From a bacterium (lineage in GTDB: Bacteria > Campylobacterota > Campylobacteria > Campylobacterales > Sulfurovaceae): a stretch of DNA of 63,320 nucleotides. This document shows positions 1 through 63,320 of this stretch, piece after piece; positions within the stretch are counted from its first letter, which is position 1; every line of letters begins with the position of its first letter. The DNA is taken from the NCBI GenBank assembly GCA_018822805.1, contig JAHJJU010000024.1:1-63320 (forward strand), given 5' to 3'. The notes under the pieces were generated by a model. The model did not search any database, had not been told where the DNA came from, and saw only the letters and a program-made list of their open reading frames with translations. The position numbers and the translations under genes were made by a program.

Positions 1-33
1 CATTTATTAATTTTCTATTAATTAATATCTATA

Positions 34-39
34 TATAAT
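34..39 (+). promoter_or_regulatory. -10 element for the repeat-protein gene
   Basis: A TATAAT hexamer lies about 45 bases before the ATG at 83, in very AT-rich DNA. No convincing -35 box is seen, which is usual for Campylobacterota sigma-70 promoters. An AAGGAG-type ribosome site sits just before the ATG. Confidence 0.5.
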
Positions 40-82
40 GCTCCAATAGATCAATTTAACTATAAAACTTGAAGGAGAAACT

Positions 83-1465
83 ATGAAATTAAAATATTCA
101 TCACTACTATTAGGATTAATTTTACCTATAACTTATGCAACTGCTGAGGTATCACTTATTCCACCTGATGCAAAAGCCGGAGAGTGTTATGCTAAAGTGG
201 TTATTCCTGCTAAATACAAAACCGTTGACGAGCGTGTTTTAGTACAAGAAGCATCAAATCAAATCACTGTTATACCGGCTAAATATGAGTGGATAGAAGA
301 AAAAGTAGAGATCACACCAGCCGGGAAAAAATTATTAACCGTTCCTGCAACCTATAAAAAAGTTACTGAAACTATCGAAGTAAAACCTGCAACACGCAGT
401 TGGCATACAAGTTTAAAAACCGACTCTGCTCCGGTAAGTAAAGAGATTTTAGTTGCTGCAAAACTTAAAGGTGTTGATTTAGACAATGCGACTCCAAAAA
501 GTTGTTATAAAGAGTACTTTATGCCGGAAAAGTACAAAACTGTTGAAGAAGAGATTGTTGTACAAAAAGAGACAACAAAAAATGAAATTGTACCGGCTGT
601 ATACGAAATGGTAGAAAAAACCATTGAAATCAAACCGGCTTCTAAAAAAACCATTACTGTACCTGCAACTTATGAGTTTAAAGAGGAGAGAGTACTCATA
701 GAAAAAGAGAAAACTGTCTGGAAAAAGGGAACAAACCCTGCACAAAAACTTGATGGTGCAACAGGTGAGATTATGTGTTTGGTTAAAGTACCGGCCGTAT
801 ACAATACCATTAAGAAAAAAGTTGTAAAAACACCGGCTACAACTAAAGTGGTAGATATTCCGGCTGAAACAAAAACAATTAAAGTTAAAAAACTTGTCTC
901 TCCTTCAGAAACAAAAACCATCACCATTCCGGCAGTAAAAAAGAGCATTGAGAAAAAAGTACTGGATACCAAGTCTGAATTTTCATGGGTAAAAGTAGGA
1001 GAAAGTGTAGATAAAGGTTGGAAGCATACAGGACATAGCATCTGTCTATTAGAGACTCCTGCACTGACAAAAAATATTGTAAAAACTGTACTTGAAACCA
1101 ACGCTACAACCAAAGAGATTGAAATTAAACCAACTTTCCAAACCATGAAAGTTAAAAAATTGGTAGAAGAGGCAAAAGAGGTTAAAACACCTATTGAAGC
1201 TGTATACAAAACTGTTGCCAAGACAGAAAAAGTATCAGATGCATACCAAAGCTGGGAAAGAATTCTTTGTCAAACCAACATGAACAAAGAAGTGATTTTA
1301 AAAATCCAAGAAGCCCTTAAAGCTAAAAACTACAACCCCGGTAAAATCGACGGTGTACTAGGCAAAGACACAAGAATGGCTCTAGACAAATACCAAAGAG
1401 ACAACTCATTAGCAACAGGTGGAATCACTTACGAAACATTAAATGCTTTAAAAGTAGAACTGTAA
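83..1465 (+). CDS. Exported four-repeat protein with C-terminal peptidoglycan-binding domain
   Basis: The 460-residue protein starts with a hydrophobic signal peptide (residues 1-21, likely cleaved near ATA-EV). The body is four units that each open with Cys (35, 141, 232, 321) and close with Trp (107, 213, 302, 391), 70-72 residues apart. Each unit holds about three VPAxYK...VxxxPA modules, suggesting a regular beta-rich rod. The last 65 residues (about 397-460) match PG_binding_1 (the LGxDTRxALxxYQ region), so the tip should bind peptidoglycan in the periplasm. A good AAGGAG site supports this start. It stands alone, divergent in function from the efflux operon that follows. Function is inferred from architecture only. 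A fifth Cys (396) sits just before the binding domain. Confidence 0.8.
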   Translation: MKLKYSSLLLGLILPITYATAEVSLIPPDAKAGECYAKVVIPAKYKTVDERVLVQEASNQITVIPAKYEWIEEKVEITPAGKKLLTVPATYKKVTETIEVKPATRSWHTSLKTDSAPVSKEILVAAKLKGVDLDNATPKSCYKEYFMPEKYKTVEEEIVVQKETTKNEIVPAVYEMVEKTIEIKPASKKTITVPATYEFKEERVLIEKEKTVWKKGTNPAQKLDGATGEIMCLVKVPAVYNTIKKKVVKTPATTKVVDIPAETKTIKVKKLVSPSETKTITIPAVKKSIEKKVLDTKSEFSWVKVGESVDKGWKHTGHSICLLETPALTKNIVKTVLETNATTKEIEIKPTFQTMKVKKLVEEAKEVKTPIEAVYKTVAKTEKVSDAYQSWERILCQTNMNKEVILKIQEALKAKNYNPGKIDGVLGKDTRMALDKYQRDNSLATGGITYETLNALKVEL

Positions 1466-1486
1466 TATTTTCTTTCTTAACCTCAG

Positions 1487-1506
1487 GACAAGGTACTTAC
1501 CTTGTC
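1487..1506. terminator. Bidirectional hairpin between convergent genes
   Basis: A 9 bp perfect stem (GACAAGGTA / TACCTTGTC) with a 2-base loop lies between the plus-strand repeat-protein gene and the minus-strand macB end. The flanks are T-rich on the left and weakly so on the right. It probably terminates the plus-strand gene. Confidence 0.5.
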
Positions 1507-1567
1507 TTATGGTTTCTTCAATGCGACAGTAATACTCGGTTGAACTCAGGTTCATACTCTTTTTAAA

Positions 1568-2779
1568 TTACTCATGCCGTAACGCATCAATAGGGTTCAT
1601 TGTCGCAGCCTTTTTGGCAGGGAAATAGCCAAACACAATCCCAATAATGGTTGAAAATAAAAACGCAATAACCATAATGCTTTCATTGATGATAAAAGGG
1701 ATATCAAAAATAGAAGTAGCTACAAAGGCAATAAACACCCCCAAAACAATACCAATCACGCCTCCCAGCGATGCCAATACCACGGCTTCGACTAAAAACT
1801 GTAAAAGCACCTCTCGCTCCAATGCCCCAATGGCTAAACGAATACCAATCTCACGGGTTCTTTCTGTTACTGAAACCAGCATGATATTCATAATACCAAT
1901 ACCTCCAACCACCAAACTAATGGCTGCCACAGCCCCTAAAAGAATGGTTAACATATTGGTCGTTGAAGAGAGCGTTTCAATGATGTCTTTCATATCTCGA
2001 ATATTAAAATTTTCCGTTTCATCACCATCGATTCCTCTTCTGTCTCGTAAAAGAAGTCGTAAAGAGTTGGTAACAGCTGTGGTAGAAACACCATCATTGA
2101 CAGCCACACGAATAGAAGAGACATCTTGTGTTCCTGTCATACGGCGTTGTAGCATTTTAATGGGTACAACAACGGTATCGTCTTGATCCATACCAAAAGA
2201 GGAAGCACCTTTGGCTTCAAGCAGACCTTTTATCTTACAACTAAACGTACCTAAACGCATGTTCTGCCCAAGGGGTGAGACTGTTCCAAACAGCTCTTCT
2301 CTAACCGTTTGTCCAATAATACAGACCGATTTTCCAGCTTTGAGTTCACTCGTTGAGAAAAGTTCACCCTCTTGTAATTCCCAATCTTTAGCAATAAAGT
2401 AGTCGTTATCACTCCCCGTAATAGAAGTAGTGTGATTCGCATTACCAAACACCACCGTGGCAGAACTTGATGTGGCAGGTGCAACAGCTTTAAGCCCTGA
2501 AATTTCTCGTTTAATTGCTTTAACATCATCCAAAGTAAAGGCTTTGGCACTGGCATCGGCTTGGGGTGGACCTCGTCGCTCTTGACCGGGAGAGAGTGTA
2601 AGGGTATTGGTTCCAAGTTTAGAGATACTGCCGGTCACCTGTTCTGTGGTTCCATCACCCAACATCACCATGGCAATCACCGAAGCCACCCCGATAACAA
2701 TACCCAAAATGGTCAAAATGGATCGTAACACATTTCGTCGTATCTCACGCATGGCAAGTAAAAAAGCATTCCATAACAT
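1568..2779 (-). CDS. macB: MacB-type ABC transporter permease
   Basis: This 403-residue inner-membrane permease has an N-terminal membrane helix after an amphipathic start (RREIRRNVLRS-like), a large MacB_PCD periplasmic domain (about 40-270), and three C-terminal helices of the FtsX fold (about 280-400). The segment MLVSVTERTREIGIRLAIGA is the FtsX/MacB coupling region. It lacks the fused ATPase of Escherichia coli MacB, and the ATPase is the adjacent gene. Its ATG overlaps the ATPase stop (TAATG), so the two are translationally coupled. With the adaptor and TolC-like genes upstream it forms a tripartite efflux or secretion pump. The substrate is unknown. Confidence 0.88.
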   Translation of the reverse strand: MLWNAFLLAMREIRRNVLRSILTILGIVIGVASVIAMVMLGDGTTEQVTGSISKLGTNTLTLSPGQERRGPPQADASAKAFTLDDVKAIKREISGLKAVAPATSSSATVVFGNANHTTSITGSDNDYFIAKDWELQEGELFSTSELKAGKSVCIIGQTVREELFGTVSPLGQNMRLGTFSCKIKGLLEAKGASSFGMDQDDTVVVPIKMLQRRMTGTQDVSSIRVAVNDGVSTTAVTNSLRLLLRDRRGIDGDETENFNIRDMKDIIETLSSTTNMLTILLGAVAAISLVVGGIGIMNIMLVSVTERTREIGIRLAIGALEREVLLQFLVEAVVLASLGGVIGIVLGVFIAFVATSIFDIPFIINESIMVIAFLFSTIIGIVFGYFPAKKAATMNPIDALRHE

Positions 2780-3489
2780 TAAGCTACTCCCTCTGATTTG
2801 TTATCACTATCAATAAGACCATCGGTAAAGTGTACAATACGGTCGGCATAGGCTGCCATCTCACTTTCATGCGTCACCATAATAATGGTAATACCCTGCT
2901 CTCTGTTAAACGACTGTAACAACTCCATTACCTCTCTACTTCGTGCTGTATCTAGGTTTCCTGTAGGTTCATCAGCCAACATCACCAATGGGTTGGTTGC
3001 AATGGCTCTGGCAATGGCAACACGCTGTTGTTGTCCTCCTGAAATCTCTGCAGGGGTATGATGCATCACCTCTTCAAGTCCTACGCTTCTTAATGCCTCT
3101 TTGACTATTTTAACACGTTCTTTTTCAGGAGTTCCTCTATAAATAAGAGGCAACTCAACATTTTCAAGCACCGAAGTTCTACCCAATAGATTAAACCCTT
3201 GAAAAATAAAGCCCAAATAATGCCGTCGTAACATCGCCTTTTCATTTCGATTTAATGCCACCACATCAACACCCTGAAAAGAGTACTCACCAGACGATAT
3301 CTCATCTAAACACCCGATAATATTCATGGCTGTTGATTTTCCTGAACCACTGCTTCCCATAATAGCAACAAACTCACCCTCATAAATATCAAGGTCTATT
3401 CCTCTAAGTGCATAGGTTGTGGCTTCTCCCTTACCATAAACTTTTGTAACACCCCGAAAAGAGATTAGTGGTACTTTTCGTTCACTCAT
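2779..3489 (-). CDS. MacB/LolD-type ABC transporter ATPase
   Basis: The 236-residue nucleotide-binding subunit has Walker A GSSGSGKS (45-52), the Q-loop, signature SGGQQQR, Walker B LADEPTGNLD and the switch His in MVTHE. The GNLD extension after Walker B is typical of the LolD/MacB/FtsE family. It overlaps the adaptor gene by 4 bases upstream and the permease by 1 base downstream. It should power the MacB-like permease from the cytoplasmic face. LolD is the main alternative, but the HlyD and TolC neighbours favour MacA-MacB-TolC. Confidence 0.9.
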   Translation of the reverse strand: MSERKVPLISFRGVTKVYGKGEATTYALRGIDLDIYEGEFVAIMGSSGSGKSTAMNIIGCLDEISSGEYSFQGVDVVALNRNEKAMLRRHYLGFIFQGFNLLGRTSVLENVELPLIYRGTPEKERVKIVKEALRSVGLEEVMHHTPAEISGGQQQRVAIARAIATNPLVMLADEPTGNLDTARSREVMELLQSFNREQGITIIMVTHESEMAAYADRIVHFTDGLIDSDNKSEGVA

Positions 3490-4739
3490 TGGGCATTCTC
3501 TTCACTGATAATAACCTTCATATCGGTTGTAATTGCATCACTTAACACAATGGTATTGAGACCGTCACTCTCTCCAAAATCAACCTCTATAGCTTTAGCT
3601 TTGCCTTGTTCAAGTACCCAAAGTTGTTTGCCACTCATGCTTAAATCGCTCTTCTTTTTCATGCCACGAGGTCCAAAAAGTACAAAACTACGTTTTGTTG
3701 CTTCTTGCTTTACGGTCGGTGTAAAACGCAGGGCAGCATTAGGAACCAACAGTGCATCTTTAACCACTTTGGTTGTAATATCAGCCGACACCGTCATGCC
3801 TGGGCGAAGTAGCAGTTCACTATTGTCCACTGTTACTACCGTTTCATAGGTGACCACACCGTTTACTATCTGAGAGTTCATTCGCACTTGATTAATGACT
3901 CCCTCAAAACGTTTATTGGGGTAAGCATCCACCGTAAAGTTCACCTTTTGTCCATTTTTTACCTGCCCCACATCAGCTTCATCAACACTCACTACCACTT
4001 CCATCTGTTTTAAATCTTTGGCCAAAGTAAAAAGCGTCGGTATGCTCATGGCTGCCACCACACTCTGCCCTGCTTCTATGGCTTTATCAAGAACTATCCC
4101 ATCAATCGGTGAAATAACCACAGCTTTGGTCAAATCATCTTCACTCAATTTTAAAGAGGCTTTGGCTTGATTCACCTGTGCTAAAGAGGCTTTATAGGCA
4201 GCTTGACTCTTCCGATACAGCACCTTGGCTCCATCTACCTCTTTACGTGAGGGGTAGTTACCCCCTGTTGATTTAAAAAGCTTTTGCACTCGGTCAAGCT
4301 CTCTTTTGGCATCAGATCTACTGACTAGACTCTGCTCTAAATTGGCTTGTGCTACCTCTAAAGAGGCTTTTGCACTGTTGACTTTCGACTTGAGTTTGGT
4401 CGTCTCCAAGCGTGCCAAAACCTCTCCCTTATGTACCTCATCATTATAGTTCACCAACACCTCTTCCATGGTTCCTGAAACCTCTATACCAATGTCTATA
4501 CTGTTGGTAGGTTCAAGATTTCCTGTGGCTGAAACGGTACTGATTAAATCTTTTTTTTCAGGATTTACAGTTTTATAGCCAATCTGGTTTTTCCCCTCAT
4601 TGGGTTGCAAAAAGAAAAAAGCTCCAATAGCCAACAGTATCACTAAAAAAACCAAATATTTCCAAAAACTGCTTTTCTTCTTAGCCGATGCCAATGTCTG
4701 CTCGATGCTCTCTTTACTGCTACGTTCTTTATTTTGCAT
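3486..4739 (-). CDS. macA: MacA-like periplasmic adaptor (HlyD family)
   Basis: The membrane-fusion protein carries one N-terminal membrane anchor (WKYLVFLVILLAIGAFFFL), then a barrel-sandwich/lipoyl domain split by a long coiled-coil hairpin, and a beta-barrel domain. The track begins at 4775, but ATG 4739 is preferred because AGGAG lies 9 bases before it. That gives 417 residues. With this start it overlaps the upstream TolC-like gene by 11 bases. It should bridge the inner-membrane MacB-like pump and the outer-membrane channel. The substrate cannot be read from the sequence. Confidence 0.87.
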   Translation of the reverse strand: MQNKERSSKESIEQTLASAKKKSSFWKYLVFLVILLAIGAFFFLQPNEGKNQIGYKTVNPEKKDLISTVSATGNLEPTNSIDIGIEVSGTMEEVLVNYNDEVHKGEVLARLETTKLKSKVNSAKASLEVAQANLEQSLVSRSDAKRELDRVQKLFKSTGGNYPSRKEVDGAKVLYRKSQAAYKASLAQVNQAKASLKLSEDDLTKAVVISPIDGIVLDKAIEAGQSVVAAMSIPTLFTLAKDLKQMEVVVSVDEADVGQVKNGQKVNFTVDAYPNKRFEGVINQVRMNSQIVNGVVTYETVVTVDNSELLLRPGMTVSADITTKVVKDALLVPNAALRFTPTVKQEATKRSFVLFGPRGMKKKSDLSMSGKQLWVLEQGKAKAIEVDFGESDGLNTIVLSDAITTDMKVIISEENAQ

Positions 4740-5928
4740 AATACGTTTCTCCTGAATTGGTAGCAAAGTGTACATTTGCTTTTATCATCTCTATATTGAG
4801 TTCATTAATACGTATCTCTAACTCATCAATGATTTTGGTATTTTGTAAGGTTTGTAGGTCGTATCCTGTTTTGTATCCTGCTTTGAACCCTTGATCAGCC
4901 ACGTCAATGAGTTGACCATAAAGTTCCATGTTCTGCTTGGTAACACGATTATGTTCTTGGTAGTTCTTGATTCTATTCATGCTCTGTTGATAAAAAGCCT
5001 TCTCCTCTGCTTCTACATCACCCACCACTATACGACTCTGAAGATAAGAAGCCTCTTTCTCTTCCATGGCTGATTTAGAGTTAAAGTCCAAAGGCATACT
5101 TAGCGTTAATCCTAAACTGTGGTACTCTTTATCTATCATGCTTTGACTGTTGGACTTAAAGGTATCTTGATAGCCCATCTGTCCACTAACACTCACCGTT
5201 GGAAGATAATCTGTTTTTTTTATCTCATACTCTGTTCCTGCCAATGTACTCTCTAATTTACTCTGCAAGACGTTAAAACTGTTTTGTATGAAATCCTCTT
5301 CTGTAAGGTGCCGAAATGCTAAAACACTTATCGCTTCTAAAGGCAAATCGGTCAGTTTTTTAAGCCCTATCTCTTTATTAATAATGCTCTCTTTGGTGGT
5401 CAATATGCTCTTTAAGACAGAGTTTTTATTCATTAACGCCTCATTCATCTCTGTAATGTCCACGTTACCCGTTTTGTACTGTTGGGTCTTTAGAAAAATC
5501 TCTATCTCACTGTTTTTCAGTTTATACTCGGCTTGTTCCAATATTACCCTCAACTGTTTAAGCTCTAAAAGCCCCACCAACAGCTCCTCATAAAGTATGG
5601 CATTCTCCAGCTCTAAACTCAACAAATCATATGCCAATTTGCTGTCGGCATAACTCATGCTTTGACCAATCCCTCCTGAACGATAAACATCTTGATTTAA
5701 TCGAATCGAAGCATTATAACTCGTATCGTCCACCCCTTCACTGCTGCTCACCGATGACGATAAACTTAGAGGGGAAATCCAGTTATATTTTAACTGCTTA
5801 GCATTGGCTTCAATGGCCCGTTGTTTCTGTTTAAATATCTCTTGTTTATCAGCTGTTAATAGGGCAACATCTAAAGCATTCAGCTCCATAGCAAAGACCA
5901 TACAGAGCAATAAAAAGTATTTATTCAT
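4729..5928 (-). CDS. TolC-family outer-membrane efflux protein
   Basis: About 400 residues with a signal peptide ending near ELNA-LD. It has the repeated heptad-rich helices and Asn/Ser-rich strands of outer-membrane efflux proteins (two OEP halves, for example around SIRLNQDVYRSGG and LTLSMPLDFNSKS). ATG 5928 is preferred over 5934 because the AAGGA site is 9 bases from it and only 3 from the earlier ATG. It is first in the operon with macA-like, ATPase and macB-like genes, so it is probably the exit duct of that pump. Paralogue of the gene at 51399-52598. Confidence 0.85.
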   Translation of the reverse strand: MNKYFLLLCMVFAMELNALDVALLTADKQEIFKQKQRAIEANAKQLKYNWISPLSLSSSVSSSEGVDDTSYNASIRLNQDVYRSGGIGQSMSYADSKLAYDLLSLELENAILYEELLVGLLELKQLRVILEQAEYKLKNSEIEIFLKTQQYKTGNVDITEMNEALMNKNSVLKSILTTKESIINKEIGLKKLTDLPLEAISVLAFRHLTEEDFIQNSFNVLQSKLESTLAGTEYEIKKTDYLPTVSVSGQMGYQDTFKSNSQSMIDKEYHSLGLTLSMPLDFNSKSAMEEKEASYLQSRIVVGDVEAEEKAFYQQSMNRIKNYQEHNRVTKQNMELYGQLIDVADQGFKAGYKTGYDLQTLQNTKIIDELEIRINELNIEMIKANVHFATNSGETYYAK

Positions 5929-6012
5929 TATCATATATCCTTGTACACCATCTATAAAACAAATTATACTCTTATAGCATTAACGAATCTTAATAGATAG
6001 TAACATTGATGA

Positions 6013-6291
6013 TTCCTTTACGTAACCGACTTAGATGGAAACGGTACTTTTGAATACGAAGGTGTTAAATTTACAGCCTTTATGCTCGATGAAAGTTCCG
6101 TATGGAATGAGCTTTTAGAATTGGCTGACCTTGAAAAAAGTGACATGAAACGTCTAAAAAAGAATGAAGAAAAAATCGAAAAACTTTATGATGAACTTCT
6201 TGAAGCCGATGTAGAAGAGGAGTCTAAAACCTATAAAGAGATGTGTGACCTTAAAGGGGAAAGTTCTAAACAGCTTATGGGGGCTGTTTAA
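6013..6291 (+). pseudogene. Acidic helical protein, probably 5'-truncated remnant
   Basis: The ATG at 6082 gives 69 residues (coiled-coil-like, rich in Glu and Lys, ending KQLMGAV) but has no ribosome site before it. The same frame stays open back to 6013 and reads like protein (VTDLDGNGTFEYEGVKF) with no ATG, GTG or TTG. An in-frame TGA sits at 6010. This suggests that the 5' end of a longer gene has been lost by deletion or frameshift. The DxDGNGxFxxxG stretch resembles an EF-hand loop, though that may be chance. The family is not recognised. The alternative is a short real gene starting at 6082 without a visible Shine-Dalgarno. Confidence 0.45.
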
Positions 6292-6302
6292 ACCTCTTTT
6301 TT

Positions 6303-6322
6303 GGTGCGTTGAGAAACGCACC
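6303..6322. repeat. TAGGGTGC palindrome, copy 1
   Basis: GGTGCGTT / AACGCACC forms an 8 bp stem with a GAGA loop. Read on the minus strand, the element begins TAGGGTGCG and its TAG is the stop codon of the acetyltransferase gene. It also separates two convergent genes and may act as a terminator. Other copies are near 17510, 19143-19235, 36270-36332 and 53788. Confidence 0.7.
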
Positions 6323-6766
6323 CTAAAACTTCTTCCTAAAAACAACCATCGAAGAATGCTTAAACCCACTTTTCACATAAAACTCATGAGCCAACACATT
6401 ATCTTTATCGGTTAAAAGGGTAATGCGTTTGCACCCTATATCTTTGGCATGGTTGATGGCGTATTGAATGAGTGTCTTGCCTACTTTTTTGTCTCGATCT
6501 TTAGGGTGAACAATCATGTCTTCAAGCATGGCAACGGTTCCTCCTAGAGCTGTGGAAATGGTATAAAGTAGCGTAACCATGGCGATGATTTCTCCTGATT
6601 TACTCACCACAAAAATATCACCGACATGAGAGTTGTACAAAATGGTAGTCAGTGCTTTTAGTTGAAGTTTTTCATTGGGTTCAAATTCGGATTCTTGGGT
6701 GAAGAGGATGCTTAGCAATTGGTTTAACGCAGGGAGGTCAAAGGGCATTGCTTTGCGTATGGTCAT
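6323..6766 (-). CDS. GNAT-family N-acetyltransferase
   Basis: The 147 residues carry the GNAT fold. Strand beta-4 (MLEDMIVHPKDRDKKVGKTLI) leads into the acetyl-CoA loop DRDKKVGKTL, a variant of the Q/RxxGxG/A motif. The end reads TLLTDKDNVLAHEFYVKSGF, typical of motif B. It acts in the cytoplasm on an unknown amine. Its ATG overlaps the preceding gene by 4 bases, so it is the last gene of the nifA-clpX operon. The stop codon is supplied by a palindromic repeat. Confidence 0.8.
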   Translation of the reverse strand: MTIRKAMPFDLPALNQLLSILFTQESEFEPNEKLQLKALTTILYNSHVGDIFVVSKSGEIIAMVTLLYTISTALGGTVAMLEDMIVHPKDRDKKVGKTLIQYAINHAKDIGCKRITLLTDKDNVLAHEFYVKSGFKHSSMVVFRKKF

Positions 6767-7119
6767 AACAAATCCAGATGCTCACGAACAAATTTTTTAA
6801 ATGCTTTCATTGTAGACTTCTCCATGTTTTTCATCATTATAGTACGAAGTTCATGAATAACTTCTTTATACTCCTTTTTAGGAACAATGGGGTCATCGCT
6901 TCGACTTAACTCAATAATTTCATGAACACTTAAGTCTAAAGGAGAAAGGTTTTTATCGAGGATACCATCATAGATGGACATAAAAAGATTGTAGCTGTGG
7001 TAGTCCATTTTACACTGTCCATCCAATATTTTCAGAGCTAAAATGGTCATGTAATGCAATTGCTCATCATCAAAAGGATAGCTTTTCGCCCACTCATAAG
7101 CTAAAGATAAATCATCCAT
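6763..7119 (-). CDS. Unrecognised 118-residue helical protein in the nifA operon
   Basis: The family is not recognised. The protein is mostly alpha-helical by composition, soluble, with acidic N-terminal and basic C-terminal halves and a single Cys (residue 36). It begins 3 bases after the clpX stop and overlaps the acetyltransferase gene by 4 bases, so it is certainly co-translated with both. Position suggests a role in nitrogen-fixation protein turnover or its control, but nothing in the sequence shows this. Confidence 0.6.
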   Translation of the reverse strand: MDDLSLAYEWAKSYPFDDEQLHYMTILALKILDGQCKMDYHSYNLFMSIYDGILDKNLSPLDLSVHEIIELSRSDDPIVPKKEYKEVIHELRTIMMKNMEKSTMKAFKKFVREHLDLL

Positions 7120-7122
7120 AAC

Positions 7123-8340
7123 TTAGTTCGCCTCTTTGTCAGCAGAGCTGTACTCTAAAACAACCTCTGCTTCACCCTCGATAAATGCTTGGGTTATCAT
7201 ACACTTCTCAACATCATCTTTTGAAGGCAACGCATACTGAAGTGGTAACATAATTTTTTCAATAATTCCTCGTAATCCTCTAGCCCCTACCCCTTTCTCT
7301 TGGGCTTGTTGGGCGATGTTTTCTAAGGCATCCTCTGAAAACTTTAGCTCAATTCCATCAAGTTCAAACAATGCTTGATACTGTTTGATAATGGCATTTT
7401 TGGGCTCTTTGAGTACACGAATCAAATCTTCGGTTGAGAGTTCATTCAGCGTAGCGATCACAGGAATCCGTCCCATAAATTCAGGAATAAGTCCAAAAGC
7501 GATTAAATCTTTGGACTCTATCTCTTTTTTTACCTCTGATGCTTCATCCTCTTTTTTTAAAAAACCCATGGTTGAAGTGAGGTTTTTAGATTTTTTACCA
7601 TCACCATTGAGCCCGACAAATGCACCACCACAGATGAAGAGTACATGCGTCGTATCAAAAAGTACGGTCTCTGCCGATGAGCTTTTACGACTCCCTTTTA
7701 CGGGAACATAGACCTCACCTCCCTCTAAGATTTTGAGCAATCCTTGTTGTACACCCTCTCCTGAAACATCACGTCCGGAGGTAGCACTTTCACTTTTATT
7801 GGCGATTTTATCGATTTCATCAATATAGATAATCCCTTTTTGAGCCCGTTCTATGTCAAAATCTGCCGAAGCCAAAAGACGTGACAAAATTGATTCAACA
7901 TCTTCACCCACATACCCAGCTTCGGTCAAGGCTGTGGCATCGGCTACAGCAAAAGGAACATTCATAATTTTAGCCAACGACTTTGCCAAGAGTGTTTTAC
8001 CACTTCCTGTAGGTCCCATGAGCAAAATGTTACTTTTTTCTATCTCTACATTTTTAAAAGTAGGTTTGTCAATCCGTTTGTAGTGTGAGTAGAGTGCCAC
8101 AGAAAGCACTTTTTTAGCCTCATCTTGACCAATCACATAACTGTCAAGATGCTCTTTTATCTGAATCGGAACACTTAAGCCTTTTTGAAAGGTCTGTTTG
8201 GCTTTTCGTAGCTCTTCTTTGTGCATCACCGTTGAGCAGGTATCGACGCACTCATTACAAATGTGTGCATGTTCAGCAGAGAATATTTTTTCAACCTCTT
8301 TTACCCCTTTACCACAAAAATCACAGATTAAATCACTCAT
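7123..8340 (-). CDS. clpX: ClpX-type AAA+ unfoldase, nif-linked copy
   Basis: The 405 residues cover a full ClpX: a C4 zinc domain (Cys 6, 9, 28, 31), Walker A GPTGSGKT (109-116), the pore loop GYVGED, Walker [10 protein letters not shown], and sensor 2 GARGLR. The ClpP-docking tripeptide usually read as IGF appears as MGF (TSTMGFLKK), so ClpP binding is possible but altered. It overlaps the SIR2-like gene by 4 bases in an operon led by nifA. Azotobacter vinelandii has a nif-located second ClpX (ClpX2) that controls NifB and NifEN levels. By analogy this copy may serve nitrogenase assembly rather than housekeeping. Whether a second clpX exists in the genome cannot be seen here. Confidence 0.92.
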
Positions 8341-9170
8341 TCCAAATCCTTTAAAAACTGATCTGTTTCTGATTGAATAAGCTCTAAGTTGTGGCTAGTG
8401 ATAAACTTCTGCTCTTTTTTAGTAAGCTCCTCTTTGTTGGTCACGATATAACCATCTTTAAGTCCTAGCGTAATCTCATTGGCAACCATTCTAAAAGTAT
8501 CACGGCTAAAGTCAACCCCTAAAAATAGGTAGCTCTTATCTTGTTTGTACGCTTTTAAAAATGGAGGCATGGCATATCCTCCCATCGCTTCGGTGAGCCA
8601 GTCGACAAAATCAGCATCACTAACAATAAAGTTCATCTCTGGAATTGGAGCACCCATGGGCTTAAACAGAATGGGTAACTCATCGCTCAGCTGCTCTTTG
8701 GCAATTGGGTTGTAAGTTTTTGACGCTACATCATAAAAATAGACCAAAAATCTATCATAATCAGCCATAATGCGTGAAACCCCTGTCACCATAAAGTGAG
8801 GCACCTCTTCATAGACCTTACATCCACTCTCATCCATATTGGTATCTATCAGGTATTTGGGTTGAATGGTTTTTAAATACTCATAAACAAAAGGAAGTTC
8901 ATACGTTTTAGAACTGTAAATGTGGTTGGTCATTTGAATGATGAACTCTCGACCTTTTCTCTGTTCTAAACTCATGGCAGCTCTGCTGTACTCATACATG
9001 AGTCTGTCGCTCATGGCTCGACCGTTATTGAGTGCTAAAATCATACTGTCGCTGTCATAAGGCAATTGAGTACCATCCGTCGTTTTAGTATCTTTAAAAA
9101 CACCCATTCCTAAAAATGGTACCAAACTGCCTTCTTGTAGTGCTTCTTTTAGTTTATCCATGACATCCAA
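8337..9170 (-). CDS. SIR2-like domain protein in the nifA operon
   Basis: This 277-residue soluble protein opens with LKEALQEGSLVPFLGMGVF, the phosphate-loop segment of SIR2-like (SIR2_2) Rossmann proteins, where a GAGVS-type motif is common. The rest (YDSDSMILALNN, YLIDTNMDESG, FLVYFYD, SYLFLGVDFSRDTFR) fits the same fold. The catalytic His of true sirtuins is not obvious, so it may bind a nucleotide without deacetylating. It overlaps both neighbours (17 bases with the peroxiredoxin-like gene, 4 with clpX). I recall similar genes near nif operons but assign no function. Confidence 0.6.
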   Translation of the reverse strand: MDVMDKLKEALQEGSLVPFLGMGVFKDTKTTDGTQLPYDSDSMILALNNGRAMSDRLMYEYSRAAMSLEQRKGREFIIQMTNHIYSSKTYELPFVYEYLKTIQPKYLIDTNMDESGCKVYEEVPHFMVTGVSRIMADYDRFLVYFYDVASKTYNPIAKEQLSDELPILFKPMGAPIPEMNFIVSDADFVDWLTEAMGGYAMPPFLKAYKQDKSYLFLGVDFSRDTFRMVANEITLGLKDGYIVTNKEELTKKEQKFITSHNLELIQSETDQFLKDLE

Positions 9171-9693
9171 CTCCTGTATATGATGTGTATGCTTTGTTTA
9201 GTTCGATTTGTAAACGGTCTAAATCCAAAGGCTTCTCTAGCTCTTTTGGCATATCAATGTAGAAAATGGCACCATCTTTACCAATCAAAAAAAGCGACTT
9301 TGTTAATCTCTCTTTCAAACTACCACTTACAATTTTCGTTCCATACATCGAACCAAACGCATCTTCACTGTCAAAAATCAATTTAAATTTTGTTAATTTG
9401 TTTTGAAGAGTGGTCGCTTCAGGCAGTACAAAATCAAAAAGTAAATAACAGTGAACCTCTACTTTTAAGTGACTCAAAAAGGCATCAAGTTTTAAAATCT
9501 CCTCTTTAAACTCACCCTCATAGCTCGGGAAAGAGACCAAAAGTGTCATTGCTTTGTCAGCGTGACTGCGTTTGATTTCTAAAGGATTTCCATAAAAATC
9601 CATTGCTTCAAAATTGTCAGCCATGTACCCCACATCGGTAAAATCGTCACATAAGGTTAAAGTTTCATTGTTATAAGTTAATTCAGATTCCAT
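9154..9693 (-). CDS. Peroxiredoxin-like (Tpx/AhpC fold) protein lacking the catalytic Cys
   Basis: The 179 residues follow the thioredoxin-fold peroxiredoxin layout: an N-terminal beta hairpin, a core strand MTLLVSFPSYEGEF, and a C-terminal region FLIGKDGAIFYIDMP. In Tpx the core strand is followed by TPVC with the peroxidatic Cys. Here the segment reads PSYEGEF and the Cys is missing. The remaining Cys residues are at 15, 82 and near the C-terminus (GVGC), none in the canonical place. It overlaps nifA by 11 bases. It may be a binding or sensing protein rather than a peroxidase. Confidence 0.6.
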   Translation of the reverse strand: MESELTYNNETLTLCDDFTDVGYMADNFEAMDFYGNPLEIKRSHADKAMTLLVSFPSYEGEFKEEILKLDAFLSHLKVEVHCYLLFDFVLPEATTLQNKLTKFKLIFDSEDAFGSMYGTKIVSGSLKERLTKSLFLIGKDGAIFYIDMPKELEKPLDLDRLQIELNKAYTSYTGVGCHG

Positions 9694-11209
9694 ATTTTTC
9701 CAATTTGTATCGTATTTGTCGTACTGTAATTCCTAACATTTTCGCAGCTTCATTGCTACTACCGGCACAATGTTCTAGGGCATTCTCTATCGCCTCTCTC
9801 TCCAACTCTTCTAAGGTTTTGTTCTCAAACGGTATTGATTGACAAACATCAAGCAATTTTTCATTTTTTAATGCCGGTAGCAATAGTTGCATGTCACTGG
9901 CACTGATTCCAGCCTCATCTCCCATAAGAACAATTCGTTCAATGGTATTTTCAAGTTCACGTACATTTCCAGGCCATGGATACAACATCAATTTATCCAT
10001 CGCTTCATCGGTAATGAGTACCCGTTTTTTATGATTTTTCATTGAGCGTTCTAAAAAGAAGTTCACCAGCTGTTTAATGTCTTTCCCACGCTCTCTTAGA
10101 GGGGGTAAATCTATAGGTATAACATTGAGTCGGTAGTATAAATCTTCTCTAAACTCTCCATCTTTTACCATTTGCTCTAAGTCTCTGTTGGTTGCAGCCA
10201 CCAGTCGTACATTGACCTTAACGGTTTTAGCTCCACCCACACGTTCAAACTCTCGCTCTTGGAGAACACGCAACAGTTTTACCTGTGCCGAAGCAGAGAC
10301 ATCACCAATCTCATCTAAAAATAGCGTTCCTCCATCTGCTAACTCAAAACGTCCTTTACGCATCTCTTTCGCATCGGTAAATGCCCCTTTTTCATGTCCA
10401 AATAGCTCAGACTCAATCAGTGTATCCGATATGGCTGCACAGTTGAGTTTGACAAAGGGTTCATCAGAACGTTTGCTGCGTTTGTGTATCGCAGCAGCGA
10501 CCAGCTCTTTACCAGTTCCTGTCTCACCCCGTACTAAAATTGTTACATTTGACTGGGCAATTCGCTCGATAACCTGAAAAACCTGTTTCATTTTTGGGCT
10601 ATCCCCTATGATGTCTCCAAAATTATGCACCTTTGCATCCCATTCCATTTTATAATATTGTTTCAACTCTTCAAGTCGCTCTCTCTCTTTTTTGACCAAT
10701 ATATGTGAAGAGATGGCTTGTGCATAAAGCGTACTCGCAATGGTCAAAATCCTTATGGTCTCTTCTAAACCCATCTCTGTATATTTGGTCAGGTTTGCCC
10801 CCACAACACCCACCACCTCATTTTCTATCATCATTGGTACAGCCACATAAGAGATGGTCTCTCGGTTACGATGACCCGATTTGTTTAAAAAGAGCATGTC
10901 ATTATGCACATTCTCGATGACAATTGGCTCTTTAGACTTTGCAGCCAATCCGGTAGCCCCTTCACCCAGTCTGTACTCAGCCATAAACTTCTGCTGTTTA
11001 TTAAAGTTCACCGATGCAAAAATGCTTAAGCGTTCCTCTTCTAAAGTATAAATAACACAATTCTCTAAATGCAGACTTTTCTTTAGAACCTCTAATGATT
11101 TTTCTAGTGACTGCTCCAGCTCTTGATGATTTGATATTAACAACGCCGTCTCATACAAAACATCAAGCTCTTGCATGGTAATACACTCTGCACAATTATA
11201 ATTAGTCAT
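9683..11209 (-). CDS. nifA: NifA, sigma-54-dependent activator of nif genes
   Basis: The 508 residues have an N-terminal GAF domain (about 15-165), a linker (170-200), an AAA+ domain with Walker A GETGTGKE (228-235) and Walker B GTLFLDEIGD (294-303), and a Fis-type HTH (482-505). The sigma-54 contact loop reads GAFTDA (275-280) instead of GAFTGA. The linker holds no Cys pair, so the oxygen-sensing motif of rhizobial NifA is absent. A CxxC (Cys 6 and 9) lies at the very N-terminus, loosely like VnfA/AnfA. No nifL is in the window. It has its own sigma-70-like promoter and should activate nifH, nifT and the nifX-S-U operon. Confidence 0.93.
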   Translation of the reverse strand: MTNYNCAECITMQELDVLYETALLISNHQELEQSLEKSLEVLKKSLHLENCVIYTLEEERLSIFASVNFNKQQKFMAEYRLGEGATGLAAKSKEPIVIENVHNDMLFLNKSGHRNRETISYVAVPMMIENEVVGVVGANLTKYTEMGLEETIRILTIASTLYAQAISSHILVKKERERLEELKQYYKMEWDAKVHNFGDIIGDSPKMKQVFQVIERIAQSNVTILVRGETGTGKELVAAAIHKRSKRSDEPFVKLNCAAISDTLIESELFGHEKGAFTDAKEMRKGRFELADGGTLFLDEIGDVSASAQVKLLRVLQEREFERVGGAKTVKVNVRLVAATNRDLEQMVKDGEFREDLYYRLNVIPIDLPPLRERGKDIKQLVNFFLERSMKNHKKRVLITDEAMDKLMLYPWPGNVRELENTIERIVLMGDEAGISASDMQLLLPALKNEKLLDVCQSIPFENKTLEELEREAIENALEHCAGSSNEAAKMLGITVRQIRYKLEKYGI

Positions 11210-11244
11210 CTTTTTACTCTTTTTTATCTTTATTATTATCTACC

Positions 11245-11250
11245 ATTATA
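11245..11250 (-). promoter_or_regulatory. Sigma-70-type -10 box before nifA
   Basis: TATAAT on the minus strand lies about 36 bases before the nifA ATG, between nifT and nifA. It would allow nifA expression independent of the sigma-54 element upstream of nifT. Confidence 0.5.
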
Positions 11251-11291
11251 CACTATATGTATATATTTTAATCATAAATACTGAACATATT

Positions 11292-11501
11292 TTAATCAGA
11301 TAATCGTTTACAATTCACCTCTTTTGGTAATTTTTTGGCTTCAGGCTTTATCCACCATACTTCACCATTACCCAGTTCCACTTCACCACCCCAGTTCTCT
11401 TCACTATCAAACTCTATGCTCTCAATAATCTCTTCCATATCTTTTTTTGCCACATAGAAATAGATTACTCCATCGTTCTCTCTTAACATTACTTTTGCCA
11501 T
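11292..11501 (-). CDS. nifT: NifT/FixU family protein
   Basis: The protein of about 69 residues matches NifT in its order of motifs: KVMLRENDG, YVAKKDMEE, WGGEVELGNGE and a final KLPKEVNCKRL. NifT is a small beta-rich protein usually beside nifHDK. Its role is unclear and it is dispensable in tested diazotrophs. ATG 11501 is preferred over 11504 because the AAGGA site is 6 bases away. It precedes nifA on the same strand with an 82-base gap that carries a separate nifA promoter. Its separation from nifK here is unusual. Confidence 0.82.
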   Translation of the reverse strand: MAKVMLRENDGVIYFYVAKKDMEEIIESIEFDSEENWGGEVELGNGEVWWIKPEAKKLPKEVNCKRLSD

Positions 11502-11555
11502 CATTTTTCCTTTTTATTTAGTTGATTTGTACAAATGGGATTAAAGGTATCTAGA

Positions 11556-11571
11556 TGCAATTCTTATTCCA
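11556..11571 (-). promoter_or_regulatory. Sigma-54 (-24/-12) promoter for nifT
   Basis: TGGAATAAGAATTGCA on the minus strand has GG and GC separated by exactly 10 bases and a TTGCA -12 element. The start site would be about 45 bases before nifT. Transcription could continue into nifA and give positive autoregulation. No TGT-N10-ACA activator site is seen upstream of it. Confidence 0.65.
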
Positions 11572-11656
11572 TCATACTAAATAGAGGTTGTTTTACTGTA
11601 AAATATAGATGAATTATACTGTTTCATAGTAATGACTATAAAAAGAGAAGTTATGC

Positions 11657-11662
11657 TATAAT
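11657..11662 (+). promoter_or_regulatory. -10 box for vapBC
   Basis: TATAAT lies 30 bases before the antitoxin ATG, which has an AAGGA ribosome site. The partly palindromic stretch TACTGTTTCATAGTA just upstream (11623-11637) could be an autoregulatory operator. Confidence 0.45.
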
Positions 11663-11691
11663 ATTTTAAAACCAATAACAAAGGAACTCCA

Positions 11692-11973
11692 ATGCTTGTA
11701 AGTGCAAATATAGAAGATAGACTACTACAAGAGCAAATTGCTAAGTATCTTGCAGGTAAGCAAAATGAGATTAGTGACCTGATGGTTGAAGCATTGAAGC
11801 AGTTCTTTAAGAAAGATAATTCTGTGTTGAACTATAAAGTGCAAGATGCAGATAAACATGCAAAGGTTATTGACTTTAATCTTGAAGATACAGACGCTGA
11901 TTATAAGCTATTTAAAGATGTTGATGATGTTCAGAGTTACTCTAGAGAGCTAAGAGCTAATGCTTGGAAATAG
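11692..11973 (+). CDS. Antitoxin of a VapBC-like pair
   Basis: This 93-residue acidic protein begins with a short helix/ribbon segment (LVSANIEDRLLQEQIAKYL) and continues with a helical dimerisation region and a charged C-terminal tail, as antitoxins that wrap a PIN toxin do. The antitoxin family is not certain. It overlaps the PIN gene by 14 bases. Toxin neutralisation and operon autorepression are inferred from the arrangement. Confidence 0.72.
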   Translation: MLVSANIEDRLLQEQIAKYLAGKQNEISDLMVEALKQFFKKDNSVLNYKVQDADKHAKVIDFNLEDTDADYKLFKDVDDVQSYSRELRANAWK

Positions 11974-12328
11974 GAAAGTGTTTGTTGATACTTGTATCGT
12001 TATTGAGTATCTAAAAGATAATATCGAATTAGATAAGAGCAACTGTTTTATCAATAATATTGTATTGATGGAGCTGTATATCGGTGCAATAAATAAGCGA
12101 GACTTGAGAGAGATAAAGACCAAGTTACAGGGGTTTAAACTTTTAGAGACCGACCAAAATATTATGAACCTATCTACACAGATTATTGAAAACTTTTCTC
12201 TTTCTAATGGAGCAAAAATTCAAGACTCTATTATCGCCTCTACCTGTTTGATTAATAATTTGCCAATTTGTACTTATAATATTAGAGATTTTCGGTATAT
12301 TCCTAATTTAGAGATGGTTGATTTATAG
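11960..12328 (+). CDS. vapC: PIN-domain toxin (VapC-like ribonuclease)
   Basis: The 122 residues carry the PIN acidic set: Asp10 (VFVDTCIVIEYL), Glu38 (IVLMELYIG), Asp89 (KIQDSIIAS) and a C-terminal Asp110 in TYNIRDF. VapC toxins are Mg-dependent RNases, often cutting tRNA or rRNA. The start lies inside the antitoxin gene. An AT-rich hairpin followed by eight T (about 12342-12387) closes the unit before the reverse transcriptase. The pair may stabilise the islet between nifT and the NadB-like gene. Confidence 0.85.
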   Translation: MLGNRKVFVDTCIVIEYLKDNIELDKSNCFINNIVLMELYIGAINKRDLREIKTKLQGFKLLETDQNIMNLSTQIIENFSLSNGAKIQDSIIASTCLINNLPICTYNIRDFRYIPNLEMVDL

Positions 12329-12341
12329 GTTTTCTTAAAGG

Positions 12342-12387
12342 ATATAATAATTTTCTTTAATAAAATTGTATATTATAGTTTTTTTTG
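12342..12387 (+). terminator. AT-rich terminator after vapC
   Basis: AATTTT / AAAATT arms around CTTTAAT, extended with bulges by ATAAT/ATTAT, are followed by a T8 run. The next transcription unit has its own TATAAT directly downstream. Confidence 0.5.
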
Positions 12388-12388
12388 A

Positions 12389-12394
12389 TATAAT
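12389..12394 (+). promoter_or_regulatory. -10 box of the reverse-transcriptase unit
   Basis: TATAAT directly after the T-run closing vapC. A start near 12401 would give a leader of about 93 bases before the RT ATG at 12494. Confidence 0.5.
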
Positions 12395-12407
12395 CCAAGG
12401 AAGCAAT

Positions 12408-12494
12408 ATGGGAAATAACTTTTTGAATACGATTCGTATTCGTTTTAGCGTTAATTATAATCTACCTATTTACCGATATTGCATCATAAACTAA
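12408..12494 (+). CDS. 28-codon leader ORF coupled to the reverse transcriptase
   Basis: ATG 12408 follows an AAGGA site by 6 bases and opens a frame of 28 codons that ends TAATG, sharing its last base with the RT ATG at 12494. The peptide (starting MGNNFLNTIRIRF) is basic and partly hydrophobic. The DNA also holds a 7 bp hairpin (GAATACG-ATT-CGTATTC, 12425-12441). It may be a translationally coupled leader peptide, or the DNA may belong to a structured retron RNA. The RT has no other good ribosome site, which favours coupling. Confidence 0.4.
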   Translation: MGNNFLNTIRIRFSVNYNLPIYRYCIIN

Positions 12495-14242
12495 TGAATC
12501 TATATTATTTAAACTCTTTAGATATAATTTCAAAAAGTTTTAATACTCCACTAGAATTTTTAAACTCTATATTTAATAGTGAAGTTAATAGTACATATAT
12601 TGAACTTTTCAACATACCTAAAAAAAATCCTAAACACTCAAAAAAATATAGAGAAGTTATAAATATCAAGAGTTCATATAATCTATTTTACAAAGAACTA
12701 CTATGTGTTATTGAGCAGATAATTGGTCAAAATGAAAAGAACTTTGTTAGTGATATTGCACATGGATTTATAAAAAATAGAGGTGTATTCACAAATGCAA
12801 AACAACATTTAAATAAAAAATATTTATTTAAAATTGATATAAAAGATTTTTTTAAATCCATTCCACAAGATGGCATTAGTAATACTTTTTTAAAACTTGG
12901 GTGTTCTCAAGATGGAGCAAATTTATTATCAACGCTATCTACATTTAATGGTATTTTATATGAAGGTTTTAACACAAGTCCTATATTAGCAAATCTATAT
13001 TGTTATAATTTAGATTTAGAACTTATAAAACTTGCTGATTCTTATGATGTGATAGTTACTAGATATAGTGATGATATTACTTTTTCATCAGATACCAATA
13101 GTTTTCCATCTATAGATGAGATTGAAAAGATATTAAAACAATATTTCTTTAATATAAACCATGAAAAAACTCTCTATTTAAAGTATGGACAACCTCAATA
13201 TGTTACAGGTCTAAGCATTTCGAATGATAAATATCCAAGAGTTCCAAAGAGATTAAAGAAAAAAATTAGACAAAATTTATATTATATGAATAAGTATCCA
13301 GAAAACTACTTTTATAAAGAAGATAATTATGCTGTACTAAGAGCTATTTATGGACATATTGTTTATCTATTGGGTATTGAAAAATCATTAGGAAAAAAAT
13401 ATCAATCAGAGTTTATTAACATAATAGAAAATTATCTTAATTTAGAAGATATTTATATAAATTCTCCACAGAAAAAAAGTACACTAAGTACATATCATTA
13501 CATTGATGAAAGTGAATTTATTGATAGCAAAACAAATAAATACTATTTAATTTTATCACTTATTTCAATCAATGGAGAATTTCAAAAAAATATGATTTCT
13601 GATAAAATAAATGCTCTAAAGAACGATTTAGCATCTGACTTTAGAAATGGATTAAATGATGAACAACGAAGTAAATTATTTCATTATTGTGAAGATAATA
13701 TCTCTGTTAAAGAGAAATATATTTCTATTCTAAGAGAATTGAATATAGAAGCACATATTATATTTAAATATGAAGATAAACCAATGAAAAAACAAGACTA
13801 TCAAGATAATTATTATGCTTTATTTAATAGTTTGATGAAGAATATATTAAGAAGATATAAAAATAATACCAATGTAATAGTGGTTGAAGAGAATTCAAAA
13901 ATTTCAATAAATACATTGGAAAAGAGTATTTTGAACAGAAGGTTCTTTTTCCCAAATATAGAAATAGCAAAAGCTAGTAAAGATGATGTATTATTAAGCA
14001 TACCTGATTATATTTTAGGAATAGTGAGAGATTGTTTGAAAAAAGATTTCTTAGAAACATTAGAAAAATTAAAAGCAGGACAAAGACTAAAAGAAGATAT
14101 AAAATTTGATGAAATTTCTAACAAAATTAGATTGATTGCAAACTTAAATAATAGTAATTTTTTTACAAGACAAAATAACAGTCAACTTACTTGTATAAAG
14201 CTTAATCAGTATATCCATCACAAAAGGATTTTAGGGTCATAA
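12494..14242 (+). CDS. Retron-type reverse transcriptase fused to a DUF3800-like domain
   Basis: The 582 residues begin at ATG 12494. The longer TTG start (12479) is less likely. The RT domain (about 1-315) has the retron-specific NAKQH (NAxxH, about 101-105), motif A FKIDIKDFF, motif B NTSPILANLYC, the catalytic YSDD and the VTG motif (YVTGLSIS). From about 335 a second domain starts YHYIDESEF and ends LLSIPDYILGIVRD, matching the acidic ends of DUF3800 (DESG ... LQLADLIAG), a predicted RNase H-like nuclease. RT-DUF3800 fusions are known among retrons (type VII-A1 as I recall). The codon use is strikingly A/T-rich. It sits with VapBC between nifT and the NadB-like gene. Confidence 0.85.
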   Translation: MNLYYLNSLDIISKSFNTPLEFLNSIFNSEVNSTYIELFNIPKKNPKHSKKYREVINIKSSYNLFYKELLCVIEQIIGQNEKNFVSDIAHGFIKNRGVFTNAKQHLNKKYLFKIDIKDFFKSIPQDGISNTFLKLGCSQDGANLLSTLSTFNGILYEGFNTSPILANLYCYNLDLELIKLADSYDVIVTRYSDDITFSSDTNSFPSIDEIEKILKQYFFNINHEKTLYLKYGQPQYVTGLSISNDKYPRVPKRLKKKIRQNLYYMNKYPENYFYKEDNYAVLRAIYGHIVYLLGIEKSLGKKYQSEFINIIENYLNLEDIYINSPQKKSTLSTYHYIDESEFIDSKTNKYYLILSLISINGEFQKNMISDKINALKNDLASDFRNGLNDEQRSKLFHYCEDNISVKEKYISILRELNIEAHIIFKYEDKPMKKQDYQDNYYALFNSLMKNILRRYKNNTNVIVVEENSKISINTLEKSILNRRFFFPNIEIAKASKDDVLLSIPDYILGIVRDCLKKDFLETLEKLKAGQRLKEDIKFDEISNKIRLIANLNNSNFFTRQNNSQLTCIKLNQYIHHKRILGS

Positions 14243-14263
14243 ATTTTTATATACCCCCTAAAA
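14229..14263 (+). other. Hairpin spanning the RT stop codon
   Basis: TTTTAGGG (14229-14236) pairs with CCCTAAAA (14256-14263) across 19 bases that include the RT stop. The CCCTAAAA word returns at 14346. This hairpin directly abuts the outer inverted repeat of the next feature. Confidence 0.5.
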
Positions 14264-14396
14264 CAATACCTTAGCCATTTTTTTAACTAATTTTTCAAAG
14301 CCCTAGATTTAGGGCTTTGAATTTTTTGACTATTTTCTCTAAACCCCTAAAAATAGGACTTTACTATTTCAGATATTTTTTTGGCTAAGGTATTGT
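14263..14396. ncRNA. Candidate retron-like structured RNA with a 15 bp closing stem
   Basis: A perfect 15-base inverted repeat, ACAATACCTTAGCCA at 14263-14277 and its complement at 14382-14396, encloses two more hairpins. One is a 12 bp stem TTCAAAGCCCTA with a GATT loop (14294-14321), followed by T6. The other is a 7 bp stem CTATTTT/AAAATAG with a 13-base loop (14330-14356). The plan of paired ends around internal stems resembles a retron msr-msd with a1/a2 arms, and CCUUAG at the end of the arm recalls the branching-G context of Ec86. It lies downstream of the RT rather than upstream, and the right arm is inside the NadB-like gene. A bidirectional terminator is the plain alternative. Confidence 0.4.
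14294..14327 (+). terminator. Strong intrinsic terminator after the RT gene
   Basis: A 12 bp perfect stem with a GATT loop is followed by TTTTTT on the plus strand. Taken alone it would end RT transcription, inside the larger palindromic segment described at 14263-14396. Confidence 0.7.
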
Positions 14397-16033
14397 AAAA
14401 CAAACTCCCTAACCCTACTCAAAAAACCACTCTCTTTAAAATCAACCCTAAAAAAATTCGGTCTAAATTCACTTACTGTTATCGCTTTTGCCATCTCTTT
14501 GTTGGTGAACTTATAGTCATCTCTATGATGAGACCCACGGCTCTCTTTTCGTTTTTGGGCAGCCAATACCACTGCTTCTGCCACCTCCAGTGCATTTCTA
14601 AGCTCTAAGATGGCGATGAGTTCTACATTATTGGTTCGCTCTTTATTGACACAGTGTAAGCTATATACCTCAGTGCGTAAATAGGTCAAATAGGAAAAAG
14701 CTTCTGTCAAACTCTGCTCTGTTCTATGAATGCCCACTTTGTCAAACATCATCTTTCCCATACTCACACGCATGGCATTAAAGTTTTTGGTCGTTTCACT
14801 ATCAAAAATCTTATCAACCAGTTTAATATCTTTGATGATTCTGTTGTAATCAATGGGTAAAAACTGCTTTTGCCATGTAAATTTTCGTGCCTCTTCACCA
14901 GCCAACTCACCAAATACAGCTCCTTCTAAGAGCGAGTTTCCTCCTAGTCTATTCGCACCATGCACCCCACTGTTCGCACACTCACCACAAACAAAAAGCC
15001 CTTTAATCTTGGTTTTTACCATCTTTTTTGTGGCAATTCCACCCATACTGTAGTGAGCCACGGGTTTAATGGGCAACAGCTCTTGGCTAATATCAAGTCC
15101 AGCTTGAAGATAAGCACTTTTATAAAGCGATGGTAACTTACTCTCAATATGCTCTTTGGTCAAATGACGCAAATCTATAAAGACCTCTTTTCCCTCAGAT
15201 ATCTGCTCGGCAATGGCTCTTGAAACCACATCACGAGTTTCTAGTTCATCAACAAATCGCTCACCATCACTGTTGACTAAATAGCCCCCTTCCCCTCGTG
15301 CAGCTTCACTCACCAAATAACTGGTTTTTACAAACCCTGTAGGGTGAAACTGAACAAACTCCATATCTTGCAACGCAAGTCCTGCACGCAGAGCAATGGC
15401 ATACATATCTCCACTATAGTCAGGGGCATTGGTGGAATAGCCTCTAAAAATTCCTGCATAACCTCCCCCTGCTAAGACCACAGCTTTAGCAGGATAGACC
15501 ACCACCGAGGAGTCAAAGCGTCGCAAAACCACCAACCCTGAGATACGTCCTTTAAGTGTGGTAAGGTTCATAACAAAATTGTTTACCAAAAATGTCACCC
15601 CCACACTTTTGGCTTTTTTAATCAACGCTTGAACAATCGCTGAACCCGTCTTATCGCCCACATAACAGGTTCGTTTGGAGCTTCCCCCACCAAAACTGAG
15701 TTGGGCGATATTTTCCTTTTCATCTTTGTCAAAGACCACTCCATACTCAGAGAGTTTTTTGATGATATGAGGAGCTCTTTTACATAGGTAGCTTATCGCC
15801 TCTTTGTCACCTAGACCATAACTCCCTTTTAAAGTATCGTTAATGTGTTTCGCGATTTCGCTGTTGTTATGCTTGTCTAAAACAGCGTTAATTCCCCCAC
15901 TTGCCATAGAGCTGTTGGATTTAAACAGATTGCCTTTGGTCATAATGGCAACTTTGTTGTTTCGGCTTCGTGCCTCTATCGCTGCCATAAGTCCGGCGAT
16001 ACCTCCACCGACCACAATCACATCATATATCAT
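14369..16033 (-). CDS. nadB: NadB/FrdA-family FAD oxidoreductase (L-aspartate oxidase-like)
   Basis: The 554-residue flavoprotein starts with an FAD-binding GGGIAG (9-14). It has substrate-site motifs FHPTGF and SEAARGEGGYLVN, a catalytic-region pair ELETRDVVSRA and HYSMGGI, and the FAD-closing stretch GANRLGGNSLLEGAVFG. L-aspartate oxidase makes iminoaspartate for NAD synthesis, and the soluble monomer-like length fits. The usual NadB GGHSRRR segment reads GGGSSKRTCY here, so a fumarate-reductase-like role is possible. It follows the aldo/keto reductase gene by 3 bases. The last codons form the right arm of the palindromic element after the RT gene. Confidence 0.7.
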   Translation of the reverse strand: MIYDVIVVGGGIAGLMAAIEARSRNNKVAIMTKGNLFKSNSSMASGGINAVLDKHNNSEIAKHINDTLKGSYGLGDKEAISYLCKRAPHIIKKLSEYGVVFDKDEKENIAQLSFGGGSSKRTCYVGDKTGSAIVQALIKKAKSVGVTFLVNNFVMNLTTLKGRISGLVVLRRFDSSVVVYPAKAVVLAGGGYAGIFRGYSTNAPDYSGDMYAIALRAGLALQDMEFVQFHPTGFVKTSYLVSEAARGEGGYLVNSDGERFVDELETRDVVSRAIAEQISEGKEVFIDLRHLTKEHIESKLPSLYKSAYLQAGLDISQELLPIKPVAHYSMGGIATKKMVKTKIKGLFVCGECANSGVHGANRLGGNSLLEGAVFGELAGEEARKFTWQKQFLPIDYNRIIKDIKLVDKIFDSETTKNFNAMRVSMGKMMFDKVGIHRTEQSLTEAFSYLTYLRTEVYSLHCVNKERTNNVELIAILELRNALEVAEAVVLAAQKRKESRGSHHRDDYKFTNKEMAKAITVSEFRPNFFRVDFKESGFLSRVREFVLQYLSQKNI

Positions 16034-16036
16034 TGA

Positions 16037-17143
16037 CTAGAGCCTATAGAGTAGATTGTATTTCGACTGATGCACCGACTTGATGGTTGAAATCTCACAA
16101 TTGTGTCGGATATGCACAGGCACTTTAGAACCAAAGAGAGAGCTGATAATCCCAGGGGTAGAACGCACAAACTGCAACGCCAATTGAATATCACTTTTTA
16201 ACTGCATAGAGTCATCTAATACAGCTCCCGTCTCAGCCGAAAAAGATTTATGAAAAAGATTCATCTGTAGCAATGAGGAGGAGCTAAGTACCCCAATACC
16301 CAAACGATGAGCTGCTTGGAGTAGCGTACACTTTTCACCTTTGACGCTCTGTGTGGGCATGGTATAGATGTCGGTTTTTGCCATATTAAACGGGGTTTGA
16401 ATGTAGTGAAAATGGTGCTTGTCCCCTCCAACTTTTTGGGCGATTTGAACCAATCGCTCTAAGTTAATGTTTTCCAACTCTTTAGCAATAAACCCATTCC
16501 AAACAGCCACACCGTAAGAACGAAACAAACCCTCTTTAACCAAGTTCTCAAAGTGTTCAAAAATCTTCTCTATTTCTAAATAAAATTGTTCTTCACCCAG
16601 TCTAAGCAGTTGCATCTCTGGATTGTGCAAATAGAAGATATCAAAGCTATCAATCCCCACACGTTTGAGACTCTCTCTACACGACCACTCTAAAAAATCA
16701 GGTGTCATGCAGTGCTGGTCAAGTTCAATATCTTCACGCAAAGCCAAACCAGTCTCAATAATGTTCTCTTCTATCCAAATATAAGGGTTTTTAGGAAAGG
16801 GGTACGAAAGAGGAATAAATCCAGCTTTTGAGCAGAGTATCAACTCCTCACGCTTCACTTTTCCTTCAGTAAACAGCTCTTTTAAGGCAATCCCTATTTC
16901 AGTTTCACTCTGACCATAACGGTAGTTACTCGCTGTATCAATAAGATTAATACCATTTAAAATAGCCTCTTTAACCCCTGCCATGTACTCAAAAACATAG
17001 TTCTCTTCTTTGTACGGCTCTTTGTTAAAGGTTCCTATACCCAGTTTGGAGAAAATCAGACCCTTATGTTGAATATAGAAATCTTTGTAGCTAGAAAACT
17101 GCTTAGCAAATGTATAAGTCCCCTCTGTAGTTGCCACACTCAT
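16037..17143 (-). CDS. Aldo/keto reductase
   Basis: About 368 residues of the AKR (TIM-barrel) superfamily. It has the catalytic tetrad region with Asp in NLIDTASNYRYG, Lys in ILCSKAGF, and an HN pair in FYLHNPE. NADPH-dependent carbonyl reduction is expected, with unknown substrate. ATG 17143 follows the stop of a 31-codon ORF by 4 bases and is preferred. The upstream ATG at 17161 has no ribosome site. It begins an operon-like pair with the flavoprotein gene. Confidence 0.8.
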   Translation of the reverse strand: MSVATTEGTYTFAKQFSSYKDFYIQHKGLIFSKLGIGTFNKEPYKEENYVFEYMAGVKEAILNGINLIDTASNYRYGQSETEIGIALKELFTEGKVKREELILCSKAGFIPLSYPFPKNPYIWIEENIIETGLALREDIELDQHCMTPDFLEWSCRESLKRVGIDSFDIFYLHNPEMQLLRLGEEQFYLEIEKIFEHFENLVKEGLFRSYGVAVWNGFIAKELENINLERLVQIAQKVGGDKHHFHYIQTPFNMAKTDIYTMPTQSVKGEKCTLLQAAHRLGIGVLSSSSLLQMNLFHKSFSAETGAVLDDSMQLKSDIQLALQFVRSTPGIISSLFGSKVPVHIRHNCEISTIKSVHQSKYNLLYRL

Positions 17144-17147
17144 GGGG

Positions 17148-17243
17148 TTATTTATCTCCATGTATATAGTTTACATACGAAATAATAGAGATAAGATAGA
17201 TTGAAATAGTGGCAAATAGCCCCATGTAGATAGATGTTTCCAT
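17148..17243 (-). CDS. 31-residue predicted membrane peptide
   Basis: This ORF starts at ATG 17243, 7 bases after a strong AAGGAG site, and encodes METSIYMGLFATISIYLISI followed by ISYVNYIHGDK. Residues about 6-27 form one hydrophobic helix flanked by acidic and basic ends, a typical small membrane protein. Its stop lies 4 bases before the preferred aldo/keto reductase start, so the two are probably co-translated. No homologue is recognised. Confidence 0.55.
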   Translation of the reverse strand: METSIYMGLFATISIYLISIISYVNYIHGDK

Positions 17244-17275
17244 AAACAGACTCCTTGTATATTTTGATTATTTAC

Positions 17276-17481
17276 AACCTGAGTTCGACGGAATACCATA
17301 GCCACAAAAGTCTAAAAATAGATAAGATTTTCAAAATTAAATTCGTAGGACTAGCCATAGCTAATTCAAGAATTTTATTTAGGAAAGATTGCCTATTTTT
17401 AGGCTTCCCTTTGGGTTTTACGAGGTTTCCCATAGGCAACCTCGTAAAATTGTGGCTATGGTATTCCGTCGAACTCAGGTT
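17276..17481. repeat. 206 bp element with 32 bp perfect terminal inverted repeats
   Basis: The arms at 17276-17307 and 17450-17481 are exact complements over 32 bases. Inside are a 12 bp hairpin abutting the right arm (17416-17427 with 17438-17449) and a GCCTA-TTTT-TAGGC hairpin (17391-17404). No coding sequence fits. The plan suggests a non-autonomous mobile element (MITE) or a strongly folded RNA. It fills most of the gap between modC and the 31-codon ORF. Confidence 0.7.
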
Positions 17482-17508
17482 TATATATACAAGAACTGTT
17501 CCATTACA

Positions 17509-17532
17509 AGGGTGCGATAGCAATCGCACCCT
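17509..17532. repeat. TAGGGTGC palindrome, copy 2, at the modC stop
   Basis: A 10 bp stem (AGGGTGCGAT / ATCGCACCCT) with an AGCA loop. On the minus strand its TAG is the modC stop codon, so the hairpin sits directly at the end of the mod operon and may act as its terminator. Confidence 0.7.
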
Positions 17533-18379
17533 ACATAATCGTCGGAGCAAACGCCTTCGTACTCACCCGAATGCTCTCACCTATTTTTAGCTTCTCTGCT
17601 TCATGCTCTGAAATCACCACCTCAACCAACTGCTGACCAATAGCGATAATCGCCACATAAATGACATCCACTTTGACAATTTCAAGCAGTTCCCCCTCAA
17701 ACGAAAACTTTTGACTTCCACTTGTTTTTAAAAGCACCTCTTTAGGCGTTCCATCATTGATTATCTGTCCCAACTCTAAAACCACCACACGAGAAGCCAA
17801 ACGGTAAATTTCAGAGGGGTCATGACTCACCATAATGGTTGTGGTTCCAAACTCTTTATGCAGTAGCAATATCTCTTGTTGCAATTTCGTACGCATCGCA
17901 GGGTCAAGCGCTGAAAGAGGTTCATCCATCAGCAAGAGTTTGGGTCGGTTCATCATTGCACGGCACAAACTCACACGCTGTTTCTGCCCACCACTTAGTG
18001 TATTGGGCAGTCGTTTTTTCAGTTCACTTAGTTCGGTAATTTTAAGCAGATGATTGGCTAACTTTTTATCTTTTTGCACATAAAGCAAATTCTCTTCTAC
18101 CGTCATATTGGGAAACAACGCATAGTCTTGAAACACAAATCCAATCTTCCGTTTTTGAGGTGCTAATGCCTTTTTACCTTGCAACCAAAGCTCATCACCA
18201 ATTTGCAACGTTCCCTCAGCTTCTTCAAGCCCTGAGAGTATCCGTAATAGCGTTGTCTTCCCACTTCCACTTTGCCCTGCTAAAGCGATAAAGTCTCCTT
18301 CTTTAATCGTAAAATTCACCTTTAAATCCATTGCACCGTTTGAGCCGTGTAGTTTTTTATTTATATCTATCGTTATCAT
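17531..18379 (-). CDS. modC: ModC, molybdate ABC transporter ATPase
   Basis: The 282 residues have Walker A GQSGSGKT (about 36-43), the Q-loop FVFQDYALFPNMTV, signature LSGGQKQR, Walker B LLLMDEPLSALD and switch MVSHD. A C-terminal TOBE/Mop domain follows (about 215-282, from SFEGELLEIV), which binds oxyanion in this family. It starts directly after modB. Together with ModB and ModA it imports molybdate for FeMo-co. Its last codon runs into a palindromic repeat. Confidence 0.9.
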   Translation of the reverse strand: MITIDINKKLHGSNGAMDLKVNFTIKEGDFIALAGQSGSGKTTLLRILSGLEEAEGTLQIGDELWLQGKKALAPQKRKIGFVFQDYALFPNMTVEENLLYVQKDKKLANHLLKITELSELKKRLPNTLSGGQKQRVSLCRAMMNRPKLLLMDEPLSALDPAMRTKLQQEILLLHKEFGTTTIMVSHDPSEIYRLASRVVVLELGQIINDGTPKEVLLKTSGSQKFSFEGELLEIVKVDVIYVAIIAIGQQLVEVVISEHEAEKLKIGESIRVSTKAFAPTIM

Positions 18380-19038
18380 TAATGAAACCCACCTATCTTT
18401 TTACTCTGTTTCTGATTAAAGAAGTACACTCCTAACAGCACCAAAAAGCTAATCGCCACCATTATCGCTGAGTAGATGTGAGCCGTACCATAATCCATCA
18501 CCTCTACAAACTCATAAATCGCAATAGAAGCCACTTTTGTTTCATCGGGGATACTCCCACCTATCATCAAAACAACTCCAAACTCCCCCACAGTGTGAGC
18601 AAAAGTAATAATAATCGCTGTCATCAGTGCTGGTTTTATATTGGGCAGGGCTACTCTTAAAATGGTCTCTAGTTTGCTTTTTCCACTAATGTAACTCGCT
18701 TCCAACATATTTTTATTCAGTCCTTCAAAGCCACTTTGTAAAGGTTGTACCATAAAGGGTAAGGAGTAAAAACAACTTGCAATTACCAAACCTGTAAAGG
18801 TAAAAGCTAAATCAATTTCAGCGAAGATAATAAGGATATAGAAACCCAGTACCGATGGAGGTAGAACAATCGGTAGTGAGGTGATGGCTTCTAAGTAGGG
18901 CTTGACTCTTGATTTGGTTTGAGCTAAGTACCATGCTAGGGGTAGGCTTAGGATGAAGAGTATTAGGGTGGTTACTCCTGCTAGTTTGAAGGATAGGATG
19001 AAGGGGGTTAGCTCTAGGGTTTTTAGGGTTTCTAGCAT
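18379..19038 (-). CDS. modB: ModB, molybdate ABC transporter permease
   Basis: The roughly 219-residue permease has five or six membrane helices and the EAA-like loop EASYISGKSKLETILRVALP that docks ModC. ATG 19038 is chosen because GAGG lies 9 bases upstream. The longer frame to 19089 runs through a palindromic repeat. The gene adjoins modC, but its natural upstream partner, the mop gene, is more than 4.7 kb away, separated by the cassette 19247-23715. Confidence 0.9.
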   Translation of the reverse strand: MLETLKTLELTPFILSFKLAGVTTLILFILSLPLAWYLAQTKSRVKPYLEAITSLPIVLPPSVLGFYILIIFAEIDLAFTFTGLVIASCFYSLPFMVQPLQSGFEGLNKNMLEASYISGKSKLETILRVALPNIKPALMTAIIITFAHTVGEFGVVLMIGGSIPDETKVASIAIYEFVEVMDYGTAHIYSAIMVAISFLVLLGVYFFNQKQSKKIGGFH

Positions 19039-19054
19039 AGTCCATATCCTCTCG

Positions 19055-19076
19055 TTCCCAAGCTCCAGCTTGGGAA
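19055..19076. repeat. Short dispersed palindrome before modB
   Basis: TTCCCAAGCT / AGCTTGGGAA with a CC loop. From memory, this CGTTCCCAAGCTCCAGCTTGGGAA-type hairpin recurs in many bacterial genomes, including sulfur oxidisers. It lies between the modB start and the larger inverted repeat at 19143-19235. Confidence 0.6.
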
Positions 19077-19142
19077 TGCATATTGGCATTTAATAAATCT
19101 TAGAGTAAATTGGTTCAAACATGATTGCAAACTGTCATATTT

Positions 19143-19235
19143 GTAGGGTGCGTTTCCCAACGCACCATTCGTTGGCATAAAGAAAATGTTTGGTTTTTGG
19201 TTTAAATAATCGGTGCGTTGGGAAACGCACCCTAC
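19143..19235. repeat. TAGGGTGC palindrome, copy 3, paired element
   Basis: Two 24-base units, 19143-19166 and 19212-19235, are perfect inverted copies of each other, and each is itself a GGTGCGTT/AACGCACC-type hairpin. They bracket 45 bases of plain DNA. The pair lies exactly at the junction between modB and the nuclease gene of the inserted cassette. Confidence 0.75.
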
Positions 19236-19246
19236 GAAAGCTATAA

Positions 19247-20395
19247 TCATAAACCCACCCTCTTAAAACCTAACTCATCAGTAATGTCTTTAATAAGTTT
19301 AGAAAGTGGTCGTTTATTAAACTCTTCACCATCTTTATAGTTACAAAATAAAAATCTATATATTTCATCATCTGTTAAACGAAAGTTCTTTTTTAATTCA
19401 GCTATATAAGATTTTGAATAGATGGTTCTTTTGACCAACAGTTCTAAAACAACATCTTTATGTTGTGCATAGAGTTTATCAAGTTTGAAGTAGTCATTAC
19501 TATCTTTTCTATCCTTATCATCTTGTTTATTATTTTTATCTTTTATCTCAACTTCAAAATTATTAGTATTATATTTTCGTTTTTTAACTTGAAGAAAATT
19601 CATATTTGTAGGTCTATAGGTTAGTTTAAATGTGTTCTCATCTATCTCATAAGGGCTTAAAAGTTCATCTTTATATGTATCTTTACTACCTTTTGTATGA
19701 TTACAAACTTTACAACTAGGAATAAGATTATAAAAACTCATGGCTAAATAGGGATAGTCTGATTTTGGAAAAAAGTGGTCAATTTCAGGTCTTAAACCAT
19801 TTTTACTATCTTTATCTCTTTCTGAGATGAGAATATAGCCCATATTACAATAAGGACATGTTTTTAAGTTGTGTTTTATGACAAAGATATATCTATCATA
19901 ATTCACTATATCATCCCATTTATTTTCATAAAAATCTACAAAAACATCTTTTAAAACAGCGTCTATTTTATTCTCTAAAACAACAATTTTTAAATTATCA
20001 ACCATTTCTCCACTTAAGCTTGTATGTGAACGTACTAAAGTAACCAATTCATTTTTATTCTTATTAGAGAAACCTCTAATATTATTTTCTCTACAAATTT
20101 GTTTTAATTTATCAACACTAAAAACTTCGTTATTAGCAATAGTTAGTGTCTCAGCAGGAATGAAAGTTTTAATAAAGTTATCAAATTCTTGAATAATCCC
20201 TCGTAACTTTTTTACATCTTGCTTTAATATAAAGTTTAAATGCCAACTTATCCAATCTAAGGCTTGATATTCAAAAGAGTCCATTTCAAAACTATCTCGT
20301 TTAGTTGTTAATGAATCATGTATACTCTCATTAACTTTATTAAAATGTAAATCCCTAAAAGCTATATTTTCATCATCTATTTTAATCGGTATCAT
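19247..20395 (-). CDS. SAP-HNH nuclease, PtuB-like
   Basis: About 382 residues from ATG 20395, which has AGAGG just upstream. The ATG at 20419 lacks a site. A SAP-like helix-turn-helix (FSVDKLKQICREN, near residue 95-125) suggests DNA binding. The HNH core follows: CPYC near 180, PEIDHFFPKS, NLIPSCKVCNHTKGS. The two CxxC pairs would hold zinc and the DH pair would bind the metal. It overlaps the ATPase gene by 14 bases. ATPase plus HNH pairs form Septu (PtuAB) and type I retron effectors, so a phage-defence nuclease is likely. Confidence 0.78.
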   Translation of the reverse strand: MIPIKIDDENIAFRDLHFNKVNESIHDSLTTKRDSFEMDSFEYQALDWISWHLNFILKQDVKKLRGIIQEFDNFIKTFIPAETLTIANNEVFSVDKLKQICRENNIRGFSNKNKNELVTLVRSHTSLSGEMVDNLKIVVLENKIDAVLKDVFVDFYENKWDDIVNYDRYIFVIKHNLKTCPYCNMGYILISERDKDSKNGLRPEIDHFFPKSDYPYLAMSFYNLIPSCKVCNHTKGSKDTYKDELLSPYEIDENTFKLTYRPTNMNFLQVKKRKYNTNNFEVEIKDKNNKQDDKDRKDSNDYFKLDKLYAQHKDVVLELLVKRTIYSKSYIAELKKNFRLTDDEIYRFLFCNYKDGEEFNKRPLSKLIKDITDELGFKRVGL

Positions 20396-22196
20396 TTTGC
20401 CTCTTTTCAATAGATTCAAGTCTTTTTATTATCTCGTCTTGTTGTTCTTTAAGTTGTTGCTTCTCCCTTTCTAATTCATCTTTTTCAAATTTTTCATAAT
20501 ACATATCACTAAGTTTCCTTCTTAGTAAATCTTCGCCTATACTTTCAATAACTTTTTTTATTTGATTTTGAGGGGTAGATATATCTTCAAGTTTTTTATC
20601 ATTATTTAAATAGTTCATAATTTCTTGAATTTTATTTTTAGCAAACTTTCCCATTAAGCCATCTTCCATAAAAAAACCATCAGATAAAAGTGTATGAATG
20701 TTTTGTCCAAAAGTATTAAGGTTAATTTCTTTGCTCACATTAATGCAGTATCCATCTTTAATATCGTTTGGTAATTTTAATTTAGGATATTTTTTTTCTG
20801 TTTTTTCTTTTTTGTAAGTGTCTAAAAAAACTATATTTTGTTTTGGTATGTCTGATAAGAGGAAAGGAGAATGGGTTAAAAAAATCAAATGAACATTTTT
20901 GTCCAAAATTCTAAAAATATTATTTATATCACAAAATATTTTTTTTTGCCACTCTGGATGTAACGAAGTTTCTATTTCATCAAAAAAATAAAATTTTGGT
21001 TGTTTATTTAAGTCACCTCCACTACGATTACTAATAATTTCAATTATTAACCTTATATAGTGTTTTTCACCATTTGATAATAAATTATACACCATATTTT
21101 TTTTAGAATCATATAGTTCTAAATCAAAAATTGGTAAATTTTCTTGTTTTGTTCCTAAAAAATTAGGAATATCAAAGAAGTTTTCAAATATCCATAATTT
21201 ATCTAAGTTAGTATCTTCTATATTTAGCTCAAAATATATTCTTAAATTATTTTGAATATCAACCTTTTCTAAAAGTTTTTTGTCCTTAAGGTATTCTAAT
21301 GCTTCCAGAATATCATCAATTTTAGGAATAAAAGAAAAATCTTCTTTGTTTATTTCAAAACAATCATTAATTAAAAAAAGTTTATGAATATGTTCAGATT
21401 GATATTTATCTTTGAAATCTTTTTGTCTAAGATAGAATCTTATTAATGCTCTTTTTAATGTTTGGCAAAATAAGTCATCTGAAAGAGAAAACCCTAAATT
21501 TTCTTCTAATTCTATTTTTTCCATACTAGTTAATTTTTCAAGAACTTGAACTTGATTTATGTCTTCAATACTATCATTTATATTGAACTCTTTTAATATA
21601 AATCTAACTTTATCAAATTCATAAAAAAATGTTTTATTCTTAAAGAGATTCAAATTTTTTCTATATTGATTAATATATTTTGGTATAAATATATGATCAT
21701 TAGCATCACTGTATTGATATTTTGTGGAAGTTCTAAAATCAAAATTCAAACCATTCAAATAGAGAATATTATGATTATAATCTCTATTTTCTTTTGCTCC
21801 AATTTCAACCCCTGAAGAACTTACTTCTACACTTGATTTAACATGACTTTTTTTTGAACCTAATATCTCAAATTCTACATTATCATATGAATAATACTTA
21901 TCATCATTACAATTATATGCAACTATTATATATTTATTATGTCTTTTATGTGGAACTTTTGGAAGAATCATTTCCGATATACTACTCTTCCCACTCCCAT
22001 TTTTCCCAACAATAGCCGTAACATTAATATTTTTACCAAAAAAGTTTTCTATATATTGTTTATTCCCATCCTCATCAATATTTTCTTTAACTGTTAAGTT
22101 TTCACCATCATAATGACAATTAAATCTAGGAGAAAAATTAAACCCCTGCTTATAAATATTCTTATACTCTTCAACCCATAAATAAACCAGTTCCAT
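20382..22196 (-). CDS. SMC-like AAA ATPase, PtuA-like
   Basis: The 604 residues have Walker A VGKNGSGKSS (63-72), Walker B KFYFFDEIETSLHPEW, and IFLTHSPFLLSDIPK with the sensor His, the OLD/Septu ABC-ATPase pattern. The C-terminal 60 residues are a charged coiled coil (from DELEREKQQLKEQQ). Signature-like LLSNGEKHYIRL is present. It shares an A with the upstream stop (TAATG) and overlaps the HNH gene. It probably gates the nuclease by ATP binding, as in PtuAB. Base composition is more AT-rich than the mod genes around it. Confidence 0.78.
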   Translation of the reverse strand: MELVYLWVEEYKNIYKQGFNFSPRFNCHYDGENLTVKENIDEDGNKQYIENFFGKNINVTAIVGKNGSGKSSISEMILPKVPHKRHNKYIIVAYNCNDDKYYSYDNVEFEILGSKKSHVKSSVEVSSSGVEIGAKENRDYNHNILYLNGLNFDFRTSTKYQYSDANDHIFIPKYINQYRKNLNLFKNKTFFYEFDKVRFILKEFNINDSIEDINQVQVLEKLTSMEKIELEENLGFSLSDDLFCQTLKRALIRFYLRQKDFKDKYQSEHIHKLFLINDCFEINKEDFSFIPKIDDILEALEYLKDKKLLEKVDIQNNLRIYFELNIEDTNLDKLWIFENFFDIPNFLGTKQENLPIFDLELYDSKKNMVYNLLSNGEKHYIRLIIEIISNRSGGDLNKQPKFYFFDEIETSLHPEWQKKIFCDINNIFRILDKNVHLIFLTHSPFLLSDIPKQNIVFLDTYKKEKTEKKYPKLKLPNDIKDGYCINVSKEINLNTFGQNIHTLLSDGFFMEDGLMGKFAKNKIQEIMNYLNNDKKLEDISTPQNQIKKVIESIGEDLLRRKLSDMYYEKFEKDELEREKQQLKEQQDEIIKRLESIEKRQNDTD

Positions 22197-22447
22197 TAAC
22201 TCTTTCCTAACACATAATAAGTACTACGCCCACTACCTAAACGACGAATAATCCCTTTTTCAACCATCTGCTTCAACAACTCCCTAGTACGACTCTCTTT
22301 AATTCTTAAAAGTTTTTCTACCTCTTTTGAAACCATACGCTTATGCTCTTCTAAATAAGTAATTATTGTTTCTTCTTGAAAACTAAGAGGTGTTAAATTA
22401 TCCGACACTTTTCCGACGGTATCCGACGGTTTTTCAGTATTCTTCAA
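22196..22447 (-). CDS. Small winged-helix protein
   Basis: The 83 residues contain a winged helix (about 24-80: ETIITYLEEHKRMVSKEVEKLL, then RTRELLKQMVEKGIIRRLGSGR, wing, TYYVLG). The fold is like the C-terminal domain of AlbA_2/RecG-like regulators. The start is TTG 22447, overlapping the stop of the DUF4143 gene (TTGA). The gene ends in TAATG with the ATPase. The first 20 residues come from a short TCCGAC direct-repeat stretch. It may regulate the cassette, or it may be the retained end of a larger gene. Confidence 0.65.
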   Translation of the reverse strand: MKNTEKPSDTVGKVSDNLTPLSFQEETIITYLEEHKRMVSKEVEKLLRIKESRTRELLKQMVEKGIIRRLGSGRSTYYVLGKS

Positions 22448-23715
22448 CCTCTACTCCCTATCTCATCCAAAACAAACTCATCAAAACTCAAAACTTCAAT
22501 ATCATCAACCAATTCATTCGTATCAAATGTAATCAATTTACAAGTCTGAGTATCCTCACTCTTAAAATATTTAAACGCACCCAACTCTCTTTTTCGCGTC
22601 TTCTCATCTTCAATATCATAGGCTACTTGATAGAGTGTTTTGTGACTATAGAAGTCAACCTCATACTTCTCTCTCATATACGTTACACTGTTGTCATTGG
22701 CATAAAGAACATTAAAAACCTTATTTTCCAATGCTGTACCCAGATTTTTAGAGTGTTTAGGGGCTATCTGTAAAAAGCCATTATCGTTTAGATATATTTT
22801 TTTAGAAGAACGAATCTTCTCTTTGGGTTTGGTATGATACCTATCTATTCGTCTAAGCAAAAATACCTCTTCAAAATAACCAATATACTCTTTGATGCTT
22901 TTATCGCTTATATCAAAAATTTCTGCTAACTTACTGTAGTTGACAATGCCTGTTGCCGTAGAAAGCAGATAGAAAAAAAGTCGTTCCAACTCACTGGAGT
23001 TTCGTATGCCATACCGTGGTACAATATCTTGGTAGATAATATTTTTAGCATACGATATAAGTATCTCTCTCTTTATATGTTCTTGTTCCTCGTCAAAAAC
23101 TTCATAAAATCCACCCCAAGTTAAATACTCCTCTTTGGCTCTTGCAATGGCTATTCTATGGGTTATTCGTTCTATCTCATTGCTATAAGCTATCTGCTTA
23201 TAGTCTAAAAACTCTCTGAAAGAAAATGTCTCTAAATGAATACCCAAAGTGCGACCACTGAGCAGAGTATTTAAATCGTTAGAGAGCAAAGAGGAGTTAG
23301 AACCTGTAATAATGAACTTAATATCCGAACTCTCATATTTACTTTTGATAAAAACTTGCCAGTTCTCAAAAAACTGAACTTCATCAAAAATGACATAAGT
23401 TTTCCCTCGTGGATTGGCAAGTTTTAGATACTCATCATAAACAGTATTAAGGTAGTTGGCATCATGCTTATACTCTAAAAAGTAAGGCTGTTCAAGATTA
23501 ACAAACAGAATATTATAGGGGTTAACCCCACTCTTAATTAGATAATCAATTGCCTGTTTAGCCAAAGTACTTTTCCCACATCGTCGTATACCTGAGATGG
23601 TAATAACTTGTCGAAGTGGAAGGTACTCAATAAGTTGTGCCAGTTTTTCACGGGTAATCGAACTATTGATTCTATTATTCCAATGGGGATTCTGTTCTAT
23701 AAGTATATTTTTCAT
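22444..23715 (-). CDS. AAA_14/DUF4143 ATPase
   Basis: The 423 residues have Walker A SGIRRCGKST (about 41-50), Walker B KTYVIFDEVQFFENW, and ITGSNSSLLS, all typical of the AAA_14 domain. A winged-helix region and a DUF4143 restriction-nuclease-like fold follow (TALENKVFNVLYANDNSVTY, EVDFYS). The EVDF acid residues are in the nuclease position. It is the first gene of the four-gene cassette within the mod operon. Such proteins are common in accessory regions and their function is not settled. Confidence 0.8.
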   Translation of the reverse strand: MKNILIEQNPHWNNRINSSITREKLAQLIEYLPLRQVITISGIRRCGKSTLAKQAIDYLIKSGVNPYNILFVNLEQPYFLEYKHDANYLNTVYDEYLKLANPRGKTYVIFDEVQFFENWQVFIKSKYESSDIKFIITGSNSSLLSNDLNTLLSGRTLGIHLETFSFREFLDYKQIAYSNEIERITHRIAIARAKEEYLTWGGFYEVFDEEQEHIKREILISYAKNIIYQDIVPRYGIRNSSELERLFFYLLSTATGIVNYSKLAEIFDISDKSIKEYIGYFEEVFLLRRIDRYHTKPKEKIRSSKKIYLNDNGFLQIAPKHSKNLGTALENKVFNVLYANDNSVTYMREKYEVDFYSHKTLYQVAYDIEDEKTRKRELGAFKYFKSEDTQTCKLITFDTNELVDDIEVLSFDEFVLDEIGSRG

Positions 23716-23792
23716 TATATTTCCAAAAAAAAGTTATTTTTTAGTAACTGTACTTCTGTATTATATCATATTTTACGGAAATATGAAGATTC

Positions 23793-24182
23793 TTAAGCAC
23801 AAACCGAAACCTCACTCCCCTTAACCAAAACTACCACATCATCTCCCTCTTGCAACGCCATTGCCAAAGAAGCATTCAGCGTAATCACACTTTCCAACGC
23901 AAGCCCTTTAACATCAAGCCCAATGCTACTGAGTAGTTTTCCGTTATTCACATGGGTTATTTTAGCCTTTAACTGATTGGCATAGCTCAACTGACCAGTA
24001 AAGTTTTTAGCAAGGGCAATGTCGGTTGATTTGACACTAAGTTTTACCCTGCTACCCACTTTTAAATTGGAGGCCAACTCCAAACTCAATACTTGAATGG
24101 TTTGTTTTCCTAAACTGAAAGTGAGATGATGTAAACTTTCTACATGCTCTATTTGAATAAGGATTACTGTGAGCTGGTTCAC
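23793..24182 (-). CDS. Di-Mop (TOBE) molybdenum-binding protein
   Basis: The 129 residues consist of two Mop/TOBE units (about 1-62 and 63-129), the second giving ANQLKAKITHVNNGKLLSSI and GDDVVVLVKGSEVSV. Such molbindin-like proteins store or buffer molybdate. It overlaps modA by 4 bases. In Campylobacter jejuni, as I recall, the matching gene sits between modA and modB (Cj0300c-Cj0303c). Here the next gene on the strand is the inserted DUF4143 ATPase. Confidence 0.8.
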   Translation of the reverse strand: MNQLTVILIQIEHVESLHHLTFSLGKQTIQVLSLELASNLKVGSRVKLSVKSTDIALAKNFTGQLSYANQLKAKITHVNNGKLLSSIGLDVKGLALESVITLNASLAMALQEGDDVVVLVKGSEVSVCA

Positions 24183-24928
24183 TGAACAAACCCATAGTAT
24201 TCCATAATCTCATTTGCCTTTTTAGTTTGCATAAACTTATAAAACTGTTCTGCCAAGGGTGATTTTAAACCAACTTTGGTAATTCCATAACCTTGATTAA
24301 GAGGCTCATGTAGTTTGTTGTCGATAAGATGGTATTGGTTAAATTGGCTATCGGAAATGACTGGAGCTAAAGCCAATGAGAGGGCAATCACTCCTATATC
24401 AGCTGCCTCAGTACTGATGTATCCTGCTGTTTGTGAAATGTTCTCACCAAAAACTATTTTAGGCTTTAATGCTTTATATATTTTTAGTGACTCCATCGCC
24501 TGTTTGGCTTTTTCGCCATACGGGGCATGAAGAGGGTTAGCAATGGTAATTCTCTTCACCCATGGAGCGTTAAAATTTTCAAATCCTCTAGTAGCATTGA
24601 ACTCTTTATGTTTACTCCAAATGACAATACGTCCAATTGCATAGAGCTTAGGTTTAGTGACAATATGCCCTTTTGTGTAGAGTTTCTCTACAAAATCCAT
24701 ATTGGCTGAAAAATAGAGATCATAAGGAGCTCCTTTTTCTACCTGAATCATCCCTTTTCCAGAACTACCATAAATCATGGTTAACGTATCATTGGGGTGC
24801 TGTTTTAAAAACTCTTCTTTAATGTTATCAAGAGCAAATTTTAAATCACTTGCTGCAAAAATGGTTGCTTTATCGGCTAAAAGTAGACTACTAAAGAGTA
24901 GCGTTCCTAAGATTGTTTGTTTTAACAT
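24179..24928 (-). CDS. modA: ModA, molybdate-binding periplasmic protein
   Basis: The 249-residue class II periplasmic binding protein has a signal peptide (to about residue 18), then FAASDLKFALDNI, IYGSSGKGMIQVEKGAPYDLYFSA and TAGYISTEAADIGVIALS. Ser and backbone positions of these loops form the oxyanion pocket. It starts 13 bases after the porin gene and overlaps the mop gene. It captures molybdate (or tungstate) for ModBC. Confidence 0.9.
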   Translation of the reverse strand: MLKQTILGTLLFSSLLLADKATIFAASDLKFALDNIKEEFLKQHPNDTLTMIYGSSGKGMIQVEKGAPYDLYFSANMDFVEKLYTKGHIVTKPKLYAIGRIVIWSKHKEFNATRGFENFNAPWVKRITIANPLHAPYGEKAKQAMESLKIYKALKPKIVFGENISQTAGYISTEAADIGVIALSLALAPVISDSQFNQYHLIDNKLHEPLNQGYGITKVGLKSPLAEQFYKFMQTKKANEIMEYYGFVQ

Positions 24929-24941
24929 ACTGTTCCTTTTT

Positions 24942-26390
24942 TTAAAATAAATAATTCAACTCAACCCGAACATCATTATATGACGGATTCAACTTCTTAG
25001 AGCCATCCAAAGCAACAATAGTATCATCACCCCTCACAAAAACCATACGCAATTTCGTATAAAAATTAGGCAACTCCTCAAACTGTTTTATAAAATCCAG
25101 TTGATAGACATTGCTGTCTGCCTGCACACCTGATTTATCATCATCAAAATCTTGAAGCCCTAAACGCATTTGAACATGAAGCTTCTCTTCTGTAAAATCA
25201 TAATCTCCCTGCATTACATAACAGGTAGTATTGGCATACCAGTTGTATTGTAAAAGGGTATAGCCAAAACCATTGGTCGGAAAAGCCCTCCACGGAGAGA
25301 TAATGTCAGCTTTGTCTGCCACCTTACTAAACCCTGTTCGTATTTGCCACTTGTCCTTAGCTACATCAACTCTAGCACCATACAAATCACTCTCTACACT
25401 GTCGGGATTGGTGTAGGCGATGTTTTTTGTTTTTAAGTTCGCCCCTCCTATCTTGCCTGCACCATAATCAAACTGATGCATATAACGCAGTGCCGGGGCA
25501 ACAGTAAAATCGTTAACCAAAAACTTGTAACTCATATCCACTGTAGAAGAGGCAAAAAGTTCAGGTACAGCTGTGTAATTAAACATATAGCTAAAGTCAT
25601 TTTTTTTACCGTTGTCAATCTCAAACAAAAGCAGTCGATCATCTATTCCTTTGGCTTTTAATTTATTGACCGTGATTCCTTGGTGCATTGCTGTATCATC
25701 ATTTTCTAACCAATTCGCATATGGATCAATAGAAATATCATCTTGGTAAGCAAAAAGATGATGAAAGTCACTGTGGTCTCGTAGTTTCTGTTTGCTAAGG
25801 TAGGCTAGTTTTAGATTATGGTTGGGAACTACTTTTGAGTGAACAGTAACACCTTCAAAGGTATTGGGTATCATCTTAATATCATTACTTTTGGTCAGGT
25901 AACTCTCGAAAATTTGACGACCCACTTTTAATGATGTTGCATCATCTTTGTACTCCACATAGGCTTGGGCTAATGAGGTCAGACCGTACTCTCCTCTAGT
26001 CGCTACATTGTAACGGCTCATAACTCCTTTTCCTACTTTGTAGTATTTAAAATTATCGTCACTCATGTGCAGTGGATTTTGAGTAGTGTAGAGTCCTGTT
26101 GTGAAACCTAAACCCTTTAAGTACGCACTTTTATAACTAAGGCTTCCACCAATTCCCATGGTGTAGTGGTCTTTAGTTTTTCCCTCAACTTCATCTTCCC
26201 AATCAAAATAGAAGTTATTGGAACGTAATCGTCCATAAAAGATACCCTCACTTAACATCTCACTTAACGCATCAATTTCAGTAGGAACCACTACATCCAC
26301 TACCGTGGAATTGGGTTTGAGTATCTGTTTGACTTCATTTTGAGCATAGATAGTTAAGGGTAAGAGCAGTAATAGATTGAGCTTTTTCAT
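24942..26390 (-). CDS. OprD-like outer-membrane porin in the mod operon
   Basis: The 482 residues include a signal peptide (to IYA-QN), then alternating beta strands rich in Tyr and Gly (GFTTGLYTTQN, LYGARVDVAKDKW) and a C-terminal NYLF typical of outer-membrane barrels. The layout resembles the Campylobacterota OprD-type porins. It is one base from modE and 13 from modA, so it is likely to aid passage of molybdate or another anion. That role is inferred from position only. Confidence 0.75.
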   Translation of the reverse strand: MKKLNLLLLLPLTIYAQNEVKQILKPNSTVVDVVVPTEIDALSEMLSEGIFYGRLRSNNFYFDWEDEVEGKTKDHYTMGIGGSLSYKSAYLKGLGFTTGLYTTQNPLHMSDDNFKYYKVGKGVMSRYNVATRGEYGLTSLAQAYVEYKDDATSLKVGRQIFESYLTKSNDIKMIPNTFEGVTVHSKVVPNHNLKLAYLSKQKLRDHSDFHHLFAYQDDISIDPYANWLENDDTAMHQGITVNKLKAKGIDDRLLLFEIDNGKKNDFSYMFNYTAVPELFASSTVDMSYKFLVNDFTVAPALRYMHQFDYGAGKIGGANLKTKNIAYTNPDSVESDLYGARVDVAKDKWQIRTGFSKVADKADIISPWRAFPTNGFGYTLLQYNWYANTTCYVMQGDYDFTEEKLHVQMRLGLQDFDDDKSGVQADSNVYQLDFIKQFEELPNFYTKLRMVFVRGDDTIVALDGSKKLNPSYNDVRVELNYLF

Positions 26391-26391
26391 T

Positions 26392-27174
26392 CTACCGTCC
26401 TATCATCACATCAGAGGCTTTAATAATGGCACTAACTTCCATGCCCTCTTTGAGTTCCATATTATTAATCGCATCTTTGGTAATAATGGAGACAATGTTG
26501 TTACTACTACCTATGTTGACCACTACTTCACCATTGACCTCACCTAAATGAATCCGTTCGATGACTCCTTTAAGCTGGTTTCTAGCACTAATGGCAAGAT
26601 TATTACCCACCCCGATAAAAACAGAGTTTGATTTAAAAAAGCTGGTAACTTCGTCGTCTTCTTGTAGATTGAGAGCCTCTACTGCATTGTGTGTAATGAT
26701 AGAGACTAAGCTATTCCCACCACCAAGCTCGACCACAATTTTGGCATTTACACGACCTTTTTCAATCTTTTTAATGTATCCTTGTATCTGATTTCTAGCA
26801 CTAATTTGCATGGCTATCCTTCCTATGGTTTTAAACGTTCCCGTATCGATGTCGGTTAAGGTACGGAGGTGTTCTAAAAATTTCTTTTGCTCTTCTTTTA
26901 AAAGCGTATAGCTCTTAAGTAGATTTTTCCCATAGGCTGTCAGTTGGGTTCCCCCACCACCGGCTCCACCTGTCACTTTGGTTAAAATAGGGGTATGAGA
27001 GAGATTGTTCATGGCATCTACAGCTTCCCATGCCGACTTATAACTCATGGGAACCTCTTTGGCTGCTTTACTAATCGAACCGACACGTTCTATGGCAAAA
27101 AGCAGTTCTATACGCTTTTCCAGTAGAAAGGGTTGGTTAAACAGTTCTAGTGTTAAGTTGGATGAAATCTCCAT
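26392..27174 (-). CDS. modE: ModE, molybdate-responsive regulator
   Basis: About 260 residues from ATG 27174 (AAGGA 5 bases upstream). The longer frame to 27222 crosses the operator. The N-terminal winged helix holds AIERVGSISKAAKEVPMSYKSAWEAVDAMN, then a GGAGGGGTQLTAYG wing as in E. coli ModE. Two Mop/TOBE units follow (about 115-180 and 185-255, each with SARNQ and G(G/S)(G/S)N(S/N)(L/I)VSIIT). Molybdate-loaded ModE should repress the mod operon and may adjust nif expression. It lies directly downstream of two ModE-box-like palindromes. Confidence 0.92.
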   Translation of the reverse strand: MEISSNLTLELFNQPFLLEKRIELLFAIERVGSISKAAKEVPMSYKSAWEAVDAMNNLSHTPILTKVTGGAGGGGTQLTAYGKNLLKSYTLLKEEQKKFLEHLRTLTDIDTGTFKTIGRIAMQISARNQIQGYIKKIEKGRVNAKIVVELGGGNSLVSIITHNAVEALNLQEDDEVTSFFKSNSVFIGVGNNLAISARNQLKGVIERIHLGEVNGEVVVNIGSSNNIVSIITKDAINNMELKEGMEVSAIIKASDVMIGR

Positions 27175-27180
27175 GTTTTT

Positions 27181-27204
27181 CCTTATAGTCTTTAGTATAT
27201 AACG
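27181..27204 (-). promoter_or_regulatory. ModE box, proximal copy
   Basis: CCTTATAG, a TCTTTAG spacer, then TATATAACG. The right half matches the E. coli ModE half-site TATATAACG exactly, and the left half is imperfect. It runs up to the modE ribosome site, so occupancy should block modE expression. Confidence 0.6.
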
Positions 27205-27241
27205 GTTATCAAAAAAAACCAAAACTCGGGTTGAAGTGTAG

Positions 27242-27265
27242 CGTTATATTCTTTAGTATATAATG
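27242..27265 (-). promoter_or_regulatory. ModE box, distal copy
   Basis: CGTTATAT, the same TCTTTAG spacer, then TATATAATG. The two half-sites form a near-perfect palindrome of the ModE consensus. It starts 60 bases from the proximal copy, and the shared spacer suggests a duplication. Confidence 0.7.
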
Positions 27266-27319
27266 AAACAACCACCCATATAGTTTGACTATACAGATAG
27301 TGTTCCAGAAAGCTTATGC

Positions 27320-28300
27320 TTAAATTGCTAAAACTCTCATATTCTCATCAACTTTCTGTTTTAACACCGACTCTATCGCATAAAGCGTTCCTGTGCTCCC
27401 TGTAGAACAAGTCGAACAGGCTCCAAGGTATCGAATATAAAGATCATAGTGTGGCATATTCTCTTTAATATCTATAATCTCCATATCTCCACCGTCCATA
27501 ATAAGCATTGGTCGAATGTCACTCTCTATGACAGCATCAACAGCTTTGATACGTTGAACAATGGTCATTTTATCAAAATCATTGGCTCCCGATTCGGTGG
27601 TATTGGCTGCCTCTTTGAGTTTCTCTTGTTCCATCTCTTTAAGGGTATCTTCTAAAATATCGACCAAGTAGATATCTTTCTTCTCATGTCCACCCTCTTT
27701 AATACAGGATTTACAAAATGCTCCTGCTTTGGTGTAATCCGTTACTTGTTCGAGTGTTGAGAGTTTATTGATTTTAATCACCTCTTTGAGTGTATCAAGT
27801 GTTACTCTTGCACATTCACAAACGATGAACTCGGTCTCAAAACTCTCCATATCGACCCCTTTGTATTGTGCAGCAGCTTTTTTAATGACATCGTACGCCA
27901 TAACCGAACAGTGCATTTTTTGAGGAGGAACAGCTGGAACATCAGGTGTGTCACGCATTGCTTTTTCCACATCGATGTTGGTAATTTTTACAGCTTCATC
28001 CACTGTTTTACCTAAACAAAGCTCTGTCATAATGTCACTAGAAGCAATGGCTGTACCACAACCAAAACTTTTAAATTTAGACGCCACAATTTTGTCCGTA
28101 TTGTTTTCAACTGCCCAGTAGAGTCGTACGGCATCACCACAACTTTCTGCTCCAAAATCAGCTACAATCAACGTTGCATTAAGAGCTTCTGCCTCTTCCT
28201 CTCTTATCTCACCTTGGTGTTGTGGGTTGTTCATTCTGTCGGTTACGATATTTGAGTACTCATCCCAAATTGAACCCGATACTAAGTCATTTTTTGCCAT
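27320..28300 (-). CDS. nifU: NifU, Fe-S cluster scaffold
   Basis: The 326 residues hold the three NifU parts: an IscU-like domain (Cys in GAESCGD, SFGCGTA and KMHCSVM), a central BFD-type [2Fe-2S] domain (VCECARVT ... AFCKSC) and an Nfu domain (GACSTCSTGSTGTL). It assembles clusters for NifH and NifDK using sulfur from NifS. It lies 65 bases after nifS, the gap being mostly a palindromic repeat, and is last in the operon. The MAKNDLVSGSIWDEYS start is longer than in many NifU proteins. Confidence 0.95.
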   Translation of the reverse strand: MAKNDLVSGSIWDEYSNIVTDRMNNPQHQGEIREEEAEALNATLIVADFGAESCGDAVRLYWAVENNTDKIVASKFKSFGCGTAIASSDIMTELCLGKTVDEAVKITNIDVEKAMRDTPDVPAVPPQKMHCSVMAYDVIKKAAAQYKGVDMESFETEFIVCECARVTLDTLKEVIKINKLSTLEQVTDYTKAGAFCKSCIKEGGHEKKDIYLVDILEDTLKEMEQEKLKEAANTTESGANDFDKMTIVQRIKAVDAVIESDIRPMLIMDGGDMEIIDIKENMPHYDLYIRYLGACSTCSTGSTGTLYAIESVLKQKVDENMRVLAI

Positions 28301-28343
28301 TTTATTTTCCTTTGTTGGTATTTATTTTTAAAACCTATATATT

Positions 28344-28365
28344 GTCGGGGTGGGGACACCCTGAC
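28344..28365. repeat. Palindrome between nifS and nifU
   Basis: GTCGGGGTG / CACCCTGAC with a GGGA loop, with one G-T wobble position. Read on the minus strand the element starts GTAGGTCAGGGTG, a word I recall as a common dispersed bacterial palindrome. It may lower transcription from nifS into nifU. Confidence 0.55.
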
Positions 28366-29547
<1,182 letters not shown>

Positions 29548-29559
29548 TTATTAATTTTC

Positions 29560-29904
29560 TTAAGCTGACACAGAATTAAAATTCATCAATTCCATCTCAG
29601 CGTCATTACACGCAAAGCAGTTAATGCTGTCTTTACATTCGGCACAAGCAGGAGCAACCTCACCTATGGAGTCATAGATAAACTTTTTCCACAATTTATT
29701 TTTCGGTTTTTTATCAGCCAACAGAGGAAAATGCTGTTTCATATAACGCCCCATCTCAAAACGGTTTCGCAACCCCAAATCGGAGTAGAGGTGTCCCATC
29801 ATCAGTGAGGTTTTGGCGACATGGGGTGCGACTTCCCATTTTGCATGAACTTGTAGCAGTAGCATAACTTTCGCTTCCATTTTCTCTAATAGTAGTTGTT
29901 TCAT
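29560..29904 (-). CDS. nifQ: Short NifQ-like protein
   Basis: The 114 residues match the C-terminal half of NifQ: HLYSDLGL, MKQHFPLLA, KNKLWKKFIYDSIGEVAPACAE, DSINCF. NifQ carries molybdenum for FeMo-co on an Fe-S cluster bound through Cx4Cx2Cx5C. Here the first Cys is lost and the run is Cys87, 90, 96, 99 (Cx2Cx5Cx2C), so a fourth ligand has moved to the other end. Usual NifQ proteins are about 170-190 residues. It overlaps the flavodiiron gene by 4 bases. Confidence 0.72.
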   Translation of the reverse strand: MKQLLLEKMEAKVMLLLQVHAKWEVAPHVAKTSLMMGHLYSDLGLRNRFEMGRYMKQHFPLLADKKPKNKLWKKFIYDSIGEVAPACAECKDSINCFACNDAEMELMNFNSVSA

Positions 29905-31121
29905 AGTGTCATCTCCATCATTTTTCCATTGACCACTTCTCCAAACTCAAAACCATATTCATAACAATCCAATAATTCTTTTTGGGTTGGAATGAGCTTG
30001 ATTTTCATGGGTTGAAGAGGTACTCTAAATTTAAGTGATTTTAAACGGCTGTTCATCATCTCAACAGCCTCACCACTCCAGCCATAGCTGCCAAAACAGC
30101 CACCAAATTTACCTCGTTTTTCAATCAGCATCATGCATGAAAGTAAATTCCAAACAGGTTTGGGGACATCACCATTAATGGTAGGTGAACCGACAATAAT
30201 TCCCGTACTCTCTTCTAAAATTGAAATCATATTGGACTCATCGAGTGCTGTTAGGTCATAAATATTAGCGATTAGAGATTCATTGGCTTCAATCCCATCA
30301 AAAATCGATTGAGCCATCTCTTTGGTATTTTTATAGGAAGTTACATAGAAGATAGAAACCACTTTTTTACCATGAAGCTTCTCATCTTTGCTGCTCCATT
30401 TTTTATAGAGGTTAAGATATTTGCTAGGGTCATGGCGAATAATAGGACCATGTAGGTTAGCAATGATATCAATCTCTAAAGGCTCATAGAGTCTTAATGC
30501 ATTAAGAACATCCGTCTTAAACGGTCTCATGATATGGTCATAGTAGTACTTAAACGCATAGTCAAAGTCCCCCACCAAGTCATCAAAAATACGGCTGTCA
30601 TAGTAGTGGCTTCCAAAAACATCGCCACTAAAAAGGATTTTGTTCTCAACCAAATAAGAACTCATGGTCTCGGGCCAATGAAGATTAGGAGTGCTTAAAA
30701 ATTTGAGCGTTTTAGAACCCAATTTAAGCTCTTTATTCGTCCAAACCGTCTCAAACTCCATGCTGTCTCGTTTACCTATGGACTTTAACATGGGTTGTGC
30801 CATGGGTGAAATAAAGACTTTAGCCTGAGGAGCTCTTTTGGTGAGTTCTGGTAACGCTCCACTGTGGTCAGGCTCTAGGTGGTGCATCACAATGTATTTA
30901 ACATCATCATAGGAACAGAGTGACTCCACTTTAGAAAAAAATTCCTCTTGAAACTCCTCTTTAACGGTATCTAAAATAATCACACCCTCTTCTGTTTTAA
31001 TCAAGTAAGCGTTATAGGTCGTTCCATTGGCTGTCTTCATAATAATGTCAAAAGTACGTATATCGGCATCACTCACCCCAATATAATAAACATTTTGACT
31101 TATTTTTATCGCGTTACTCAT
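29901..31121 (-). CDS. Flavodiiron protein (FprA-type), oxygen or NO reductase
   Basis: The 406 residues comprise a metallo-beta-lactamase-like diiron domain (ligands in HHLEPDHSG, LHWPETM, SGDVFGS and LHGPIIR) and a C-terminal flavodoxin domain (SIFYVTSYKNTKEMA). No rubredoxin domain is fused. Flavodiiron proteins reduce oxygen to water or NO to N2O. Its place between nifX and the NifQ-like gene, overlapping both by 4 bases, suggests protection of nitrogenase from oxygen. Confidence 0.9.
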   Translation of the reverse strand: MSNAIKISQNVYYIGVSDADIRTFDIIMKTANGTTYNAYLIKTEEGVIILDTVKEEFQEEFFSKVESLCSYDDVKYIVMHHLEPDHSGALPELTKRAPQAKVFISPMAQPMLKSIGKRDSMEFETVWTNKELKLGSKTLKFLSTPNLHWPETMSSYLVENKILFSGDVFGSHYYDSRIFDDLVGDFDYAFKYYYDHIMRPFKTDVLNALRLYEPLEIDIIANLHGPIIRHDPSKYLNLYKKWSSKDEKLHGKKVVSIFYVTSYKNTKEMAQSIFDGIEANESLIANIYDLTALDESNMISILEESTGIIVGSPTINGDVPKPVWNLLSCMMLIEKRGKFGGCFGSYGWSGEAVEMMNSRLKSLKFRVPLQPMKIKLIPTQKELLDCYEYGFEFGEVVNGKMMEMTL

Positions 31122-31492
31122 ACCTCAGCCTTTATCATGATACGTTTTAACCAAAGAGGAGTTGAGCCAGACATCATTTTTTGAAGGGCTGTTATTACCT
31201 CTTCTATCTTTTGGGTTTCACCTGAGGATTGCATCGGGTAAATTCCTGCACTTTTAACCATAGTCGAAGCTTTTGGTCCTAACTGCAATACATAAACAAT
31301 ATTACTCTCGTCCAGACAAGCAATTTTATAGTTGAGTTTGTCTACTTCACTCTCTTGTTTAAGAGAAGCGTCCACCTCATGAATAAAGTAGGATTCGGTA
31401 GGGGTTATCTCATAAATAAAAAATGTTTCACACCAGCCAAAGTGCTGATTAACATAAACATTATCTTTAGAGGCAAAAGCTATTTTTATCAT
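31118..31492 (-). CDS. nifX: NifX-like FeMo-co/NifB-co binding protein
   Basis: The 124 residues fit the dinitrogenase iron-molybdenum cofactor-binding fold: KIAFASKDNVYVNQHFGWCETFF, the central YVLQLGPKASTMV and a C-terminal helix. The NQHFG motif is the usual hallmark. NifX passes cofactor intermediates between NifB and NifEN, and neither nifB nor nifEN is in this window. It is followed after a 4-base overlap by the flavodiiron gene. Confidence 0.85.
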   Translation of the reverse strand: MIKIAFASKDNVYVNQHFGWCETFFIYEITPTESYFIHEVDASLKQESEVDKLNYKIACLDESNIVYVLQLGPKASTMVKSAGIYPMQSSGETQKIEEVITALQKMMSGSTPLWLKRIMIKAEV

Positions 31493-31502
31493 AACACTCT
31501 AC

Positions 31503-32240
31503 CTATATCACATAGACTTGTATGTTCTCATCAATCACTTGCATGAGCGTGTTGTTAATCAAATCATAGGTCGAGGTAGCCGAGAGTGAACACCCTGCAC
31601 AGGCTCCTTGATAGGCTAAACGAATCTCTATTTGTGGTTCGGCAATATAGTCAATTATCATAATGTTTCCCCCATCTTTAATGAGCATCGGACGAATGTA
31701 TCGGTCAATGGCATCGGTGACTACTTCCAATTGTTCATCAACACTTTTAGCTCTAAAGAGTTGATTGGGTGTGGCAGAGGTATTGATTTCTCTGTCCACG
31801 CCACCCATCTGAATTTTTGCCATGGCATGACCTGCTTTAGCAGCACTGAGCATACACTCAAACCCCTCTTTAACTTGTGCTTCTTGAGTTCGGTCTTTTA
31901 AAAGAATCAAACCCAATCTAAAATTTGCTAACTGATGATTGTGTCGTGTCGCTCGTCTAAAGTACTCTACAGCTTTATCCATATCTTCCTCAACCCCAAT
32001 TTTACTTTGGTACATCAGTGCTAAATTATAATTCGCAGAGTCGTTGTCAAATTCACTTCCTTTTTCAAACCATGCTTTGGCTTTAGAAAAATCTTTCGTA
32101 ACGCCCTCACCTTTGAGGTACATCAAACCCAAATTTGCCATCGCTTGGTCACTTTTGTGTTTGGCTTCCTCTTCCCACATACTTAATGCTGTTGTATAAT
32201 CTTTTGCTCTATAGGCTTTTAGTGCTTCTTGGTGTTTCAT
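31503..32240 (-). CDS. Sel1-repeat protein fused to an Nfu domain
   Basis: The 245 residues consist of about four Sel1-like repeats (residues 1-150: ANLGLMYLKGEGVTKDFSKA, NYNLALMYQSKIGVEEDMDK and similar) and a C-terminal Nfu domain (about 165-245) with the cluster-binding GACAGCS. The Nfu part (IRPMLIKDGGNIMIIDY) matches the same region of NifU in this operon. It probably carries Fe-S clusters to partners picked by the repeats. It is the first gene after a sigma-54 promoter, with AGGAG 8 bases before its ATG. Confidence 0.85.
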   Translation of the reverse strand: MKHQEALKAYRAKDYTTALSMWEEEAKHKSDQAMANLGLMYLKGEGVTKDFSKAKAWFEKGSEFDNDSANYNLALMYQSKIGVEEDMDKAVEYFRRATRHNHQLANFRLGLILLKDRTQEAQVKEGFECMLSAAKAGHAMAKIQMGGVDREINTSATPNQLFRAKSVDEQLEVVTDAIDRYIRPMLIKDGGNIMIIDYIAEPQIEIRLAYQGACAGCSLSATSTYDLINNTLMQVIDENIQVYVI

Positions 32241-32279
32241 AAATCGTACTCCTCAATGGGCTATTATTACAATGGTCAA

Positions 32280-32295
32280 TGCAAGAACTGTTCCA
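32280..32295 (-). promoter_or_regulatory. Sigma-54 promoter of the nifX-nifQ-nifS-nifU operon
   Basis: TGGAACAGTTCTTGCA on the minus strand is a near-consensus -24/-12 element (TGG, 10 bases, GC). It lies about 40 bases before the Sel1-Nfu start. Confidence 0.8.
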
Positions 32296-32309
32296 TAAAA
32301 TTATTGCTG

Positions 32310-32325
32310 TGTTTATATAAAAACA
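32310..32325. promoter_or_regulatory. NifA-type activator site TGT-N10-ACA
   Basis: TGTTTATATAAAAACA matches TGT-N10-ACA, inside a larger TGTGTT/AACACA palindrome. It is only about 20 bases from the -24 element, much closer than usual upstream activator sites. It also lies near the opposite promoter of the 32393 gene. Confidence 0.5.
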
Positions 32326-32352
32326 ACACACCCTTGTATAATCAAAAAGTGC

Positions 32353-32358
32353 TATAAT
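32353..32358 (+). promoter_or_regulatory. -10 box for the 32393-34565 pair
   Basis: TATAAT lies 35 bases before the ATG at 32393, in the same short gap as the divergent sigma-54 promoter. Confidence 0.45.
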
Positions 32359-32392
32359 AAATCGTACAAAATAGAATAAAAAAGGATGAATA

Positions 32393-32899
32393 ATGTTAGA
32401 CGAGAAATTAAAAACCCTAGCTGAAGATTTAAAGTTAGCCAAAGAGTCCAATGAACTAACCATTGTCAATATTGCTAAAATTGTAGAAGATGCAACGCGA
32501 AAGATTGTTGATGAATTAACCTTTGATAAAGATATGGGTCATGAAATCGTAAAAGATGTACTTGATACCACAGCTTCTACACTTGAAGAGCTAGGAGAAT
32601 TAACAGCCGATAATATTAAAGCTTCTAATGAAGGAGCCATGGATGCCGTACAAGGTTCACTACAAGGTGAAATGGGAAATCGATTTAAAAAACTTGAAGC
32701 GTTACACAACAATCTTACCGAAGATATTAAAGAGGATACTCTAGCCATTGCCAAAGAGTTTAAAGCATTTGGTGAATTGGCATTTGATGTGTTGGCCAAA
32801 GCAGCACAAGGAGCCATTAAAGGTGCTCAAGAAGCCTTAGAAAAAAAAGAGCATTCAGAAACAAAAAAGACCACTCAAAATAAAACTAACGGTAACTAG
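32393..32899 (+). CDS. Unrecognised helical protein beside ubiB
   Basis: The 168 residues are almost all amphipathic helix with heptad repeats (KLKTLAEDLKLAKE, RFKKLEALHNNLTEDIKEDT) and an Ala/Gly-rich helix FGELAFDVLAKAAQGAIKGA near 120-145, ending in a Lys-rich tail. It lacks a signal peptide. It resembles phasin-like or coiled-coil partners, but the family is not firmly recognised. It ends 4 bases before the UbiB-family gene, so the two form one operon. The start has a GGA site. Confidence 0.65.
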   Translation: MLDEKLKTLAEDLKLAKESNELTIVNIAKIVEDATRKIVDELTFDKDMGHEIVKDVLDTTASTLEELGELTADNIKASNEGAMDAVQGSLQGEMGNRFKKLEALHNNLTEDIKEDTLAIAKEFKAFGELAFDVLAKAAQGAIKGAQEALEKKEHSETKKTTQNKTNGN

Positions 32900-32903
32900 T
32901 CAT

Positions 32904-34565
32904 ATGATTAAACTCTCTCAAACCATTGCCAATACTAAAAGAGTGACACATATTGTCTCTGTGTTGTCTAAAAATGGCTTTGATGATATTTTAAAAAAGA
33001 TACATTTTGATGGGAGTTTTAAACTCCCTATTTTTGAAAAACGTCAGCAAGATAGCTTAACCGATAGTCAAAGGATCAAAAAAACAGTAGAAGCGTTGGG
33101 ACCAACCTTTATTAAATTGGCACAAATGTTATCAACCAGACCTGATTTAATCTCACTAGAGTTGGTAGAAGAATTTGAAAAACTTCAAGACCATGTAACA
33201 CCTGTTGGTATGGATGAGATTATCCCTATATTTAAAGAAGAGTTTGGAAAAGAGCAAGATGAAATTTTTTCCAAGCCCTTAATTTTACTAGCAACGGCTT
33301 CTATTGGGCAAGTGTATAGAACGCAACTTTTCAATGGAGATGAAGTGGTGGTGAAAATTTTAAAACCTCATATTGAAGAGATGATCTATAATGATTTGGA
33401 TATTTTAAAACAGATTGCCTCTATGTTTGACCATGCTTTTGTGGAGTATGGTATTCATTCAATGGCAGAGATAACTAAAGAGTTTGAAAAAAGTATCAAA
33501 AATGAACTCAATTTTAAACTTGAAGCGATGAATTTAAGCCGATTTGAAATGATGTTCAAAGAAGATAACCGTATAAAAGTTCCCAAACTCTATAGTGAAT
33601 ATTCAAGCAAAAAAATTATAACCATGGAGTTCATAGAGGGGATTAAAATCTCAAATATTAAAGCGTTAGATGCCCATCAAATTAATCACTTAAACATAGT
33701 AGATTTAGGGTTTGAACTGCTCTGTGAGCAAATATTTAAACATCGTTTTTTTCATGCTGATCCTCATCCCGGTAATCTTTTGGTTACCTATGATGGAAAA
33801 ATCTCTTTTATAGATTTTGGAATTATGGGATCTATTAGCCAGGAGGAGCATAAAAAACTCATGGACTTGGTCTATCATTTATCAAAAAAGGAAGCAGAGA
33901 AAGCTTCTTTGGATATTCTAAATATGACCAATTTCCCTGACACCATAGATAAAAAGAATTTTATTAAAGAGATGAGTAATATTATCAACATGTATCTCTA
34001 CCTAAACCTCAAAGAGATAAAAATTAAAGAGCTTTTTACAGACATTACCTCCTTGGCTTCTAAACATACTATTGCTTTTAAAAGTAGCTATTATCTACTC
34101 TTTAAATCCATTGTAACCATTGAAGGGGTAGGAACCAAACTTAATCCAAACTTTAATGCCATGAGAGCCATAACGCCCATTATAAAAAAATTTTATAATG
34201 AGGCTCTCTCCTTAAACAATGTTCTTAAAACCATTAGCAACTTCCCTAAAGAGATAAAAGATTTTTTTGATTATACCCCTCGCACATTAAAAGAGATTCT
34301 AGAACAGATGAAACGGGGTCACTTTAGAGTAGAGTTTGAACATAAAGGACTAGAAGAGATGGAACAAAGTATCGAAAAATCCTTTAATCGTTTAACGGTT
34401 TCCATTATTATCGCTTCGACGCTGATTGGTTCATCATTGGTACTTTTGGCTAAAACCCCACCACTTGTTTATGAGATTCCTTTGTTGGGCATTATTGGTT
34501 TTGGAATAGCTTTTAGTATGGGTGTTGTCTTGGCATATTCGATTTATAAACGAGGGAGACTTTAG
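32904..34565 (+). CDS. UbiB/AarF/ABC1-family atypical kinase
   Basis: The 553 residues show ABC1-kinase features: GPTFIKLAQMLSTRPDLIS (KxGQ-like motif, with LAQ for GQ), ATASIGQVYRT with the Ala-rich nucleotide loop, the lysine VVKIL, and catalytic FFHADPHPGNLL and FIDFGIMG. Two C-terminal membrane helices follow (about 490-545). The family supports ubiquinone synthesis through ATPase activity. This member lies between two nif transcription units and is paired with a helical protein. A link to quinone metabolism under nitrogen fixation is inference. Confidence 0.85.
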   Translation: MIKLSQTIANTKRVTHIVSVLSKNGFDDILKKIHFDGSFKLPIFEKRQQDSLTDSQRIKKTVEALGPTFIKLAQMLSTRPDLISLELVEEFEKLQDHVTPVGMDEIIPIFKEEFGKEQDEIFSKPLILLATASIGQVYRTQLFNGDEVVVKILKPHIEEMIYNDLDILKQIASMFDHAFVEYGIHSMAEITKEFEKSIKNELNFKLEAMNLSRFEMMFKEDNRIKVPKLYSEYSSKKIITMEFIEGIKISNIKALDAHQINHLNIVDLGFELLCEQIFKHRFFHADPHPGNLLVTYDGKISFIDFGIMGSISQEEHKKLMDLVYHLSKKEAEKASLDILNMTNFPDTIDKKNFIKEMSNIINMYLYLNLKEIKIKELFTDITSLASKHTIAFKSSYYLLFKSIVTIEGVGTKLNPNFNAMRAITPIIKKFYNEALSLNNVLKTISNFPKEIKDFFDYTPRTLKEILEQMKRGHFRVEFEHKGLEEMEQSIEKSFNRLTVSIIIASTLIGSSLVLLAKTPPLVYEIPLLGIIGFGIAFSMGVVLAYSIYKRGRL

Positions 34566-34808
34566 CATTTTAACTATTAACTTCATTACAAACTTCCCTA
34601 TAGACTATTTGATGTACGTCTATTTTTATTTACAAAAAATGACATTAAAAAGACATTTTTGAACCCAAAAAAACCATAAATGTCTTTTACTTTTTTCTCA
34701 AAAATCAAATTCAAAAAATCAGATAATTTTTCTCCCATTAATTTAAAAATCTCTAAAAATAGCCATTTAAAAGCATTTTTATTTTTTTAAAAATATTTTT
34801 TCACCTTG
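34566..34808. other. AT-rich gap with an 11 bp inverted repeat
   Basis: No gene is seen. AAAAGACATTT (34648-34658) and AAATGTCTTTT (34678-34688) are inverted repeats around 19 bases, followed by a T-rich run. They could be the ubiB terminator or an activator site for nifH. No strict TGT-N10-ACA site was found here. Confidence 0.5.
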
Positions 34809-34824
34809 TGGAACACTAAATGCA
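34809..34824 (+). promoter_or_regulatory. Sigma-54 promoter of nifH
   Basis: TGGAACACTAAATGCA has TGG and GC 10 bases apart, about 47 bases before the nifH ATG. The TGGAAC -24 half is shared with the promoter at 32280-32295. Confidence 0.8.
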
Positions 34825-34861
34825 TTAGTACTGCTGTTATTAAATTCTTTTAAAAAAATAA

Positions 34862-35785
<924 letters not shown>

Positions 35786-35843
35786 TAAAGAAAAGAAGTA
35801 AAAAACTTTTCTGAACCAATAGGTGAAACTTTAGTGAGAGGAA

Positions 35844-35870
35844 TTTTATCTGAACATTGTTCAGATAAAA
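35844..35870 (+). other. 12 bp hairpin after nifH
   Basis: TTTTATCTGAAC, loop ATT, GTTCAGATAAAA is a perfect stem between nifH and the next gene. It is followed by A-rich rather than T-rich DNA, so it is not a classical terminator for nifH. It may protect the 3' end of a processed nifH mRNA, as hairpins do in other nif operons. Confidence 0.6.
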
Positions 35871-35900
35871 AAAATAATAAAAACTTTTAAGGAGAATAAA

Positions 35901-36254
35901 ATGTTTATATGTGGATACCATTTCCCGGCAAGTGAAGGTAATGATGTGGCTTTTGACAAGGTAATTGCAAAAGTTGAAGAGGGTGTAGAGGCAACCGGTA
36001 AAGTTGTAAGCCTTACAGGTGAAACTACTAAAGGTGAAGTAATTGTTAATTTAACCGTTCCAGAAGGAACATTTGCACATACAGCCTTTGTTGATTATTT
36101 TGAGAGTGCTGATGTTGCAGGTGAAAGTAAAATGGTCTATTACACCAACAAGTATCAAATTAGTGAAATCTCAAAAGCCGTTGATGGTGAGGTAACGAAA
36201 GAGTTGTGTCAAAATTTAGATGACATGCTTTTATACAGAGTTTCAGTAGCGTAA
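35901..36254 (+). CDS. Unrecognised 117-residue protein between nifH and nifD
   Basis: The protein is acidic, soluble, with alternating strand-like segments (GKVVSLTGETTKGEVIVNLTV) and two Cys (4, and one in ELCQNLDD). The family is not recognised. It is not a PII (NifI) protein, which occupies this position in methanogens: the T-loop and PII signatures are absent. A strong AAGGAG site and its place within nifHDK show it is expressed with nitrogenase. A role in regulating or protecting the iron protein is possible but unproven. Confidence 0.7.
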   Translation: MFICGYHFPASEGNDVAFDKVIAKVEEGVEATGKVVSLTGETTKGEVIVNLTVPEGTFAHTAFVDYFESADVAGESKMVYYTNKYQISEISKAVDGEVTKELCQNLDDMLLYRVSVA

Positions 36255-36269
36255 CGTTGTAAAAATCAC

Positions 36270-36332
36270 GTAGGGTGCAATTTATTGCACCATCAAAGCT
36301 CATGAAATATGGTGCATTGAAATGCACCCTAC
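36270..36332. repeat. TAGGGTGC palindrome, copy 4, paired element
   Basis: Two inverted 24-base units (36270-36293 and 36309-36332), each a GGTGCA-type hairpin, differ at a few positions but keep pairing. They bracket 15 bases. The element lies between orf117 and nifD, where it may attenuate or protect the mRNA. Confidence 0.7.
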
Positions 36333-36385
36333 CGTTCTGCAACAAAAAACAGTTTAGACAAAGATCAATTTAAAAGGAAGATACA

Positions 36386-37855
36386 ATGGGAACTGAAACA
36401 TTAGAAGAGTTACAGAAAAAGGCGATAGCAGAAGTACTTGAAATTTATCCTGCTAAAGCTGCAAAAAATAGAGCGAAACACCTAGGTGTAGACACACCTG
36501 AGGGTGTTAAAGGGGCGTGTGATAAGACACGAAGTAACAAACAGACCGTTCCAGGAGTTATGAGCCAAAGAGGTTGTGCTTACGCTGGGTCAAAAGGGGT
36601 TGTTTGGGGACCGGTTAAAGATATGATTCATATCTCTCATGGACCTATTGGTTGTGGTCAATACAGCCGTGCTGGACGAAGAAACTACTACATTGGTACA
36701 ACAGGGGTTGATACCTTTGTAACAATGAATTTTTCAACCGACTTCTCTGAAAAAGATATTGTATTTGGTGGAGATAAAAAGCTTAAAAAAGCACTCGAAG
36801 AGATTGATGAGTTGTTCCCATTGAACAATGGTATTACCATTCAGTCAGAGTGTCCAATCGGTCTGATTGGTGATGACATTCAAGCCGTGGCAAAAATGCA
36901 TAAAAAAGAGACAGATACACCAACCATTGCCGTTTCATGTGAAGGGTTTAGAGGAGTTTCTCAATCACTAGGGCACCACCTTGCCAACGATGCCATTAGA
37001 GATGAAGTGATGACCGATTCAACGGCTAGACAAACATTTGAATCAACCGATTATGATGTAGCCATCATTGGAGATTATAACATCGGTGGTGATGCATGGT
37101 CAACCAGAATTCTACTTGAAGAGATGGGACTTAGAGTGGTTGCTCAATGGTCGGGGGATGCTACCTACAAAGAGATGGCAATTACACCAAAAGTAAAACT
37201 CAACCTACTTCACTGTTACCGTTCAATGAACTATATCTCTAGACATATGGAGCAAGAATTTGGTATTCCTTGGATGGAGTACAACTTCTTTGGACCATCT
37301 AAAACAACGGAGTCTTTAAGAAAAATTGCTGCTTTCTTTGACGAGAGTATTCAAGAAAAAACTGAAGCTGTTATCGCAAAATATACAAAAATGACCGATG
37401 AAGTGATTGAAAAATATAAACCTGTACTTGAAGGTAAAAAAGTAATGCTTTATGTGGGTGGACTTAGACCACGTCACGTTATTGGTGCGTATGAAGATTT
37501 AGGTATGGAAATCGTAGGAACGGGTTACGAGTTTGGACATGGTGATGACTACAAAAGAACCAAAGAGGACATCGCTAGAAGTACACTAATTTATGATGAT
37601 GTTAACGAATATGAGTTAGAGAAATTTGTACACGCAATCAAACCGGACTTAGTAGCTGCCGGTGTAAAAGAGAAGTATGTGTTCCAAAAAATGGGATTAC
37701 CATTTAGACAGATGCACTCATGGGATTACTCTGGGCCATATCACGGATACGATGCCTTTGCTATTTTCGCAAAAGATATGGATTTGGCAATGAACTCACC
37801 AGTATGGAACCATACTAAGGCACCATGGGAAACAAAAGAAGAGGTAGGAGCTTAA
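36386..37855 (+). CDS. nifD: NifD, nitrogenase MoFe protein alpha subunit
   Basis: The 489 residues keep the P-cluster Cys ([27 protein letters not shown]) and the FeMo-co ligands Cys in [10 protein letters not shown] and His in [16 protein letters not shown]. The substrate-site region is [16 protein letters not shown]. No delta-subunit gene follows, so this is a molybdenum enzyme. An AAGGAAG site precedes the ATG, and the stop is one base before nifK. Confidence 0.98.
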
Positions 37856-37856
37856 G

Positions 37857-39404
37857 ATGCAAGACGTAAATAATATTGTAAATGGACAAAAGCTGTTTTT
37901 AAAACCTGAGTATCAAGAAGTTTTAAAAAACAAAAAAGAGTTTGAAGGTAACATGGGTTCAATCAACCCTGCCAAAGTAGATGAAGTTCAAAAGTGGACA
38001 GAGTCTTGGGAGTACCGTGAAAAGAACTTGGCAAGAGAAGCAATTACCGTTAACCCTGCTAAAGCCTGTCAACCTCTTGGTGCGATTATGGCTGGTCTTG
38101 GTTTTGAAGGTACCATGCCGTATGTTCATGGAAGTCATGGATGTGTGGCGTACTTTAGAAGTTACTTTACAAGACACTTTAAAGAACCAACGCCATGTGT
38201 ATCGGATTCCATGTCTGAGTCTGCTGCTGTATTTGGTGGTTTGGCAAACATGAAAGATGGTCTAAGAAACTGTAACGCGATGTATAAACCAGAACATATT
38301 GCTGTAAGTACCACTTGTATGGCAGAAGTTATCGGTGATGACTTAAATGCCTTTATTTCAGGGGCTAGAGAAGATGCAGAAGGTGAGCTTGATGAGCTAC
38401 CGATTACCTATGCACACACACCATCGTTTGTAGGGTCACACATTACAGGTTATGACAACATGATGAAAGCGATGTTGGAGCAACTTAATCCACCAAAATC
38501 TGAAAAAGTGGTTGATGAAGAGCGTATTAACATTATTCCCGGGTTTGAGCCATACCTTGGGTCATTGGCTGAAGTAAAAGAGATTTCTAAACTCTTTAGT
38601 GACAAAATTGTTATGCTTGGTGACCACGAAGAGCAGTGGAACACAGGTGCCGGTGAGTATCAACTCTACGCAGGTGGTACATCATTGGCTGATGCTAAAA
38701 CAGCCATTAATGCTAAAACAACCATCTCGTTACAGAAGTACTCAACCATTCAAACTGCTAAGACCATTAAAAACAAATGGAAACAAGGTTATGAGACCTC
38801 TAACCCAATTGGTTTGGCCGGAACAGATGAGTTTGTTATGAAACTATCTGAACTAACAGGTAAAGAAGTACCTGCAGTATTGGCAACACAAAGAGCACAA
38901 CTGGTCGATGCCATGCAAGATTCTTACCCCTATATGCATGGTAAAAAGTTTGCCATCTATGGTGACCCTGATTTTCTACTTGGATTGGTTTCATTCATTG
39001 TTGAGATGGGTGGTATTCCTACACATGTATTGTGTAACAATGCTCCAAGAAAAGGTTGGGAAGCAGACATGCAAGCCATTATCGACAAGTCCGTGTGGGC
39101 AAAAGATTGTCAAATTTGGCCAAGTAAAGATTTATGGCACTTAAGAAGTTTAATGTTCACCGAGCCTGTAGACTTCCTCATTGGTAATGTGTATGGTAAA
39201 GAGCTTTACAGAGATACAGGTATTCCACTTATTAGAATTGGTTTCCCTATCTTTGACAGACACCACCTACACAGATACTCTATCAGTGGATACAAAGGAG
39301 CATTAAATCTACTAACTTGGATTACCAATGCTGTTCTTGATCAACTGGATGAAGAGACCAAAGATGTTGCTGAGACTGACTATTTCTTTGACTGTGTGAG
39401 ATAG
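37857..39404 (+). CDS. nifK: NifK, nitrogenase MoFe protein beta subunit
   Basis: The 515 residues contain the three P-cluster Cys (PAKACQPLG, HGSHGCVAYFRS and STTCMAEVIGDD) and the Ser beside the cluster, in the expected order. The N-terminal extension of about 60 residues is of the Mo-type. The start ATG 37857 follows the nifD stop by 1 base. A clear terminator follows. Confidence 0.98.
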   Translation: MQDVNNIVNGQKLFLKPEYQEVLKNKKEFEGNMGSINPAKVDEVQKWTESWEYREKNLAREAITVNPAKACQPLGAIMAGLGFEGTMPYVHGSHGCVAYFRSYFTRHFKEPTPCVSDSMSESAAVFGGLANMKDGLRNCNAMYKPEHIAVSTTCMAEVIGDDLNAFISGAREDAEGELDELPITYAHTPSFVGSHITGYDNMMKAMLEQLNPPKSEKVVDEERINIIPGFEPYLGSLAEVKEISKLFSDKIVMLGDHEEQWNTGAGEYQLYAGGTSLADAKTAINAKTTISLQKYSTIQTAKTIKNKWKQGYETSNPIGLAGTDEFVMKLSELTGKEVPAVLATQRAQLVDAMQDSYPYMHGKKFAIYGDPDFLLGLVSFIVEMGGIPTHVLCNNAPRKGWEADMQAIIDKSVWAKDCQIWPSKDLWHLRSLMFTEPVDFLIGNVYGKELYRDTGIPLIRIGFPIFDRHHLHRYSISGYKGALNLLTWITNAVLDQLDEETKDVAETDYFFDCVR

Positions 39405-39741
39405 GTTTCAATTTTTCAACCAGAAGAGCTCTCTTCTGGTTTATTTGGACTTTTAGTCCAATCTATTCTACCATTTTTTACCAACATTTCCTGTACTCCA
39501 CACTTCATAGCCTATTGCCCAAAAATGCTTTCTCCAATACTGTGTTTTGATAACTCAGGAAACTAAAAAAAGCTAAAAAAGAGTCTGATTACTCATGGGT
39601 AATGATGAGGTGTGAAAAGAGATTAAAAAAGGTGTCCGTTTGGATGTCCTTTTCTTTGGAATTATTATACATTAAAAGGAACTGTAATACATTTAAGAAG
39701 TTAAGAAAGGTGCTATTTTATGGGAAAAAGAATTAAAAAGA
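39405..39741. other. Intergenic stretch after nifK
   Basis: No coding sequence is apparent. The first part holds the nifK terminators. The middle has an imperfect hairpin around AAAAGG...CCTTTT (39626-39652). The rest shows no recognisable element before the tRNA gene. Confidence 0.5.
39418..39461 (+). terminator. Double hairpin terminator after nifK
   Basis: AACCAGAAGA-GCTC-TCTTCTGGTT (39418-39441) is followed by a second hairpin TTGGACT-TTT-AGTCCAA (39445-39461). It ends the nifHDK operon. Confidence 0.75.
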
Positions 39742-39826
39742 TGGTGCGTCAGAGAGGATTTGAACCTCCACACCCGTAGGGCACTACCCCCTCAAGGTAG
39801 CGTGTCTACCGTTCCACCACTGACGC
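39742..39826 (-). tRNA. tRNA-Leu (GAG anticodon)
   Basis: The minus strand folds as a class II tRNA with a 7 bp acceptor stem (GCGTCAG/CTGACGC), an anticodon loop TTGAGGG in CTACC/GGTAG, a variable arm, a T-arm with GGTTCAAAT and an encoded CCA (39742-39744). GAG reads CUC and CUU leucine codons. tRNA-Leu genes are common integration sites, but no integrase or repeat of its 3' end is seen here. Confidence 0.9.
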
Positions 39827-39946
39827 ACATGGGAACTAACTGATAACGATTGTAAATAAACTATTTACTGAGGATTTAGTTTTTAAAGTGCTATAACTTA
39901 GTTGGAATGGCATTATACCACTCCAAGCTTTTATTATCTTTAAAGA

Positions 39947-40249
39947 TTAACCTAAAAATGGGTTAGCATAAAGAGCAATAAGAGCAATAACAAGTGTATA
40001 AATAACTTGTGCTTCAATCATCGCAAGAGCAATAAACATAGTAGTCATTAGTTTACCACCAAGACCTGGGTTTCTAGCTGTACCAGCAATAGTTGCAGCA
40101 GCAGTGTGACCCATACCAATAGCTCCACCAAGAGCAGCAAGACCAAGACCAACACCAGCAGCAACTACTGAGTAAGCTTGTACCATTTCACTGTCAGCAG
40201 CAAATGCTACAGCAGAAAGAGCTAAGAAAAGTGCAAAAAACTTTTTCAT
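39947..40249 (-). CDS. atpE: AtpE, F0 ATP synthase subunit c
   Basis: The 100 residues have an N-terminal signal-like helix (ALFLALSAVAFA), then the two c-subunit helices with the polar loop RNPG (59-62) and the proton-carrying Glu79 in LAMIEAQVIY. A single-copy atpE away from the other atp genes is characteristic of Campylobacterota. The c ring turns as protons pass. Confidence 0.93.
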   Translation of the reverse strand: MKKFFALFLALSAVAFAADSEMVQAYSVVAAGVGLGLAALGGAIGMGHTAAATIAGTARNPGLGGKLMTTMFIALAMIEAQVIYTLVIALIALYANPFLG

Positions 40250-40487
40250 TTTAAATCCTTAAGTTAATGGGCTTTAAGTCCCCTTTAGACTGCGTTCTAA
40301 AGTCTGTTCGGATAGCGTAAACATCTACAAACGTACATGCCAACAGTCACATAAATGCAAACTGTTTCCCTACTTATCACTTCATAATAACGACGCGATT
40401 ATAACTAAGATAAGATATGATAATTATTAATATAGAGGAAGAATATAAAAAAGATTTTTTTCTAATATACATGTTACAAATAGAATC

Positions 40488-40524
40488 AAAAAAAGGACAA
40501 CCACAGGGGGATTGTCCGTTGTCC
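40488..40524 (-). terminator. Terminator after pnp
   Basis: On the minus strand GGACAAC pairs with GTTGTCC around a 16-base loop, followed by seven T. It lies 20 bases after the pnp stop. The remaining gap (40250-40487) has no gene and presumably carries the atpE promoter. Confidence 0.7.
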
Positions 40525-40543
40525 AAAATATTTAACAATCTAA

Positions 40544-42679
40544 TTAAAGCAAATAAGCCGGTGTACAAAGCTCCACTTTTTTACCTTTTTGCTCAAGAAC
40601 AATAACATCAATAGCATCATCTACATTATAACGTTCACCTAAATTATTCACACGCTCTTTAGCAACTTTTGAAATGTGAAGCAGTGCATCATAACCATCT
40701 GGCATTTCTATAAACAGACCAAACTCAACAATTTTTTTTATTTTTCCAGAATACTGTTTATTGATTTCATAGACCATCTGTTTTTTAACGGGTGTAGAAA
40801 TAATGGTATCGATAAATTCTTTTGCACCCTCTACATTTTCTTTTGAAGTACCTGTAATTTTGACCACATTGGTATCTCTGTCTATATCAATCGTTACTCC
40901 GTATTTTTCAATGATTTCCCGAATGGTTCCACCACCTTTACCAATAATTGCAGGAACATGACTTCCATCGACAGAAAACTCAACCATTGACGGAAGGGCA
41001 TTACTTGGTTCTAAATTTTTTAATGCCTCTTCCATAATGTTTAAAATATGAACCCTTCCCTCTTTTGCTTGATGGAGTGCATTTTTAAGTACTTCGGCAT
41101 CAATTCCCCCCAATTTAATGTCCATTTGAAGTGCTGTTATACCATCAACTGTACCCGTAATTTTAAAATCCATATCACCATCATGGTCTTCAAGACCCAT
41201 AATATCCGTTAATACAGCATGTCGTGTACCATCGGTCACCAATCCCATTGCAATACCGGCTACCAATTTTGCTGTCTCTACTTCAGCAGCTTTGAGTGCC
41301 AATGAGCCTCCACAAACGGTTGCCATAGAAGAAGAACCATTAGACTCTAAAATTTCAGAAACCAATCGTATCGTACCACTTCTATTAGCATCAAGTGTTG
41401 GCTCTAAACCTCGTTTTGCAAGATTCCCATGTCCGAGCTCTCTACGACCCGGAGCTCTTTGAGGTTTGGCTTCACCTACTGAGAAACCTGGAAAATTGTA
41501 ATGCACCATAAAGGTTTCATAAAGAGTATTTTTAGAACCAATCATTTCATACGATTGAGCAGCTTTAGCATCACCTAACGTTGCTGTAACCAAAGCTTGT
41601 GTTTGACCTCGAGTAAAAAGACATGACCCATGTACCGAAGGTAAAAGATTGGTCTCAATGTCAATCGGTCGAACTTCTGTTAAAGTTCTTCCATCAGCTC
41701 GTATATTATCATCTAAAATAAGTGAACGTACCACTGAACGTTTATAGGCCTCCAACATTTTATTTACCAATTCTTTATCTGCTTCTTCACCATTTTTTTC
41801 TTCTAATGCATCCATAATTGTTGTTTTAACTTCTTTTAAAGCCTGACTACGTTCACTTTTTGCCATGGATTGAACAGCTTTAGAGACTGCTTCAGCATAA
41901 TTTTCTGCGATATATTTGTAAAGCTCTTGATCTTCTTTATCTTCAGCTATGATGACTTCAATCTCTTCTTTTTTAGCTGGAGTAAAATCTGTTTCATAGG
42001 CTACTGTCGCTTGTTCAATAGCACCTTGTGCAATGTCAATAATCTCTAAAAGCTCTTCTTCTTCTAACTCATTAACTGATTGAACATGCTCTACTTCTGA
42101 TGCATTAACACACATCTCGATCATCAATATATCTGAACCGGAACCTACCACTAAAAGATCTAATGTAGAGTCTTCTTGTTCTATCAATGTTGGATTAATA
42201 AGAACCTCATCTTCAATCTTTCCTAAACGTACTGCAGCAACAACTTGATTAACCGGTATATCAGAGGTATACAAAGCTGCTGAGGCAGCATGCATTGCTG
42301 CTATTTGCATGTCAACAAGAGGATCAGCACTCAAAACAGTGATGGTTAAAACAACCGGATAGTGAAAGCCTTTAGGAAAAAGTGGTCGTAAACTTCGATC
42401 AACAATTCTTGAAGTTAAGGTTTCAAAATCACCCGGTTTTGTCTCTCGTTTTATAAAACCACCGGGAATTTTAGCTGCAGCATAACTCTTTTCAATATAT
42501 TGTACGGTCAATGGCAAAAAATCTTCATCTACCGGTTTAGGGTCAATGGCAACAGCAGCTAAAAGTACAGCATCACCACAATGATAAAGTACAGCTCCAC
42601 TTGCTTGTTTTGCAACTTTATTAAATCGATATTTCTCTTCTAAATTATTGCAACTTATTACTATGTTTTGTTCGTTCAT
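40544..42679 (-). CDS. pnp: Pnp, polynucleotide phosphorylase
   Basis: The 711 residues comprise two RNase PH domains (about 1-230 and 310-540), an alpha-helical linker, a KH domain with PAIIGKGGGTIREI and an S1 domain (IVEFGLFIEMPDGYDALLHIS). It degrades RNA 3' to 5' using phosphate. Its start overlaps the phosphoribosyltransferase gene by 35 bases. Confidence 0.95.
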   Translation of the reverse strand: MNEQNIVISCNNLEEKYRFNKVAKQASGAVLYHCGDAVLLAAVAIDPKPVDEDFLPLTVQYIEKSYAAAKIPGGFIKRETKPGDFETLTSRIVDRSLRPLFPKGFHYPVVLTITVLSADPLVDMQIAAMHAASAALYTSDIPVNQVVAAVRLGKIEDEVLINPTLIEQEDSTLDLLVVGSGSDILMIEMCVNASEVEHVQSVNELEEEELLEIIDIAQGAIEQATVAYETDFTPAKKEEIEVIIAEDKEDQELYKYIAENYAEAVSKAVQSMAKSERSQALKEVKTTIMDALEEKNGEEADKELVNKMLEAYKRSVVRSLILDDNIRADGRTLTEVRPIDIETNLLPSVHGSCLFTRGQTQALVTATLGDAKAAQSYEMIGSKNTLYETFMVHYNFPGFSVGEAKPQRAPGRRELGHGNLAKRGLEPTLDANRSGTIRLVSEILESNGSSSMATVCGGSLALKAAEVETAKLVAGIAMGLVTDGTRHAVLTDIMGLEDHDGDMDFKITGTVDGITALQMDIKLGGIDAEVLKNALHQAKEGRVHILNIMEEALKNLEPSNALPSMVEFSVDGSHVPAIIGKGGGTIREIIEKYGVTIDIDRDTNVVKITGTSKENVEGAKEFIDTIISTPVKKQMVYEINKQYSGKIKKIVEFGLFIEMPDGYDALLHISKVAKERVNNLGERYNVDDAIDVIVLEQKGKKVELCTPAYLL

Positions 42680-43346
42680 TATTTTTTCTTTCCTTCATTA
42701 TTTTTTCTATATCATCAAAACCAAACGGCTCTAAACTTTCATAGTAATACTCTCTTGATATATAATCATCAATTTTATGTGGACAAAAAATATTATCACA
42801 GATGGTTACTAAATTTTCATAAACAACTTGATCTAAAATGGGTGTAGCAATAAAAATATTTTTAGCACCTAATGAAATTGCTGTTTTTACAGCTGTCATC
42901 ATGGTTAAACCTGTTTCAACACATTCATCGGTCAAGATAACGTACTTTTCATCTAAATCTTCTAAAAGTTCACCATGACGATATTTGTGAATATGACCTA
43001 AAATATTTTCTGAATACTTACGATGTGCTTCACTATAAATATAATCTTTAGAGATATCAAAAGCATCTATCAAAGCTTTATGCATAACAATTTCTTCAGT
43101 CTCACTTACCATTGCAATAATTAACTCTGAATTAATCAATGAATAAATAGGCTCTGTTAAGAGAATATCCATTCGACAGCCAATTTTTTTAGCCAATTGA
43201 TCAGCAAAATAAACTCCCCCCTCACTGATACCTAAAACAATAACATTATCCACGTTGAAAATTTTCAAAGGAAGCTCAGCAATTAACTTTTGCGTTGCTT
43301 CTTCTCTATCTTTAAAAATAGGGTCATTTTTCTCTTTTACTATCAT
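42645..43346 (-). CDS. Phosphoribosyltransferase-fold protein
   Basis: The 233 residues have a type I PRTase fold with the PRPP loop region VILTDECVETGLTMM (usual form VDDxxxTG; here DE) and VIVLGISEGGVYFADQLA. The nucleobase hood is not identifiable, so the substrate is unknown. It lies between mlaD and pnp in the outer-membrane/RNA operon and overlaps pnp. It may regulate rather than catalyse, as DE replaces DD. Confidence 0.7.
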   Translation of the reverse strand: MIVKEKNDPIFKDREEATQKLIAELPLKIFNVDNVIVLGISEGGVYFADQLAKKIGCRMDILLTEPIYSLINSELIIAMVSETEEIVMHKALIDAFDISKDYIYSEAHRKYSENILGHIHKYRHGELLEDLDEKYVILTDECVETGLTMMTAVKTAISLGAKNIFIATPILDQVVYENLVTICDNIFCPHKIDDYISREYYYESLEPFGFDDIEKIMKERKNNERTKHSNKLQ

Positions 43347-43356
43347 AAAAACTCAA

Positions 43357-44820
43357 CTATTGCGATGCACTGGCAGCTGTACCTAAAAGGTTCTTCAAGT
43401 CATTGTCAACAAAGCTTACACCCAAACCGGCTGACATGCTGTTTGCTCCACTGTTTAAGATGTTGTTTCCACTAATATACGCATTAATATGTTTAAAGAA
43501 TTGATACCGTACCGTTGTCGTTAAGTTCGCATTATCTCCACGGATATCATTAACAGCATTAAAATCATACAAATTTGCAGTGACTTTTAAAGTATCGTTC
43601 AATGCAAAATAATCTATACCAAAACCACCTTGACTCTCTATAAGACCCACACGAAACAGTAAATCATCATAACGTTTTCCATACTGTGCCGAAAGTAAGA
43701 AGTCACCACTCTCATGTTTTTGATTCCCTGCATATCCTTGAGCATAGGATTTGTCAGCCTTAAAACTAGGGCCTGAAGTTGCACCAATCATGTAGTAACG
43801 TGTTGGATCAGGTTTTAATGTTAAGTTTAAATGAGACTTCGAATAACCATCATCATCATACACTTCATCTGATCTCATCTCTACGTGTAACTCACTCTTT
43901 ATCATACTGTCCAAATATTTATCAACCTTTTGCATGGTCTCTTTTCCTTCAGAGAAAAAACCATCAACTGAAGTTAAGGCATTGGAGAGATTATTTTTAT
44001 TTCCATTGACAACAGAATTAAGATTGTCTTCTAATTTAACAAATTTCTCCATGGCTGTAGGCAACTCCGAATTGAGCATTGCACTTACGCTATCTAGATA
44101 TTTTGTAATGTTATCAAGTCGTGCCATGATGGTAGGAAGATCTTTGTTGATTCCCTGTCCCACTTTTTTAAACTCTTGTGATGTTGTTGAAATCTCATCA
44201 CTCATAGAAGCAAATTTATTAAGTGTGTTATTGGTATTGGTCAATATCTCATGAATGGTCTGATTATCTTCTTTAGAAATAGACGATAAGAGTTCAGAAA
44301 ACTCTCTTAAATTTGCCAAAGTAGATTGAATATCATCTTTACCACCCTCACTAAAGATATCTCTTAGATCTTTAACTAAAAAGGCTATTTCTTGAAAAGC
44401 TTCATCAGCTGCTGTTGAAGCATCTGCGATAGAAGAGATCTTCTCTTGTTTTGAAAGCAGTGCATTGGGTTGTAAATTTTCCGAAGAGAGACCTGGTCTG
44501 ATATCTAAAAATTTCCCTCCTAAAAGAGAGTCTTGGGAAATCATAATAATTGAATCACTCGGTATGTTTATCCCCTCATCAATCAAAAGATGGGTGATAA
44601 CATCATTATGATTTAAGGTTACTCGCTCAACATAACCAATATCAACCCCTTTGAATTTTACTTTTGCTTTATCTTTTAATCCTGATCCGTCATTAATATT
44701 TGCCATGATAGGATAACTCTTTTTAAAAAGATTGTCAAAACTACTCAATTGAGACAATAAACCAAAAAGAAAAAAGAGTGATAGTGTAATAAAAAGACCA
44801 ACTTTTGCTTCTGTTTTCAT
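43357..44820 (-). CDS. mlaD: MlaD-like MCE-domain protein
   Basis: The 487 residues begin with a membrane anchor (KVGLFITLSLFFLFGLLSQL), the MCE/MlaD domain (about 35-115, with VKFKGVDIGYVERV), then a long helical stalk (about 150-320) and a beta-rich C-terminal part (about 330-480) resembling an outer-membrane structure. MCE proteins move phospholipid across the periplasm. The extended tail suggests a bridge to the outer membrane. It follows lptD by 5 bases. Confidence 0.82.
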   Translation of the reverse strand: MKTEAKVGLFITLSLFFLFGLLSQLSSFDNLFKKSYPIMANINDGSGLKDKAKVKFKGVDIGYVERVTLNHNDVITHLLIDEGINIPSDSIIMISQDSLLGGKFLDIRPGLSSENLQPNALLSKQEKISSIADASTAADEAFQEIAFLVKDLRDIFSEGGKDDIQSTLANLREFSELLSSISKEDNQTIHEILTNTNNTLNKFASMSDEISTTSQEFKKVGQGINKDLPTIMARLDNITKYLDSVSAMLNSELPTAMEKFVKLEDNLNSVVNGNKNNLSNALTSVDGFFSEGKETMQKVDKYLDSMIKSELHVEMRSDEVYDDDGYSKSHLNLTLKPDPTRYYMIGATSGPSFKADKSYAQGYAGNQKHESGDFLLSAQYGKRYDDLLFRVGLIESQGGFGIDYFALNDTLKVTANLYDFNAVNDIRGDNANLTTTVRYQFFKHINAYISGNNILNSGANSMSAGLGVSFVDNDLKNLLGTAASASQ

Positions 44821-44825
44821 ATCTA

Positions 44826-46898
44826 TTAACTGCCTTGTGAAGAGAATTCTTGTTCAATATTTTGGGATATACCACCCAATGGATTTAAGTTCAGTTCAAA
44901 ATAGAGCATGGTATTCTTAAATGAATCATCTATATTTGGAATACGCTCTTGCCCTACACTTACTTTGGCACCCCAACATTTTTGTTTATGTGCCCAACCT
45001 ACATGCCATTGATGGTTGAATAATTTTTCTAAATCATAATCATAATTAAAAAACCACTGATTATGCTTATTGTAATTATGAATAAATGCCGTATTAACAA
45101 AACTTGTTTTCTCTTTATTAAGCATAAAATCATAATTATAAAAATGTGTCAGCATTATATCATAGTTGCTTTGATTATAAGATAGAGAGGTCGTAAGAGA
45201 GTGAATTTGATCTTCATCTAATGAGTAAAAAAGGTTACTGTACAAATTTAAATACTCTCCGTCATAGCCCATTTCATTATTAATATCACCTTGATTTACA
45301 CGTTCATTCGGAAATTGTATCCATGCCAAACGATGAAAGAGATTCATCTCTAACTCTTGATTATAATAATATTGACTCAATCCCAATGAAATTTTCTCTT
45401 TTTTTGTTTGTGTTACAAATAATTCTTGTTGATCTTCATTTAAATCAGCATACTCTAGTGGTTCTTCTGTCTCAAAACTCGGCTTTGTATAGACAATTGA
45501 AGGATGTAAAGTATGTACATTATTTCCATACTGTTTGGTTAAATCACTAGAAAGCTCCATTGTATGAAAATTACGATAATAACGATAATCATCACTCTTA
45601 TAATCAAGATTAGAAAAAGTCACTCGACTTAAATATAAATTTTCAGAAAGAGAAAAGTCAAGATAATCATTAAAAAATGAATCATAATACGTTATAGGAA
45701 GATCCAATTCTGCCTGATAGGCTCTACTACCACTCTGACGTGTATAATTATGCAGTCGGGCATCAAACGTATAAAAAAGTTTATCAGAGATGAGATAAGT
45801 CATGTAATTATGATAATGCAGGGTCGGTAACTCTTGCAGCGTATTGGTATTACTTTCTTTACTGGTATCAATGTAGTATTTTGAATAAAGACCCAAATGA
45901 TTTTTTTCATCATAAACAAAAGCATTCAAACGTGACTCAATTAAATTTGAACTCACCAATGACGCAGCTGTATCTTTTTGTAAATTCAAATACTCCAAAT
46001 CATTTAAATAGGTTGCATTGACATAAAGTCCACTATCAAAGTTATCAAAAAAAATAGATTGAGGTAAGAATCCTGTAGACTTATAGAGAAATTCAAAACC
46101 ATAATGTTCATTATGTAGATTATTTTCATTTGCATAAGAATCACTGTTTTTAAAGTAACCCGTTGTAAATGAACCTGAAGAGTGGTTGGAGTCTACAAAA
46201 CGTGTGCTGATGTGCCCTCCAACTCCTCTGTTGGTACGAAATTGTGGATTGAACTCTACATCAATATTGTCTTTAGGTACATAAAAATAGGGCTGTTCGT
46301 AGGAAAAACCTTCAATACTCGAAAATTTAAATTGAGGAAAAAGTAAACCACTCTTTCGCTTCTCTATCGTAGGAAATGCTATAAAAGGAAAATAGAAAAC
46401 TTTTTTATTGAAAAAAATCAGTTCAGCATCATCTAATGTAATAAAGTTTTTATCTTTATGATAATGTGCCTCAGTAAATTCAATCGTCCAATCGGGATCC
46501 ATCTGATTACAACTGGAGAGTCTACTGTTAAAAATTTGATAATCTTCTTTTATTTTTGTGGCTTTAGAAGCATCTATCCAAAGGTCATCTTGCGTTGTTA
46601 AAAATAACTTATTAAACTCAACAGATTTTTTAGATGTATCAATAAGCAGTTGATCAGAAGAAGCTGTGTTCTCCTCTCCTCCCAACATTTCAACATCACC
46701 TTCTAACTTTAATAAAGAGGTGTTTTTATCGTATGTTGCTTTTTTTGATTTAATCAATGCACCATCATAAAGAATAACCACATCACCGGTGGCATTAAAA
46801 TGATCAACTGTTGCTGTTACCTCTTTGGCAAAAACCTCAATGGTTTCGTTGGCAAAAATCAGCGTAGAAAAGCACGATAACAATAAAAAACTACGCAT
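44826..46898 (-). CDS. lptD: LptD, LPS assembly outer-membrane protein
   Basis: The 690 residues have a signal peptide, an N-terminal OstA/LptA-like domain (about 20-130, VFAKEVTATVDHFNATGDVVILYDG) and a large beta barrel (about 190-690). Few Cys remain (SCNQ and near the end), so the disulphide pattern of E. coli is reduced. It inserts LPS into the outer leaflet. It starts 25 bases after purD and leads the mlaD-pnp group. Confidence 0.88.
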   Translation of the reverse strand: MRSFLLLSCFSTLIFANETIEVFAKEVTATVDHFNATGDVVILYDGALIKSKKATYDKNTSLLKLEGDVEMLGGEENTASSDQLLIDTSKKSVEFNKLFLTTQDDLWIDASKATKIKEDYQIFNSRLSSCNQMDPDWTIEFTEAHYHKDKNFITLDDAELIFFNKKVFYFPFIAFPTIEKRKSGLLFPQFKFSSIEGFSYEQPYFYVPKDNIDVEFNPQFRTNRGVGGHISTRFVDSNHSSGSFTTGYFKNSDSYANENNLHNEHYGFEFLYKSTGFLPQSIFFDNFDSGLYVNATYLNDLEYLNLQKDTAASLVSSNLIESRLNAFVYDEKNHLGLYSKYYIDTSKESNTNTLQELPTLHYHNYMTYLISDKLFYTFDARLHNYTRQSGSRAYQAELDLPITYYDSFFNDYLDFSLSENLYLSRVTFSNLDYKSDDYRYYRNFHTMELSSDLTKQYGNNVHTLHPSIVYTKPSFETEEPLEYADLNEDQQELFVTQTKKEKISLGLSQYYYNQELEMNLFHRLAWIQFPNERVNQGDINNEMGYDGEYLNLYSNLFYSLDEDQIHSLTTSLSYNQSNYDIMLTHFYNYDFMLNKEKTSFVNTAFIHNYNKHNQWFFNYDYDLEKLFNHQWHVGWAHKQKCWGAKVSVGQERIPNIDDSFKNTMLYFELNLNPLGGISQNIEQEFSSQGS

Positions 46899-46923
46899 CT
46901 GTTCTCAACAATCTCTCTAAATC

Positions 46924-48201
46924 TTATTCATTAAGTGCTTGATAAGCAATATCGGTACGACACTGTTTACCGGCGTAATGTACTTGACCTACCAACATAT
47001 AAGCACGTTGCTGTGCCTCTGCAATGGTATCACCCAAACCAACACACACAAGTACTCGTCCACCTGTTGCATAAAGCTTTCCATCTTCTTCACGGCTGAC
47101 ACCTGCATACGAAATGTGTGCATGTTCTTTAAAAATCTCATCATGAACAATCTCATCAACAATGATCTCAGCCGGTGCTGAATTTTTATATGGATAATCT
47201 TTCGATGCCATTACCACACCTACGGCATATTTATCATGAAACTCTATTGTTGCATTTTTTAAATCACCTGTTGCTGCCTTATAGAAAAGTTCTGATGCCG
47301 GAGATTTAAGTAAAGGCATAAGCTCTTCACACTCAGGGTCACCAAAACGTACATTGTACTCTAAAATAATTGGCTCGCCATTAACAACCATAACACCGAT
47401 AAAAAGTACTCCTTTAAACGGCATACCTTCAGCTTTCATTCCCTCTAAAGTAGGAACAATAACACGCTCATCTAACTTTCTATAAATCTCATCATTAACC
47501 AAAGGTGTTGGAGCGTAAGCACCCATTCCACCGGTGTTTGGTCCTTGATCATTGTTTAATAATCTTTTGTGATCTTGTGCAGCCGGCAATACCACATAAT
47601 CTTCCCCATCACAAATGGCAAATACCGAAAGTTCGTAACCGTCTAAGAACTCTTCAACAACAATAGAAGTTCCTGCATCACCAAATGAGTTACCGGAAAG
47701 CATTTCACCTGCAGCTTTTTTCGCTTCATCGTGACTTTGGGCAATAATCACCCCTTTACCACCACAAAGACCGTCGGCTTTAACAACAATAGGTGCTTCT
47801 AAGGTCATAATAAATTTATAAGCATCTTCTAAAGAGTCTGTTTCGATGTACTTCGCTGTCGGAACGTTGTGACGTGCTAAAAAATTCTTCATAAAAATTT
47901 TTGAACCCTCTAACTGTGCAGCTTGTGCAGAAGGACCAAAGATGGTTAAACCTCTTTCCTCAAAAAGATCAACAATCCCATCAACCAATGGTGCTTCAGG
48001 TCCAACAATGGTTAAATCAACACTGTTTTCTTCACAAAAATCAGCCAATTCAGAGAAGTCACTTATACTTAAGTTTTCACCCAACTCATCGGTTGCACCA
48101 TTCCCCGGAGCAAAATATAATTTATCTACATTTTCATCTTTTTTAAGAGCCATTCCTATAGAATACTCACGCCCACCGGAACCAATTACTAATACATTCA
48201 C
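46924..48201 (-). CDS. purD: PurD, phosphoribosylamine-glycine ligase
   Basis: The 425-residue ATP-grasp enzyme starts VLVIGSGGREYSIG and shows ADGLCGGKGVIIA, QDHKRLLNNDQGPNTGGMGAY and FNVRFGDPE-type ligands (YNVRFGDPECE). It catalyses the second step of purine synthesis. The upstream gap is rich in structured elements, with a probable 6S RNA transcribed toward this gene. Confidence 0.95.
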   Translation of the reverse strand: MNVLVIGSGGREYSIGMALKKDENVDKLYFAPGNGATDELGENLSISDFSELADFCEENSVDLTIVGPEAPLVDGIVDLFEERGLTIFGPSAQAAQLEGSKIFMKNFLARHNVPTAKYIETDSLEDAYKFIMTLEAPIVVKADGLCGGKGVIIAQSHDEAKKAAGEMLSGNSFGDAGTSIVVEEFLDGYELSVFAICDGEDYVVLPAAQDHKRLLNNDQGPNTGGMGAYAPTPLVNDEIYRKLDERVIVPTLEGMKAEGMPFKGVLFIGVMVVNGEPIILEYNVRFGDPECEELMPLLKSPASELFYKAATGDLKNATIEFHDKYAVGVVMASKDYPYKNSAPAEIIVDEIVHDEIFKEHAHISYAGVSREEDGKLYATGGRVLVCVGLGDTIAEAQQRAYMLVGQVHYAGKQCRTDIAYQALNE

Positions 48202-48228
48202 TTATATATCTCCAAATCTAAGTTATAA

Positions 48229-48349
48229 AATAGACTTCTTGAAAAACTAGAAAACGATGGCTTTCACCCCAAGGGTATTTCCGATGGGTAGCCTCATCTT
48301 ATTCGGGACTAAAGTCTCTGATTCCAAAGAGTTTTGCAAGAAGTCTATT
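48229..48349. repeat. 121 bp MITE-like element with 20 bp inverted repeats
   Basis: The ends 48229-48248 and 48330-48349 are inverted copies with one mismatch in 20 (AATAGACTTCTTG...). No ORF lies inside. The word TAGACTTCTTGCAAAA resembles insertion-sequence ends, so it may be a deletion derivative mobilised in trans. No IS is present in the window. Confidence 0.6.
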
Positions 48350-48423
48350 AATGAACAGCATTATACACTATTGATTGTTTGAAAGAAATTCATTAAGAAA
48401 TGAAAGAGAATTAAAAAAAGAAG

Positions 48424-48491
48424 AAGTAATACATTTTGTATCAAAAAATGTAACCAAATTACATGAGCCGTCTGCTGAAGACAACATTAAA
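48424..48491 (-). ncRNA. Tandem small RNA-like repeat, copy B
   Basis: Same architecture as copy A (48505-48572), 81 bases away. On the minus strand it has GTCT-TCAGC-AGAC, then TGTAA-TTTGG-TTACA followed by T6. Compared with copy A the third pair has changed from C-G to T-A on both sides, so pairing is kept. Confidence 0.45.
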
Positions 48492-48504
48492 AATGAAAGC
48501 GAAA

Positions 48505-48572
48505 AAGTAATACATTTTATATCAAAAAATGCAAGCTAATTGCATGAGCCGTCTGCTGAAGACAACATCAAA
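48505..48572 (-). ncRNA. Tandem small RNA-like repeat, copy A
   Basis: On the minus strand this unit reads as a hairpin (GTCT-TCAGC-AGAC), a GGCTCA linker, then TGCAA-TTAGC-TTGCA followed by TTTTTT, which is a terminator shape. It follows the 6S-like RNA and could be two tandem small RNAs or processed tails. Confidence 0.45.
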
Positions 48573-48581
48573 TAAAAAACT

Positions 48582-48770
48582 CCCCCAAATGGCCGTTCTG
48601 CATAAAAGCCGGCCCTAAAAAGCCAACGATGTAGGAGAGAGTAATCTTTAGGGGATAAATTCTCGCCAGCAAAGCTCAGCTCAGACGAAGATACCCACAC
48701 ACCGATTAACTACGTGTCCCACAATAGATAATGTTGGACCACATATAACAGTAGTCGAACCATCCAGGTT
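48582..48770 (-). ncRNA. ssrS: 6S-like structured RNA upstream of purD
   Basis: About 189 bases on the minus strand lie after a TATAAT (48782-48777). The ends pair over 11 continuous positions with several G-U pairs: CCUGGAUGGUU at the 5' end with GGCCAUUUGGG at the 3' end. An internal stem ACTAC...GTAGT is also present, and T6 follows the 3' end. Length, rod-like end pairing and freestanding promoter fit 6S RNA, which sequesters sigma-70 RNA polymerase. I could not match it to tmRNA, RNase P or SRP RNA. The identity is a structural inference. Confidence 0.45.
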
Positions 48771-48804
48771 AATCAAATTATACCAAATTTCATACTAAAA
48801 GTCA

Positions 48805-49449
48805 CTAAATAACACCATTTTTCTCTATCTCTATTGCTTTTTTAATACAAGAATTAATTAATGGCTCCTCTGCAACGGCATAGTTACAGAAATTTGGTAA
48901 ATGTTCTTTCGTCGCATTACCTATTAAAATAGCAATGTAACTTTTATCCCAAAGAAAATTTTTAAAAAAACATCGAATCGTTGAAGGTGATGTAAAAATA
49001 ATAATGGCATTTTTTTCGGGTTGTTGTGCTTTAGAATATTTTACACAAGAAGTTTCATAAATTATCTGCTCTTCTAATGTAATGTTATGCTTTTCCAAAT
49101 ACCCTTTACTGTCAAAGGAGATCTCTTTTGGACGAAGATAGAGTAATTTTTTATCTGAAAAGTATTTGACTATATCTTGAGCCAAAGTTTTTCCATAAAA
49201 ATTTTTAGTTTGATAAATAACCTCTCCACCTAACTCTTCTATTTTATCTTTAGTTGCACCACCAATAGCAATGCAAGGATAATTTTTCCATGTCATATCA
49301 ATTTCATTAGCAGAGACTACAGCTTGTTTAGAAGTAAAGATCAAGGTATCACAATAAGAAAAATCTATATGATCAGTAATCAAAGAAAATGAAATCATCG
49401 GCAGCAATACCGTTCCCTCCCTTTCTACAACAGAAAGTAGGTAAATCAC
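48805..49449 (-). CDS. hemD: HemD, uroporphyrinogen-III synthase
   Basis: The 214 residues follow the two-lobe HemD layout: ITDHIDFSYCDTLIFTSKQAVVSA, IAIGGATKDKIEELGG, LYLRPKEIS and NAIIIFTSPSTIRCFF. It closes hydroxymethylbilane to uroporphyrinogen III for haem and cobamide synthesis. It overlaps the cation efflux gene by 4 bases and is last before the structured RNA region. Confidence 0.82.
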   Translation of the reverse strand: MIYLLSVVEREGTVLLPMISFSLITDHIDFSYCDTLIFTSKQAVVSANEIDMTWKNYPCIAIGGATKDKIEELGGEVIYQTKNFYGKTLAQDIVKYFSDKKLLYLRPKEISFDSKGYLEKHNITLEEQIIYETSCVKYSKAQQPEKNAIIIFTSPSTIRCFFKNFLWDKSYIAILIGNATKEHLPNFCNYAVAEEPLINSCIKKAIEIEKNGVI

Positions 49450-50363
49450 TTTTGCTTACCTAAAATTTTGCCCTCTGCAATGCTCTCATTGATATCTTCA
49501 TCATCATAAGGATCATAATGAGGCGTAATTAGCCAACGCTTTTTATCATCTAAAAGTACAATTTGACTTTCTATTTGATCGGAGATTCGATGTGCCTCTA
49601 TCAGAAACATGTTGGGTCTTAATACCAAATGGAACTCTATAAAATTGGTGCTTCCATCTGTTCTTGTCTTTAACCAATGATAACCATTCACTTCAGGATG
49701 TGCTTCTATAATACTCTCGATTTTATCAACCACATCACGGTCTAAAGAGTGATCAAGTAAAATATACACCCCCTCCTCTATGATCTCATAGGCTGAATAG
49801 ATAATATAAATACCAATACCAAAACCAAAAATGGCATCAACAATATCCAAACCTGTAAAATAAACCACCATCAATGCCAATAAAATAATCCCGTTAGACC
49901 AGAGATCTGTTTGATAATGTAAGGCATCAGACTTGATAACAATGTTATCGGTCTCTTTGGCTACTTTTAATAAATACTTCACCAATGCAAAAGTAACCAC
50001 TATCGAAATAATCATCACCATAATTGCCGGTGTCAAAAGCGTTGTTGTCGTGCCATGAATGGCTTTTTGAATTGCTTCATAAATAATATAAAGCCCGGAA
50101 ATAGTAATCACCGTCCCCTCAATCACGGCAGCAATGGCTTGAACTTTGCCCTTTCCGTACTGGAACTTATCGTTTGCCTTCTCTTCAGACTTTTTTATGG
50201 CAAAAAAGTTAAAAATTGAGATTAATGTGTCCAATAAAGAATCAATAGCTGAAGCCAAAACAGCTACCGATCCCGAAGCCACACCTATAGTAAATTTTAC
50301 AATGGTTAAAATGGTTGCTACTATACTGGCTATAACCGTAGCTCTTTTTTGGGGGGACATCAT
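49446..50363 (-). CDS. Cation diffusion facilitator (FieF/CzcD-type)
   Basis: The 305 residues have six membrane helices (about 10-200) with the metal site Asp in AIDSLLD (41, 45) and HxxxD in HYQTDLWSN, then a cytoplasmic C-terminal domain (about 205-285, with HPEVNGYHWLKTR). It exports a divalent metal such as zinc or iron in exchange for protons. It follows the MidA-like gene and overlaps hemD. Confidence 0.85.
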   Translation of the reverse strand: MMSPQKRATVIASIVATILTIVKFTIGVASGSVAVLASAIDSLLDTLISIFNFFAIKKSEEKANDKFQYGKGKVQAIAAVIEGTVITISGLYIIYEAIQKAIHGTTTTLLTPAIMVMIISIVVTFALVKYLLKVAKETDNIVIKSDALHYQTDLWSNGIILLALMVVYFTGLDIVDAIFGFGIGIYIIYSAYEIIEEGVYILLDHSLDRDVVDKIESIIEAHPEVNGYHWLKTRTDGSTNFIEFHLVLRPNMFLIEAHRISDQIESQIVLLDDKKRWLITPHYDPYDDEDINESIAEGKILGKQK

Positions 50364-50396
50364 TTCTCCTTTTTTATTCTTTTTACTTTTTACTTT

Positions 50397-51383
50397 TTAC
50401 TTTTTAAAATGTACCATCTTAAACTTATCACCCATAATTGTAGGGGCTATAAGTGTTTTAATTTTATCGGCTTGGCGTAGATAATTTGCTTGCGTGGTCT
50501 GATTAGCAAACTGCTCTAAAATATCAATCAAACCAAACCGTATTAATGCCCTAGCTTGAGTTTCATACCCTTCTGTAGTAAATCCAGCTGCTTCAAATGC
50601 CTCAATTACATGACCAAAGTTAACATCATAGGTAATATCAGCCTTTTGAAACACATTTGCCAAAACCAACTCTTCATCAAACAATGGAAAAGTTTTATGG
50701 CGCTCATACACCCGAATAGAGAAATCATTTCGTACCAACTTCTCACCGTAATCAAAAGAGACAAAGTCACAGTTTTTAATTCCTTTTGCCATGTTTTGAG
50801 CAAAATTCTCATATCCTACAGCCACTTCACCTTTAACCTGACGATGGGTTGATGCAAACTCTAGCAGTGCTTTATCTGCTTCTTTCCACTCCACAACATT
50901 ACCCTGTACAAAAGCTTGTTCACCATTTTTAATTAACTCACAAGGAAAGGCATCAAAAATCTCATTGGCAACCACGAAAGCGTAATCTACTTCAACTTCA
51001 TCTATATCATTAAAATGGCTAATCTGTACATCTGAACCAAATCGCTCTTCGATATACTTTAGTTGAGCCTTCTGCACCTCAGACTGTCGCTCAACTATTC
51101 CAAATTTTAATGTCTGAACCAATGTAGGATCAAGCGTATAAAGCCACTGAATCATGTCACAAAGCAGATACCCTTGATGAGCCCCCACTTCAATAAGCCA
51201 ACCATGACGTTTAAAATCATCCTCTCGAATCAATGTATAAAAATGGTTTGCAATACTTGCTCCAAAAAAAGAACTGGTACTCACAGCCGTATAAAAATCC
51301 CCTGCTTTACCAATGGCTTTAAAAGTTTTATAGTAACCCTTATCTCCATAGAGCCATTCATTCATGTAGTTGCTAAAGTTCAT
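50397..51383 (-). CDS. MidA-like (DUF185) SAM-dependent methyltransferase
   Basis: The 328 residues match the NDUFAF7/MidA family: GDFYTAVSTSSFFGASIANHF, IEVGAHQGYLLCDM (SAM-binding GxGxG variant GAHQG), VVANEIFDAFPCEL and FVSFDYGEK. The eukaryotic homologue methylates an arginine of complex I subunit NDUFS2. The bacterial target is unknown. It lies 15 bases after the TolC-like gene. Confidence 0.8.
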   Translation of the reverse strand: MNFSNYMNEWLYGDKGYYKTFKAIGKAGDFYTAVSTSSFFGASIANHFYTLIREDDFKRHGWLIEVGAHQGYLLCDMIQWLYTLDPTLVQTLKFGIVERQSEVQKAQLKYIEERFGSDVQISHFNDIDEVEVDYAFVVANEIFDAFPCELIKNGEQAFVQGNVVEWKEADKALLEFASTHRQVKGEVAVGYENFAQNMAKGIKNCDFVSFDYGEKLVRNDFSIRVYERHKTFPLFDEELVLANVFQKADITYDVNFGHVIEAFEAAGFTTEGYETQARALIRFGLIDILEQFANQTTQANYLRQADKIKTLIAPTIMGDKFKMVHFKK

Positions 51384-51398
51384 CTATTTCCTTGTATC

Positions 51399-52598
51399 TC
51401 AAATCGCATCAGCCACATGCACATAAAGTCCTAAAAGCTCTAGCTGTGCATCTATCTTATAAATCTCTTGATCAATTTCGCGTACTTTCAAAGTGTTGGA
51501 AACAATCTCTGTATCTAAGTTGGTTCTATCACCCACACTTTCTAAATCTGTGGCTGTTACCAACATACTTGCGTAGTGTTGTGCATCTTCTTTAGAGAGT
51601 GCTATCTTTTGGTCGATAATTTCTAAACGTTTTTGCGTTAACTTATAAGTATTAGCAATGTTTTTTTTCTTCTCATCAAGTGTAATCTTTGCATTTAAAT
51701 AATCTATTTTTGCACTTTGGACATCGTGAAAACTGTTGACACTTAACGGTAGAGTTACTTTAAAACCATAGTTGTAATACTCGCGTTTCAGACTGCTTCC
51801 GGATTGTGCAAAGAGTGGATTTAAATCTTCATTGATATAGCGTCCTGTCAGAGAGAGTTCAGGCATATATTTGGTTAAAATCATATATTTATTATGTTTT
51901 TTCTCTTCCACTCTTAAGCCATCTCGTTTTACCTCTAACTGTTCTTGTAGGTAACGCTCTTTATCCATCATGCCAAAGTTTGGTAACGTTATACTCTGGG
52001 GTGAGCTGTCACTTAAAAGAGAAAAATCATTCTCTAGTTTGATGATGCTAAGTTCCAATTCCAGCTTAGAAGTATTGTCTTGGTTACGTTTGAGCAGGGC
52101 TTGGTCATAAAGTGTTCGGTTACTTAAACCCTCTTCATAGCTCTCTTTTTGTATCTGAATATCTAAATTGTCGTTGTTAATCATTAACTCCAATTTTTTT
52201 AGCTGATATTTTGATTTTTTGAGTGTATAAAGCGTGGTCAATGCCTGAGAGATTAACTGACGTTTTTGCAGTTCAATCTCTAGCTCATTTGCTTTTCCCA
52301 ATGCTTTTGCATATTGAATTGCTGACCAAATACCACCCATTTTAAAAATGGGCTGGTCTACAGAGACTACAAATTGTTTGGTATCAATAGCATCACCAAA
52401 CTGGGTGGTATAATTTTTTGAATACTGTAAAATAACGGGATTAATCCAAGAGTTCTCCAATTGTGTTGACTGAACAGCACTTTGCTCTTGTTGTTGCTCT
52501 AAAAGTTGGTTTTTATCATTCGATAATAGGTTACTCAGTTCACTCTCTGCACCCAAGACAGAGAGTAATAAACTAGATAGAATTAAGTGCTTTTTCAA
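51399..52598 (-). CDS. TolC-family outer-membrane protein
   Basis: About 400 residues from the probable TTG start 52598 (LKKHLILSSLLLSVLGAES signal peptide), with AAGGG 9 bases upstream. The frame from ATG 52616 lengthens the signal by six unlikely residues. It has two OEP repeats with long helices. It overlaps argD by 26 bases. No pump gene is next to it, so it may serve distant transporters. It is similar in plan to the protein at 4729-5928. Confidence 0.8.
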   Translation of the reverse strand: MKKHLILSSLLLSVLGAESELSNLLSNDKNQLLEQQQEQSAVQSTQLENSWINPVILQYSKNYTTQFGDAIDTKQFVVSVDQPIFKMGGIWSAIQYAKALGKANELEIELQKRQLISQALTTLYTLKKSKYQLKKLELMINNDNLDIQIQKESYEEGLSNRTLYDQALLKRNQDNTSKLELELSIIKLENDFSLLSDSSPQSITLPNFGMMDKERYLQEQLEVKRDGLRVEEKKHNKYMILTKYMPELSLTGRYINEDLNPLFAQSGSSLKREYYNYGFKVTLPLSVNSFHDVQSAKIDYLNAKITLDEKKKNIANTYKLTQKRLEIIDQKIALSKEDAQHYASMLVTATDLESVGDRTNLDTEIVSNTLKVREIDQEIYKIDAQLELLGLYVHVADAI

Positions 52599-53757
52599 AA
52601 CGGGTAAACCCTTCATCTATCTCAGCTATGGTAATGGTCAATGCCGGTAAAAAACGTACGGTATTACGTCCGGCCGAAAGAACAATAAGTTTATTTTCCA
52701 TACTTTTAGCAATAATGGATTTCATTGTATCATTATCTTTTACACGAAGTCCTCGCATAAGACCCAGACCCACTTCTGCATCAAAAAGATTTGGATATTT
52801 TTTTGCAATCTCTTGTAATTTAACCGTAAAATATGCCAATGTTTCCGTAAGCTGTCCACCATCATCTAGTGCTGAGAGAACTTCCAATACAGCCAAACCT
52901 GCTGTAGTACTTAGGTAGTTTCCACCAAAAGTACTGCCATGATCTCCCGGCAGAAAAATATCTTTATGTTTGGTCATCACAGCACCAATAGGAACCCCAC
53001 CACCAAGACCTTTTGCCATGGTAATGATATCAGGTTCTATCTCATAGACATTTGAGGCCAACATTTTACCTGTACGATAAATTCCTGTTTGAACTTCATC
53101 AACAATGAGTAGAATATCATGTGCTTTAAGATATTTCGCTAAAGCTTGAATTTCTGCTTTTTCAAAAGGTTGAACACCACCCTCTCCTTGAACCAATTCT
53201 ATAAGAACAGCTACGGTCTCATCATCAATATTTGCATAAACATTCTCTAAACCATTTACATAGGAGAAACCATCAGGATAAGGAGAAAAGTTTGGTGTAT
53301 GAAAACTCTCTTGCCCTGTTGCTTTTACGGTTGTAATGGTACGTCCATGAAATGAATGCTCTAAAGTAATAACCTTATATCGTTTTTTGTCAAATTTGGT
53401 CTCACCATATTTACGTGCTATTTTTATGGCACCCTCATTGGCTTCTGCACCCGAGTTGGCAAAAAATATTGCACCATCATAGCGACTCAATTTACAAATT
53501 TGTTCTGCCAATTTTGCTTGTGGTTCAATAACCTGCAAATTGGAGATATGAATAATTTTTTCAACTTGATTTTGTAATGCAGTAACCAAGACAGGGTTGT
53601 TATGCCCCACAGAGTTTACAGCAATTCCCGATGCAAAATCGATGTAATCATTACCATTCTCATCAAAAAGTGTTGAACCTTCTCCTTTTACAAAGTTGGT
53701 ATAGTTACGGTTGTATGTATGTAAAACATACGCTTTGTCTAATTCTTCTAATGTCAT
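52573..53757 (-). CDS. argD: ArgD, acetylornithine aminotransferase
   Basis: The 394-residue class III aminotransferase has FANSGAEANEGAIKIARKY, HSFHGRTI, LIVDEVQTG and the PLP lysine in ITMAKGLGGG. It makes N-acetylornithine for arginine synthesis (and may serve succinyl-diaminopimelate in lysine synthesis). It lies 48 bases after the HIT gene. Confidence 0.92.
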   Translation of the reverse strand: MTLEELDKAYVLHTYNRNYTNFVKGEGSTLFDENGNDYIDFASGIAVNSVGHNNPVLVTALQNQVEKIIHISNLQVIEPQAKLAEQICKLSRYDGAIFFANSGAEANEGAIKIARKYGETKFDKKRYKVITLEHSFHGRTITTVKATGQESFHTPNFSPYPDGFSYVNGLENVYANIDDETVAVLIELVQGEGGVQPFEKAEIQALAKYLKAHDILLIVDEVQTGIYRTGKMLASNVYEIEPDIITMAKGLGGGVPIGAVMTKHKDIFLPGDHGSTFGGNYLSTTAGLAVLEVLSALDDGGQLTETLAYFTVKLQEIAKKYPNLFDAEVGLGLMRGLRVKDNDTMKSIIAKSMENKLIVLSAGRNTVRFLPALTITIAEIDEGFTRFEKALNSI

Positions 53758-53787
53758 CGTTTATTTTTTTTCCTACTATTATTTTAT

Positions 53788-53805
53788 GGTGCAATAAATT
53801 GCACC
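53788..53805. repeat. TAGGGTGC palindrome, copy 5, at the HIT stop
   Basis: GGTGCAAT-AA-ATTGCACC. On the minus strand the HIT stop codon is the TAG of TAGGGTGC, as for copies at 6303 and 17509. Confidence 0.7.
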
Positions 53806-54159
53806 CTACAGACTCTTATGTGGTTCATCTACTAAATGCCCAAAAGGTAACTTTGCACCACCTAAAACATGAAAATGTAAATGATGTACCTCTTGTCCAC
53901 CATCATCTCCATTATTAACAATAAGCCTATACCCACTTTTATCAATGCCTGTTAGGGTTGCTAACTCTTGAATAAATGGTGTCATAGCAGCCATGGTTTG
54001 AGCTGAAACATCTTGAAAACAATCTACATGTTGTTTAGGGATAACCAAAATATGAATGGGTGCTTTTGGATATAAATCATGAAAAGCTATAAACTCATCG
54101 TTCTCTAAAATTTTGTTGCTTGGAATCTCACCTTCTACAATTTTACAAAAAATACACAT
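53806..54159 (-). CDS. HIT-family hydrolase
   Basis: About 117 residues from ATG 54159 (AAAGGA 7 bases upstream; the frame extends to 54195 without a site). The N-terminal CIFCKIVEGEIPS zinc Cys pair and the histidine triad HHLHFHVLGG identify a nucleotide hydrolase of the HIT/HINT branch. It hydrolyses phosphoramidate or AMP-linked substrates. It precedes argD and diverges from pheS. Confidence 0.9.
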   Translation of the reverse strand: MCIFCKIVEGEIPSNKILENDEFIAFHDLYPKAPIHILVIPKQHVDCFQDVSAQTMAAMTPFIQELATLTGIDKSGYRLIVNNGDDGGQEVHHLHFHVLGGAKLPFGHLVDEPHKSL

Positions 54160-54288
54160 GTCAAAATCCTTTACTGTCATCTTGATTAATTTCAAAAATT
54201 ATAACACAATAAATCCCACTATTAGCATAGTTTGGATAAAATCGCACAATTATTAATCGAACCATACAAGAATTAAACAGAGGTTATT

Positions 54289-55281
54289 TTGGAAAATTTA
54301 GAAGAAAAAATCAAACAAGCTGATTCGCTTGATGCACTGGGGAAAGTTCGTATTGAACTTTTTGGGAAAAAAGGTGCAATGGCAACAGAGTTTGCTAAAC
54401 TCAAAGATGTACCCGGTCCAGAAAAAAAAGCATTTGCAGAGGGACTAAACCGTAACAAAGCCCATCTACAAAAAATCTTTGATGAATGTTATGAGACACT
54501 TAAAAAAAAGGAAATAGAAGATCTTTTAAAAACAGAAGCCATTGATGTCTCTCTTTATAACAATTTAAATCAAAAAGGGGCACTTCATCCTGTTATGGAG
54601 ACCATGGATAAGATTATAGACTATTTTGTAGCCTTAAACTTCTCTATTGAAGATGGTCCTAAGGTTGAAGATGATTTCCACAATTTTGAAGCCCTTAATT
54701 TACCAAAAAACCACCCTGCACGTGACATGCAAGACACTTTCTTTTGTAAAGATGGGGCTGTTCTACGAACCCATACATCACCTGTACAAATTCGTACCAT
54801 GCTTAAACAAAAACCACCTATTCGTATGATTGCACCAGGTGCTGTCTTTAGAAAAGATTATGACATCACCCATACGCCGATGTTCCATCAAGTTGAAGGG
54901 TTGGTTGTTGAAGGAAAAGGTGAAGTAAGTTTTGCCAACTTAAAATCAATTATGTCTGATTTCTTACAGCACATGTTTGGTGAAGTTGAAGTACGTTTTA
55001 GACCAAGTTTCTTTCCCTTTACCGAACCCTCAGCCGAAGTGGACATCTCTTGTATTTTCTGTCAAGGTGAAGGGTGTCGCGTCTGTTCACATACAGGCTG
55101 GTTAGAAGTACTGGGTTGTGGTATTGTCGACCCTAATGTTTTTGATGCCGTAAAATATAAAAATGTAAGTGGTTATGCCTTTGGATTGGGTGTTGAAAGA
55201 TTTGCTATGTTATTACACAAAATTCCTGATCTTAGAATGCTATTTGAAGGTGATACACGTTTATTGGAGCAGTTTAGATGA
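54289..55281 (+). CDS. pheS: PheS, phenylalanyl-tRNA synthetase alpha
   Basis: The 330 residues have a helical N-terminal part and a class II core ([49 protein letters not shown] and GFGVER-like [10 protein letters not shown]). The start is TTG 54289 with AGAGG just upstream; no ATG fits. It overlaps pheT by 4 bases. Confidence 0.95.
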
Positions 55282-57611
55282 TCGTTACAAAAAGTTGGTT
55301 GAATAACTTTATAGACCTAAGTGAAGTAAGCAATGAAACACTTTATGAGACACTCAACTCCATTGGTTTAGAAGTTGATAGTATTACAGCACATACCATT
55401 CCTGAAAAAATAGTAATAGGGAAAGTACTCTCTTGTGAAAAACACCCCGATGCTGATAAACTCAATGTTTGCCAAATTGACATAGGTTCCGGTATACGAC
55501 AAATTGTTTGTGGTGCTGCCAATGTCGTTGATGCCCAATATGTAGCTGTTGCTACTATTGGTGCAAAGCTTGGTGAAGATTTTGAAATTAAACATGCCAA
55601 GCTTCGTGGTGTAGAGAGCGAAGGAATGGTTTGTTCAGCTTCTGAGCTTGGACTTCCTAACATTGGTGAGGGTATTATGATACTCGATGAGAGTATCGGT
55701 GAGCTTATTATAGGTAAAAACATTAATGAGTATGAAAAAATTGCCGATACCGTTATAGAAATTGAACTCACAGCAAACCGTGGAGACTGTCTCAGTGTTT
55801 ATGGTGTTGCTAGAGATCTATCTGCAGCACTAAACACTCCTCTTAAAAATCTTGATTATGAGAGTCAAAATACTGAAAAAGTTGGTTTAGCACGGGTTGC
55901 AAAATTAACGGTTGATGGTCAAATTGATGCTTCGCTTCAGTATGCTATGGCAAACATGAAAGCGTTACATACTTCATTACTCTTCTCTTTACGATTGGCA
56001 TTTATCAATGAATTCAAAGAAGATGATTTAGCCAATATTTTAAAATACATAACCCATACAACGGGCACCATACTTCGTGCTTATGATGTGAGTGATATTG
56101 ATTTAGAGAATGATGAAAAATTAATTATTAACGCAGAAAATCAGAATGGTATTATCAATATTTCAATCAATAACAAGCCCTCCTCTCAAGTAGGAATTAA
56201 TCAGATTGAAGCAACAAAAGCCAATGAGAAATCATCTAAGGTACTTTTTGAAACATCTTATATGAGACCAACGCTGTTGGTTGATCTTGTTGCTGACAAC
56301 AAATTAGAAACCGATGAGCTCTACTACAATGCTTCAAGAGGAAGTGAGCCAAATTTATATATGGGTATTAATTATTTAACCTATCTTTTTGAAACCTATA
56401 ATGAGTGTAAACTTTTTGATGGAACCATCTCTGTCGGAGAAGAGCTAGAAGCAAAAACCATTACCATCAGTACAAAAGAGATTTGTCAACTCATTGGTAA
56501 TGATATTCATAAAACTGAGATTATGAATATACTAACAGCCTTGGGATGTACTGTACAAAGTTCTGTCGAAGAGAAGTTTGGTGTAACCATACCAAGCTTT
56601 AGACACGATATTGAAAATATTCAAGACATTACTGAAGAGATTGTACGTATTTTAGGTATCAATAATATTGAGGCTAAACCATTAACCTTTACAGAAGTAC
56701 CACGTACCAATACAACCATGCAAAAGTATTATGCAAAAAAAGAGCTGCGTGCCCGTGCTACTGCAGCTTCTTTTGACGAAAGTGTCTCCTATGCCTTTGC
56801 TGACAAAACTTTATTGGAAAAGTATGGCTTTCCTCTTGTGAAAGAAGAACTTGATATCATCAACCCCATTACGGCTGATTTCAATACATTAAGAACCACG
56901 ATATTGATCAACTTACTACAGGCTGTTCAAAGGAACGTAAGCTATTCTAGAAAATCGGTAGCCCTCTTTGAAATCGGGACAATATTTAATGAGAATCGTG
57001 AAGAGAAAGAGATGTTTTCACTTGTCTACTCAGGACAAGCCCAAACAGAGTATGTGGAAAACTCGGGAAAACCAAACCCTATTAACTTTGATACTTTTGT
57101 CAGAAAACTCTCTTCAATCATTGGTAATTTTGAACTTAGAGCATCTGTACAAGAGAATGCACTGATTCATCCTTATCAATCTGCTGATATTATCGTTGAT
57201 GGAGCCATTTGTGGTTTTTTAACTAAAGTACATCCAACGGTAACCGATGCTTTTGATATTATTGAAACATTTGTAGCAGAAATAGATTTTAATGCTCTAT
57301 TGCCAAAACACATCAATGCTCATCCCATTTCAAAGTTCCAAGGGGTTTATAAAGATTTGAGTTTGGTCATCGATAAAAACTTATCTTATACCCATCTTGA
57401 TACAACCATTAAAGGGCTAAATCTACCTCTTTTGACAAAATACTACCCTGTAGATATCTATGAAGATGAATCTTTAGCCGGACAGAAAAGTTTAACCCTG
57501 CGTCTATTTATTCAATCGTTAGAGAGAACACTAAATGATAAAGATATTGACTCCACTGTTAACGCCATTATCGACACACTACAGTCAGAATATGGAGCAA
57601 GCTTAAGATGA
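55278..57611 (+). CDS. pheT: PheT, phenylalanyl-tRNA synthetase beta
   Basis: The 777 residues contain the N-terminal tRNA-binding OB domain ([20 protein letters not shown]), B3/B4 editing domain, B5 and catalytic-like domain, and a C-terminal FDX-ACB domain ([17 protein letters not shown]). It pairs with PheS to form the alpha2-beta2 enzyme. It overlaps aroA by 4 bases, so translation is coupled. Confidence 0.95.
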
Positions 57612-58897
57612 AAAACTTAAGCATTCAAAAACAGACTAAAGGTTTCACCCTAGAGTGTTCAACCATTGCTCCTGACAAATCTATTTCTCACCGTTGTGCC
57701 ATGTTTTCACTTTTAAGTGATCAGACCTCAACCATTCAAAACTTTCTCTTAGGGGAAGATACCTTAGCCTCTCTCTCTATTGCCCGGCAACTTGGAGCAA
57801 GCATCACAAGAGATGGTGGAAATGTAATTATTACGCCCCCTAAGAAGTTAACTGAACCTGATGATATTTTAGATTGTGGTAACGCTGGTACCGGAATGCG
57901 ACTCTATGCCGGTCTTCTCTCTGGAATTGATGGGGCATTTGTCTTAACAGGTGACAAATATTTACGTTCAAGACCTATGAATAGAGTAGCTGTACCTCTA
58001 CGTAATATTGGTGCAAAAATAGATGGCAGAGAGCATGGTAACCTTGCCCCCTTAAGTATTCGTGGAGGAACTCTAAAATCATTTAGATACCATTCTCCAA
58101 TTGACTCTGCACAAATTAAATCGGCTCTTATTTTGGCTGCACTTCAAGCAGATGGAACCTCTTATTATAAAGAAGATCTTCTTTCAAGAGACCATACTGA
58201 ACGTATGCTCAGAGGGATGGGTGCGAACATTAAAATGGGTGAAGATGGTTGGATAAAAATTGAACCTTTAAAAGAGCCTTTAAACCCTTTAAATATCACT
58301 GTTCCGGCTGATCCCTCAAGTGGATTCTTTTTTGCAGTTGCAGCAGCCATCACAGCTAATTCTAAGACCATAATTAAAAATGTTACTTTAAATCCAACGC
58401 GAATAGAAGCCTATAAAGTACTTCAAAAAATGGGTGCCAACATCTCTTTTGTAGAGAAAGAAAATATTTATGAACCTATTGGTGATATTGAAATTTCTTA
58501 TAATGGAAAGCTTCAAGCTGTTATGGTTGATAGCAACATTGCATGGTTAATTGATGAACTTCCTGCCTTGTCTATTGCTATGTCACTTGCCCAAGGACGT
58601 TCAGTTGTCAAAAATGCAAAAGAGTTACGTGTCAAAGAGAGTGATCGTATTGCCACCGTATTGGAAGGTTTAAACAACTGTGGTATCGAAACGGTAGAAC
58701 ATGAAGAGGGTTATGAAATTATCGGTGGAGAGCTCCATAAAGCTACTGTTAATAGTTATGGTGATCACCGTATTGCAATGAGTTTTGCCATAGCCGGTTT
58801 AAACTGTGACATGCAAATTGAAGATATAGAGTGTATTGATACCTCATTTCCAAATTTTTTCGATATACTCACAGAAATTACGAATATAGGATACTAA
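57608..58897 (+). CDS. aroA: AroA, EPSP synthase
   Basis: The 429 residues show [17 protein letters not shown], the PEP-site [24 protein letters not shown] and [12 protein letters not shown]. It makes 5-enolpyruvylshikimate-3-phosphate for aromatic amino acids. The GNAGTGMR loop is of the class I/II type with Ala after Asn as in bacteria. It is followed after 2 bases by ispH. Confidence 0.95.
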
Positions 58898-58899
58898 CC

Positions 58900-59736
58900 A
58901 TGAAAATACAATTAGCATCAAGTTATGGTTTCTGCTATGGTGTCAAACGTGCTATAGAAATTGCCGAAAAATATCAAAACAGTTTTACCTATGGCCCACT
59001 TATTCATAATAAAGATGAAATTGACCGTTTAAAAACCGGATTTAATATCGGTTTGATTGAAAAAATTGAAGACATTAAAAATGACAATGCCGTAGTAATT
59101 AGAACCCATGGTATTCCTAAAAATGAACTGGCAATGTTAAAAAAGCAAGACAATCAGATTATTGATGCTACCTGTCCGTATGTTACTACTCCACAAAACA
59201 TTGTTGCAAAAATGAGTTCAGAAGGGTATTCCATAGTTATCTTTGGAGACAAATCACACCCTGAAATTAAAGGAGTTGTCTCCTATGCAGAAAAAGAAAA
59301 TGATGCTTTTATCGTTTTAGAACCTAAAGAGCTAGAAACACTGCCTTTAAAAAATAAAGTTGCATTGGTCTCGCAAACCACTAAGAAACCTGAAGATTTT
59401 GCCAAAATAGTTAATGCACTCATTACAACCCATAAAGAAGTTAGGGTTTTTAATACCATTTGTAATGCAACTTTTGAAAATCAAGATGCTGCATCAGAGT
59501 TAGCACAAGAGGCTGATGTGATGATTGTTATCGGGGGAAAACACTCCTCCAATACCAAAATGCTGCACAGTATCTCTCAGCAAGGGTGTAAAGATAGCTA
59601 TTTGATTGAAAATGAAACAGAACTTGAAGAGCATTGGTTTCATAACAAAAAACTTTGTGGAATTTCAGCCGGTGCCTCAACACCGGACTGGATTGTACAA
59701 AATGTTATAAATAAAATTCAAGAAATAGTGAACTAA
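58900..59736 (+). CDS. ispH: IspH, HMBPP reductase
   Basis: The 278 residues carry the three cluster Cys at 12 (YGFCYGVKRA), 92 (DATCPYV) and 188 (NTICNATFENQ). The THG and SKSHP-like substrate motifs are present. It makes IPP and DMAPP in the MEP isoprenoid pathway using a [4Fe-4S] cluster. It is last in pheS-pheT-aroA-ispH. Confidence 0.95.
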   Translation: MKIQLASSYGFCYGVKRAIEIAEKYQNSFTYGPLIHNKDEIDRLKTGFNIGLIEKIEDIKNDNAVVIRTHGIPKNELAMLKKQDNQIIDATCPYVTTPQNIVAKMSSEGYSIVIFGDKSHPEIKGVVSYAEKENDAFIVLEPKELETLPLKNKVALVSQTTKKPEDFAKIVNALITTHKEVRVFNTICNATFENQDAASELAQEADVMIVIGGKHSSNTKMLHSISQQGCKDSYLIENETELEEHWFHNKKLCGISAGASTPDWIVQNVINKIQEIVN

Positions 59737-59745
59737 TTTTTACCT

Positions 59746-59789
59746 AAACTTTAAAGCTTTTTTATAAAAATTTTATAGCTTTAAAGTTT
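59746..59789 (+). terminator. Terminator after ispH
   Basis: A 13 bp stem AAACTTTAAAGCT / AGCTTTAAAGTTT around an AT-rich loop that itself pairs, followed by a T-rich tail. Confidence 0.75.
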
Positions 59790-59865
59790 TTTATCTCCTA
59801 TCTACTAATAAATCAATATCACCTTAGATTCAGCCCCTTTTCATTTTGTATTAAATAAAAAAGAG

Positions 59866-59871
59866 TATAAT
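59866..59871 (+). promoter_or_regulatory. -10 box of rpsA
   Basis: TATAAT lies about 36 bases before the rpsA ATG, just after the ispH terminator. A CAAGGA ribosome site follows. Confidence 0.6.
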
Positions 59872-59906
59872 AGCGCAAAATTAGGCACAAGCAAGGATTA
59901 GTAAGC

Positions 59907-61571
59907 ATGAAATTCGAAGATATCGAAATAGAAGACGTAGATTTTGGAGCGATGCTCGAGGAGTCGTTTAAGAAAGCAGATACAAAAAGTGATTTAGTAG
60001 ATGGTGTAATTGTTAAAATAAGTGAAGATGATAATCAAGCAATTATTGATGTTGGTCGTAAAAATGAAGCAATAATGTCATTGGATCAAATTAGAGATGA
60101 AGATGGTTCTTTAATGTTTAAAGAGGGTGATACAATTTCAGTTGTAATCACTGGATTTAGAGGTGAAAGACCAAGCGTTTCTTATGAGTTAGCAGAAAAA
60201 AGAGCAGCACTTGCAGAATTTATTGAAGAGTATGATGAAGAACAAGAGTACGTTGTAGAAGGTGAAATCACTAAAAAGAATAAAGGTGGTTTTGTTGTAG
60301 ACGTTTCCGGATTAGAATTCTTCATGCCAAGAACACTTTCATATATCTCTTTCAAAACAGATCCTATCGGTAAAAAAATCAAAGCCCTTATTGTTAAAGT
60401 TGACAAAGAAAAAGGGAGCGTTGTTGTTTCTAGAAAAGAACTTATCGAAAGAGAAAAATCAGAGACACAAGAGATTGTTGATAAATTGCTAGAAAATAAA
60501 GCTGTTGTACTTGGTGTTGTTAAAAAAATCACATCCTATGGTATGTTTGTTGATGTTGGTGGTATGGATGGTCTTGTGCACTACTCACAAATTTCTCATA
60601 AAGGTCCGGTTAATCCTTCAAAATATTATAAAGAAGGTGATGAAGTTAACGTTATCGCTATCGATTATGATAAAAAGAAAAGACACCTTTCACTTTCTAT
60701 TAAAGAAGCAAATCTTGATCCATGGAAAGATATTGACAATACATTAAGAGCCGGCGATTCAGTTTCTGTTACTGTTTCAAATATTGAGCCATATGGTGCA
60801 TTTGTTGATTTAGGTGAAGATTTAGAAGCATTTTTACACGTATCTGAGATTTCTTGGGATAAAAATGTTAAACATCCTAAAGATTACATTGAGATTGGTC
60901 AAGTGATTGATGTTGAAATTATTGAAATTGATAAACAACAAAGAAGACTTAGAGTTTCAAGAAAAACGTTACTTCCAAAACCAATTGATCAATTCTCTTC
61001 TGCAAACAAAGTTGGTGATGTAATTACAGGTACGGTTTCATCGGTAACTGATTTTGGTGCCTTTATTAAAATTGGTACTGTTGAAGGTCTTCTTCATAAC
61101 CAAGAGATCTCTTGGGATAAAACACAAACAGCAAAAGATATTTGTAAAGCCGGTGATGAAGTTGAAGTTAAAATCATTAAAATTGATAGAGAAAACGGTA
61201 AAGTTTCTTTAAGTAAAAAGGCACTTGAAGAGTCACCTGTAGCTGCATTTGCAAAAACACATAAAAATGGTGATATTGTAGAAGGTGTGGTAAAAGACAA
61301 AAAAGATTTCGGGATCTTTATCTCTCTAGAAAATGGTGTTGATGCACTCATCAGACTTGATGATCTTGAACCTCTTAAAGAAGAAGAGATTGAAAAAGGT
61401 CAAACAATTAAAGCCGTTATCTCTTTCATTGATGCTAAAAATGATAGAATCAGAGTTTCGGTAAAAAGACTAGAGCGTCAAGAAGAGAGAGAAGCTCTTG
61501 ACAAAATAAATGCTGAACAAGATGACAGTATGACACTTGGTGATGTTTTTAGTGACTTTAAAAACAAATAA
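59907..61571 (+). CDS. rpsA: RpsA, 30S ribosomal protein S1
   Basis: The 554 residues contain six S1 OB-fold domains in series (for example VVKKITSYGMFVDVGGMDGLVHYSQ and VSNIEPYGAFVDLGEDLEAFLHVSE), as in six-domain bacterial S1. It helps mRNA bind the ribosome. It has its own promoter and is followed by serA after 15 bases. Confidence 0.97.
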   Translation: MKFEDIEIEDVDFGAMLEESFKKADTKSDLVDGVIVKISEDDNQAIIDVGRKNEAIMSLDQIRDEDGSLMFKEGDTISVVITGFRGERPSVSYELAEKRAALAEFIEEYDEEQEYVVEGEITKKNKGGFVVDVSGLEFFMPRTLSYISFKTDPIGKKIKALIVKVDKEKGSVVVSRKELIEREKSETQEIVDKLLENKAVVLGVVKKITSYGMFVDVGGMDGLVHYSQISHKGPVNPSKYYKEGDEVNVIAIDYDKKKRHLSLSIKEANLDPWKDIDNTLRAGDSVSVTVSNIEPYGAFVDLGEDLEAFLHVSEISWDKNVKHPKDYIEIGQVIDVEIIEIDKQQRRLRVSRKTLLPKPIDQFSSANKVGDVITGTVSSVTDFGAFIKIGTVEGLLHNQEISWDKTQTAKDICKAGDEVEVKIIKIDRENGKVSLSKKALEESPVAAFAKTHKNGDIVEGVVKDKKDFGIFISLENGVDALIRLDDLEPLKEEEIEKGQTIKAVISFIDAKNDRIRVSVKRLERQEEREALDKINAEQDDSMTLGDVFSDFKNK

Positions 61572-61586
61572 TAAGGTTTAAAAATA

Positions 61587-63176
61587 ATGTCTAAAATTAC
61601 TGTTGTAGTTTGCGATCATATCCACCAAAAAGGGTTGGATATTCTTGCAAATGATGCTGATATTAATCTTATTAATGCCGCTGATGAGCCTAAAGACAAG
61701 CTCATCAGTGAAATTATTTCTCTTGCTGATGTAGCCATTACCCGTTCTTCTACTGATGTTGACCAAGCTTTCCTCGATAATGCAATTAATGTAAAAGCTA
61801 TTGTTCGTGCCGGTGTCGGTGTGGATAATGTGGACATTGATGGTTGTAGTAAAAAAGGTATTGTTGTTATGAACGTACCAACGGCTAACACCATTGCTGC
61901 CGTAGAGCTTACCATGACCCATATGCTTTCTTGTGTACGTCAATTTCCTTATGCGCATAATAACCTTAAACTTGACCGAGTATGGAGAAGACAAGACTGG
62001 TACGGTACTGAACTTAAAGATAAAAAGTTAGGTGTTATCGGTTTTGGTAATATTGGTTCTCGTGTAGCAAAACGATCAAAAGCATTTGAAATGGATGTTG
62101 TGGCTTATGACCCATACATTGATGCTTCAAAAGTTACCGACTGTGATATGACTTATACTAAAAATTTTGATGATATCTTGGCTTGTGATGTCATTACTAT
62201 CCATACACCTAAAAATGAAGAAACCATTGGTATGATCGGTAAAGAAGAGATTGCTAAAATGAAAGATGGTGTGGTTCTTATTAACTGTGCAAGGGGTGGA
62301 CTTTATGATGAAGAAGCACTTCTTGAAGGATTAACCTCAGGAAAAATCCATATGGCTGGAATTGATGTTTTTAACAAAGAACCGGCAACAGATCATCCTT
62401 TACTTAATTTAAACAATGTTACATTAACACCTCACTTGGGAGCCAACACCAAAGAATCTCAACAAAATATTGCAATCCAAGCAGCTGAAAATGCTATTGC
62501 CTCTGCAAAAGGGATTGCCTATCCTAATGCTTTAAACTTGCCAATTAAAGAGAATGAATTACCAAACTTTTTACGACCATATCTTGAACTTATTCAAAAA
62601 ATGGGTCATATGTCGGCACAAGCAACAAAGTCTTCTGTGAAAAGTATCAAAGTGATCACAGAAGGTGCTGTTTCTGATTATATTGATTCATTAACAACCT
62701 TTGCAACGGTAGGTATTTTGACTGAATCGCTTGAAGACACGGTGAACTACGTTAATGCAGAATTTGTGGCTCAAGAAAGAAACATAAATCTTATTAAAGA
62801 TATTAAAGCCAACCATTCAGGTCTTTCAAATAAAATTACCATCAAGTTAACCACTGAAAATGGTACATTTACTGTTGCCGGAACCGTACTAGGGGAAAAA
62901 GCTCAACGTATTATTGAAATTGATGGATATATGTTGGATCTTGAACCTAAAGGGAAAATGATTCTCTTTAGAAATACTGATGTTCCCGGTGTTATTGGAG
63001 ATGTTGGGCATATTATCTCATCACACAATTTAAACATCTCTGATTTTAGATTGGGTCGAGACAATAACGCACAAGCTCTTGCTGTTGTTAAAGTAGATGG
63101 AGATGTAACAAAACAAGTACTTAGTGAGCTTTCTAATTTAGAAACTTGTTTACATGTAGGTTATGTTGTAATCTAA
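61587..63176 (+). CDS. serA: SerA, D-3-phosphoglycerate dehydrogenase
   Basis: The 529 residues have the substrate domain, an NAD-binding GFGNIGSRVAKRSKAFEMDVVAYDP, active-site RGGLYDEEAL and HLGANTKESQ (catalytic His), then an ASB domain and a C-terminal ACT domain (PGVIGDVGHIISSHNLNISDF). It starts serine synthesis. The long form suggests serine feedback through the ACT domain. Confidence 0.95.
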   Translation: MSKITVVVCDHIHQKGLDILANDADINLINAADEPKDKLISEIISLADVAITRSSTDVDQAFLDNAINVKAIVRAGVGVDNVDIDGCSKKGIVVMNVPTANTIAAVELTMTHMLSCVRQFPYAHNNLKLDRVWRRQDWYGTELKDKKLGVIGFGNIGSRVAKRSKAFEMDVVAYDPYIDASKVTDCDMTYTKNFDDILACDVITIHTPKNEETIGMIGKEEIAKMKDGVVLINCARGGLYDEEALLEGLTSGKIHMAGIDVFNKEPATDHPLLNLNNVTLTPHLGANTKESQQNIAIQAAENAIASAKGIAYPNALNLPIKENELPNFLRPYLELIQKMGHMSAQATKSSVKSIKVITEGAVSDYIDSLTTFATVGILTESLEDTVNYVNAEFVAQERNINLIKDIKANHSGLSNKITIKLTTENGTFTVAGTVLGEKAQRIIEIDGYMLDLEPKGKMILFRNTDVPGVIGDVGHIISSHNLNISDFRLGRDNNAQALAVVKVDGDVTKQVLSELSNLETCLHVGYVVI

Positions 63177-63185
63177 CCCCTTACG

Positions 63186-63218
63186 CTTCCAAAAGACTAC
63201 ACTCCTAGCTTTTGGAAG
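63186..63218 (+). terminator. Terminator after serA
   Basis: CTTCCAAAAG and CTTTTGGAAG form a 10 bp stem with a 13-base loop, followed by a T-rich tail. The remaining bases to 63320 are AT-rich with no recognised gene. Confidence 0.8.
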
Positions 63219-63320
63219 ATTTCTTTTTTCATTAAAATCAACTCTTTAAATAAAAATAGTTATAATCTTCACTGTTTAATTACTTCATTAATAATTATAG
63301 ATATAATCTATTTTAGTAAA

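Follow-up and report, generated by a model that had tools for sequence, protein, structure and literature searches.

We propose that the window, by which we mean the whole 63,320-nucleotide stretch of DNA that was analysed, carries a type VII-A1 retron in the order RNA and then RT–DUF3800, that this retron was brought in together with a VapBC-like pair as a cassette of ~2.8 kb, and that an RNA of ~80 nt upstream of the gene is the partner of the reverse transcriptase (RT); we regard this combined reading as probable. The RNA partner is likely to be the element at 12403-12482, which lies directly upstream of the gene in the usual place for a retron RNA, and the gene order is therefore conventional. 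The features are collected in Table 1.

Table 1. Features of the retron cassette and its surroundings (positions in the window)
Feature	Position	Strand	Remarks
Inserted cassette, ~2.8 kb	11600-14392 (ends approximate)		Flanked by nifT and the flavoprotein gene; contains the VapBC-like pair, the retron and the terminator
VapBC-like toxin-antitoxin pair	11692-12328	+	Same insertion; 93-aa ORF without a family, then PIN/VapC toxin (11960-12328)
TATAAT -10 box of the RNA	12389-12394	+	Exact TATAAT, 8 nt ahead of the RNA element
Candidate retron RNA, 80 nt	12403-12482	+	Covariance model, covariation, shared architecture
RNA arm a1	12403-12417	+	Part of the a1/a2-like closing helix
RNA hairpin, 7 bp	12425-12441	+	Inside the closing helix
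Conserved unpaired stretch of the RNA	12442-12466	+	Between the hairpin and arm a2
RNA arm a2	12467-12482	+	Part of the a1/a2-like closing helix
RT–DUF3800 fusion gene, retron type VII-A1	12494-14242	+	ATG start; RT ~12494-13423, DUF3800-like domain ~13424-14239
Left arm of inverted repeat	14263-14277	+	Perfect over 15 bp with 14382-14396
Intrinsic terminator of the RT gene	14294-14321	+	12 bp stem, 4-nt loop, then TTTTTT
Flavoprotein gene	14369-16033	-	3' end contains the right repeat arm
Right arm of inverted repeat	14382-14396	+	Crosses the insertion's right edge; covers the last codons of the flavoprotein gene

The RT–DUF3800 protein and its relatives

A preliminary description of this DNA had taken the gene for a retron RT with NAxxH, VTG and YSDD markers, fused to a second, DUF3800-like domain with acidic ends, and both parts of that assignment are borne out. 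Judged by its sequence, the gene encodes a full-length type VII-A1 retron enzyme, in which an RT is joined to a DUF3800-like domain. PADLOC matched residues 38-562 of the protein to RT-DUF3800_VII-A1 (E 3.1e-86), the runner-up class for the RT part being VII-A2 (E 2e-62), and retron profiles made up the bulk of the PADLOC matches for the RT. Pfam RVT_1 matched the RT at 2e-19, and the retron motifs are present as NAKQH (NAxxH), YVTGLS (VTG) and TRYSDD (YxDD). The conserved acidic ends of DUF3800 can be seen in the C-terminal half as YIDES and IPDYILG. Pfam's own DUF3800 model made no call on this protein or on its relatives, in which Pfam found the RT only; in a profile–profile comparison, the C-terminal half together with five relatives matched genuine PF12686 proteins (probability 93%, E 3.8e-7), with the DE near the domain start and the S..PD..LG near the domain end both in register. 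The AlphaFold prediction was unusable (pLDDT 39) because alignment depth was too low.

Homologues were gathered from class and order searches, plasmids and IMG/VR. They comprise a full-length VII-A homologue (L033), a locus with the RT and DUF3800-like domains in two separate ORFs (L053), a decayed VII-A1 copy with its middle missing (L035/L147) and two plasmid-borne, canonical VII-A1 members from the Alphaproteobacteria, in Rhizobium (L054) and Aminobacter (L055), with E values of 1e-266 and 2e-251, to which the window protein is 28% and 24% identical. Like type VII-A1 as defined in PADLOC (PDLC02957/PDLC02958), the window protein is an RT–DUF3800 fusion over nearly its whole length, and by sequence it is a divergent member of that type with the conventional gene order. 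Type VII-A2 (PDLC02953) differs in having a separate RT and partner where the window protein is a single fused chain; L053 provides a likeness to it, as its two domains lie in separate ORFs and are accompanied by the same RNA. Scanning viral contigs with several alignments added one more VII-A1 gene (L058), on a contig that begins too near the gene to allow a reading of its leader. A search of genome contigs returned one distant RT, and an alignment of DUF3800 alone was too diverged to serve as a query.

Several observations on these loci may be recorded in their own right. The VII-A1 gene of L147 (2335-3353) is decayed, with its middle deleted and stops present, and the RNA upstream of it is intact with a score equal to that of the window's. 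In L058 the VII-A1-like RT–DUF3800 gene occupies 150-1718 of the viral contig, and the genes that follow it resemble what we take to be phage portal and terminase genes. On the Aminobacter plasmid, a DRT8 reverse transcriptase (L055 468-2057, E 1.8e-136) lies directly upstream of the VII-A1 retron.

A conserved RNA directly upstream of the gene

The upstream leader had been described as short. At 165 nt it is, but it is roomy enough for an RNA of 80 nt, and such an RNA was found there, its 3' end 11 nt from the RT start codon; an in-frame TTG at 12479, upstream of the ATG, falls within it. The window and L035 share, in their leaders, CAATATGGGAAATA, the hairpin, and then GTTAATTAYAATCTACCTATTTACC and ATATTGC. 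When six leaders were folded as single sequences, the closing helix appeared in all six and the same hairpin in most; no second hairpin conserved across the six was seen on folding. The leaders of L054 and L055 share the layout of the window RNA, with a sequence that differs apart from the hairpin loop. A TATAAT also stands 6, 6 and 5 nt ahead of the RNA in L035, L033 and L053 respectively; since the box precedes arm a1 by 5-8 nt at each of the four AT-rich loci, transcription is likely to start at the helix.

A covariance model trained on the window and L035 only (R1) matched L053 (E 3.6e-4) and L033 (E 9.6e-4), in each case directly upstream of the VII-A RT and on the correct strand. Within 185 kb that included 25 other RT loci, R1 found no other new place at E < 0.09 and none of the 25 RT loci; its residual matches, with E values from 0.09 upwards, were to the leader of L055 and to copies of the element read in antisense. 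In the alignment of the four sequences to the model, 97.5% of pair cells held standard pairs (31-51% when slid), two-sided changes were seen at 8 of the 22 pairs, and the covariation score was 0.50, where shuffles gave 0.25 and slid structures no more than 0.18, figures that are to be read with the fact that an alignment fitted to the structure favours that structure. The four-sequence model (R2), run over 397 genomes of the class, recovered all four genomes with VII-A RTs and one weak match, in G131 (E 0.038), which was set aside, as it lies antisense inside clpA.

On the GC-rich Alphaproteobacterial leaders R2 gave no significant match (L055, E 0.46). A descriptor of the RNA that required perfect arms of 9 bp, a hairpin whose stem is 7 bp and whose loop is A(G/T)T, and set spacing picked out both Alphaproteobacterial VII-A1 leaders, L035 and one other place in 2.1 Mb of scanned strand, a count that serves as a rough guide since the descriptor was composed after these loci had been seen. 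When the conserved stretch was searched for as an exact pattern, five places came up, all unrelated. Rfam held no match above chance for the RNA or for the region downstream of the gene.

One could also read the upstream element as a cis-acting leader that regulates the RT–DUF3800 gene, for instance by feedback on its own messenger, and not as a template. Its closeness to the start codon would suit such a role, and no RNA product is known; however, the layout is kept from the Alphaproteobacteria to the lineage of the window despite divergence in sequence, as for a retron RNA, and the TATAAT box where the helix starts points to an RNA with a defined 5' end. We therefore hold a purely regulatory leader to be very unlikely.

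The inserted cassette and the downstream repeat

In three relatives (G031, G027 and G016) nifT and the flavoprotein gene are adjacent, and the site is empty; nifA was identified along with nifT. The flanking DNA is 83.6/85.5%, 78.2/79.3% and about 71% identical on either side in the three relatives. The right edge of the insertion lies at ~14392 and the left edge is placed to within ~30 bp, and any direct repeat at the ends is at most about 7 bp long. The toxin that shares the cassette has a PIN domain (E 1.3e-8) and matches a VapC profile at E 1.3e-9, which is below that profile's curated cut-off. The alignment with the empty site of G031 restarts at 14393, inside the right arm of the downstream inverted repeat, and this arm is therefore partly insert and partly host. 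The flavoprotein of G031 stops soon after VRE-ILQ and that of the window continues (..QYLSQKNI) into the insert; the last codons of the flavoprotein gene were thus replaced by the insertion. In the surroundings of the cassette, an ATPase and HNH pair at 19247-22196 on the minus strand, ~5 kb from the retron, matches the candidate defence system PDC-M62A/B (E 1e-88 and 2e-61), and a purD RNA motif (Rfam RF01069, 80.6 bits) lies at 48583-48713, also on the minus strand.

The preliminary description had seen in the downstream repeat a candidate RNA much like an msr-msd and, if confirmed, either a retron with an unusual gene order or a new RNA partner for this class of RT. The repeat does exist and is perfect over 15 bp, and the region 14243-14420 folds more stably than its shuffles (z -7.0). 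However, the right arm is in part host DNA that encodes the last residues of the flavoprotein, the main inner hairpin is the terminator of the RT gene, a comparable arrangement was found downstream of none of six homologous loci (L033, L053, L054, L055, L058 and L147), and it is upstream that a conserved RNA with covarying pairs and an a1/a2-like helix is found. The reading of 14263-14396 as the msr-msd is accordingly extremely improbable, and the claim of an unusual order falls with it.

The repeat had further been said to enclose two hairpins: the first is strong, and the second is weak, with 3 bp left in the centroid. The plainer alternative also offered, a bidirectional terminator with an outer repeat, fits in so far as a terminator with an outer repeat is what is found, the hairpin being the sole terminator-like site in 11560-14460, but there is no T-run or terminator on the minus strand at the repeat and the terminator acts, as predicted, on the plus strand only. 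The repeat region had no sequence match in any other locus compared, and no further exact copy of the arm sequence was found in the genome. Perfect inverted repeats are not exceptional here, because the window holds two longer ones, members of repeat families of this genome, and the 15 bp repeat may have arisen by chance or by a small inverted duplication. We conclude that it has no role in the retron and is a terminator region beside an insertion edge. The two longer repeats are of 32 bp (17276-17307 with 17450-17481) and 24 bp (19143-19166 with 19212-19235) and come from two families with 21 and 26 places in the genome (at most two mismatches), several of them in inverted pairs; they are REP-like palindromic elements.

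Proposed mode of action

Classical msr-msd RNAs, such as that of Retron-Eco1/Ec86, lie upstream of the RT and have their ends closed by a long a1/a2 helix with a hairpin inside. The window RNA is like them in its a1/a2-like closing helix, its inner hairpin and its place upstream of the RT, and differs from them in being ~80 nt long with one conserved hairpin and in showing neither an evident long msd hairpin nor an assigned priming G; no recognizable priming-G context was found in it. It also resembles the canonical VII-A1 loci L054 and L055, where the RNA stands immediately upstream in the same layout, the differences being the divergence of the window protein and an RNA sequence unlike theirs except in the hairpin loop.

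With neither a clear msd hairpin nor a priming-G context, the RNA may fall outside the classical msr-msd type. It could be a partner of the RT that acts as a guide, template or scaffold, as in DRT systems, with no branched msDNA being made. The single hairpin and the want of an evident msd hairpin or clear priming G point this way, and DRT RTs with small RNAs and protein priming are known (PMC12489045; PMC12632851). Against this, the RT has the NAxxH and VTG motifs of retrons and is matched by retron profiles, and retrons typically have an RNA that lies ahead of the RT and is closed by an a1/a2-like helix; on balance we think a DRT-like role unlikely.

On the preferred reading of the locus as a retron, we propose that the RNA of ~80 nt would be made from its own promoter and fold with one hairpin enclosed by the closing helix, and that the RT would bind it. 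The RT would then probably copy part of the stretch between the hairpin and the 3' arm into a short msDNA, for which the conserved unpaired stretch is the best candidate template. Since neither a second conserved hairpin nor an evident context for a priming G is seen, this DNA would either be very short or arise by another route. By analogy with characterized retrons, in which the RT binds its RNA and makes msDNA and the complex restrains an effector until phage infection (PMC8867640; PMC12548924; PMC13405049), a complex of RNA, DNA and protein may keep the fused DUF3800-like domain, a putative nuclease, silent until a phage disturbs it. Type VII-A1 is presumed to be an anti-virus system.

Covariance models of retron RNAs are included in PADLOC (PMC9252829). 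In the literature searched, which excluded the defining 2020 classification and the 2024 retron census, DUF3800 or VII-A1 was not found named together with retrons. We put forward, tentatively, that type VII-A retrons possess a minimal (~80 nt), single-hairpin RNA that is undescribed, extends from the Alphaproteobacteria to the lineage of the window and lacks an msd hairpin, and that an unusually short msDNA, or DNA synthesis of another kind, might control the DUF3800-like nuclease. The claim of a reversed gene order is removed, and a little-studied type of retron gains an RNA that can be tested, for which there are now a covariance model, a promoter and a precisely delimited 80-nt element suitable for expression alongside the RT. 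Should an msd hairpin really be missing from the RNA, this would reveal how little RNA a functional retron needs.
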